The position numbers and the translations under genes are program-made. A stretch of DNA of 37,924 bases, from positions 1 through 37,924 of the forward strand of contig CALWPV010000047.1 of assembly GCA_944383515.1 (NCBI GenBank), in the 5' to 3' direction. Below, in pieces: positions 1-37,924 of the stretch. The notes under the pieces are model-generated. The model had not been told where the DNA came from. It saw only the letters and a list, made by a program, of their open reading frames with translations, and searched no databases. Source of the DNA: an uncultured Clostridia bacterium (lineage in GTDB: Bacteria; Bacillota; Clostridia; Lachnospirales; Bianqueaceae). Position 1 is the first letter of the stretch; each line of letters starts with the position of its first letter.

Positions 1-686
1 GGCCACACGTAGGAATTCCAGCATTCAATCACCTTTAAAATAATAATGGTTATTATGGTAGGACGGCAAATGGGAATCATAACTTTGAAAAGGTATTTGA
101 GATCGGAGGTTGCGTCTACCTTGGCCGCGTAATACAGCTCGTCGGGCACCTGCTCAAAGTTTTCTTTAAGCAGATAAATATAGAAGACGCTGGTAACGGA
201 GGGCAGAATGAGACCCATAAAAGTATTGCGCATATCTAGGTTTGTAATCGTGGTGAAGTTGGTAATGACAACCAGCTCCGTAGGAATCATCATGAGCGAT
301 AAAAACAAAGTAAATAGAGCGTTTTTACCTCTAAAATTGAGTCTGGCAAACGCATAGGCGGCCAGGGTAATCACAATCATCATCATGCCCGTAGTGGCCA
401 GTGTAAAAATGAGCGTGTTCAGCAGATACCGCGCGAGAGGAACGGCGGTAAAAGCGTCTACGTAGTTTTGCAGTGTGGGAGACAGCGTAAAAAAGCTGGG
501 CACCACTTCGGCGTTATACGTGCCGTAGCTTTTGACCGAAGTGAGCAGCATCCAGTAAAACGGAAACAGCACAATGAGCGCCCACACGGTGAGCCCGAAG
601 TAGATGAGTGCCTTCGTCAGTTTTTGGCGCCGCGCGCCTTTTTTTTGCGCTTGTTGATAATCAATGGGTTGCGAATGAATGTCCAT
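1..686 (-). CDS. Carbohydrate ABC transporter permease, MalG-like (3' end cut by window edge)
   Basis: Inner-membrane permease of a CUT1-type sugar importer, the second permease of the operon. The ATG at 686 reads MDIHSQPIDYQQ and is preceded by AGGAGG about 7 bases away, overlapping the stop of the MalF-like gene. Roughly 228 codons are visible. A first membrane span begins near residue 25 (LIYFGLTVW, then FPFYWMLLTSVK), followed by several hydrophobic spans. The cytoplasmic EAA loop that docks on the ATPase is seen near the window edge (DELYYAAKVDATSDLKYLF then IPICRPT). The C-terminus lies outside the window. Family assignment is firm. The transported sugar cannot be read from the sequence, and no solute-binding protein of this operon is seen on this strand; it may lie further left. 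Confidence 0.9.
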   Translation of the reverse strand, partial: MDIHSQPIDYQQAQKKGARRQKLTKALIYFGLTVWALIVLFPFYWMLLTSVKSYGTYNAEVVPSFFTLSPTLQNYVDAFTAVPLARYLLNTLIFTLATTGMMMIVITLAAYAFARLNFRGKNALFTLFLSLMMIPTELVVITNFTTITNLDMRNTFMGLILPSVTSVFYIYLLKENFEQVPDELYYAAKVDATSDLKYLFKVMIPICRPTIITIIILKVIECWNSYVW

Positions 687-698
687 GCCAATGCCTCC

Positions 699-1586
699 TT
701 AGTGATGGACGTGCCGCCGGCTGACCAGCAGGTTAATGCAGGTAATGGTCAGCACAATGACGAACAGAATGATGGCGGCGGCGGAAGCGTACGAGGGGTA
801 CCCGCCGCTGTCGCCATAGAGCATATCGTATACGTAGCCAACAATGGTGTTCATGCCGGCGGCGTTGAGGTCGGTGCCGAAAAGCGCCACGGCGTCGCTG
901 TAGGCTTTGAAGGCACCGATGCAGCCGGTAATGACTAAGTAGAAGATCATGGGCGAGATCATGGGCAGGGTAATTTTGGTAAAGGTGCGCAGCGCCGAGG
1001 TGCCGTCGACTTTGGCGGCTTTGTAGTATTCTTCGTTGACCGAGGCGAGCGCGCTGGTGAGGATCAGAATTTTAAAAGGCATAACGATCCAAATGGTGTA
1101 CAGGCAGAGCACCAGCATTTTGGCCCAGTAGGGGCCGTCAATGAAATCGACGGAGCTGCCGCCAAACCAGTTAATGAGCAGATTGACTAGGCCGTCGGAG
1201 TATTCGGTGGTTTGAAAGAGCACCATGAAAACCAGGCCTACCGCTAATGTGTTGGTTACATAGGGCAGAAAGTAGACGGTTTGGTATAGCTGGCGCAGGG
1301 GCTTTATTTTGCTTAGGCCTACGGCAATGAGCAGCGAAAGCCCGGTGGAAATGGGCACCGTAATGGCGGCCAGAATGAAGGTGTTTTGAATGGCCTGCAA
1401 AAAGTAGGGATCGTGCAGCACATAAGAATAATTGTACAGGCCGGTGCCAAATTTGGTCTGAGAAGCAAAGTTGTATCCCTCTTCAAAGGAGTATATAAAT
1501 ACGTCAATGAGGGGGTAGATCATAAACACGCCCAGAAACAGCAGGGCGGGCAGCAGATACAGCCAGGCCTTTTTGTTATTTTTCAT
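699..1586 (-). CDS. Carbohydrate ABC transporter permease, MalF-like
   Basis: First permease of the CUT1-type sugar importer, 295 residues. I chose the start reading MKNNKKAWLYLLPALLFLG over the longer frame (10 more codons) because it has a GGGAGGG ribosome site and overlaps the ATPase stop in an ATGA tetranucleotide, the usual coupled arrangement. Hydrophobic spans are visible from residue 8 onward, with the EAA coupling loop at about residues 185-210 (EEYYKAAKVDGTSALRTF, then LPMISP). It is expected to form the channel with the MalG-like partner and take energy from the MsmX-like ATPase. Length and order match the family. The substrate is unknown. Confidence 0.92.
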   Translation of the reverse strand: MKNNKKAWLYLLPALLFLGVFMIYPLIDVFIYSFEEGYNFASQTKFGTGLYNYSYVLHDPYFLQAIQNTFILAAITVPISTGLSLLIAVGLSKIKPLRQLYQTVYFLPYVTNTLAVGLVFMVLFQTTEYSDGLVNLLINWFGGSSVDFIDGPYWAKMLVLCLYTIWIVMPFKILILTSALASVNEEYYKAAKVDGTSALRTFTKITLPMISPMIFYLVITGCIGAFKAYSDAVALFGTDLNAAGMNTIVGYVYDMLYGDSGGYPSYASAAAIILFVIVLTITCINLLVSRRHVHH

Positions 1587-2695
1587 TGGCTTACGCTCCC
1601 TCCCACCGGCAGGCATACCTGCGTCTCTTTATGAAAGAGGAAAATTTTGTTAGGTTTAATGGCAAAATGAATGTCTTTAGAATCCGGGTGAATCACGTGG
1701 TCCGACGCGATAATGGAGCGAATGGAGGGCGTAACGGCACTGGGGTGCGTGCTAACGACGCTCATGTCACGGCCCATTACCTCTACGGCGCTCAGCGTGC
1801 AGTGCAGCGGACCGTCTTCTCGGAGCAGAAAGCCTTCGGGGCGAATGCCCACCCAGACGTCTTGATTGTGAATGCCTGGCGTTTTCAGCACAGGGTCTTC
1901 CCCTAGCCACAGGGTTTCGCCCTGCACCTTTCCTTCAAAGACGTTAATGGGAGGCGTGCCTAAAAACTGAGCCACAAACAGGTTTACCGGGTGGTCATAG
2001 ACCTCCTGCGGTTTGCCGATTTGCTGTACCACACCGCTGCGCATAACGACGATCAGGTCGGAAATGCTCATGGCTTCTTCTTGGTCATGCGTTACGAAGA
2101 CCGTGGTAATACCGGTGGCGCGCTGAATTTTGCGGATTTCTTCGCGGGTTTGCAGGCGCAGCCGGGCGTCTAGGTTAGACAGCGGTTCGTCGAGCAAAAG
2201 AACGCTGGGGAGCTTGACCAGAGCGCGGGCAATGGCCACGCGCTGCTGCTGACCGCCCGAGAGTTCGCTGGGGCGGCGATCCATAAGCTCTTCAATTTGT
2301 ACCAGAGCGGCTACCTCTTGCGCACGCTGTAACATGGTATCTTTAGACAGCTTGTCTTTGCCTTTCAGATTTTGAAGCGGAAATAAAATGTTTTGCTTCA
2401 CGGTTAAATGCGGATATAAAGCGTAGTTTTGAAATACCATGCCTACGCCGCGCTTTTCAGCGGGTAAATCCGTTACGTCTTGATCGCCAAAAAACAGACG
2501 GCCTCCGGTTGGTTTTTCTAGGCCGCAGATCATGTTGAGCGTGGTGCTTTTGCCGCAGCCCGAAGGACCCAGTAGGCCAATGAGCTTGCCATCGGGAATT
2601 TCAAATGTAAAATCGTTTACGGCCACTACGTCTTCCGTATTCTTTTTCCCACGGCTGGGGAATGTTTTGGTTATATTTTGTAAAACAATTTTCAT
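1583..2695 (-). CDS. Sugar ABC transporter ATP-binding protein, MsmX/UgpC family
   Basis: Cytoplasmic ATPase powering sugar import, 370 residues, the usual length for the MsmX/UgpC/MalK group. The frame is open about 79 codons further upstream, but the ATG at 2695 (MKIVLQNITKTF) has GGAGG 6 bases before it and matches the family N-terminus. Walker A is GPSGCGKST at residues 43-51, the signature LSGGQQQ at 145-151, Walker B VLLLDEP at 165-171, D-loop SNLD, and the switch histidine in VTHDQEEAM near 203. A C-terminal TOBE-like regulatory region follows. It is the first gene of a three-gene minus-strand operon. MsmX-type ATPases commonly serve several importers, so this one might also energise permeases elsewhere. 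Confidence 0.93.
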   Translation of the reverse strand: MKIVLQNITKTFPSRGKKNTEDVVAVNDFTFEIPDGKLIGLLGPSGCGKSTTLNMICGLEKPTGGRLFFGDQDVTDLPAEKRGVGMVFQNYALYPHLTVKQNILFPLQNLKGKDKLSKDTMLQRAQEVAALVQIEELMDRRPSELSGGQQQRVAIARALVKLPSVLLLDEPLSNLDARLRLQTREEIRKIQRATGITTVFVTHDQEEAMSISDLIVVMRSGVVQQIGKPQEVYDHPVNLFVAQFLGTPPINVFEGKVQGETLWLGEDPVLKTPGIHNQDVWVGIRPEGFLLREDGPLHCTLSAVEVMGRDMSVVSTHPSAVTPSIRSIIASDHVIHPDSKDIHFAIKPNKIFLFHKETQVCLPVGGSVSQ

Positions 2696-2762
2696 GCTAA
2701 CCTCCATTGCGAAGCGCTTTAGCGCGGAGCTTGCGGCGCAGCTTGCTAAACTGCCCCTGTAT

Positions 2763-2791
2763 ATACTATCACAACTGCTGCGGGATGGCAA
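2763..2791 (-). promoter_or_regulatory. Possible promoter of the sugar importer operon
   Basis: On the minus strand TTGCCA (2786-2791) lies 17 bases from TAGTAT (2763-2768), about 70 bases before the ATPase start. The boxes are imperfect (4-5 of 6), so this is a moderate call. The leader downstream carries short inverted and direct repeats (2712-2750). Confidence 0.4.
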
Positions 2792-2861
2792 ATAAAAAAA
2801 GCAACCGGGCATAATGGTAATATGCACAATGGGAGGGCTCGATTTTTGGATACATTTTCTA

Positions 2862-2890
2862 TGGACAAAAGGGGGATAGATTGATATGCT
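2862..2890 (+). promoter_or_regulatory. Sigma-A-type promoter for the lipoprotein A-B operon
   Basis: TGGACA (2862-2867) is separated by exactly 17 bases from TATGCT (2885-2890), about 40 bases before the lipoprotein A start at 2931. Five of six positions fit the -35 consensus and the -10 has the key TA...T positions. Confidence 0.55.
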
Positions 2891-2930
2891 TGACCTATAG
2901 GGGAATTTAAGAAAATGTGGGGATAACGCC

Positions 2931-4505
2931 ATGAGAAAATATGGAAGTTTTCATAGAGTATGTATACTGGTGTTATTGATTTTGCTCTCGTGCTGCGCTG
3001 CGTGTGTTTCTCAGAGTGCAAGCGATGCAGCGGCCCCAGCACATACTCCGGTTTGTCTAAAAATATACATGACGGGAGACGCGCTTTATCAAGACAATGC
3101 CGTGTTATTTTATCATACATCGTATTCCTTGGGAGAATATATAAATCGCAGCCTTATGTGGGGGCCGCAGGGTCACCTTTATTTTTCCGCACTAGAACAA
3201 TATGAAAAAGAAACGGGAAATGCTGTAGAGGTTGTGTATTTTGATTACCCTTCAGAGTTATTTGACCAATTAGCGGAAGATAAGAAAAAGGAAGCTCTGC
3301 CCGATCTCATTGTGGCCGACGCCACAACGGAAGGGTTTAATACGTATGCTTATATGCATGATTCGTATTTTATCGATTTATCCTCTTACTTGGAAGCCGA
3401 TAGGCAAAACTACTATGAAGCAGTGCTAAACGGCGGTAAACTAGGCGAAAAGCAATATATTTTTCCTTTATTATTCAATGTTACGGTAGGTATGGGTGAC
3501 GCCGAAAAAATCCGTGAAGAAGGGTTATGGCTAGACGCGGGACTAGCGCTGAAAGACTACCTGACTAAGCTAACCAGTCATTTGGAAACTACCGGGAACA
3601 GAAACAATTATGAAGGCATTGTACAATTCAGCACCCCGCTTTGGTATAGTTTATTTCAAATGGTCGATAGTAGCAGCGGTGTTTCGCTGATTGATTATGA
3701 AACGGGCCGGCCATGTGTAAGCGAGGCGTATGTTAAAGATTTATATACCTTCTGGGAAGCGTATATACGACAAAACTTCGGGCCGGAGTGGGAGGAAGCA
3801 AAGAACAGTGCAAAGGAAAATGAAAATTTGCTTCCCTATAACCAAATGGAATGGTCTGGTTTAAGTAAGCTGGTTGCGGAAAGCATGCTTTTAGACGAGG
3901 TTATGGACGATATCACCTTGCTAGTAGAAGGCGGCGGCTATTCCACCGTGCTGATGCATTCGGCTTTGGCGCAGGCTTATTATTACCAATCCCGTTACCA
4001 GGACGCGGGGAAAGAATTTATATGTTTTGGCGTTCCCTGTTATGAAAGAGCAGACGCGTATACCGCCAATATTACCATGTTTGGCGGGGTTACCGTTAGC
4101 TGTGAACATGCCCAGGCGGCGTATGAGTTTTTGCGATATTTAGCCGATTTTGAAACGGCATGGCAGCTAGGGCTATCCGTTAATAAAGAAAGAACCAGTG
4201 AGCAGCTTAGCCAGATGACGGAAATGGAGCACACGTTTTATCCCTTTAGTGGAAAATATGATCCTACAATAGAAGAGAAAACGTACGACGGTGAGCCTTA
4301 TTATATTCAGCCTATGGGTGAAACAGTAGAAGCAGTATTTCAAAATTTATTAAATCATATGGGGCCGGCGACTTTGCCAGAGGAGGATGCCCGGTGGATT
4401 CTATTTGAAAAAATTTCACAGGGAATCATTGAAGAGTGGCCTGCCGAGCAAGTATATCAAAGTATTCAAACAGCACTGGAAGCGTATTGTCAGATCATTC
4501 TATAA
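2931..4505 (+). CDS. Solute-binding-like lipoprotein A (SBP_bac_1-like fold)
   Basis: Secreted, lipid-anchored protein of 524 residues. The N-terminus has a hydrophobic signal segment (residues 9-20) and a cysteine cluster; the likely lipobox is LLSC with Cys21, with Cys25 an alternative. The layout resembles family 1 extracellular solute-binding proteins: a strand and DLIVADA stretch near residue 120, IDLSSYL, then the GEKQYIFPLLFN segment typical of the ligand-cleft hinge. It is a clear paralog of the lipoprotein at 14961: shared marks include EKQY-x-x-PLLF, AKEN, YTAN[IV]T and G[LI]SV-x-[KR]ER. No permease gene accompanies it on this strand; the nearest importer is the divergent sugar operon. 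The ligand is unknown. The ribosome site is weak (GGGGAT). Confidence 0.75.
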   Translation: MRKYGSFHRVCILVLLILLSCCAACVSQSASDAAAPAHTPVCLKIYMTGDALYQDNAVLFYHTSYSLGEYINRSLMWGPQGHLYFSALEQYEKETGNAVEVVYFDYPSELFDQLAEDKKKEALPDLIVADATTEGFNTYAYMHDSYFIDLSSYLEADRQNYYEAVLNGGKLGEKQYIFPLLFNVTVGMGDAEKIREEGLWLDAGLALKDYLTKLTSHLETTGNRNNYEGIVQFSTPLWYSLFQMVDSSSGVSLIDYETGRPCVSEAYVKDLYTFWEAYIRQNFGPEWEEAKNSAKENENLLPYNQMEWSGLSKLVAESMLLDEVMDDITLLVEGGGYSTVLMHSALAQAYYYQSRYQDAGKEFICFGVPCYERADAYTANITMFGGVTVSCEHAQAAYEFLRYLADFETAWQLGLSVNKERTSEQLSQMTEMEHTFYPFSGKYDPTIEEKTYDGEPYYIQPMGETVEAVFQNLLNHMGPATLPEEDARWILFEKISQGIIEEWPAEQVYQSIQTALEAYCQIIL

Positions 4506-4517
4506 TCGGAGGAAGTC

Positions 4518-6134
4518 ATGAAAAAAGCTTTTATAGGAATTGTCGCGCTACTTGCTCTCCTTTGCGCCTGCGGCGCTTCGCAAAGTAGCGAAGAACTTTC
4601 GAGCGTTGAAGAAAACAGTCAAGCTGCCAAACCACAGGAAGAGACGAAGTTTTCCTTAACTATACTGAACGAAGTAACAGAATCCGGCTCTCCCATTGAC
4701 ATTGTATTAGCGCAGCAAGAACCTCTTTTATCTGCTGAAATCTTGACGCAGGTTAGTGAGCGCGTGGCGCAAAATGGATGGGGGCCAGTGCGCTTTTCGC
4801 TTCTCAGTGGATATACCCTATTGAGTGAGGAAGTGCTAAAAGAACTTTCCAACGAATTAGGTAAAGAATGGGATGTTTTATACTTTGCAGAACCGGCGTT
4901 TGGGGGCGAGGCTTTTGACGATCTGTTCCTTGAACTGAGCGATGCGCTCAGTCAAGGAATCTTAGAACCGGTCTACGCCATGCTGCCCGAAAATGTATGG
5001 GAAGCTATGCGTATTCAGGGTGGCATATATAATCTGGCACAGGCTCCCGGCATTGTAGCCAGCGGCATTCGCGTGGCCGAACCCTTTTGGGAGACTCTTG
5101 GCGTTCCGGCTGAGGCCGTACAGAACATTGAAAAGGCAGAAGATCTTGAGCCTTACTGGGAGCAAATGTATGCGGCTGGTGGCGGGCTTCCGTTTTGGGG
5201 GCTCCGTCAGTTTTCTATTACTCGGTCAGCGGTTTCCGGGCGTATTGCCGGACGATTATTAGGGGGATTTGGCATTGACGGGAGATATCAATTATTAGGC
5301 AGTGTCATAGGCATTCATTCTGATACCGGCGTAGCCGAAAATATACTGGAAAGCGAAGTTTTTAAAAAAGAGCTGGCCTTTCAGAAAGAATGTTATGAGC
5401 AAGGGTATGCCGAGGTAACTTTTCGTATTATAGAAGAAAGAACTGGTCTCTCGCCTTCCGAACAATATGCGCTGCCCTTGCAGGACGTGAATAACCAAAG
5501 CTATCTCCAGCTGCAAGCCGTATATAGTGACAGCACCTATATTACGGCGCCACAAAATGAATATCAGCTTCCTTATCGATCTATACCTTTTCAGAGTACG
5601 GCGCGTATTATGACACAAACGCCGCAGCCGTTTACCGTTATTGCTAAACAAACACCGCAGCCCGAGGCGGTATTGGAACTTATGTGTTTTTTGCTAACAG
5701 ATGCGCAGACAAATGCATTATTGTCATTTGGTACCAATGAACCGGGGCAGTTTTTGGCGTGGGACGGTCTGATTACGACTCCCATTCTAGCGCAGGATAC
5801 GGCTTGGTGCCAAGAAAAATGGCCTCATGGCGAAGAAGACTTGTATCGTGTTATGCAACAAGCTTACGAACGGGTGCCGCTGGGAGCCGCTGTTGGCTTT
5901 GTCTGGGATCCGTCCGCGGTGGCCGGAGAAATAGAGGCGGTGCGGACAAAACTGGAGGGGCTCAGCCGGTATGACTGGGCGCTTCGTTTGGACAAAGAGG
6001 AGTTCCCCAATATCCGTCTGGAAGAAAACTATGCAGATATAGTGACAGATTTACATGAAGCGGGAATCGACGTTATTTTGAAGGATATCCAGCAAGCGTG
6101 GGAAGCATGGAAGGAAGGAGAAGATCAGGCATGA
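4518..6134 (+). CDS. Solute-binding-like lipoprotein B with DUF3502-type C-terminus
   Basis: Lipid-anchored extracellular protein of 538 residues. The start MKKAFIGIVALLALLCAC has GGAGG 7 bases upstream and lies 12 bases after lipoprotein A, so the two are co-transcribed. The lipobox is LCAC with Cys18, followed by a Ser/Glu-rich linker. The last 80 residues (GFVWDPSAVAGEIEAV ... LHEAGID ... AWEAWKEGE) fit the DUF3502 domain found at the end of some sugar or oligosaccharide ABC binding proteins. It is paralogous to the lipoprotein at 13349, with the clearest match in that C-terminus and in a PE-x-x-WE ... GGIYN-like block. Ligand unknown. The stop overlaps the next start in ATGA. Confidence 0.75.
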   Translation: MKKAFIGIVALLALLCACGASQSSEELSSVEENSQAAKPQEETKFSLTILNEVTESGSPIDIVLAQQEPLLSAEILTQVSERVAQNGWGPVRFSLLSGYTLLSEEVLKELSNELGKEWDVLYFAEPAFGGEAFDDLFLELSDALSQGILEPVYAMLPENVWEAMRIQGGIYNLAQAPGIVASGIRVAEPFWETLGVPAEAVQNIEKAEDLEPYWEQMYAAGGGLPFWGLRQFSITRSAVSGRIAGRLLGGFGIDGRYQLLGSVIGIHSDTGVAENILESEVFKKELAFQKECYEQGYAEVTFRIIEERTGLSPSEQYALPLQDVNNQSYLQLQAVYSDSTYITAPQNEYQLPYRSIPFQSTARIMTQTPQPFTVIAKQTPQPEAVLELMCFLLTDAQTNALLSFGTNEPGQFLAWDGLITTPILAQDTAWCQEKWPHGEEDLYRVMQQAYERVPLGAAVGFVWDPSAVAGEIEAVRTKLEGLSRYDWALRLDKEEFPNIRLEENYADIVTDLHEAGIDVILKDIQQAWEAWKEGEDQA

Positions 6135-6622
6135 TTCGTTCAGATATATCGAGAGAGTGGGTAGAAACACTAAAGACCATAGGTGATTATGGCAGCCTGA
6201 TTTTTGCCATTATCATATGCCTTTGCGTATTGGCACTGGTAGCAGGGGTACTAGAGCGCCCGCTTTCTAAATTATTAAAAGCAAAAACAGTGAGAGTAGA
6301 AATTCGAGATATAATCCGGAACAAGAAGGCGGAAAATCAGAATGCCTATACGGTATATACGTCTAATAAAGCCAGCCGCAAAGAAAAAGTTGAGGTCGCC
6401 GTGCTGGGAGAAAAAAAGAAAATTCGTAAAATATTTATGCCCTGCGACGGACTGGAAATTGGAGATATAGGGCAGCTGACGTATCAGGGGCGCTTTGGCC
6501 TACAATTTGTTAAAGAAACGTCAGAAGGTGAGCGGCGTGAAAAGCGCGGATACCACTTTGGGTTTGAGAAGAAAGAAGAAAAGAAGGAAGAAGATCCTCA
6601 AAAGAAAAGAAAATATTGGTGA
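6131..6622 (+). CDS. Membrane-anchored DUF2500-like protein
   Basis: Protein of 163 residues. I chose the ATG at 6131 (MIRSDISREW) because it overlaps the stop of lipoprotein B in ATGA and has GGAAGGAG about 10 bases upstream; an earlier in-frame ATG at 6098 lies inside lipoprotein B. One membrane span at residues 21-41 is followed by a basic stretch and a small beta-rich domain ending in GDIGQLTYQG (111-120) and LQFVKE, the pattern of DUF2500-type domains (a protein-stability or tethering role is not known). The tail, from about residue 135, is very rich in Lys and Glu. The topology suggests a single-pass protein with the small domain on one face of the membrane. Translational coupling suggests it works with lipoproteins A and B. 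Confidence 0.6.
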   Translation: MIRSDISREWVETLKTIGDYGSLIFAIIICLCVLALVAGVLERPLSKLLKAKTVRVEIRDIIRNKKAENQNAYTVYTSNKASRKEKVEVAVLGEKKKIRKIFMPCDGLEIGDIGQLTYQGRFGLQFVKETSEGERREKRGYHFGFEKKEEKKEEDPQKKRKYW

Positions 6623-6773
6623 AGGAAGGTGCAAGGTAAACATAAAAGCCTATATTACTAAAAACTAATTTAGCTATTTTTGAATTAAAAAAAGGAAATA
6701 GAAAAAAGATGTCGAATATATTATACAAAGCAACATATATTTATTGGCTTTATGATTTAAGGAGGGATCTGAA

Positions 6774-7631
6774 ATAAAAAAAGCTTTTTTGTATCTTGCC
6801 TGTGTTTCAATGTTTTTGTGTAGTACGTTTGTTTCTGCTTCTGATTCAAACAACAGTCAGTTAAAAAGCGAAAATGCTGAAACTCTTAATCAAGAGGACA
6901 CGGTATTAGCGGAAATTGTAACAGAAGAAACTTGGGAATCAGAATCAGACGAGTTTCAAAGAGCAGAAGAAGTTATTTTAATGCCGCAAGGAGAGATTAG
7001 TACTCCTGTTGGTGGTCCTGTAGGAGCACGGGAGGCAACGGAAAGCCAGATGGCGGAAGCAGCGCTGGTTCCCGACGGAGTTTTGTTAACGCCTGATCAA
7101 AATCAGCGGCGTGCTTCGTGGGTGTATTTAGATAATTCTTTTAGGGTATACGCACAGATTAATGATTATTATTGCGGGCCGGCAACTGTGCAGGCTGCTT
7201 TGAATTACTTGACAGGGCAAACACCAGGTCAGGTGACAATAGCAGCAGGTTGCGGAACAACTACCAGTGGTACGTATCTTGCCGATATGAAGAGCTACCT
7301 AAATGCAATGCAAAATCAGCATACATATACAGCTAGATATGGAGCAGATGGAGCTTCCATGTGTAATTATCTATATACTGGTATTGCCTCTTATGACGCC
7401 CCTTCAATTATTGGACTTAGTGTTTTGGCGATAGATGGGTGGCTTTATAATTCTCCGGCTCATTTTATGTCTGTTTATGGAGCAATGAGTGATCAGTCTT
7501 CCTTTGCTTTGGGTGATCCGTGGATTAAATATCCGGGTTCGGGATTAACAGATAGATCCGCTTCCTATGTGCAGCCTGCATTGACAGTGGAGGTGGCATA
7601 CTCATCAGTTAATCTGGGCCTTATGTATTAA
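6774..7631 (+). CDS. Secreted C39-like (papain-fold) cysteine peptidase, apparent ATA start
   Basis: Protein of 285 residues if started at ATA 6774, which sits 8 bases after an excellent AAGGAGGG and gives (M)KKAFLYLACVSMFLCSTFVSA, a textbook signal peptide with cleavage after VSA near residue 22. A TTG start at 6789 is too far (over 20 bases) from the ribosome site and removes the two lysines. Residues 23-110 are an acidic low-complexity region. The catalytic-like block follows: QINDYYCGPATV with Cys134, SPAHFMSVYG with His230 and LGDPW with Asp248, as in Peptidase_C39_2 proteins. No Cys-dependent ABC exporter domain is attached. The function is probably extracellular proteolysis or peptide-bond hydrolysis; the target is unknown. 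The start may be a genuine rare codon or a mutated ATG. Confidence 0.72.
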   Translation: MKKAFLYLACVSMFLCSTFVSASDSNNSQLKSENAETLNQEDTVLAEIVTEETWESESDEFQRAEEVILMPQGEISTPVGGPVGAREATESQMAEAALVPDGVLLTPDQNQRRASWVYLDNSFRVYAQINDYYCGPATVQAALNYLTGQTPGQVTIAAGCGTTTSGTYLADMKSYLNAMQNQHTYTARYGADGASMCNYLYTGIASYDAPSIIGLSVLAIDGWLYNSPAHFMSVYGAMSDQSSFALGDPWIKYPGSGLTDRSASYVQPALTVEVAYSSVNLGLMY

Positions 7632-7640
7632 AATGAAATT

Positions 7641-7669
7641 TTGTTAGGATCCCGTTTGAAAACTATAAA
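7641..7669 (+). promoter_or_regulatory. Promoter of the 7690 lipoprotein
   Basis: TTGTTA (7641-7646), 17 bases, TATAAA (7664-7669), 20 bases before the ATG at 7690. This suggests the lipoprotein has its own transcript beside read-through from upstream. Confidence 0.5.
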
Positions 7670-7689
7670 AGGCTTGTAGAGGAGAAAGT

Positions 7690-8898
7690 ATGAGAAATAA
7701 GTATACAGCCATATGTCTGGGACTGATTTTATGCATAACCGGTCTTGGCGGATGTCTCTCTGTAGAGCAGGCGGGGTTTCGGCAAGTTTCCATGGCCACT
7801 TTTGACACGGGAATGACTTGGAGCGCTACAGCCCTATACCAAGATCAGCTTCTGTATTTAGATCTTGATCTGGGCTCAGATTTGTCAAGCCAGAAGAATC
7901 CGTCTTTCTATTTGTACAATTTTCAGACAGACGAAAAAAAACTCTTGGCGGAGATTTCTGATTTTGCGTTACAGGGGCGAAGTGTGGCGCAGATTGAAGA
8001 TCGGGCATATTTTTATGTAGGTCAGTTCGAAGACGCTCGCATAAAAAATGTTCTTTATGAAATGAACTTTTCAAGCGGCGTGTTGAGAGCACTCTCAGAA
8101 AATCATTATTCCCGGACACTGATTCCTCTTACGGTATGGGACGGGCAGCTTTATGCGCTGCAAGGAGACGGTTTGGTGCAACGCATTGACAGCGAGGGAA
8201 GGGCGCAGGAAATTACGCTGCAAGGACGAGAGCCTCAATCGCCGGATATAACCGATCAATATTTGTTTTCTATGGACTATAATGGTGAATATCTTTGCTT
8301 TATAGAAAAAGAGTGGAGAGAAACAGCGCAGAAGGTATACGATCCCTACTATTATATTACGCAATATGACGACTCTTTCCGCCAGGTAAACAAAGTTGAT
8401 ATTACGGAGATCTACAGGCAATATGACTTAGACGGTGTGGGTGAGTTTTTTGCCTTTGGAGACTATTTCTATTTAAGCACCTTATCGGGTCCGGTTATTA
8501 TCGGTAGCATAGAGAAGGGAAAACCTGAGGTGCTTATGGCAGCCGAGAGGCTGGGAATTGAAATAGAATACGTGAAAACGCAGGACAGAGACCAGCGCTA
8601 TCAGTATTTTTATAAGCGGGAAGCAGAAGAAGTATATAGACTCGACGTACAAACGGGAGAACTGCTTACACTGCCTTTTGTCTGGGGAGAGCAAGAAAAT
8701 GTTCAGGAAGAGGTGCAGGCAAAGTGGGGCGTAGTGTTTGATTGTAGAATAAGGTGGATTTTAGCCTATGGAGACGACATGGTGGTCATTAAATCGCCAA
8801 CGCGAAATTATGAAGATTATCCGAATGTTGATATGGCTACATTGCGAGCAGGGACTTATGACAGCATTTCTTATCTCTTTCTGCTGGAAAAAAGCTAA
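7690..8898 (+). CDS. Lipoprotein of unknown function, possible beta-propeller
   Basis: Protein of 402 residues with signal segment and lipobox LGGC (Cys22). The start has AGGAG 7 bases upstream. The mature part shows repeating short strands with aromatic residues and turns (LYNFQTDEKKLLAEI, RAYFYVGQF, LYALQGDG, YFYLSTLSGP, VYRLDVQTGELLTL), a rhythm typical of beta-propeller proteins such as DUF5050-like domains; this is a fold guess, not an identification. It is the last gene of the plus-strand envelope cluster and is followed by a terminator hairpin. I do not recognise a specific family. Confidence 0.6.
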   Translation: MRNKYTAICLGLILCITGLGGCLSVEQAGFRQVSMATFDTGMTWSATALYQDQLLYLDLDLGSDLSSQKNPSFYLYNFQTDEKKLLAEISDFALQGRSVAQIEDRAYFYVGQFEDARIKNVLYEMNFSSGVLRALSENHYSRTLIPLTVWDGQLYALQGDGLVQRIDSEGRAQEITLQGREPQSPDITDQYLFSMDYNGEYLCFIEKEWRETAQKVYDPYYYITQYDDSFRQVNKVDITEIYRQYDLDGVGEFFAFGDYFYLSTLSGPVIIGSIEKGKPEVLMAAERLGIEIEYVKTQDRDQRYQYFYKREAEEVYRLDVQTGELLTLPFVWGEQENVQEEVQAKWGVVFDCRIRWILAYGDDMVVIKSPTRNYEDYPNVDMATLRAGTYDSISYLFLLEKS

Positions 8899-8921
8899 GC
8901 GGGTCAAACATTTCGATCGTT

Positions 8922-8954
8922 AAAGGAGGGGCGTGTAGCCCCCCTTCTTTTTTT
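8922..8954 (+). terminator. Rho-independent terminator after the 7690 lipoprotein
   Basis: An AAGGAGGGGC arm pairs with GCCCCCCTT (one mismatch) around a short loop, followed by a run of T. It closes the envelope cluster just before the next promoter. Confidence 0.65.
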
Positions 8955-8967
8955 GAAAATTTAACCC

Positions 8968-8996
8968 TTGACAGCCCTGGCTAAATCTGGTATGCT
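8968..8996 (+). promoter_or_regulatory. Strong sigma-A promoter of the CydDC-like operon
   Basis: Perfect TTGACA (8968-8973), 17-base spacer, TATGCT (8991-8996). Transcription would begin near 9003, so the first operator (9006-9023) covers the start region, as expected for a repressor site. Confidence 0.75.
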
Positions 8997-9005
8997 AAGC
9001 ACAAA

Positions 9006-9023
9006 AGTTAGCGGGAGCTAACT
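9006..9023. promoter_or_regulatory. Operator 1: palindrome AGTTAGC-N4-GCTAACT
   Basis: Perfect inverted repeat with 7-base arms just after the predicted transcription start. It contains GTTAG-N6-CTAAC, the same pattern and spacing as operator 2. The half-site resembles part of DtxR/IdeR-type iron boxes but with a wider gap, so the regulator identity is only a guess. Confidence 0.6.
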
Positions 9024-9041
9024 CTATATTTTACGCCAGAA

Positions 9042-9057
9042 GTTAGAATAAACTAAC
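9042..9057. promoter_or_regulatory. Operator 2: GTTAG-N6-CTAAC
   Basis: Second inverted repeat with the same GTTAG half-sites and the same 6-base gap as operator 1, centre to centre 35 bases apart. Only the half-sites, not the spacer, are conserved, which points to protein binding rather than an RNA hairpin. It lies between the transcription start and the ribosome site of the 9075 gene. Confidence 0.55.
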
Positions 9058-9074
9058 CGAAGAAAGGACTCTCT

Positions 9075-10814
9075 ATGATCAATCGACGCCTTGTTCAAAG
9101 CGTGAGCGAAAGCAAACGTTATATAGCAGCGCAGGTAGCCTTGCAGTGGATTAGCCTGCTTGCGAATATTGCGCTTATGCTCATGGTAACTCAGTTTTTA
9201 GCGGCGCTGCTGCAAAGTCAGGGTAGCGCTGCGCTGGCCGCGCGCCTGGGGCTGGTGGCGGTAGCGGCGCTGCTCATTCGTTACCTCTGTAGCATGGCAG
9301 CAAGCCGTATGAGCTTTTTAGCGTCTCAAACCGTGAAAAAGAAAATGCGTTCTCTTCTCTATGAAAAGCTGCTCCGTTTGGGCAGCCGTTATCAGGAAAC
9401 CATGAAAACCTCGGAGATTGTACAGGTGGCGGTAGAAGGCGTTGACCAGCTGGAAACGTATTTTGGCGCGTATTTGCCGCAGTTTTTTTATGCTATGGTA
9501 GCGCCGCTAACTCTTTTTTTGTTGCTTAGTCAGGTTAACCTGCCGGTAGCGGTGGTCTTACTCATATGCGTACCGCTCATTCCGGTAGCCATTGCCCTAG
9601 TGCAAACGCTGGCCAAGAAACTGCTGGCTCGCTACTGGGGGCAGTACACAGCGCTGGGCGATACATTTTTAGAAAATTTGCAAGGGCTGACCACACTGAA
9701 AATCTACCAGTCCGATGCCTTTAAACAAAAGGAAATGGAAGAGCAGTCCGAACATTTTAGAAAAATAACCATGAAAGTGCTTTCTATGCAGCTCAATTCC
9801 ATTACCATAATGGATCTGGTCGCCTACGGCGGCGCGGCGCTGGGCGTCATTCTTTCTCTCACGCAGTTTCAGGCCGGCCATATGACGCTGAGCGGCTGCT
9901 TACTCACCATTTTGATTTCCGCCGAATTTTTTATTCCCATGCGCCAGCTGGGCAGCTTCTTTCATGTGGCCATGAACGGTATGGCGGCTAGTGAAAAAAT
10001 GTATCGTTTGCTCGACGCCGCCGAACCGGAGCGCCCGGAAGTAGCGCGGCATCCGCAGCGCTGCGACATGGTTTGCGAAGCGGTCAGTTTTTCTTATGAG
10101 GCGGAGCGGCCGCTGCTGCATGAAATTTCGGCCTCTTTTCCGCAGGGCAGTGTCACAGCGATTGTCGGTGAAAGCGGCTGCGGAAAATCGACGCTGGCCG
10201 CGCTGTTAATCGGTCAGCTCACGCCGCAGTCCGGACGCGTTACGCTGGGCGGCATCGATCTGTCCCACATAGAAGAAGCCGAGCGCTGGCAGCGCATTAC
10301 CTATGTGAGCCACCGCAGCTATTTGTTTAAAGGAACCGTGCGCGAGAATCTGCTGATGGGAAGACAAGACGCGTCAGAGGGCGAGCTGTGGCAGGCGCTG
10401 GAGAAAACCAGATTGGCCGCTTTTTTTCGTGAAAAAGAGGGGCTGGATACCCTGCTTACCGAACAAGCGGCTAATCTTTCGGGCGGTCAAAGGCAGCGGC
10501 TGGCCCTGGCGCGGGCACTGCTGCATAATAGCCCACTCTATATTTTAGACGAAGCCTCGTCAAATATCGATATAGAAAGCGAGAACGCCATTATGGAGGC
10601 GACCTATCAGCTAGCCGAGTCAAAAACCGTAATTCTCATTTCGCACCGCCTGGCTAATGTAACTAGGGCGGATCGAATCTACGTTATGGAGCAGGGACGC
10701 ATAGCCGAAAGCGGCAGCCATGAGGAGCTGTTAAGCCGCGGCGGCTGCTATGCCAAGCTGTTTCATACGCAGCAGGAGCTAGAACAATACGGAAAGGAAA
10801 AAGAAGCAGTATGA
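9075..10814 (+). CDS. CydD-like ABC exporter, permease-ATPase fusion
   Basis: Half-transporter of 579 residues: six-span membrane domain (about 1-320) then an ATPase domain. Walker A GESGCGKST at 365-373, signature LSGGQ at 468-472, Walker B LDEAS at 491-495 and switch His524, so the ATP site looks intact. The block QGLTTLKIYQSDAFKQ ... FRKITMKVLSMQL is characteristic of CydD. In E. coli CydDC has been linked to thiol export and to heme handling needed for cytochrome bd. No cytochrome bd genes occur in this window, so the substrate here is open. It overlaps the CydC-like gene by 4 bases and probably pairs with it. The start is ATG with GAAAGGA upstream. Confidence 0.85.
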   Translation: MINRRLVQSVSESKRYIAAQVALQWISLLANIALMLMVTQFLAALLQSQGSAALAARLGLVAVAALLIRYLCSMAASRMSFLASQTVKKKMRSLLYEKLLRLGSRYQETMKTSEIVQVAVEGVDQLETYFGAYLPQFFYAMVAPLTLFLLLSQVNLPVAVVLLICVPLIPVAIALVQTLAKKLLARYWGQYTALGDTFLENLQGLTTLKIYQSDAFKQKEMEEQSEHFRKITMKVLSMQLNSITIMDLVAYGGAALGVILSLTQFQAGHMTLSGCLLTILISAEFFIPMRQLGSFFHVAMNGMAASEKMYRLLDAAEPERPEVARHPQRCDMVCEAVSFSYEAERPLLHEISASFPQGSVTAIVGESGCGKSTLAALLIGQLTPQSGRVTLGGIDLSHIEEAERWQRITYVSHRSYLFKGTVRENLLMGRQDASEGELWQALEKTRLAAFFREKEGLDTLLTEQAANLSGGQRQRLALARALLHNSPLYILDEASSNIDIESENAIMEATYQLAESKTVILISHRLANVTRADRIYVMEQGRIAESGSHEELLSRGGCYAKLFHTQQELEQYGKEKEAV

Positions 10815-12469
10815 ATCGTCGAAGTCATAGTACCGTAATGCTGCGGCTCATCGGTCTGGTTAAGCCGCTCAGCGGCTATATGCTGCTGGCCGTTGTCATG
10901 GGGGTGTTAGGCCATGTATGTGCCGCGCTCATTACCATTAGCGGCGCCTATGGGGTGCTGCACCTGCTGGGGCTTTGGCCCGCTATGAGTCTTACCGTTA
11001 TTTTCGCAGGCGTGATCCTGTTTGCGCTTTTGCGCGCCGCTTTGCGCTACGGCGAGCAAACCTGCAATCACTATATTGCGTTTAAGCTGCTGGCTCTGAT
11101 CCGGGCCCATGTGTTTCGCGCGCTGCGCCGTTTGTGCCCGGCCAAGCTGGAAGGGCGGGATAAAGGCGATTTAATTGCCATGATTACAACGGATATTGAG
11201 CTGTTGGAAGTGTTTTACGCGCATACCATTTCGCCTGTGGCGATCGCGGTTATTTTTTCCGCGCTGTTTTGCCTGGGACTGGGGAGCGTGCACCCGCTGC
11301 TGGGCCTGTGGGCGCTGGCGTCCTATGGGGTGGTCGGCGTGGCGCTTCCTATGCTTACCTCGCGCCTTTCCGGAGAAGACGGCCTGCGCATGCGCAGCGG
11401 GCAAGGCGCCATGAGCAGCTTTGTGCTAGACAGTCTGCGAGGACTGCGCGAAATTTTGCAGTATGGTCAGGGAAAGGCGCGGTTAGCTGCCATGAATCAG
11501 CGGGCCGACGCGCTGGCAGAGCGCGAAGAGCGTATGAAGCGCAGAGCCGGACAAAACGGCGCAGTGGCCAGTACGGTGGTTTGGCTCTGCCATTTGGGCA
11601 TGCTGGCGGTAGCAGCGTGGCTGCAAAACCATGGCGCAGTGAGCGCGCCCCAGGCCGTTATATGCGTGGTCGCGTTTATGGGCTCCTTTGGCCCCGTGCT
11701 TGCGCTTTCGGCGCTGGGTGCTACCCTGCAAAACACGCTAGCCGCGGGAAACCGGGTGCTGGATATTCTGGACGAAGAACCGGTGGTGCAGCCGGTTACC
11801 GGGAAAGAGGAGATAGCGTTTGGCCCGCTGCGGGCCAAAGAGGTTAGTTTTGCGTATGATCGGGAGCCGGTTCTTTCTCAGGTGTCCCTTACCGTCCCAG
11901 AAGGACGCATTGTTGGCATAGCCGGAAAGAGCGGGAGCGGAAAGTCAACGCTGTTACGCTTGTTTATGCGGTTTTGGGACGTAGATCAAGGAGAGATTAC
12001 CCTGGCCGGGCGGCCGCTGCCGCAGATCAATACGAAAAATCTGCGGGCCATGCAGGCCTTTGTCACGCAGGATACAGAGCTTTTCCAGGGCAGTATTGAA
12101 AGCAATTTGCGTATTGCCAAGCTAGACGCGAGCAGGAGCGAGCTCGAGGCGGCCTGCCGGAAAGCGGCCATTCATGATTTTATTATGAGCCTTCCTAAGG
12201 GGTATGATACGCCGGTGGGCGAGCTGGGCGATACGCTGTCTGGCGGCGAACGGCAGCGCATCGGGCTGGCCCGGGCGTTTCTTTCGGGGGCTCCCTGCCT
12301 GCTGCTTGACGAGGCAACCAGCAATTTAGACAGTTTAAACGAAGCCGTCATTTTAAAGTCGCTCCGCGAAGAAGGAAATGATAAAACGGTGGTGCTCGTG
12401 TCGCACCGTCTTTCGACCCTGCGCATTGCCGGTACGGTCTACACCATGGATCAGGGGAGAATGAGCTAA
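10811..12469 (+). CDS. CydC-like ABC exporter, permease-ATPase fusion
   Basis: Partner half-transporter of 552 residues. The membrane domain includes RYGEQTCNHYIAFKLLALIR and GDLIAMITTDIELLEVFYAHTISP, a stretch typical of CydC. The ATPase domain has Walker A GKSGSGKST at 372-380, signature LSGGE at 476-480, Walker B LLLDEATSNLD and His532. Four-base overlap with the CydD-like gene and one-base overlap (TAATG) with the next gene show tight translational coupling. It likely forms a heterodimer exporting or flipping a small thiol, amino acid or heme-related molecule; the exact substrate is not visible. Confidence 0.85.
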   Translation: MNRRSHSTVMLRLIGLVKPLSGYMLLAVVMGVLGHVCAALITISGAYGVLHLLGLWPAMSLTVIFAGVILFALLRAALRYGEQTCNHYIAFKLLALIRAHVFRALRRLCPAKLEGRDKGDLIAMITTDIELLEVFYAHTISPVAIAVIFSALFCLGLGSVHPLLGLWALASYGVVGVALPMLTSRLSGEDGLRMRSGQGAMSSFVLDSLRGLREILQYGQGKARLAAMNQRADALAEREERMKRRAGQNGAVASTVVWLCHLGMLAVAAWLQNHGAVSAPQAVICVVAFMGSFGPVLALSALGATLQNTLAAGNRVLDILDEEPVVQPVTGKEEIAFGPLRAKEVSFAYDREPVLSQVSLTVPEGRIVGIAGKSGSGKSTLLRLFMRFWDVDQGEITLAGRPLPQINTKNLRAMQAFVTQDTELFQGSIESNLRIAKLDASRSELEAACRKAAIHDFIMSLPKGYDTPVGELGDTLSGGERQRIGLARAFLSGAPCLLLDEATSNLDSLNEAVILKSLREEGNDKTVVLVSHRLSTLRIAGTVYTMDQGRMS

Positions 12470-12804
12470 TGCAAAAGAAGGCGATAGAGGACAAACGCGA
12501 GCGGGAAATACGCGTGGTAACGCAAATGATTCAGATTTACTGCCGGGGCAGGCATAAAAGCCGCCGGGGCGAGCTTTGCCCGTCGTGTCAGACGCTGGCG
12601 GAGTATGCGGCGCAGCGGGTACAAAGGTGCCCTTTTATGGAAACGAAAACATTTTGTTCTAACTGCAAGGTCCATTGCTACCGGGCGGCAGAGCGCGAGC
12701 AGATCCGTGCGGTTATGCGTTACAGCGGGCCGCGCATGCTGCTCTTCCACCCGCTTATGGCCGTGCGTCATGGTATAGAAAGCCAAAAAGAAAGGAAAAA
12801 GTAA
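12469..12804 (+). CDS. YgbA_NO family (nitrous-oxide-stimulated promoter type) cysteine-rich protein
   Basis: Small cytoplasmic protein of 111 residues, one base overlapping the CydC-like stop. It has the family layout: an N-terminal ReREIRVV ... MI-x-IYCRG helix, then CPSCQ, a single RCPF, and CSNCKVHCY, followed by a helix with RAVMRYSGPRML and HPLMAVRH. The conserved cysteines suggest binding of iron, zinc or an iron-sulphur centre. E. coli YgbA is nitric-oxide inducible and has been linked to recovery from nitrosative stress. Its place in an operon with a CydDC-like exporter supports a redox, nitrosative-stress or metal-related role, which is inference. Confidence 0.82.
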   Translation: MQKKAIEDKREREIRVVTQMIQIYCRGRHKSRRGELCPSCQTLAEYAAQRVQRCPFMETKTFCSNCKVHCYRAAEREQIRAVMRYSGPRMLLFHPLMAVRHGIESQKERKK

Positions 12805-12806
12805 TC

Positions 12807-13187
12807 ATGAAACTGAAAAAAATGGTTTATTTAGTACTGGGCTGCCTGGGCCTTGCGCTGGGCGCGGTAGGCGCGGCTGTGCCGCTACTTCCGGCGTTTC
12901 CGTTTTTAATGTTAGCCGCGTTTTGCTTCGCGAAAAGTTCGGAGCGGCTGCACACGTGGTTTATTGGCACCAAGCTGTACCGAAATAATTTAGAAAGTTT
13001 TGTCAAAGGACAGGGCATGACCTGGAAAACAAAAATACGCATTATGGTGCTTGTGACGCTGACCATGAGCATTGGGTTTATTATGATGCACCAGGTGGTG
13101 GTCGGACGCATTGTTTTAGCCTGCGTTTGGGTATTTCATGTTTTATATTTTTGCTTTGGCATTAAGACAAAAGCAAAAACGACTTGA
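12807..13187 (+). CDS. YbaN family (DUF454) inner-membrane protein
   Basis: Membrane protein of 126 residues. The ATG at 12807 (MKLKKMVYLVLGCLG) follows AAAGGAAAAAG and lies 2 bases after the YgbA-like stop; a longer open frame upstream overlaps that gene and is not supported. The motif PLLPAFPFLMLAAFCFAKSS at residues 26-45 is the DUF454 hallmark, followed by the HTWFIGTKLYRNNL segment and two more hydrophobic stretches (about 77-95 and 96-118). Function unknown; in E. coli it is annotated only as an inner-membrane protein. Last gene of the operon with the CydDC-like exporter. Confidence 0.82.
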   Translation: MKLKKMVYLVLGCLGLALGAVGAAVPLLPAFPFLMLAAFCFAKSSERLHTWFIGTKLYRNNLESFVKGQGMTWKTKIRIMVLVTLTMSIGFIMMHQVVVGRIVLACVWVFHVLYFCFGIKTKAKTT

Positions 13188-13270
13188 AAATAAACGGGCG
13201 GTGTAAAGCAGATTTTCTCTTTTTGTATTTTGACAGTAGACAAATATATATTTTTGCTTTATCATATGAG

Positions 13271-13299
13271 TTGTCAAGTAAAACTGGCAGCTCATTAAT
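13271..13299 (+). promoter_or_regulatory. Weak candidate promoter of the B'-A' lipoprotein pair
   Basis: TTGTCA (13271-13276), 17 bases, ATTAAT (13294-13299), about 50 bases before the ATG at 13349. The -10 fits only 4 of 6. A perfect TTGACA at 13230-13235 has no matching -10 at the right distance. Confidence 0.3.
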
Positions 13300-13348
13300 T
13301 TTATTCTCTCGAAAATGCAAACAAAGCGCTTCGGAATGGAGGATAACT

Positions 13349-14974
13349 ATGAAAAAAGGAAAAAGAGCTATAGCATTATGTTTTATTTTCGTTTTTCTTC
13401 TTTCCTCTTGTTATACTAAGGAATGGGCGGGGGAAGACGCTGGGCATTCCTCTGCGTTAGATCAATCGAGTGACTCACAGGTGCCCTCTGGCACGGAAAC
13501 CATAACTCCAGTCGTAGAGGACGGCCTAGCTACATGGCACTTTACGCCTCCTTCCGACCTTTCTTACCTTACAGTTGGAGTTGTGGTGCCACAGGATATG
13601 GCGTCTATGGTGTCTAACTGGCAAACTACTTGGGCAGAGCTTAATACTTATTTGGCCGAGCAGCAGGCAGGGTATCAAATAGAGCTTATTGTGAAAGGCG
13701 TTTTGAGCGAAAAAGATCCGGCACTGGAAAAGAAGGCTGTGCAACAGTGTTTGGCGGAGAACATAGCTATTCTTACCGGTTCTTTTTCAGATTCTTCTTC
13801 GCTGGATATGGAATGGTTTGTAGATCTTGGACAGGCACCATATTGTCAGGCGGTGGCGCCGGTTCTGGAATTATATCCTGACAAGTACTGGGAATATGTA
13901 GAAAAACAATGGGGCGGCCTCTACAGTATTTCTAATGAAATCACTTGGCACGGTAATGTTAGCTTTCAAATGCTGATAGACCATGAAGCGCTAGACTCTT
14001 GGGGGCTAGAGTGGGAAGGCGTAAAAGCAATAGGGTATACCTGGGACGAGTGGGAGCAAATTTTTACCGGCTGGCAGGAGGCAATGGGAGAAACCGCGCC
14101 AGTTTTAGCGATAGATGAAACGACCCTGAATTCCTTTTTACAGTATTTGGCTCCTGAAACAGAGTGTCAGCTGATCGCGCCGGGCGTAGGGATTCATTTA
14201 GAAACGGGAGAAATAGAGAAAGTTTTAACTATGCCCGCCGTGCAGGCACGCATACAAAGATATCAAAACTGGATGGATAGAGGCATGGTGGAAGAAGTGC
14301 CGAAAAATGCTCCAATCAGTGCTTTTGGACGGGGAAGCGGTATGGGCGCGTATTGTATAGACATATTAGCAGAAAACAGCCCAATAGAAGTCTGGGAGTA
14401 TGAGGTGGCAGAGCATAAAGTGGTTTATTACCCTGCTAATTTAGAGGCGCTGGGAAAAAGAGTTTGCTTTACCGGGGTTGTAGATCAAAGCGAGAACAGA
14501 GAACTGGCGCTGGAGTTTTTGCAATATATAGGACAGTCTAAGACGCTGCGCAGTATTATGAATCGATTGGCGGATTTCTTTTTGGCCCCTTTATCGATAA
14601 TGGAATTAAATGACGAAACGGCAGCGGAAGAGAACATGCGGCTTTATACTGCACAAGGCGAGTCTCTCTCTTATGTAGAAGCTTTCGGGCAAATTTACGA
14701 AAAGGCAGTTATCCCTTCTACAGCAGGGTTTTACTTTGACCCAGGCCCCGTGCGTGAAGAAATAGAAGCGATTTGGCAAGTGTATAACAGCAGTCCGGTT
14801 AAACGGGCAGCAGGGCGAGGCATTTCCTTTAATAATGCGACTTTTACCGAAGACCTGATTCAGCTGGAAAAAGATATGGAGGCCGCCGGTTTAAATGAAG
14901 TAGTGGAAGAAGCGCAGCGGCAGTTACAGGTTTGGAAGGACGAGCAGAGGGAGGAAAAAAATGAAGCGTCATAA
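13349..14974 (+). CDS. Solute-binding-like lipoprotein B' with DUF3502-type C-terminus
   Basis: Lipid-anchored protein of 541 residues. I chose MKKGKRAIALCFIFVFLLSSC at 13349 because it has GGAGG 6 bases upstream and a proper lipoprotein signal with lipobox LSSC (Cys21); the frame is open 55 codons earlier without a ribosome site. The last 80 residues (FYFDPGPVREEIEAI ... MEAAGLNEVVEEAQRQL) match the DUF3502-type end also seen in lipoprotein B (4518). Middle blocks such as YPDKYWEYVEKQWGGLYSI also align with B. It is coupled to A' (14961) by a 14-base overlap. No permease is nearby. The ligand is unknown. Confidence 0.75.
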   Translation: MKKGKRAIALCFIFVFLLSSCYTKEWAGEDAGHSSALDQSSDSQVPSGTETITPVVEDGLATWHFTPPSDLSYLTVGVVVPQDMASMVSNWQTTWAELNTYLAEQQAGYQIELIVKGVLSEKDPALEKKAVQQCLAENIAILTGSFSDSSSLDMEWFVDLGQAPYCQAVAPVLELYPDKYWEYVEKQWGGLYSISNEITWHGNVSFQMLIDHEALDSWGLEWEGVKAIGYTWDEWEQIFTGWQEAMGETAPVLAIDETTLNSFLQYLAPETECQLIAPGVGIHLETGEIEKVLTMPAVQARIQRYQNWMDRGMVEEVPKNAPISAFGRGSGMGAYCIDILAENSPIEVWEYEVAEHKVVYYPANLEALGKRVCFTGVVDQSENRELALEFLQYIGQSKTLRSIMNRLADFFLAPLSIMELNDETAAEENMRLYTAQGESLSYVEAFGQIYEKAVIPSTAGFYFDPGPVREEIEAIWQVYNSSPVKRAAGRGISFNNATFTEDLIQLEKDMEAAGLNEVVEEAQRQLQVWKDEQREEKNEAS

Positions 14975-16574
14975 ACAAAAACTGTGGCCGGTCCGGTATC
15001 GTATGCTCAGCTTAATATTTATATTAGCGCTGCTTGCCAGCGGCTGCGCACAGATTACGCAGCCGGCAGAGACTGCAATAGAGCAGGAAAAGCAGGAAGA
15101 AGCGCAGGGCCCTTTGCAGGTGTATCTCATGGGACATGGCAATTATATTTCAAGTGAAGATAAAGAGTGGGAAGAATATTCACTTCCTGTTACCATTGGC
15201 CTAGAAACGACATGGTATATGCCAGGCTATGCACAGGGCAATCCTTTATATCAAGCGCTGCTGGATTATGCCGATGAAACGGAAACAGAGATTCAGGTCA
15301 CTTTTTTTGACAATTCTACTGACCTGATGCAGCAAGTGCAGGAAAACACGGCCCAAGGCGAGGGGCCCGATCTGGCGCTTATTGTTAAACAGTTTAGCGC
15401 TAACGCGCAAAACAGCTGGTGGAAACTGCTGCAAGACGGAACCTTTGAGAATCTGAGTCCGTATTTGAATCTTGATGTGAATCGGTATTATGAGCCGGTA
15501 CTGCGCAGTGGGCAGTATCAGGAGAAGCAATATCTGGTTCCCCTTCTGTTCGATCTTAGCGGATTTGTTACCTCGGAAGAGTTTTTGCAGGAAGTAGGCC
15601 AGGCGATACCTACGGAACAGGCCAGCTATGAAGAAATAGTGAATCTATTTCGCGAGACCTGTATGGCGCTGCAACAAAATTCTTCGAAACTAGCGCTGTA
15701 TGAAGGAACAACCATTTGGGAGCATTACATTATGAATGCGCTTTTGGCGGCGGCTGGTTACGGTAATTTACAGGAAAGCAAGCCACTTGCAGAAGAAACC
15801 GTGCAGCAGATTTTAAGCATGATGCGCGAGTTTTTAGTGCAAAATTGGCAGAAAATACCTGGCTGTATAGAGAATACAGCAAAAGAAAATCGCAATAAGG
15901 GGAACGCCTTGTATGATCGTTTTAATTTTGGCCCTCTATATGCGGAAGACCCGGAGTATAAACGGGAAATGCTGGGAATTATGTTAGACGGCGGATTTGG
16001 CGGTCATTTAGCTTGCAGCAGCCTCATAATGCAGGCTTATGCGCTGCAGACCTATTATGGCGAAATGGGTGAGAATGTCTTGGTTCGAGGCATTCCTATG
16101 GCTGGCAGCCCAGGCGAGTATACGGCTAATGTAACCGTTTTAGGCTTTTCCCCCGCGGGCTGCGATCAGGTGGAAGGAGCGGCAGCGTGTTTACAGTATT
16201 TGCTAGATTATGATTATCCGCCGGAGATTGGCATTTCTGTCAGTCGCGAGAGGGTAGAAGAGGATCTGGCGTTTTTACAAAATGCTGCCACAGAGCTATA
16301 TATTCAGCCGCAATATGATCCAATGGCTGACAAAGCCATTCAGCAAGAGCTTTTTAACCAAAGCAAGGTTATATTTAACCCCATGCAGGAGGAGGTGGCG
16401 CAAACGCTGCAGCAGTTGTTAGACCATATAGGCGGCGCATCGCTTCCGTATGGGAAGGTTATGAGCGAGGGCCAGGTGATCTTAGAAGCCTATTGGGATG
16501 GCGAGCAGAGCGCGCAGGAGGCAGCCCGGTCGATCTGCTCTATGCTGAATCAATTTTGGGGCGTGTCAGCGTAG
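14961..16574 (+). CDS. Solute-binding-like lipoprotein A' (paralog of the 2931 lipoprotein)
   Basis: Lipid-anchored protein of 537 residues. A basic N-terminus (MKRHKQKLWPVRYR) precedes a hydrophobic span and lipobox ASGC (Cys29), then a Gln/Glu-rich linker. The start has GGGAGG about 7 bases upstream, inside the end of B'. It aligns over its whole length with lipoprotein A: PDLALI, YYEPVLRSG, QEKQYLVPLLFD, TAKENRN, EYTANVTVLG, GISVSRERVEEDL and a common C-terminal block LLDHIGGASLP. This supports duplication of an ancestral A/B pair. It probably binds a solute outside the cell; no transport partner is encoded beside it. Confidence 0.75.
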   Translation: MKRHKQKLWPVRYRMLSLIFILALLASGCAQITQPAETAIEQEKQEEAQGPLQVYLMGHGNYISSEDKEWEEYSLPVTIGLETTWYMPGYAQGNPLYQALLDYADETETEIQVTFFDNSTDLMQQVQENTAQGEGPDLALIVKQFSANAQNSWWKLLQDGTFENLSPYLNLDVNRYYEPVLRSGQYQEKQYLVPLLFDLSGFVTSEEFLQEVGQAIPTEQASYEEIVNLFRETCMALQQNSSKLALYEGTTIWEHYIMNALLAAAGYGNLQESKPLAEETVQQILSMMREFLVQNWQKIPGCIENTAKENRNKGNALYDRFNFGPLYAEDPEYKREMLGIMLDGGFGGHLACSSLIMQAYALQTYYGEMGENVLVRGIPMAGSPGEYTANVTVLGFSPAGCDQVEGAAACLQYLLDYDYPPEIGISVSRERVEEDLAFLQNAATELYIQPQYDPMADKAIQQELFNQSKVIFNPMQEEVAQTLQQLLDHIGGASLPYGKVMSEGQVILEAYWDGEQSAQEAARSICSMLNQFWGVSA

Positions 16575-16590
16575 TCCTAGTACGCTGCGT

Positions 16591-17466
16591 TCATATTTCT
16601 TCCCGCATTAAGCTAAGTAGCGATTGTAGCGCTGCGTTATCGGCGGCAGATTTATAAAAAATGCCAAAGGAAACCGGCGCAATATCCTCTATGGGAATGG
16701 AGACCATAGGTAAATTGGGAGGCAAAAAGAATTCGGGTAAAATAGAGATACCGTATCCGGCGCTGGTCAGTACCATAACGGCTTCAATCGACTCGCAAAA
16801 GTAAAATTCCGAAGGAGAGCGGCCGCCCATAAGCTGCGACTGGGCATGAGCAATCACCGATTGCGAGCGTGCTGGATCAATCAGAACCACACGCTCGTTT
16901 TCTAATGCCTCTAAACGAATGGAAGACTGGCCGGCCAGCGGAGAAGTGGGAGCGCAGATGCAGACAAGCGGCATGCGCCTTAGTTCTTGGTAGGGGAGTC
17001 CTTTTTTCTGCAGTTCGGGCTCGCGAAATCCGATAATCGCATCGAGGTCATTGTCTTCTAAGAGCCGGTGCAAATGATGCGAAGAAGAAACGATAAGGCG
17101 GGGGTGAAGGTTTTGGTATAGCGAAGAGAGTTTTTCCAGTACGGGTTTTAATAAAAAGAGCTGGGTATAACTATAGCAGCCCAGCGATAAAAGCGTAATC
17201 TCCCGGTCGAAGGGATTTTCAAAGCGGCGTTTGGCCCGGTTGGTAAGCACTACAATATGGCGGGCGTCGTCAATAAAAGAGTTTCCTTCCGGCGTGATTT
17301 TAACCGTACGCGTTGTACGCTTAAATAGTTTAACGCCTAGTTCTTTTTCCAGCGACTGAATTTGCTGCGTAACCGCGGGCTGAGTAATATGTAGCTGCTC
17401 GGCGGCGCGTGCGAAATTCAGCGTTTCGGCTACGGTTAAAAAGCAAGTTAATTGAAAAGTATTCAT
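16591..17466 (-). CDS. LysR-family transcriptional regulator
   Basis: Cytoplasmic DNA-binding regulator of 291 residues. Start MNTFQLTCFLTVAETLNFARAA at 17466 was chosen over an ATG 5 codons upstream because GGAAGG lies about 7 bases before it. The N-terminal winged helix-turn-helix (residues 1-60: AAEQLHITQPAVTQQIQSLE) is classic, followed by a periplasmic-binding-like effector domain (about 90-291). It is divergent from the ABC exporter pair at 17596, with a LysR box (17496-17510) between, so it likely controls that operon and itself. Its inducer is unknown. It is convergent with lipoprotein A' at its 3' end, only 16 bases apart. Confidence 0.92.
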   Translation of the reverse strand: MNTFQLTCFLTVAETLNFARAAEQLHITQPAVTQQIQSLEKELGVKLFKRTTRTVKITPEGNSFIDDARHIVVLTNRAKRRFENPFDREITLLSLGCYSYTQLFLLKPVLEKLSSLYQNLHPRLIVSSSHHLHRLLEDNDLDAIIGFREPELQKKGLPYQELRRMPLVCICAPTSPLAGQSSIRLEALENERVVLIDPARSQSVIAHAQSQLMGGRSPSEFYFCESIEAVMVLTSAGYGISILPEFFLPPNLPMVSIPIEDIAPVSFGIFYKSAADNAALQSLLSLMREEI

Positions 17467-17495
17467 AACATTTCCTTCCATAAAATAGAATATTC

Positions 17496-17510
17496 ATAAG
17501 TGTTCCTTAT
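17496..17510. promoter_or_regulatory. LysR box ATAAG-N5-CTTAT
   Basis: Perfect 15-base inverted repeat containing the T-N11-A core of LysR-type binding sites, placed 30 bases from the LysR start and about 20 bases upstream of the exporter -35 box. The position fits both autorepression and activation of the divergent operon. Confidence 0.65.
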
Positions 17511-17530
17511 CAATAATAACATATTCTAAA

Positions 17531-17559
17531 TTCACTTTCAAGAAAAAAGTCAGTATAAT
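17531..17559 (+). promoter_or_regulatory. Promoter of the ABC exporter operon
   Basis: TTCACT (17531-17536), 17 bases, perfect TATAAT (17554-17559), about 37 bases before the ATG at 17596. The weak -35 box and adjacent LysR box suggest activator dependence. Confidence 0.65.
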
Positions 17560-17595
17560 AAGAAACGGACTGTATTTGATTAAGGAGGAATATGT

Positions 17596-19338
17596 ATGAT
17601 TAAAACGTTACTGCGCTATGTGAAGCAGTATAAAAAATCATCCATTCTAACGCCTATTTTTACAGGGTTAGAAGTATTGATGGAAGTTTTAATTCCTTTT
17701 ATCATTGCTTCCCTTATTGATAAAGGAATTGAAGCGGGAGATATGGGGCAGGTCTATTTGTATGGCGGCCTCATGATTGTTTTAGCGTTCCTTAGCTTAA
17801 CGTTTGGTATTTTAGCAGGGCGTTACGGAGCCAACGCTTCGTCTGGGTTTGCCTGCAATTTGCGGGACGGGATTTATGAAAAAATTCAAACCTTTTCTTT
17901 TTCTAATATCGACAAATTCAGCACGGCCAGCTTGGTTACCCGTATGACAACGGATGTTACCAATATTCAAAATGCTTACCAAATGTGCCTGCGCATCGCC
18001 GTGCGCGCCCCGCTCATGCTGATTTGCAGTATGTGTATGGCATTTTTTATTAGCGCGCGGCTTAGTAGCATTTTCCTGGTTGCCATGGTTTTCTTAGCCA
18101 TAGGCTTAATTTTAATTATGAGCAAGACCACGAAAATTTTTAACCAGGTCTTTAAGCGGTATGACGACCTGAACGCCAGCGTGCAGGAAAACGTTTCGGC
18201 CATTCGCGTTGTCAAAGCGTTTGTGCGGGAAGATCACGAAACCGAAAAGTTTTCTAAAGCGGCGAATACATTATATAAAATGTTTGTCAAGGCCGAGAGC
18301 ATTTTGGCGTTTAACAACCCCATTATGATGACCGCGGTTTATGGCTGTATTGTGGCTATTTCCTGGTTTGGCGCCAAGCTGATTGTAGCGGGCGGCCTTA
18401 CCACCGGCGAGCTCACGTCGCTCTTTAGTTATGTTATGAGCGTGCTCATGTCGCTCATGATGCTGTCTATGATCTTTGTCATGTTAACCATGAGCCTGGC
18501 CAGCGCGCGTCGTATTGCCGAGGTGCTGAATGAACAGCCCGATCTGGCCAATCCCGACAAGCCACAGGAAGTTGTGAAAGACGGCAGTATCGACTTTAAT
18601 CATGTGAGCTTTTCGTATAAACACGGCAGCGGCGAAGAATCGCTGCGCGACATAGACCTGCACATTCAATCTGGGGAAACCATTGGCATTATCGGCGGTA
18701 CGGGCTGTGGTAAATCCACTTTGGTCAATCTGATTAGCCGTTTGTATGATGTCGACCAGGGACAGGTAAAGGTTGGCGGCATAGATGTACGCGCTTACGA
18801 CATGGAGGCTCTGCGTGACCAGGTAGCGGTAGTGCTGCAAAAAAATGTTCTTTTTTCAGGTACTATTTTAAACAATCTTCGCTGGGGTAAAGAAGACGCA
18901 ACGCTGGAAGAATGCAAAGAGGTATGCCGTCAGGCCTGCGCCGACGAATTTATCGAGCGCTTTCCCAGTGGCTATGATACCTGGATTGAGCAAGGCGGCA
19001 CCAATGTATCCGGCGGTCAGAAGCAGAGACTGTGTATTGCCCGGGCTCTGCTGAAAAAGCCTAAAATATTGATTCTCGACGATTCCACCAGCGCCGTAGA
19101 TACGGCAACCGATGCGAAAATTCGTAAGGCTTTTGCCACCAGCATTCCCGGCACCACAAAGCTGATTATCGCCCAGCGCATTTCCAGCGTGCAAGACGCG
19201 GATCGTATTATCGTGCTGGACAACGGAACGGTGAATGGTTTCGGTACCCATGAAGAGCTGTTACAAACCAATCAGATTTATCAGGAAATTTACGAAGCCC
19301 AAACGAAGGGCGGCGGCGATTTCGATGCCGAAGGCTAA
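17596..19338 (+). CDS. Heterodimeric ABC exporter, subunit with degenerate ATP-site residues
   Basis: Permease-ATPase fusion of 580 residues: six membrane spans (about 15-310) and an ATPase domain. Walker A GGTGCGKST at 367-375 and signature VSGGQ at 471-475 are intact. Walker B is ILILDDSTS, with Asp496 in place of the catalytic Glu, and the switch position reads IIAQRIS with Gln527 in place of His. Those changes are the known mark of the non-catalytic half in heterodimeric exporters of the TM287/288, BmrCD and LmrCD kind. The partner is the next gene, 21 bases downstream. It probably exports drugs, lipids or peptides; the substrate is not evident. It is divergent from a LysR regulator. ATG with AAGGAGG upstream. 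Confidence 0.9.
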   Translation: MIKTLLRYVKQYKKSSILTPIFTGLEVLMEVLIPFIIASLIDKGIEAGDMGQVYLYGGLMIVLAFLSLTFGILAGRYGANASSGFACNLRDGIYEKIQTFSFSNIDKFSTASLVTRMTTDVTNIQNAYQMCLRIAVRAPLMLICSMCMAFFISARLSSIFLVAMVFLAIGLILIMSKTTKIFNQVFKRYDDLNASVQENVSAIRVVKAFVREDHETEKFSKAANTLYKMFVKAESILAFNNPIMMTAVYGCIVAISWFGAKLIVAGGLTTGELTSLFSYVMSVLMSLMMLSMIFVMLTMSLASARRIAEVLNEQPDLANPDKPQEVVKDGSIDFNHVSFSYKHGSGEESLRDIDLHIQSGETIGIIGGTGCGKSTLVNLISRLYDVDQGQVKVGGIDVRAYDMEALRDQVAVVLQKNVLFSGTILNNLRWGKEDATLEECKEVCRQACADEFIERFPSGYDTWIEQGGTNVSGGQKQRLCIARALLKKPKILILDDSTSAVDTATDAKIRKAFATSIPGTTKLIIAQRISSVQDADRIIVLDNGTVNGFGTHEELLQTNQIYQEIYEAQTKGGGDFDAEG

Positions 19339-19359
19339 AGGAAAGGATGGTGAGCAGAT

Positions 19360-21255
19360 ATGGTAGAACAGTATAAAAAACGTAAAACCGATAAGAAAAT
19401 GGTCCTGCGTACCACTAAACGGGTACTGGGATACATGCTTAAAAATTATAAATTTCGCTTTGCCCTTGTGGTGCTATGCATTCTGATTACAGCGCTGGCA
19501 ACGCTCAGCGGTAATTTATTTGCCCAGCGCCTCATCGACGACTATATCGTGCCTATGACGCAGTCGGCTTCGCCCGATTTTGGGCCCCTGGCCCACGCGC
19601 TCATGCAAATGGTCTGTATCTATGTTGTGGGCATTGCCTCGGCATACACCTATAACCGCCTTATGGTCAATATTAGCCAGGGAACCATGCGCAATTTGCG
19701 AATTCAGCTCTTTAAAAACATGGAATCCCTGCCCATTCGTTATTTTGACACCCATGCGCACGGCGACATTATGTCGGTGTATACAAACGACGTCGACACG
19801 CTGCGGCAGCTGATCGGTCAGAGCATTCCGCAAATCATTAACTCGTCGATTACCCTGATTACTTCTTTTGTCAGTATGCTGGTGCTCGACATTCCGCTGA
19901 CCCTTCTTACGCTGGTTATGATTGGCGTAATGCTGTTTGTAACTACCCGCATAGCGGGAAGATCGGCGCATTATTTCGCCTATCAGCAGAAAAATCTGGG
20001 TATTGTGAACGGATATATTGAGGAAATGATGGAAGGCCAGAAAGTAGTTAAGGTTTTCTGTCATGAAGAAAAAAGTCTGGAAGAATTCCGGAGAATCAAT
20101 GAAGACCTGCGGGAAAGCATGGATAAGGCGAATACCTTTGCCAACATTACCATGCCTGTCAATGGCAATATTGGAAATATCAGTTATGTGCTTTGCGCTG
20201 TAGTGGGCGCGATGCTGGCCTTAAGCGGTTATGCCGGCTTAACGCTGGGCACGCTGGTTTCGTTTTTGACTTTAAACCGTAACTCGACGCAGCCGGTGAG
20301 CCAGATTAGTCAGCAGACTAACTTTATTGTTATGGCCATGGCCGGCGCGAATCGTGTGTTTGACATGATGGATCAGCAGCCGGAGGTGGACGACGGTTAT
20401 GTAGAGCTGGTGAATGCGGTAGAGCAGCCCAACGGCACCTTGGTAGAAAGCGAAAAGCGCACGGGCGTGTGGGCCTGGCGGCATCCGCACAAGGCGGACG
20501 GTACGGTAACGTATACGAAGCTGGAAGGCGATGTAACCTTAGACGACGTTGATTTTGGCTATGACGAGAATAAAATTGTGCTGCATAACATTAAGCTTTA
20601 CGCAACGCCGGGACAGAAGATTGCGTTTGTAGGCAGCACGGGCGCGGGAAAAACCACAATTACCAACCTGATTAACCGGTTTTACGACATTGCCGATGGC
20701 AAAATTCGTTATGACGGCATTAATATCAATAAAATTAAAAAGGCCGATCTGCGCCGGTCGCTGGGTATGGTACTGCAAGATACGCATTTATTTACCGGAA
20801 CGGTGCTCGATAATATCCGGTATGGCCGTCTGGACGCAACGGACGAAGAGTGTAAGGCGGCGGCTAAGCTGGCGAATGCCGACGGATTTATACGCCGCCT
20901 TCCCGATGGCTACCAGACGGTACTGACGGGCGACGGCTCGAATTTGAGCCAGGGCCAGCGGCAGCTACTAGCGATTGCCCGCGCGGCGGTAGCCGATCCG
21001 CCGGTACTCATTTTGGACGAGGCTACGTCTTCCATTGACACGCGTACAGAAACGCTGGTACAAGAAGGTATGGACCGGCTAATGAAGGGGCGTACCACCT
21101 TTGTCATTGCACACCGCCTGTCAACCGTTAAAAATGCGGATTGTATTATGGTTCTGGAACAGGGACGCATTATTGAGCGCGGTACGCACAAGCAGCTGCT
21201 GGAAGAAAAAGGCCGGTATTATCAGCTGTATACCGGTAACGCGATCGGCGGCTGA
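19360..21255 (+). CDS. Heterodimeric ABC exporter, catalytic subunit
   Basis: Permease-ATPase fusion of 631 residues. Walker A GSTGAGKTT at 425-433, Walker B LILDEATSS with catalytic Glu554 and switch His585 are canonical, while the signature reads LSQGQ (529-533), the usual variant in the partner of a degenerate subunit. A charged basic N-terminal tail precedes the first span. Between the membrane and ATPase domains there is an extra linker (about residues 347-388, with WAWRHPHKADG) that explains its greater length compared with the 580-residue partner. Together the two form one transporter with one working ATP site. The start has AAGGATGG/GTGAG before it. Confidence 0.9.
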   Translation: MVEQYKKRKTDKKMVLRTTKRVLGYMLKNYKFRFALVVLCILITALATLSGNLFAQRLIDDYIVPMTQSASPDFGPLAHALMQMVCIYVVGIASAYTYNRLMVNISQGTMRNLRIQLFKNMESLPIRYFDTHAHGDIMSVYTNDVDTLRQLIGQSIPQIINSSITLITSFVSMLVLDIPLTLLTLVMIGVMLFVTTRIAGRSAHYFAYQQKNLGIVNGYIEEMMEGQKVVKVFCHEEKSLEEFRRINEDLRESMDKANTFANITMPVNGNIGNISYVLCAVVGAMLALSGYAGLTLGTLVSFLTLNRNSTQPVSQISQQTNFIVMAMAGANRVFDMMDQQPEVDDGYVELVNAVEQPNGTLVESEKRTGVWAWRHPHKADGTVTYTKLEGDVTLDDVDFGYDENKIVLHNIKLYATPGQKIAFVGSTGAGKTTITNLINRFYDIADGKIRYDGININKIKKADLRRSLGMVLQDTHLFTGTVLDNIRYGRLDATDEECKAAAKLANADGFIRRLPDGYQTVLTGDGSNLSQGQRQLLAIARAAVADPPVLILDEATSSIDTRTETLVQEGMDRLMKGRTTFVIAHRLSTVKNADCIMVLEQGRIIERGTHKQLLEEKGRYYQLYTGNAIGG

Positions 21256-21271
21256 GAAAGAGAGGTAATGT

Positions 21272-22330
21272 ATGGGGATTCAGGAGTATCCGGTTGGACG
21301 CATGCCAAGGGGAAGGCGCAATCTGATTACCGATGTAGCCGGCGTGCGCGTGGGGCACTATACGGTGCATCAGGACCGGCAGCATACCGGCGTAACCGTA
21401 GTGCTGCCGGGCAGCGGAAACTGCTACCAAAACCAGCCGGTAGCCGCCGCCTATGTGCATAATGGGTATGGTAAAACTATGGGCAGTATTCAAATTCAAG
21501 AGCTGGGCGTGTTGGAAACGCCCATTGCGCTTACGAATACGCTGAATGTTGGCGTGGTGGCCGACGCCCTGATTGAGTATACGCTGCGGCAGTGTCAGAA
21601 AGACGGTGTGGCGTGTACGTCGATCAATCCGGTGGTTGGCGAGTGTAACGACAGCCAGTTAAACTGCATTGCGCACCGGGCGGTACAAGCGGAGCACGTA
21701 TGGCAGGCGATAGATTCGGCTGCGGAAGATTTTGAAGAAGGAAGCGTGGGCGCGGGTACCGGCACGCTTTGCTACGGGCTCAAGGGCGGCATTGGTTCGG
21801 CTTCGCGCTGTTTTGAGCTGGAAGGCCGCCGCTTTACGCTGGGCGTACTGGTGCAGTCTAATTTTGGCAGTTTGCGCGATTTCACCGTGAACGGACGGCC
21901 GGTGGGAAAGAGGATTAGCGCGGCATTAAGTAAGCAGACAGGAAAGGCCCCGTCCGAGGCGGAGCAGGCCGATAAAGGCTCGATTATGACGGTGCTGGCA
22001 ACGGATCTTCCGGTGACGGCCAGGCAGCTGCAGCGGATTGCCCGCCGCGCGGGCGCAGGACTGGCGCGGAGCGGATCGTATATTGGGCATGGAAGCGGCG
22101 AGGTGATGCTGGCGTTTTCTACCGCGAATACGCGAAGCCGCAGCGGCGCGGCGTTTGAAACGCTAAGCGTGGTGCGGGAAGATCTGCTGGATGCGGCGTT
22201 TGCCGCGGCGGTGGAGGCAACGCATGAGGCGGTGCTTTCGTCTATGGTGCATGCGAAGGCGGCGCGGGGGCTCGACGGCCGCGTGTGGCATTCGCTCTCT
22301 GAATTTGACTGGATGGAAAAAGAAGAATAG
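21272..22330 (+). CDS. P1 family peptidase (S58, DmpA/BapA-like aminopeptidase)
   Basis: Enzyme of 352 residues of the N-terminal-nucleophile fold that cleaves itself into two chains. The predicted cleavage is Gly236-Ser237 in DKGSIMTVLATD, so Ser237 would be the nucleophile. The typical N-terminus RNLITDVAGVRVGHYT, the GYGKTMGSIQIQELG and ETPIALTNTLNVG blocks and the GVLVQSNFG segment all match. Family members release N-terminal D- or beta-amino acids or act on amides and esters; the natural substrate is usually unknown. It has no signal peptide, so it is cytoplasmic. Closely follows the ABC exporter (16 bases), so it may be part of the same transcript and act on an imported or exported peptide; that link is inference. 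Confidence 0.88.
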   Translation: MGIQEYPVGRMPRGRRNLITDVAGVRVGHYTVHQDRQHTGVTVVLPGSGNCYQNQPVAAAYVHNGYGKTMGSIQIQELGVLETPIALTNTLNVGVVADALIEYTLRQCQKDGVACTSINPVVGECNDSQLNCIAHRAVQAEHVWQAIDSAAEDFEEGSVGAGTGTLCYGLKGGIGSASRCFELEGRRFTLGVLVQSNFGSLRDFTVNGRPVGKRISAALSKQTGKAPSEAEQADKGSIMTVLATDLPVTARQLQRIARRAGAGLARSGSYIGHGSGEVMLAFSTANTRSRSGAAFETLSVVREDLLDAAFAAAVEATHEAVLSSMVHAKAARGLDGRVWHSLSEFDWMEKEE

Positions 22331-22386
22331 GAGGGGCCATTTTCAGCATAATAGAATGGCTAGCCGCGGAGGGCGCGTTTTGGCGT

Positions 22387-22791
22387 TTGCTTCCCGTGGC
22401 GGCGGTGCTGGCGCGCACCGCGTACGTTGATTATAAAAGAAAGCGGATTCCGAATCGGTATCCGCTTTTTCTGCTCTGCAGTGGGGTGTTATATGCTATG
22501 AGCCAGCCCATGCATGTGGCGTTTCGCGCGACGGGCGCACTGGCAGGGGCCGCCCCGCTGCTGCTTGTCGCACTCATTCGGCCTGGCGCCATGGGCGGCG
22601 GCGATATTAAGCTAATGGCCGCCGGCGGATGTCTGTTAGGGCCGGAAGGAGTGCTAAGGGCTCTGGCGCTGGGGTTTGGTATAGCCGGCGCACAGTGCGC
22701 ATACCTTTTGGCCACGCGCCGGGCCGGGCCGCGCGACGCCCTGGCGCTGGGCCCCGCGCTTTGCATGGGTTTATGGCTGGCCTTTTTTTAG
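22387..22791 (+). CDS. Small A24 prepilin-peptidase-like membrane protein
   Basis: Membrane aspartic peptidase-like protein of at least 134 residues. The two A24 aspartates are present: YVDYKRKRIPNRYP (Asp15 counting from the TTG at 22387) and GAMGGGDIKLMAAGG (GxGD, Asp73). Around four hydrophobic spans are visible; the N-terminal methylase half of large enzymes is absent, as in CpaA/TadV-type proteins. No in-frame ATG exists at the N-terminus. The TTG at 22387 has GGAGGG 13 bases upstream. An ATT at 22339 sits 4 bases after a strong AGGAGG and would add 16 residues. No pilin or assembly genes are in the window. Convergent 4-base overlap with the next gene. Confidence 0.72.
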   Translation: MLPVAAVLARTAYVDYKRKRIPNRYPLFLLCSGVLYAMSQPMHVAFRATGALAGAAPLLLVALIRPGAMGGGDIKLMAAGGCLLGPEGVLRALALGFGIAGAQCAYLLATRRAGPRDALALGPALCMGLWLAFF

Positions 22792-23969
22792 AAATAGTCG
22801 CTAAAAAAGACGTCTTTTTTCGGGAAGATAGGCGTGAGACGGCTGGGATCCACGTAGCACTCAACGTCAGACAGCCACAGCGCCTGCGAGAGGGAAAGCG
22901 AGCCCAGCACCAGCTGCGTAAAGCGCTGCACAGATACTTTTAAATCGGGGCGGCCGCCAAACCGTTCTCGGGTAACCTCCTGCGCCTTACCCTGCGCGTA
23001 GCGCACCAGATAGAGGCCGGTGTTTTCCGGCAGGAACGCGTCGTCTACGTGAATACAAAGAGCGCCGGTCTCCTGCGGGTAGCGCATGAGCTCCAGCGCA
23101 CGCTGGACATGGACCACCCGGGCCATGCCATGGGCCTGCACTTCTAAAGATACGTCATAGCACTCGGGAATCATGTCCGTCAGCGGTACGCTGGGCGGCA
23201 AGCTAAGGTCAACTTGCCCGTACTGCGCCCGCAGAGCGTATAAGAAGCCGAAAATTTCGCGCAGCGCCTGCGGCGTGCGGTACGCCAAATCTTCCACCCG
23301 CAGGGTGTATAAATCGGCGTCTGGCTTGGCGTCTTTCGTAAACGTTACGAACGCGTCGTCGCCAATCAAATAGGTATACCGCACATCGCGGTACGGATCC
23401 TGCGCCACGCGCCACTGCGCGTCTTTACGTAAAACAGCTAAATTTATCTGTTTTCCAAAGTCACGGTGAATCAGCATAAGAGGGTTATCATCCGACGGAT
23501 TCCACTGGGTTATCATGGTTACCCGCTCCGGACGGGGAAACACAGACAGCGCCGCCATGGGCAGCCGGTAGCGGTGCGTGCGCTGCACCAGCTCATAGCC
23601 AAATTTGCGGTAAAACAGGTGGGAAAAGGGGTATAGCGTAGAAAACACAATGTCCTCTTTTTTCCACTTAGGCATCAGCGATGCAAAGAGGCTACGAATT
23701 CCGCCTTGTCCGCGGCCTTCCGGAAGCGAAGCCACACCGCCGATGCCGGCGCATTTCACTAGGCTGCCGTCAAACCAAACGCCGAAATCATGCACATGCA
23801 TGGTAGAGGTGAGCGGATCGCCATAGCCCCACACCTGCGAAGGCCCCGGCTCGGGCATGGTAAACTTGGTAGCGTCAAAAGGACTCACAAAAGCAACCGC
23901 GCTAATTTGCCGGGCTTTTAATAGATCTTCAGCCGTGGTGAGCGGCCGAACAGTAGAGGAATTGTCCAT
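22788..23969 (-). CDS. Eis-like GNAT N-acetyltransferase
   Basis: Cytoplasmic protein of 393 residues. The ATG at 23969 (MDNSSTVRPLTTAEDL) is preceded by AAAGGAG at 8 bases; 22 further upstream codons are open but unsupported. The first GNAT domain has the acetyl-CoA loop VASLPEGRGQGGIRSLF, then FSTLYPFSHLFYRKFGYEL, a stretch typical of the Eis/enhanced-intracellular-survival family. A second GNAT-like domain and an SCP2-like C-terminal region (about 290-393) complete the usual order and length. Mycobacterial Eis acetylates aminoglycosides and proteins; clostridial members are mostly uncharacterised. Divergent from the DegV operon. Confidence 0.82.
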   Translation of the reverse strand: MDNSSTVRPLTTAEDLLKARQISAVAFVSPFDATKFTMPEPGPSQVWGYGDPLTSTMHVHDFGVWFDGSLVKCAGIGGVASLPEGRGQGGIRSLFASLMPKWKKEDIVFSTLYPFSHLFYRKFGYELVQRTHRYRLPMAALSVFPRPERVTMITQWNPSDDNPLMLIHRDFGKQINLAVLRKDAQWRVAQDPYRDVRYTYLIGDDAFVTFTKDAKPDADLYTLRVEDLAYRTPQALREIFGFLYALRAQYGQVDLSLPPSVPLTDMIPECYDVSLEVQAHGMARVVHVQRALELMRYPQETGALCIHVDDAFLPENTGLYLVRYAQGKAQEVTRERFGGRPDLKVSVQRFTQLVLGSLSLSQALWLSDVECYVDPSRLTPIFPKKDVFFSDYF

Positions 23970-24006
23970 AGGAGGTTCTCCTTTCGGTGAAGTAAGGCTT
24001 GAGAGT

Positions 24007-24035
24007 ATTATACGGGAGATCGCAAAAAAATACAA
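24007..24035 (-). promoter_or_regulatory. Promoter of the Eis-like gene
   Basis: On the minus strand TTGTAT (24030-24035), 17 bases, perfect TATAAT (24007-24012), about 37 bases before the start at 23969. Confidence 0.7.
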
Positions 24036-24084
24036 TAGACTACCGGAAGCGCAAAATCAAAAATCGGTTACCATGGTGGCCCTC

Positions 24085-24113
24085 TTGTATTTTAGGCTTC
24101 TTCGTGGTATAAA
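24085..24113 (+). promoter_or_regulatory. Promoter of the DegV operon
   Basis: TTGTAT (24085-24090), 17 bases, TATAAA (24108-24113), about 37 bases before the ATG at 24151. It uses the same -35 hexamer as the divergent Eis-like promoter. Confidence 0.65.
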
Positions 24114-24150
24114 TAAAAGAAAACATTACGTGTAGAAGGGGGAGGCTGTA

Positions 24151-25023
24151 ATGAGAGCATACCAAATTGTAACCGATACAAATTCAGACCTGCCGCAGAG
24201 CTATGTGAAAGAACATGGCCTGGTGCAGATTCCACAGTATTATTCGATTGGCGATGCAGTGTATGAGGGCAGCGCCGGGCCGGCGCCCGCGGAGTTTTAT
24301 CGCTTAATGCGCGAGGGCACCATGCCGCAAAGCCAGGCGGTGAATCCGGCGGTAGCCGAAGAAAAATTTCGCGCTATTTTAGACGCGGGAAAAGACATTT
24401 TATACGTTAGTTTTTCGTCGGCGCTGAGCGGCAGCTGCGATATTGTGCGCATGGTAGCCAAACAGCTGAAGGAAGAAGCTTATCCTGACGCGGTTATTGA
24501 AATTGTCGATAGCCTATGCGTGTCGCTGGGAGAAGGGCTTTTGGTCAATAAAGCGCTGCAGATGCAGGAGGCCGGAAAAAGTCTGGAAGAGGTGAAGGCC
24601 TGGCTGGAAGAGCATGCGGCGCACCTCTGCGTGAAATTTACGGTAGACGATTTATTTCATTTACAGAGAGGCGGGCGCGTGTCTAAGGCAACCGCCGTTG
24701 TTGGCAGCGTGCTAAACCTTAAGCCGGTGCTTAAGCTCACGGCGGAGGGCAAGCTGGAAGCGGCCGGTACGGTGCGGGGGCGTAAAAAATCGCTGCTGGC
24801 GCTGGTGGATTACATGGCCGAAAAAATGCCGGGCTACGAAGCGCTTAACGACATGGTGGCCGTGGTTCATGGAGACTGCCTGGCCGATGCGCAGTTTGTG
24901 GCCGAGCAGGTTACCAAGCGGTTTGGCATTCAAAATATTATGATCGGAGACGTTAACCCCAGTATTGGCGTGCACTCGGGGCCGGGGGCGCTGGGCCTGC
25001 TGTTTTTCGGAAAGGAACGGTAA
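24151..25023 (+). CDS. DegV family fatty-acid-binding protein
   Basis: Cytoplasmic protein of 290 residues, normal DegV length. The N-terminus YQIVTDTNSDLP, the SFSSALSGSCDIVRM block and the C-terminal HSGPGALGLLFFG are family hallmarks; DegV/FakB-type proteins bind a fatty acid and, in FakA/FakB systems, present it for phosphorylation. No FakA kinase gene is in the window. ATG with GGGGGAGG upstream. First gene of a three-gene operon: the next start overlaps its stop (TAATG). Confidence 0.9.
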   Translation: MRAYQIVTDTNSDLPQSYVKEHGLVQIPQYYSIGDAVYEGSAGPAPAEFYRLMREGTMPQSQAVNPAVAEEKFRAILDAGKDILYVSFSSALSGSCDIVRMVAKQLKEEAYPDAVIEIVDSLCVSLGEGLLVNKALQMQEAGKSLEEVKAWLEEHAAHLCVKFTVDDLFHLQRGGRVSKATAVVGSVLNLKPVLKLTAEGKLEAAGTVRGRKKSLLALVDYMAEKMPGYEALNDMVAVVHGDCLADAQFVAEQVTKRFGIQNIMIGDVNPSIGVHSGPGALGLLFFGKER

Positions 25024-26159
25024 TGATACAGAACATTATTTTTGACATGGGCAATGTGCTGCGACGCTATGATCCCGATTATATTGTTCGGCATATGCCC
25101 ATTCAGCCTCAGCACCGGAGTGTACTCTGCCGTCAAGTGTTTCAGGCGTCAGAATGGAGCCGGCTGGACGACGGCACTATTACTAACGAAGAGTTTTGGG
25201 AGGCAGTGAAGCGCCGGGTGCCGGAAACGGCGTATGACGACGCCTGGACGGCGCTAGCAACCTGGCATCAGTATATGCCGCCGGTTCCCGGCATGCTGCA
25301 TTTGGAAAAGGAGCTTGTAGCTAACGGTTATCGCCTGCTGCTTCTCTCCAATGCGTCTAAGGTGTTTGAAACCTATGCGGAAGCCATGCCGGAGCTTCGA
25401 ATCATTCCAGAGCGGTATTTTTCCGCAACGTATGGTGTGGTTAAGCCGCAAGAAGCGTTTTACCGTTTGCTGCTAGAACGATCGGGGGGACGGCCTGAAA
25501 GCTGTTTATTTATTGACGACATGGAGCCGAATGTGCGGGGAGCCCGCCGCTGCGGTATAAAAGCCGTGCAGTTTGCGCAGGATATAGGCAGGCTGCGTCA
25601 GGCATTACACGATCACGGTATTGCGGTAGAAACCGATTTTCAAATGACTGAGGTTAGGGACGAGGCTGATTTTAGGCGGCTGAGCCAGGTGGCCGACGAG
25701 GTTTGGCACGAGCATTTTGCCTCTATTTTGTCGCCCGAGCAGATCGATTACATGGTTGAGAAGTTTCAGTCGTATGAGGCCATGAAGCGCCAGGTGGCGC
25801 AGGAGGGGTACCGCTATTACTTTATCACGGAACAAGGGAAAGAGGGAACTCCTGAAATTCGTGGATACATAGGCTTTCGCGTCGATGACGAGGCGGTCTT
25901 TTTAAGTAAGCTCTATATTCTTAAGGCCTATCGGGGACGCGGGCTCGCGAGCCGAGCACTGGGGTTTTTAATTTCCATGGCGCAAAGCTATGAACGGTCT
26001 AAACTCTGGCTCACGGTAAACCGGTTCAACACGAATACCATTGATATCTATCGGCACTGGGGCTTTCAAACGGTCCGCAGTGCATGTACGGACATTGGTA
26101 ATGGTTTTGTTATGGACGATTATATTATGGAATTACCAGTTAAGGAGGTAGGCAAATGA
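25023..26159 (+). CDS. HAD hydrolase - GNAT acetyltransferase fusion
   Basis: Two-domain cytoplasmic protein of 378 residues. Residues 1 to about 205 are a HAD phosphatase of the YihX-like group: motif I FDMGNVL with nucleophile Asp8, motif II LLLLSNAS, a Lys at VVKPQEAFY and motif IV FIDDMEPN. Residues about 206-378 are a GNAT domain with LYILKAYRGRGLASRAL (acetyl-CoA loop) and TIDIYRHWGFQ near the end. Fusion is supported by one uninterrupted frame with no internal start needed. Substrates are unknown; a combined phosphatase/acetyltransferase could act on one metabolite or nucleotide sugar, which is speculation. Four-base overlap with the DJ-1 gene. Confidence 0.85.
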   Translation: MIQNIIFDMGNVLRRYDPDYIVRHMPIQPQHRSVLCRQVFQASEWSRLDDGTITNEEFWEAVKRRVPETAYDDAWTALATWHQYMPPVPGMLHLEKELVANGYRLLLLSNASKVFETYAEAMPELRIIPERYFSATYGVVKPQEAFYRLLLERSGGRPESCLFIDDMEPNVRGARRCGIKAVQFAQDIGRLRQALHDHGIAVETDFQMTEVRDEADFRRLSQVADEVWHEHFASILSPEQIDYMVEKFQSYEAMKRQVAQEGYRYYFITEQGKEGTPEIRGYIGFRVDDEAVFLSKLYILKAYRGRGLASRALGFLISMAQSYERSKLWLTVNRFNTNTIDIYRHWGFQTVRSACTDIGNGFVMDDYIMELPVKEVGK

Positions 26160-26716
26160 AATCGGTTTGTGTTTTTTTAGCCAATGGCCTGGAAGAGTGT
26201 GAAGGCCTGATTGTGATTGATATTTTGCGCCGTGCCGGCGTTACCGTGACAACGGCGTCGATTCATGAAGAAACCCTGATTACGTCGTCGCATCAGATTC
26301 AGTTTTATGCCGATGCGCTGGCAAAGGATCTGACCATGGATTCGTTTGACATGGTGGTGCTGCCGGGTGGTTTGGGCGGTACCAACAACTTGAAGGCGAG
26401 CGCATTGGTGGCCGAGACGGTAACGGCGTTTGCGGCTCGCGAGGATAAAACGGTAGCCGCCATCTGTGCCGCGCCCAGCGTGCTGGGCGAGCTGGGGCTG
26501 CTGGCCGGCAAAAAGGCCACCTGCTTCCCCGGCTTTGAGGACAAACTCAGCGGAGCCATTGCTACCGGCGAAGCGGTAACTGAAGACGGGAATATAATTA
26601 CCGGAAAGGGAATGGGGGCGGCCATTCCTTTCGCGCTGCACTTGGTGGCGCGGCTGCTGGGCGAAGACAAGGCCAAGGAGATTGGCGCGCAGATTCAGTA
26701 TCCGTTTGCTTTTTAA
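26156..26716 (+). CDS. DJ-1/PfpI family protein
   Basis: Cytoplasmic protein of 186 residues of the DJ-1/YajL group. The reactive cysteine is in the nucleophile elbow VAAICAAPSVLGELG, with the helper Glu in NGLEECEG near residue 15 and the PGGLGG loop. Family members act as oxidative-stress sensors, chaperones or glyoxal-modified protein repair enzymes; which role applies here cannot be told. Last gene of the DegV - HAD/GNAT - DJ-1 operon, ending at a bidirectional terminator. Confidence 0.88.
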   Translation: MKSVCVFLANGLEECEGLIVIDILRRAGVTVTTASIHEETLITSSHQIQFYADALAKDLTMDSFDMVVLPGGLGGTNNLKASALVAETVTAFAAREDKTVAAICAAPSVLGELGLLAGKKATCFPGFEDKLSGAIATGEAVTEDGNIITGKGMGAAIPFALHLVARLLGEDKAKEIGAQIQYPFAF

Positions 26717-26735
26717 TGGAGTGGGTATAGAAAAA

Positions 26736-26780
26736 GAAAAGCCATAGAGCCGGTGAAACTCAGCTTTATGGCTTTTTTTT
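26736..26780. terminator. Bidirectional terminator
   Basis: AAAAGCCATA pairs with TATGGCTTTT, with inner GAG/CTC pairing and a T run on one strand and an A run on the other. It serves both the plus-strand DJ-1 operon and the convergent minus-strand carbohydrate operon. Confidence 0.8.
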
Positions 26781-26789
26781 TATGCGGTA

Positions 26790-27659
26790 TTACCAAGGAG
26801 ATTTTTGGGTGCCGCCGCGGCACCACGTAAGGTACTGCAGCGCGTGAAGCTGTCCGGCCCATTCGCGTTCGCCGCGGAAAATGGGGTCATGGAAGCCCTC
26901 TACTACAATATCGCCTTCATATCCCTTGGAGTAGAGAATGTGGAAAATATCCCGCCAGTCGGTATCTCCGTAACCCGGTGTGCGGGGCTCGGCAAAGGTG
27001 CAGGCGCCGAATACGCCCCATTTTTGAACGCGATCGGTATGGAGCGTGGCGTCTTTACCGTGCAGGTGGTAGATGCGGCCGGCCCATTGCTCCAGCTGGG
27101 GAAGCGGGTCGATCAGCTGCACCATTTGGTGAGCCGGCTCCCATTCTAAGCCAATCGCCTCGCTGGGAACGGCGTCAAACATGCATTCCCAGGCGCGGGG
27201 GTTAAAAGCAATATTACAGGTGGCCTGATTCCAGGTGCCGTCCATGGGGCAGTTTTCTATGGCCAGGCGCACGCCGTTTGCTTCGGCGCGGCGCGCCAGC
27301 TCGCCAAAGACTTCTTGGTAGCGGGGCATGGCTTTTTCAACGGGCTGGCCTTCTAAGGCCCCGGCAAAGGTGGTTACCAGATGTGTGCCGAATAGGTGGG
27401 CATTGTCGATAAAATGTTCCAGTGTTTGGCGCTGCGCCTCGTTTTCTAAAGGATTACAGTAGAAGCCGATAGAGGAAACCTGTACCGGCGAGTCTTCCAG
27501 CAGCGGTCTTACCTTTTCCCAATAGGTGGACAGGTCTTTTTCCGGAAATTCCATGTGGAAGTTGAGCGAAACACACTCAAATCCTGCCTGGATTAAATGC
27601 GGCAGCAGCTTTTCCGCTGCCTGCCCGGGCACGCAGGTGCCAATGCGTATTATATTCAT
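26790..27659 (-). CDS. TIM-barrel sugar phosphate isomerase/epimerase-like protein
   Basis: Cytoplasmic protein of 289 residues of the AP-endonuclease-2/IolE-like TIM-barrel family. Metal-binding-type residues recur at strand ends: LAIENCPM (Glu135), LEWEPAHQ, HLHGKD (His198, His200) and VVEGFHDP (Glu254, His257). The family includes xylose isomerase-like and inosose-processing enzymes, so the reaction is not settled. It lies 35 bases downstream of the GH4 gene with GGAGG before its ATG, so both are one operon likely devoted to one sugar or glycoside. Confidence 0.82.
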   Translation of the reverse strand: MNIIRIGTCVPGQAAEKLLPHLIQAGFECVSLNFHMEFPEKDLSTYWEKVRPLLEDSPVQVSSIGFYCNPLENEAQRQTLEHFIDNAHLFGTHLVTTFAGALEGQPVEKAMPRYQEVFGELARRAEANGVRLAIENCPMDGTWNQATCNIAFNPRAWECMFDAVPSEAIGLEWEPAHQMVQLIDPLPQLEQWAGRIYHLHGKDATLHTDRVQKWGVFGACTFAEPRTPGYGDTDWRDIFHILYSKGYEGDIVVEGFHDPIFRGEREWAGQLHALQYLTWCRGGTQKSPW

Positions 27660-27694
27660 GAGTCATTACCTCCAGTGGTTGAATAGTTAGCTAT

Positions 27695-29020
27695 TTAGTG
27701 GTACATGGCCATATACTCGCCATGGGCGGCGATCAGTTCGTCAATCATTTTGGCCATGTCGTCAATCGAGAGTTCGGCGGCCGTGTGCGGTTCCAGCATG
27801 ACAGCGCGGAGAATATCTTCTTTCTTTTTGGTGCGGGCCGCTTCAATGGTTAGCAGCTGCGTATTGATATTGGTCATATTCATGGCCGCTAAAACCGGGG
27901 GTAGGGAGCCTACATAGGTGGGGTGAATGCCTGTGCCATTGACCAGGCAGGGGACTTCTACGCAGGCTTGCTCCGGGAAGTCTTCGATTAAGTGGCCGGT
28001 GTTCAGCACGTTGCCGCCGATCTGAAGCGGCGCGCCGGTAATTACAGACTCCATAATATACGAGGCGTACTCTTTGGTGCGTTCGTGAGAAAGCTCGGTG
28101 TCGGACAGCAGCTTTTGGCTCATTTCTTTCCAGTCCTTAATCTGGTTTACACACCGCCGGGGATATTCGTCTAAAGGAATATTGAACTGCTCGATCAGCT
28201 GGGGGTAATTTTTCTTAATATAGAAGCAGTTGTATTCCGCGTTGTGCTCGCTGGATTCGGTGCAATAGTAGCCTAGTTTATCCATGTAGTCGTAGCGAAC
28301 CATGTCGCCGTGTTTTTCGCCGGCATTCTTTTCTTTAGCCCGGCGGCGGATTTCGGGATACAGATCGTTGCCGTCTTTGTCCTGAATAGAAAGCAGCCAT
28401 GCCATATGGTTGATACCGGCAATTAGCTCCTTGCGGCCCTCTAGCTTGTCTTCCATGCCCAGAGCCTTTAGCAAATGCTCCGAACAAACCTGTACGCTGT
28501 GGCAGAGCCCAACGGTTTTAATACCGGTATACCGCTGCATATAGCCGGAGAGCATGGCCATGGGATTGGTGTAGTTAAGAAAGAGAGCGTCGGGACAGAC
28601 CTCTTCCATATCCCGGGCAAAATCTTCCAGTACGGGAATTGTACGCAGAGCGCGCATAATGCCGCCGATGCCAAGGGTGTCGGCAATAGTTTGACGCAGG
28701 CCATAGCGCTTGGGAATTTCAAAATCGATTACCGTGCAGGGCTCGTAAAAACCCACCTGAATGGCATTGACTACAAAGGTAGCGCCTTGCAGGGCTTTTT
28801 TGCGATTCTCTACTCCCAGGTAGGGCTTTAAAACGGCCCGGCCCTGATTGATATTTTGGTTAATGGTAGACAAAATGCGGTAGCTTTCGTCTAGGCGGGT
28901 GCCGTCAATGTCATACAAGGCAATTTCGCACTCGCGCAGCGCAGGCGTACACATTACGTCTCCTAAAACGTTGCGGGCAAACACGGTACTTCCGGCGCCC
29001 ATAAAGGTAATTTTTAGCAT
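27695..29020 (-). CDS. GH4 family alpha-glycosidase (MelA-like)
   Basis: NAD- and metal-dependent cytoplasmic glycosidase of 441 residues. The Rossmann loop is FMGAGSTVFARN (residues 6-17); NYTNPM at 149-154, metal-binding Cys173-His174 in GLCHSVQ, and His205 in GINHMAW are the GH4 signature residues. The reaction is hydrolysis of an alpha-galactoside, alpha-glucoside or glucuronide by an oxidation-elimination mechanism; the exact sugar is not readable. The ATG at 29020 has GGAGG 9 bases before it. Expected control is by the divergent AraC protein. Confidence 0.9.
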   Translation of the reverse strand: MLKITFMGAGSTVFARNVLGDVMCTPALRECEIALYDIDGTRLDESYRILSTINQNINQGRAVLKPYLGVENRKKALQGATFVVNAIQVGFYEPCTVIDFEIPKRYGLRQTIADTLGIGGIMRALRTIPVLEDFARDMEEVCPDALFLNYTNPMAMLSGYMQRYTGIKTVGLCHSVQVCSEHLLKALGMEDKLEGRKELIAGINHMAWLLSIQDKDGNDLYPEIRRRAKEKNAGEKHGDMVRYDYMDKLGYYCTESSEHNAEYNCFYIKKNYPQLIEQFNIPLDEYPRRCVNQIKDWKEMSQKLLSDTELSHERTKEYASYIMESVITGAPLQIGGNVLNTGHLIEDFPEQACVEVPCLVNGTGIHPTYVGSLPPVLAAMNMTNINTQLLTIEAARTKKKEDILRAVMLEPHTAAELSIDDMAKMIDELIAAHGEYMAMYH

Positions 29021-29055
29021 CAGGTGTATCCTCCATAAAAAATCAATGTGCCCTT

Positions 29056-29061
29056 AGTGTA
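29056..29061 (-). promoter_or_regulatory. -10 box of the GH4 operon promoter
   Basis: On the minus strand TACACT lies about 36 bases before the GH4 start and has no good -35 box (TAGTTT at the expected place). The AraC-type direct repeat starts just beyond, about 38-69 bases before the expected transcription start, which fits activator-dependent transcription. Confidence 0.4.
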
Positions 29062-29084
29062 GCAGAGGTACCAGAAAAAAACTA

Positions 29085-29114
29085 TTGTAAAATGGAAGAC
29101 GGATTTGGTAAAAT
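29085..29114 (+). promoter_or_regulatory. Promoter of the AraC regulator
   Basis: TTGTAA (29085-29090), 18 bases, TAAAAT (29109-29114). Both boxes lie inside the direct repeat, so a protein bound there would block this promoter. Confidence 0.4.
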
Positions 29115-29118
29115 GGAA
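29087..29118. promoter_or_regulatory. AraC-type binding site: two GTAAAATGGAA direct repeats, 21-bp period
   Basis: The 11-base sequence GTAAAATGGAA occurs at 29087-29097 and again at 29108-29118, exactly two helical turns apart, the classic geometry of AraC-family half-sites. It lies between the divergent AraC and GH4 genes. Confidence 0.65.
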
Positions 29119-29146
29119 ACAAATAGGAGAAAGGGAGACAAGCGAT

Positions 29147-29908
29147 ATGGGAGGCCATGAATACGTTATAGCGCCGGGCTGGTGGCACGGCGTAGAACCT
29201 TTAAATTTTGGGTGGGAAGCCTGTGCGAGCGGGCATCAGTTCGGTCCGGCGGTGCGTCATTATTATTTGCTCCACTATGTGCTGGAAGGAGAGGGCACTT
29301 TTTGGAAAGCCGAGACTTCTTACCAGGTGGGCCCCGGGGATTTATTTGTCATTCACCCGGAAGAGGTAACGACGTATCGGGCTAGCCGCGCTTGCCCGTG
29401 GCAATATGTCTGGTTGGGGTTTCGAGCCGAAGAAACGCCAGCGTTTTTACATAAACCGGTGCTGCGCCAACCGCCGGTGCGTAAAATTTTTGAAGCGCTG
29501 CGAGAGCAGTGTCAATACGAGCATCAAGACGGCCGTATATTTTCGTTAACTTATGAGCTGTTATGGCGCCTTGCGCAGGACGCCCCTCCGCTTGCCAGCC
29601 GGCAGGAAACCTATGCCGCGTATGCCAAGGCGTATTTGGAAACTTCGTATATGCAGCCAGTCAGTATTCAGAAACTGGCCGATACGCTTCATATTGATCG
29701 CCGGTATTTAACGCTCCTGTTTAGGAAGGCTTATGGTATGCCGCCGCAGGCGTACCTGATGCGTTTACGCATGCAGCAAGCGCAGGAGTTCTTAGATCAA
29801 GGCTATGGCGTTGCGGAAGCGGCTGCGTTAGCCGGATTTTCTGATTTGCCTAATTTCTCTCGGCAGTATAAGCGCGTATTCGGCGTTAGCCCCAGCAGTC
29901 AAAAGTGA
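29147..29908 (+). CDS. AraC-family transcriptional regulator with cupin sensor domain
   Basis: Regulator of 253 residues. The ATG at 29147 (MGGHEYVIAPGWWHG) follows AAGGGAG by about 9 bases; a TTG at 29105 would start inside the binding site. The N-terminal half is a cupin-like sugar-sensing domain (HYYLLHYVLEGEGTFWKA, then GPGDLFVIHPEEVTTYRA), and the C-terminal third holds two helix-turn-helix motifs (IQKLADTLHIDRRYLTLLF and VAEAAALAGFSDLPNFSRQY). It probably activates the divergent GH4-isomerase operon when its sugar is present. Confidence 0.9.
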   Translation: MGGHEYVIAPGWWHGVEPLNFGWEACASGHQFGPAVRHYYLLHYVLEGEGTFWKAETSYQVGPGDLFVIHPEEVTTYRASRACPWQYVWLGFRAEETPAFLHKPVLRQPPVRKIFEALREQCQYEHQDGRIFSLTYELLWRLAQDAPPLASRQETYAAYAKAYLETSYMQPVSIQKLADTLHIDRRYLTLLFRKAYGMPPQAYLMRLRMQQAQEFLDQGYGVAEAAALAGFSDLPNFSRQYKRVFGVSPSSQK

Positions 29909-29983
29909 GAAACTATGTCTTTTTGTTCTTGCATAAAAAGTCGGAAACAAAAGAAAGTTTTTTCGGATTATAAGTAAAAACTA

Positions 29984-30012
29984 TTGATATTTTTAAAGTT
30001 TTTGGCTATACT
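29984..30012 (+). promoter_or_regulatory. Promoter of the AAA/DUF4143 gene
   Basis: TTGATA (29984-29989), 17 bases, TATACT (30007-30012), followed within 30 bases by AAGGGGGTG and the ATG at 30041. Confidence 0.65.
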
Positions 30013-30040
30013 ATGAGCAAGGAATAAGGGGGTGAACCCT

Positions 30041-31240
30041 ATGGTTATAAGGCCACACTATATGAATACGCTGAAAACCTACCGTGATGTTTCGCTTGTG
30101 AAGATATTGGCGGGAATCCGGCGCTGCGGTAAATCCACGATTTTAGATATGCTACGAAGCGATCTGCTGCAAAGTGGAATTGCCGCGGACCACATTATCA
30201 GTATGCGCTATACGTCGGAGGATTTTGACGATGGCATGACGGACAAGGATATGTATCAGGGCATTAAAGAACAGATGACCGACAATGGGCGTTACTATCT
30301 GCTGCTAGACGAAGTGCAGGAAATTGAGGGCTGGGAAAAAGCGGTGAATAGCCTATTAGAAAATGCGAATACCGATATTTATGTGACTGGCTCCAATTCT
30401 AAGCTGATGGCAAGCGAAATTTCCACCTATTTGACAGGACGATATATTTCCATTCCGGTTTATACGCTGTCCTTTGCGGAATATTTGGATTTCAAGAAAT
30501 CAGATTCCCGCTCTCCCAAGGAGCTGTTAAACGAATATCTCCGACTGGGCGGCTTTCCGATTGTGGCGCTCGGAAGCTTTGACGAACGCTCTGCTTACCA
30601 AATTGTGGAGGGAATCTATCACTCGGTGATTACCAGCGATATTACAAAGCGGCACCATATTATGAACTACGATTTATTTAACCGTGTTGTTAAGTATATT
30701 GTGGAAAATGTAGGCAAAACTTTTTCCGCTAACGCCATTGCAAAGTTTCTGAAAAGCGAGGGGCGCTCTCTGTCTGTTGAAGCAGTTTACAACTATTTGA
30801 ACTGGCTGGAAAAGGCGTTTGTGATTTATCGCTGTCAGCGGTATGATTTGCAGGGAAAATCCGTGCTGAAAACCCAAGAAAAATTTTATTTGGCAGACAC
30901 TTCCTTAAAATATTGCATCATGGGCTTTAATCCGGAGTCCATTGCCGCCATGCTGGAAAATATCGTGTATTTTGAACTGCGGCGGCGAGGCTATGAGGTC
31001 TATATCGGGAAGAACGAAACGAAAGAAATTGATTTCGTGGCGGTGCGACGAGACGAGCGTATCTACGTTCAGGTGTGCCGCAGGCTGCCGGAGGAATCCG
31101 ATCGGGAAGTTGCCAATCTCCTTGCCATTAAAGACCACTACCCCAAATATGTGGTAACGCTAGACGAACTGGCCACAGGAAATATCTATGGTGTGAAAAT
31201 TGTGCACTTGGCAGATTTCCTATTGAGCGGCCAATACTGA
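30041..31240 (+). CDS. AAA ATPase with DUF4143 domain
   Basis: Cytoplasmic protein of 399 residues. The ATG at 30041 (MVIRPHYMNTLKTY) lies 6 bases after AAGGGGGTG; the GTG at 30032 falls inside that ribosome site. Walker A is GIRRCGKST near residues 26-34, Walker B YYLLLDEVQ, and the sensor-like VTGSNSKLM follows. The C-terminal DUF4143 region has a winged helix and a nuclease-like core (EIDFVAVRRDERIYVQV) in which the usual Lys of PD-(D/E)XK enzymes is not apparent. The family is very common in anaerobes and of unknown role. Monocistronic, with its own promoter. Confidence 0.88.
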   Translation: MVIRPHYMNTLKTYRDVSLVKILAGIRRCGKSTILDMLRSDLLQSGIAADHIISMRYTSEDFDDGMTDKDMYQGIKEQMTDNGRYYLLLDEVQEIEGWEKAVNSLLENANTDIYVTGSNSKLMASEISTYLTGRYISIPVYTLSFAEYLDFKKSDSRSPKELLNEYLRLGGFPIVALGSFDERSAYQIVEGIYHSVITSDITKRHHIMNYDLFNRVVKYIVENVGKTFSANAIAKFLKSEGRSLSVEAVYNYLNWLEKAFVIYRCQRYDLQGKSVLKTQEKFYLADTSLKYCIMGFNPESIAAMLENIVYFELRRRGYEVYIGKNETKEIDFVAVRRDERIYVQVCRRLPEESDREVANLLAIKDHYPKYVVTLDELATGNIYGVKIVHLADFLLSGQY

Positions 31241-31290
31241 TCAGCCCATTCGATCCATGCGAATGGCGCAGATCCATCTGCCCGCAGGTC

Positions 31291-31319
31291 TTGACAAGCC
31301 CCGAATCTCATAGTACAAT
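31291..31319 (+). promoter_or_regulatory. Promoter of the metG transcript
   Basis: Perfect TTGACA (31291-31296), 17 bases, TACAAT (31314-31319). Transcription should start near 31326, giving a leader of about 335 bases before metG. Confidence 0.8.
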
Positions 31320-31325
31320 GAAGCC

Positions 31326-31631
31326 TGAGTTAAAAGCTGTGAAGAGAAGAGTACACATGCGTTAAACGCGGCAGAGAGCCCCGGTAGCTGCGAAGGGGTG
31401 CGCAGAGCGGTGTGGAACATGGCCTCGGAGCTGCGCGCTGAGCCGCCGCGGGCGGTAAGGTGGCGACGGGTACGCCCGTGATCGCGTATCGGTATTCAAG
31501 CAGCCTAAAGCTGCGGCGTACCGAGTGAGGCAGAGATCATACGCGGTGGGCATGGCGCCCGCAGAGCCAAAGTCTCTGTAAATTAAGGTGGTAACACGAG
31601 CGGCGCCTCGTCCTTATGGGATGGGGCGCCG
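31326..31631 (+). ncRNA. T-box riboswitch (tRNA-Met sensing) upstream of metG
   Basis: The leader has the hallmark T-box AAGGTGGTAACACG at 31585-31598, the early AGAGAGCC element (about 31372-31379), and a specifier-loop-like GGAACATGGCC in which ATG (31419-31421) would be the Met specifier codon, agreeing with the downstream gene. Uncharged tRNA-Met would stabilise the antiterminator and allow metG expression. The hairpin at 31601-31631 is the competing terminator. Start is inferred from the promoter. This fills the only gene-free stretch over 300 bases; between 31241 and 31290 I see only a short hairpin (CATTCG...CGAATG). Confidence 0.92.
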
Positions 31632-31640
31632 AATTTATTT
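31601..31640 (+). terminator. T-box regulated terminator
   Basis: CGGCGCC-rich arm (31601-31613) pairs with GGGATGGGGCGCCG (31618-31631) followed by a T-rich tract (AATTTATTTTT). Its 5' arm overlaps the T-box region so the antiterminator and terminator are mutually exclusive. Confidence 0.85.
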
Positions 31641-31660
31641 TTATAAGGAGGCACAAAAGC

Positions 31661-33640
31661 ATGTGCAAAAGCTGTAACCACGCGGGAGAATCCCGCGGCA
31701 AATACTATATCACTACGGCTATCGCGTATACCTCGCGCAAGCCGCATATCGGCAATACCTACGAGGTAGTTTTGGCCGACGCGATTGCGCGGTATCGCCG
31801 CCTGCAGGGCTACGATGTATTTTTTATGACCGGTACCGACGAGCATGGGCAGAAAATTCAGCAAAACGCGGAGCAGGCCGGCGTAACGCCTAAGGCCTAT
31901 GTCGATAAAGTGGCGGGCGAAATTAAAGAGATCTGGGATCTTATGAACACCAGCTACGACAAATTCATTCGCACCACAGACGCGGAGCATGAGCGTACCG
32001 TACAGAAAATCTTTAAAAAACTCTACGAGCAGGGCGATATCTATAAAGGGTACTACGAAGGCTGGTACTGCGTGCCCTGTGAGTCGTTCTACACCGAAAC
32101 GCAGCTGGTCGACGGCAAATGCCCCGACTGCGGACGCGAAGTTACCAAAACCAAAGAAGAAGCCTACTTCTTTAAAATGAGCAAATATCAGGACCGGCTG
32201 CTCGAGTATATCGAAACGCACCCCGATTTTATTCAGCCCGAGTCGCGCAAAAAAGAAATGATCAACAATTTCCTAAAGCCCGGCCTGCAAGATTTGTGTG
32301 TGTCCCGTACTTCCTTTACCTGGGGCATTCCTGTTGATTTCGACCCCGGCCACGTGGTGTACGTCTGGATGGATGCGCTCAACAACTATATTAGCGGCAT
32401 TGGCTATGATCCGGATCACCCCAGTGAGCAGTACCAAAAGCTTTGGCCTGCCGACCTGCACCTGATCGGCAAAGATATTCTTCGCTTTCACACCATTTAC
32501 TGGCCCATTTTCCTCATGGCCATGGGAGAGCCGCTGCCCAAGCAGATTTTCGGCCATCCGTGGCTCCTCTTTGGCGAAACCAAAATGAGTAAATCCCTGG
32601 GCAATGTCATTTACGCTGACGAACTGGTAAACCGCTTTGGCGTAGACGGCGTGCGTTACTATGTGCTGCGCGAAATGCCCTTTGCCAGCGACGGCAGCAT
32701 TACCTACGAAAGCATGATTGCCCGGTATAACGCCGATCTGGCCAATACCATTGGCAATTTGGTTAATCGCACCATTTCTATGGGTCAAAAATATTTTAAT
32801 GGCGCTGTGCAAAGCGGCGAAGCCGCCAAGCAGGCGTTAGATACCGATCTTATCCAAACGGCTCTGAGCACGGCCCAAGAAGTCGATCTGAAAATGGAAG
32901 AGCTGCGCGTCGCCGACGCGCTGGAGGCGATTGTGAATTTGGCGCGCCGCTGCAATAAATATATTGACGAGACCGCGCCCTGGGCGCTGGCCAAAGACGA
33001 AGCCCAAACAGAGCGTCTGGGCACCGTGCTGTATAACCTGCTGGAAGGCATTCGCTTTATTGGCGTGCTGCTGCGCGCGTATTTGCCGCAGACCGGCGAG
33101 GCTATTTTAGATCAGCTGGGTGTAGACGAGCAGGGACGCAGCCTGGCATCGCTCGCTAGCTTCGGGTATTTGCAGAAGGGGCATACCACAAAAGCGCCCA
33201 GTCCGCTGTTCGCCCGTTTAGACGGCGCTAAGCTGCTGGCCGAAATTGAAAAGGAAAAAGCAGAAAAGTCGGCCGCGGCTGCGAAGCCTCAGGAGACGCA
33301 GAAGGCAGGAAAGCCGGAAATTACGATTGACGACTTTGACAAAGTAGAGCTGAAAGTGGGCACCGTGTTAGCCTGTAAGCCCGTGGAAGGCGCGAAAAAA
33401 CTGCTGGTTTCCCAGATTCAGGTGGGCGATCAGGTGCGCCAGATTGTTTCGGGCATTGCGGCGCAGTATACGCCCGAGGATATGGTGGGCCGCCGCGTGA
33501 TTGTGGTAACCAATTTGAAGCCGGTGAAGCTGCGCGGCGTGCTGTCAGAAGGCATGGTGCTCTGCGCGGACGACGGTAAAGGCGGTTTTTGCCTGCTGAC
33601 ACCGGAGCGAGAAGTGCCCAGCGGCAGTGAGGTGAGCTAA
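31661..33640 (+). CDS. metG: Methionyl-tRNA synthetase with C-terminal tRNA-binding domain
   Basis: Charges tRNA-Met with methionine, 659 residues. The ATG at 31661 (MCKSCNHAGE) has AAGGAGG about 9 bases upstream; an earlier in-frame ATG lies inside the terminator. HIGN at 29-32 is the class I HIGH motif, cysteines at 137, 140, 154 and 157 form the zinc knuckle, and KMSKS is at 308-312. Residues about 555-659 are an EMAP/Trbp111-like tRNA-binding domain (KVELKVGTVLACKPVEGA ... SEGMVLCADDG), so this is the long dimeric form. Controlled by the T-box. Its stop overlaps tatD by one base. Confidence 0.97.
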   Translation: MCKSCNHAGESRGKYYITTAIAYTSRKPHIGNTYEVVLADAIARYRRLQGYDVFFMTGTDEHGQKIQQNAEQAGVTPKAYVDKVAGEIKEIWDLMNTSYDKFIRTTDAEHERTVQKIFKKLYEQGDIYKGYYEGWYCVPCESFYTETQLVDGKCPDCGREVTKTKEEAYFFKMSKYQDRLLEYIETHPDFIQPESRKKEMINNFLKPGLQDLCVSRTSFTWGIPVDFDPGHVVYVWMDALNNYISGIGYDPDHPSEQYQKLWPADLHLIGKDILRFHTIYWPIFLMAMGEPLPKQIFGHPWLLFGETKMSKSLGNVIYADELVNRFGVDGVRYYVLREMPFASDGSITYESMIARYNADLANTIGNLVNRTISMGQKYFNGAVQSGEAAKQALDTDLIQTALSTAQEVDLKMEELRVADALEAIVNLARRCNKYIDETAPWALAKDEAQTERLGTVLYNLLEGIRFIGVLLRAYLPQTGEAILDQLGVDEQGRSLASLASFGYLQKGHTTKAPSPLFARLDGAKLLAEIEKEKAEKSAAAAKPQETQKAGKPEITIDDFDKVELKVGTVLACKPVEGAKKLLVSQIQVGDQVRQIVSGIAAQYTPEDMVGRRVIVVTNLKPVKLRGVLSEGMVLCADDGKGGFCLLTPEREVPSGSEVS

Positions 33641-34413
33641 TGTATTTTGATACGCATGCGCATTATGACGACGAGCGGTTTAAAGGCGATCAGCAGGAGC
33701 TGTTTGGCGCCATGCGCCAGGCGGGCGTGGATGCGATTGTGAACTGCGCGAGTGATTTAAAAAGCTGTCAAAGCACGCTAAAGCTGGCTAAAGAGTATGA
33801 GTTTGTATTTGCGGCGGTAGGCGTGCATCCGCACGAGGTGGGAAGCCTGGACGAGGACGCGGTGCAGCGCCTCTACCAGTATGCCTGCCAAACGGAGAAA
33901 GTGGTGGCGATTGGCGAGATTGGGCTGGATTACCATTATGATTTTTCGCCGCGCGATGTGCAGCGCGACTGGTTTGTGGAGCAGATTGAGCTGGCGAAGG
34001 AAGTGGAGCTGCCCATTATTGTGCATAGCCGTGAGGCCGCGCAGGATACGTTTAACGTGATAGAGGGCAGCGACGCGGCGGACGTAGGCGGCGTGATTCA
34101 TTCGTACAGCGGCGATTTGCCCATGGCCCGCGCCTACGTGGATATGGGGTTTTATCTGGGCATCGGCGGCATGCTAACGTTTCCGAATGTGAAGAAGCTG
34201 CTGCGCGTGGTCGAGGAGATTGACCTGTCTCACCTGCTGCTGGAAACGGATGCGCCGTATCTCGCGCCGGTGCCGCGGCGTGGGGAGCGCAATGATTCGC
34301 GGAATCTGCGCTATGTAGCGGAAAAGATTGCCGAAATTAAAGGAATCAGCGCCGAAGAGGTGGCGCGGGTGACAAGCGAAAACGCCTGCCGCCTGTTTCA
34401 GGTTGCGCTATGA
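33640..34413 (+). CDS. tatD: TatD family metal-dependent hydrolase/DNase
   Basis: Cytoplasmic protein of 257 residues, usual length. Metal ligands of the TIM barrel are visible: His6 and His8 in FDTHAHYDD, Glu in VAIGEIGLDYHYD, His in IIVHSREA, and Asp in LLLETDAPYLAP. TatD proteins are 3'-5' exonucleases or D-aminoacyl-type hydrolases; ycfH/yabD-like members sit next to metG in many Firmicutes, as here. Coupled to metG (one-base overlap) and to rsmA (four-base ATGA overlap). Confidence 0.93.
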   Translation: MYFDTHAHYDDERFKGDQQELFGAMRQAGVDAIVNCASDLKSCQSTLKLAKEYEFVFAAVGVHPHEVGSLDEDAVQRLYQYACQTEKVVAIGEIGLDYHYDFSPRDVQRDWFVEQIELAKEVELPIIVHSREAAQDTFNVIEGSDAADVGGVIHSYSGDLPMARAYVDMGFYLGIGGMLTFPNVKKLLRVVEEIDLSHLLLETDAPYLAPVPRRGERNDSRNLRYVAEKIAEIKGISAEEVARVTSENACRLFQVAL

Positions 34414-35333
34414 ATCCGAAAGACTATTTAGTGAGCCTGCTGCATGTAGCCACCGAGGAGCAGCTGATCGCCGCGCCGAAAAATACTACGGCGCTGCTGC
34501 AGCGGTACGGATTTCAGTTTAAAAAGCAATTCGGCCAGAATTTTTTGATCGATTTGCACGTTATGGGAAAAATTGTGCGCGCGGCGCAGATTGGGCCGGA
34601 GGACGTGTGTTTGGAAATTGGTCCTGGCATCGGCAGTTTGACGCAGATTTTGGCAGAAGCGTCCGGGCGCGTGCTGGCGGTAGAGATTGACGAGCGCCTG
34701 ATTCCCATTTTGCAGGAAAATCTGGCTGCTTACGAGCATGTGGAAATGATCTGCGCCGATTTTTTAGAGCTGGATCTCACGCGCTTTGCGGCGGAGCATC
34801 GGGTGGACCGGCCGCTTAAGGTGGTCGCTAACTTGCCGTACTATATTACCACTCCCATTATTATGCATCTTTTTGAAAGCGGTCTGCCGCTGGATAGCAT
34901 TACCGTAATGGTGCAAGAAGAAGTGGCGCGCCGTATGCAGGCGGGGCCTGGCAGTAAAGACTACGGCGCGCTCTCGCTGGCCGTGCAGTATTACGCCGAG
35001 CCTTCTATTGCCGCCTTTGTGCCGCAGAACTGCTTTATTCCCCGGCCGGGTGTAGGATCGGCCGTGATTCATTTAAAGCGGCGCAGCGAGCCGCCGGTGG
35101 CGGTACGCGACGAAGCGTTTCTTTTTTCGTTAATTCGCGCGGCCTTTGAGCAGCGTCGTAAAACGCTGGTGAACAGCGTGAGCGGCGCCGTAAGGGCGCC
35201 GGCCGCTAAGGAGGCGGTGCAAAAGGCGCTGCAAAATCTGGGCTTTTCAGAGACCGTACGGGGAGAGGCCCTCACCTTGGCCGAGTTTGCACGGCTTGCC
35301 GATGCGCTCATGGAGGGAGACAGTCATGGCTGA
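34410..35333 (+). CDS. rsmA: 16S rRNA dimethyladenosine methyltransferase
   Basis: KsgA/RsmA enzyme of 307 residues that dimethylates two adjacent adenosines near the 3' end of 16S rRNA. The AdoMet loop is LEIGPGIGSLTQIL at about 69-80 and the catalytic motif NLPYYITTPI begins at residue 141. FGQNFLID near residue 41 is also typical. In many Firmicutes an rnmV (ribonuclease M5) gene sits between tatD and rsmA; here the two genes overlap by 4 bases, so rnmV is absent from this position. Overlaps the next gene by 8 bases. Confidence 0.96.
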   Translation: MNPKDYLVSLLHVATEEQLIAAPKNTTALLQRYGFQFKKQFGQNFLIDLHVMGKIVRAAQIGPEDVCLEIGPGIGSLTQILAEASGRVLAVEIDERLIPILQENLAAYEHVEMICADFLELDLTRFAAEHRVDRPLKVVANLPYYITTPIIMHLFESGLPLDSITVMVQEEVARRMQAGPGSKDYGALSLAVQYYAEPSIAAFVPQNCFIPRPGVGSAVIHLKRRSEPPVAVRDEAFLFSLIRAAFEQRRKTLVNSVSGAVRAPAAKEAVQKALQNLGFSETVRGEALTLAEFARLADALMEGDSHG

Positions 35334-35934
35334 GCATTATTATTCTAAAGAGCCGGTCAGCGCGTCGCATCAGCGGTATATTGAATATATGCTGCCCGAT
35401 GTGGGCCGGTTTTCCTTTGTGACCGATAGCGGTGTATTTTCGATTAGCCGCGTGGATCATGGTACCGATATTCTGCTGCGGACAATTGTCAAAGACGCGC
35501 CGCAGAAGGTAGAAAGCCTGCTTGACATTGGCTGCGGCTATGGGCCGATTGGCGTGGCGCTGGGACGGCGGTATCCGGGCGCGTATGTGCATATGGTAGA
35601 CGTGAATGAGCGCGCCATCGACTTGGCGCGGCAAAATGCCGCGGCGGCAGGGCTTAGCAGTTTTGCTGCCGGCAGCATCGATACCTTGGATCCGCAGGCA
35701 CGCTATGACATGGTAGTGACCAATCCGCCGATCCGGGCGGGAAAAGCCGTGGTGTACGGTATTTTTGAAACGGCGTTTCGGCATCTTTGCGCCGGCGGCG
35801 TACTCTATGTCGTGATACGGAAAAACCAGGGCGCGCCGAGCGCTATGAAAGAGCTGGAGCGTCTGTTTGGCAACTGCATTGTGGTGGGCCGGGAATCGGG
35901 CTTTCATATTTTAAAATGTAACCGAATGGCATAA
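35326..35934 (+). CDS. Class I SAM-dependent methyltransferase, RsmC-like
   Basis: Protein of 202 residues. The ATG at 35326 (MAEHYYSKEPVSASH) has GGAGGGAG upstream within the end of rsmA. Motif I LLDIGCGYGPIGVALG and motif IV VVTNPPIRAGK (the NPP of base N-methyltransferases) match RsmC/RlmG-like small methyltransferases common in Firmicutes (for example B. subtilis YbxB). It may methylate guanine in rRNA; the exact base is unknown. Operon position next to rsmA supports ribosome modification. Confidence 0.88.
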   Translation: MAEHYYSKEPVSASHQRYIEYMLPDVGRFSFVTDSGVFSISRVDHGTDILLRTIVKDAPQKVESLLDIGCGYGPIGVALGRRYPGAYVHMVDVNERAIDLARQNAAAAGLSSFAAGSIDTLDPQARYDMVVTNPPIRAGKAVVYGIFETAFRHLCAGGVLYVVIRKNQGAPSAMKELERLFGNCIVVGRESGFHILKCNRMA

Positions 35935-35937
35935 ATT

Positions 35938-35986
35938 GTATACTGCCTCATAGAATATACCATCAACATTTTAGGAGGCAGTGTAT
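35938..35986 (+). promoter_or_regulatory. Hairpin sequestering the ribosome site and start codon of the 35985 gene
   Basis: Arms 35938-35949 and 35975-35986 pair over 12 positions (two as G-U), with a 25-base loop. The right arm contains most of the GGAGG ribosome site (35974-35978) and the first two bases of the ATG (35985). Such a stem would hold back translation until opened. The CATA-N3-TA in the loop side (35949-35957) also resembles a sigma-K-type -10 box, a weaker alternative reading. Confidence 0.55.
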
Positions 35987-36923
35987 GGGATACGTGCGAT
36001 TGTTTATAGAATTAAAATATGAAGATACCGGTGCGAGCTGTGGACAGGCGCGCATAGAATTACAGGACCGTCCCGGGCATATGGACGGTAAGGTGCGCTG
36101 CGCGCTGCGCTCTCTTCCCGAGGGCGCTTCGTATGAGGCGGCGTTAGTATGCGAAGCGGGCGGGCAGTACCGGGAATATCCGCTGGGTGCGTTTATGGTA
36201 GGCACGCGGGGACAAGCTATGCCCATGTTTCGCCTGAGTGCGCCTGCGGGGCAGCCGGAGGGGCTGGGACTGGGCGAGTTTAAGGCCTTTGTTGCCCGGG
36301 GGAAAGACGGTTTGAGCCGGCGGATCGTGGGGTATCGCAGCGAGCGCATTGCCATTCCAGACGCCGCGCGGGAGACCGAGGCAGAGGCTGTACCAAGACC
36401 GGAAGCCAAACAGGAGGCGCAGCCAGAGCAACCTTCGCGGGAGAAATCGCTGCAAGAGGAAGCAGACGAAAAAACGGAGGCGGCTGAGGTGATTTCAGCG
36501 ACGGCGACGGCGCCGGCAGAGCAGGAGAGAGGCCAGGATGCCACGCCGAAAGAAGAGCCGGCGGCGTCGTTTGTTCCGGCCGAGCCGGAAACAGACCCGC
36601 AGGTTTCAGAGGAGCCGGCGAAGGAGCCTGCAATGACGGTGTCGAAGCCGCAGACGAATCGGCAGATGCAGCTGGTATATGTGATGCGCGATCTGGAGCA
36701 GGTAGATGCGGTGTGCGGCGACGCCGGAAAGCGGGCGTTTCAGCGGTATCACCATTTGATTGTAATGCAGCAGGGCGAGGAGAGTTTTTTGGGCATGCCC
36801 TGTCGCTACAGACCGAGTCAGGAGCTGGAAATTGGCCAAGAGGGATACCGTGAGTTTGTAACGCCGCATGGAGGCGCGCCCAGTTATGGCGAGTTTGGCT
36901 ACTGGTTGAAAAAGTTATCGTAG
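35985..36923 (+). CDS. DUF6128-like protein with disordered Pro/Glu-rich linker
   Basis: Protein of 312 residues, no signal peptide or membrane span. The N-terminal 120 residues form a small beta-rich domain (YVRLFIELKYEDTGASCGQA ... EFKAFVARG). Residues about 125-225 are a low-complexity Glu/Pro/Ala linker. The C-terminal 85 residues (FQRYHHLIVMQQGEESFLGMPCRYR ... GYREFVTPHG ... FGYWLKKL) resemble the DUF6128-type end of clostridial hypothetical proteins. I recall that similarity but cannot check it. Function unknown. The ATG follows GGAGG within a hairpin. Confidence 0.6.
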   Translation: MGYVRLFIELKYEDTGASCGQARIELQDRPGHMDGKVRCALRSLPEGASYEAALVCEAGGQYREYPLGAFMVGTRGQAMPMFRLSAPAGQPEGLGLGEFKAFVARGKDGLSRRIVGYRSERIAIPDAARETEAEAVPRPEAKQEAQPEQPSREKSLQEEADEKTEAAEVISATATAPAEQERGQDATPKEEPAASFVPAEPETDPQVSEEPAKEPAMTVSKPQTNRQMQLVYVMRDLEQVDAVCGDAGKRAFQRYHHLIVMQQGEESFLGMPCRYRPSQELEIGQEGYREFVTPHGGAPSYGEFGYWLKKLS

Positions 36924-36938
36924 AAGGGACCATAACGA

Positions 36939-37631
36939 ATGATAAAAGGGGTTATTTTTGATCTGGACGGTACGCTGCTGAATACGCTGGGCGATTTGGC
37001 GGCAGCGGGAAACGCGGTGCTGGCGGCCCGCGGGATGCGGACCTACCCGCAGGAGGCGTATAAGCTTATGGTGGGAAACGGGATTCCGCGGTTGATCCGG
37101 CGCATGCTAACGGGTACCAATGCGCTGTGCGCGGAAGAGGCGGAAAAAGGCAGCGCGTCGAAGCTGCCGCAGGGGCTGGAACCGGCGGTGCTGCAGGAGT
37201 TTATGGACTATTATGAGGCGCATAAAGAGGATACAACGGCGCCCTATCCAGGTATTGTGGAAATGCTGGAGCGGCTTACGGCGGCCGGCGTGAAGCTGGC
37301 GGTGGTTTCGAATAAGGCAGATCAGCCGGCGCGCGAGCTGACAAGGCGTTATTTTGGCCCGGTGTTCGCCTCGGTGGTGGGTTTAAAGGAGGGAGGCCGC
37401 GCCAAGCCGGATCCGGCTTCAACGCTGGAGGCGGTGCGGCAGCTGTCTTTGCCGAAAGACGAAATTCTATATGTGGGCGATAGCGATGTAGATATGTTAA
37501 CCGCTCATAATGCCGGGCTGCGCAGCTGCGGCGTGCTTTGGGGATTTCGGAGCGCCGACGAATTAAAACGGGCGGGAGCCTGCGATTTAGTCAGCAGCGC
37601 AGCGGAGCTGGAGCGTTTGATTTTGAAATAG
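36939..37631 (+). CDS. HAD phosphatase, phosphoglycolate phosphatase-like
   Basis: Cytoplasmic phosphatase of 230 residues. All four HAD motifs are present: FDLDGTLLNT with nucleophile Asp8 and acid Asp10, VVSNKAD, the Lys in GRAKPDPAS, and YVGDSDVDM. The helical cap between residues 15 and 85 and the length fit Gph/PpaX-like enzymes, which remove phosphate from 2-phosphoglycolate or related small substrates; specificity is not certain. Lies 15 bases after the DUF6128-like gene with a GAAGGGA ribosome site. Confidence 0.9.
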   Translation: MIKGVIFDLDGTLLNTLGDLAAAGNAVLAARGMRTYPQEAYKLMVGNGIPRLIRRMLTGTNALCAEEAEKGSASKLPQGLEPAVLQEFMDYYEAHKEDTTAPYPGIVEMLERLTAAGVKLAVVSNKADQPARELTRRYFGPVFASVVGLKEGGRAKPDPASTLEAVRQLSLPKDEILYVGDSDVDMLTAHNAGLRSCGVLWGFRSADELKRAGACDLVSSAAELERLILK

Positions 37632-37684
37632 CCTGAAAAAAAGCTAGCAGTGGTAGATTTCCGGTTGAGGAAAGTTTGGAAGAG

Positions 37685-37718
37685 CTTTGTGCAGTTTTGA
37701 CAAAGTTCTTTTTTTTTG
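37685..37718 (+). terminator. Possible terminator after the HAD phosphatase
   Basis: CTTTGT pairs with ACAAAG over a 9-base loop, followed by TTC and a run of nine T. The stem is short, so the call is moderate. Confidence 0.5.
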
Positions 37719-37817
37719 TGAAAAAGAGTGATCCTTGGGCGAAAAAAATACGATAGTTATATATAGAGGGGGATTTTTGGGAAGCGGGCTCGATGGCAAA
37801 ATGAAAGGAAAATGTCC

Positions 37818-37924
37818 ATGGATTACTTAAGAGAGGTATCGGTTAGCCGTTTGAAAGAGGACTTTTTAACGCAGTACTACGGTTTGCTTTCGCTGCAGGA
37901 GCAGCTGGTGCATTCGCCGGGCTG
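37818..37924 (+). CDS. Unrecognised gene, 5' end only
   Basis: Only 35 full codons are visible before the window ends (MDYLREVSVSRLKEDFLTQYYG...). The ATG at 37818 has AAAGGA 8 bases upstream; an in-frame ATG at 37812 would be too close to it. No signal peptide. The fragment is helical-looking and too short to identify. Confidence 0.5.
   Translation, partial: MDYLREVSVSRLKEDFLTQYYGLLSLQEQLVHSPG

Follow-up and report, generated by a model that had tools for sequence, protein, structure and literature searches.

In the promoter of a cydD-like operon of an uncultured Clostridia bacterium, two copies of the inverted repeat GTTAG-N6-CTAAC lie close behind the −10 element. We predict, with a probability of roughly 0.85, that these twin repeats are single-dimer-type operators of an iron-sensing repressor of the DtxR family. 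The same site recurs beside iron genes in this genome and upstream of cydD in related genomes, where it is often paired, and in relatives it adjoins genes for DtxR-family proteins. We consider the pair to be real and conserved, a predicted operator pair of an iron regulon.

Twin repeats behind a near-consensus promoter

Within the window, i.e., the whole 37,924-nucleotide stretch of DNA that was analyzed, GTTAG-N6-CTAAC matches exactly at positions 9007 to 9022 (operator 1, GTTAGCGGGAGCTAAC) and 9042 to 9057 (operator 2, GTTAGAATAAACTAAC), without any third match. The operators, neither of which is assigned a strand, start 35 bp apart and have 19 bases between them. Their half-sites and 6-base gap are identical and their central spacers (CGGGAG and AATAAA) are unlike, just as the first-pass annotation of this DNA had described them; the inverted repeat of operator 1 reaches from 9006 to 9023. 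Only 0.03 exact matches are expected in the window, and two were reached in 0 of 100 dinucleotide shuffles of the whole window. On the basis of these shuffles, the reversed-pattern control, and the next-best palindromes in cydD promoters (both described below), a chance origin of the twin sites was rejected.

The near-consensus promoter named in the first-pass annotation was recovered on the plus strand at 8968 to 8996 by a pattern scan, with 10 of 12 consensus matches: a −35 element, TTGACA (8968 to 8973), a 17-bp spacer with an extended TG, and a −10 element, TATGCT (8991 to 8996). As a terminator-like hairpin with a T run on the same strand (8928 to 8942; pattern scan) closes the previous gene at its 3′ end, the operon appears to have its first promoter here. 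A likely ribosome-binding site, AAAGGA, was read from the sequence at 9063 to 9068 (plus strand), before cydD. Operator 1 had been thought to cover the predicted transcription start. It begins 10 bases past the −10 hexamer and thus spans roughly +3 to +18, so that it roughly overlaps the start but is not centered on it. An overlap with the start site and/or the −10 element is also described for repressing IdeR boxes in the portion of PMC10317159 available to us; the overlap seen here refers to predicted promoters.

The half-site had been likened to the DtxR/IdeR iron box, with the reservation that its wider spacing might point to a different regulator. The likeness holds, but the reservation does not. 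In the IdeR-DNA structures, as presented in the accessible part of PMC8464063, the dimers contact repeats 1 and 3 and repeats 2 and 4 of TTAGGTTAGSCTAACCTAA. TTAG-N6-CTAA is therefore contacted by one IdeR dimer, and the spacing of the window sites is the within-one-dimer spacing of DtxR/IdeR and not a wider one. The same part of that source gives an IdeR half binding site from Saccharopolyspora erythraea with a 14-bp consensus, TTAGGNNNNCCTAA, that binds a single dimer with an apparent KD of 78 nM and is described, for the nuo promoter, as the first example. TTAGGNNNNCCTAA contains TTAG-N6-CTAA, a geometry found at both window sites, for each of which one dimer is likewise predicted.

The sites also resemble the actinobacterial iron box (the 19-bp TTAGGTTAGSCTAACCTAA; PMC10317159 and PMC8464063, as far as their accessible text goes) in having TTAG and CTAA at one-dimer spacing, a start-proximal place, downstream iron-uptake genes, and a DtxR-family protein in the genome. 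The arrangement of the units is different. Whereas the classical 19-bp box amounts to two TTAG-N6-CTAA sites offset by 5 bp, the two single-dimer sites studied here are separate and lie 35 bp apart. The full 19-bp double-dimer palindrome had no match in the window at up to three mismatches, and its best fit in the cydD promoter had five; across six promoters of this genome, the best fits had five to seven mismatches, and none of them showed another site at a 5-bp offset. The inner base departs from the IdeR half-repeat TTAGG as well, with C or A instead of G after TTAG in the window sites. Compared with the S. erythraea half site, the repeat appears here as the regular building block of an iron regulon and is often paired, with certain distances preferred; in the genomes that carry it, the DtxR protein is short and lacks the SH3-like domain.

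Recurrence beside iron genes and upstream of cydD

We scanned the bacterium's own genome (2.34 Mb; 98% complete) for the exact pattern, using the reversed pattern as a control, and found six sites compared with one for the control. The six are spread over five promoters. Besides the two in the cydDC operon (9007 to 9022 and 9042 to 9057), single sites lie before feoA-feoA-feoB (contig C62), before the gene for a FeoB-associated Cys-rich protein (FeoB_associated, PF12669; C97), before DUF3793 and flavodoxin genes (C19), and before DUF6110 and P-type ATPase genes (C23; L002:1501-1516). The first-pass annotation had proposed a genome-wide scan near feo and redox genes, and the copies before the feo and flavodoxin genes are of this kind; their recurrence in promoters beside iron genes supports its view of the repeats as predicted operators of a dimeric repressor. 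As judged by eye, the first exact site in all five promoters lies 7 to 10 bases past a −10-like hexamer, with a −35-like hexamer 17 bp ahead of the latter. The feoA-feoA-feoB promoter is also a twin, with ATTAG-N6-CTAAC 34 bp from the exact site. At the C23 site, a gene that looks MgtC-like by eye is divergent on the opposite side.

Allowing one mismatch in an 18-base pattern added seven places in this genome. Two of these belong to a second feoAB operon (C87; L015:1501-1577), one upstream of the −35 element and one at the start, and at 59 bp apart they have a layout unlike that of the 34- to 35-bp pairs. One palindrome, GGTAAGTCATGACTAACC (C62:14481-14498; L013:1501-1518), overlaps the start codon of a gene for a 124-amino-acid winged-helix protein behind feoB, and another site, on C113, overlaps the −10 element of an AstE/AspA-like gene. 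The places on C123 and C126 are within genes and were taken as chance. At two mismatches, the own-genome search returned noise (91 places versus 200 for the control).

For the comparison of cydD promoters, we took the best 80 of 346 cydD relatives (55 to 65% identity; named genomes), which come from Clostridia and some Coriobacteriia. Within 300 bp upstream of cydD, an exact site was present in 28 of these 80 loci and a site with at most one mismatch was present in 38, while the next-best 5-mer-N6 palindrome reached 2 of 80. GTTAG and CTAAC separated by other gaps (0 to 14) occurred in no locus, apart from a single one with a gap of 5. Copies are thus found both in the genome and in orthologous promoters, the two places where their absence had been named as counting against the operators. 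When the region was extended to 1,300 bp, the counts rose to 37 exact and 52 with at most one mismatch; the other 28 of the 80 loci had no site with at most one mismatch within that distance, a few of them at a contig end. A promoter was visible in 47 of the 52 site-bearing loci, and in 33 of the 47 the nearest site starts 7 to 9 bases past the −10 element. Several actinobacterial cydD promoters, from Olsenella and Thermophilibacter (L087, L090, L092, L095, L099, and L101), carry a related element of a different form, GTTTAC-N5-CTAAC, some 50 bp ahead of cydD, and several in this group also have, about 31 bp upstream, a second site that is weak.

Across 99 related sites, TTAG and CTAA are nearly fixed, in part as a consequence of pattern selection, and the center is nearly free. 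The outer positions hold G in 92 sites on one side and C (67 sites) or T (29 sites) on the other. The base after TTAG is C in 52 sites, T in 25, A in 18, and G in 3, with G in 50 at the mirrored position. The operator core is TTAG-N6-CTAA with a preferred outer G and C. This pattern bears on the alternative that the repeats work as RNA hairpins, in an attenuator or a 5′ leader structure, rather than as DNA operators. While operator 1 was marked as terminator-like by the pattern scan, six nearly free central bases between nearly fixed TTAG and CTAA argue against a hairpin, as do loci in which the sites lie over the −10 element or upstream of the promoter and are hence untranscribed. Rfam gave no match in the window. 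We rejected the hairpin reading on these three grounds and regard it as extremely unlikely.

Pairing was evaluated in 44 neighboring pairs of sites at most 130 bp apart, of which 41 were nonredundant. Among the 41, spacings of 33 to 35 bp occurred in 12 pairs, 43 to 46 bp in 10, and 20 to 22 bp in 6; as these ranges were chosen after inspection of the data and the loci are related, P values for the spacing are not relied on.

The genes beside the exact sites were tallied as 126 nonredundant open reading frames (ORFs) at cydD, DtxR, and same-order loci, with cydD itself left out and ORFs on both sides of the palindrome taken, so that many entries in the tally are no genes at all or genes other than the regulated one. 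They included FeoA (13 ORFs), FeoB (FeoB_N; 7), DUF3793 (6), flavodoxin (2), heme-binding Shp (1), and Fe/Mn superoxide dismutase (1), as well as DtxR (11), a count that is biased since some loci were picked for DtxR. Iron-related genes downstream are a trait that the sites share with DtxR/IdeR operators.

A DtxR-family candidate for the repressor

The genome encodes exactly one protein that matches PF02742 (137 amino acids, 48.9 bits, contig C60), which also matches PF01325. Among proteins of solved structure, it matches chains of MntR, SloR, DtxR, ScaR, and IdeR, the closest being the MntR chain 2h09. A candidate cognate DtxR-family protein is thus available, and we think it likely, judging from the sequence comparisons below, that the C60 protein is itself the regulator. 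PF01325 also has a match in a MarR-like ORF of this genome (C28; L104) that precedes an ABC transporter.

Of 245 genomes sampled across the class, 165 had the exact site and 186 had a PF02742 protein. The 186 genomes with a DtxR protein held 580 sites versus 360 for the control, compared with 43 versus 95 in the 59 genomes without one (P = 1.6 × 10−5, by a statistic that ignores relatedness). For all 245 genomes together, the difference was not significant (623 sites versus 455; P = 0.18 by the Wilcoxon test), and the excess of sites is concentrated in a subset of the class genomes. The 11 genomes of the bacterium's own order had 86 sites versus 15 for the control.

Site positions were listed for 19 genomes, and in 14 of them (G222, G086, G112, G180, G242, G201, G059, G043, G071, G212, G191, G147, G072, and G148) a PF02742 match is at most 0.5 kb away from an exact site. 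In three of the 19 (G099, G034, and G042), the DtxR match is not within this distance, and for two (G025 and G159), its place is not among the matches listed. At 11 of these 14 loci, an exact site precedes the DtxR gene, and 9 of the 14 carry a pair 33 to 35 bp apart, at a promoter other than that of cydD. In a less selective set, made up of the 30 strongest PF02742 loci, seven had the exact site and four had the next-best palindrome. The site-adjacent DtxR proteins, which are short and come from distant Clostridia, are in most loci close to the C60 protein, their one ortholog in this genome. They have the motif (D/E)(A/S)C(R/K)IEH in common with it and resemble it in the recognition helix; more distant paralogs occur at L146, L147, L107, L121, and L129. 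The adjacency of DtxR-family genes and sites in related genomes strengthens the DtxR assignment. Unlike several relatives, the C60 gene has no site in its own 3.2-kb locus.

The clade has the two-domain size of MntR-type short DtxR proteins (about 125 to 137 amino acids) but differs from them in the Cys of the (D/E)(A/S)C(R/K)IEH motif, where Bacillus subtilis MntR has Glu. Its gene company also points to iron (feo) and not to manganese.

An alternative candidate for the repressor is the winged-helix protein whose gene comes directly after feoB on C62; it resembles the DtxR N-terminal domain only. Its weak PF01325 match (24.7 bits versus a 26-bit cutoff), an S-K-P-S-V helix as in the C60 protein, its place behind feoB, and the one-mismatch palindrome over its start codon all fit such a role. 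Yet it lacks a recognizable metal-binding or dimerization domain, and in relatives it is the two-domain DtxR type that adjoins the sites, which makes this protein an improbable owner of the operators. It could be a private, autoregulated accessory regulator of Feo.

Another candidate is the one full-length Fur-family protein of the genome (C90). The classical Fur box is a 7-1-7 inverted repeat, and against this consensus six of the seven site-bearing regions had four or five mismatches and one (L002) had two. We rejected Fur box identity on these counts. Fur governs iron genes in Clostridioides difficile, according to the accessible part of PMC6311696, but the mismatches and the DtxR genes, which adjoin the sites, make ownership by Fur very improbable in this genome.

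With a DtxR-family repressor, regulation of the operon could proceed as follows. With abundant Fe2+, one dimer of the repressor, which is most likely the two-domain DtxR protein of C60, would sit on operator 1, just after the −10 element, and a second on operator 2, in the leader, and transcription of cydDC-ygbA-DUF454 would be blocked. When iron is scarce, the dimers would leave, and the operon would be expressed together with feoAB, flavodoxin, and the other site-bearing iron genes.

The operon and a possible role of CydDC in iron metabolism

All four genes of the operon are on the plus strand. The first two had been called CydDC-like, and their best NCBIfam matches agree, each under its cutoff: CydD for the ABC transporter subunit at 9075 to 10814 (TIGR02857; 413 bits versus 435) and CydC, just under the cutoff, for that at 10811 to 12469 (TIGR02868; 325 bits versus 329). 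The third gene (12469 to 12804) encodes a YgbA_NO family protein (PF11756; E = 1 × 10−43), with NCBIfam NF007714 above its cutoff, and the fourth (12807 to 13187) encodes a protein that matches the DUF454 profile (PF04304). The family membership of the third gene is the one link to the NO stress that the first-pass annotation had brought up. This company is recurrent, with YgbA in 50 and DUF454 in 53 of the 80 related loci (the best 80 of 346 relatives). At five loci (L026, L027, L031, L033, and L078), DUF454 is placed ahead of cydD. After the operon, at 13349 to 16574, are two lipoprotein-like genes resembling those for solute-binding proteins, one with DUF3502; by eye, they resemble the lipoprotein gene at 4518 to 6134 and are possible duplicates.

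A profile search for CydA (PF01654) found none in this 98%-complete genome, and CydA was present in 1 of the 245 class genomes and in none of the 12 with YgbA. With no CydA detectable in its own genome, the CydDC of this operon probably does not serve cytochrome bd. Both thiol export and heme transport have been ascribed to CydDC of E. coli (PMC4785604 and PMC10374445, in their accessible parts), and an iron-regulated CydDC would fit a role in heme, iron, or thiol balance.

In the open-access literature, outside which most subscription papers fall, we found no description of GTTAG-N6-CTAAC in Clostridia and no work that deals directly with a clostridial DtxR regulon. DtxR, promoter, binding site, and palindrome gave no hit in a term search of the main text of a paper on iron in Faecalibacterium (PMC10781979). 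The occurrence of half sites in other species and their role were left for future study in the IdeR papers (PMC10317159 and PMC8464063, in the sections accessible). The cydD promoter and its relatives answer the question of occurrence at the level of sequence and make that of the role testable.

More tentatively, many Clostridia may use a short, SH3-less DtxR iron sensor with single-dimer half sites paired at about 21, 34, or 45 bp, on which two nonoverlapping dimers would act together, and their regulon may include cydDC-ygbA-DUF454 as an iron starvation operon independent of cytochrome bd. For the iron regulon of many Clostridia, the repeat provides a predicted operator that is simple and easy to search for. 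By this prediction, the CydDC-YgbA-DUF454 operon belongs to that regulon in organisms that lack detectable cytochrome bd. If the reading of an SH3-less DtxR half-site regulon is true, it would point to an iron, heme, or thiol role for CydDC.
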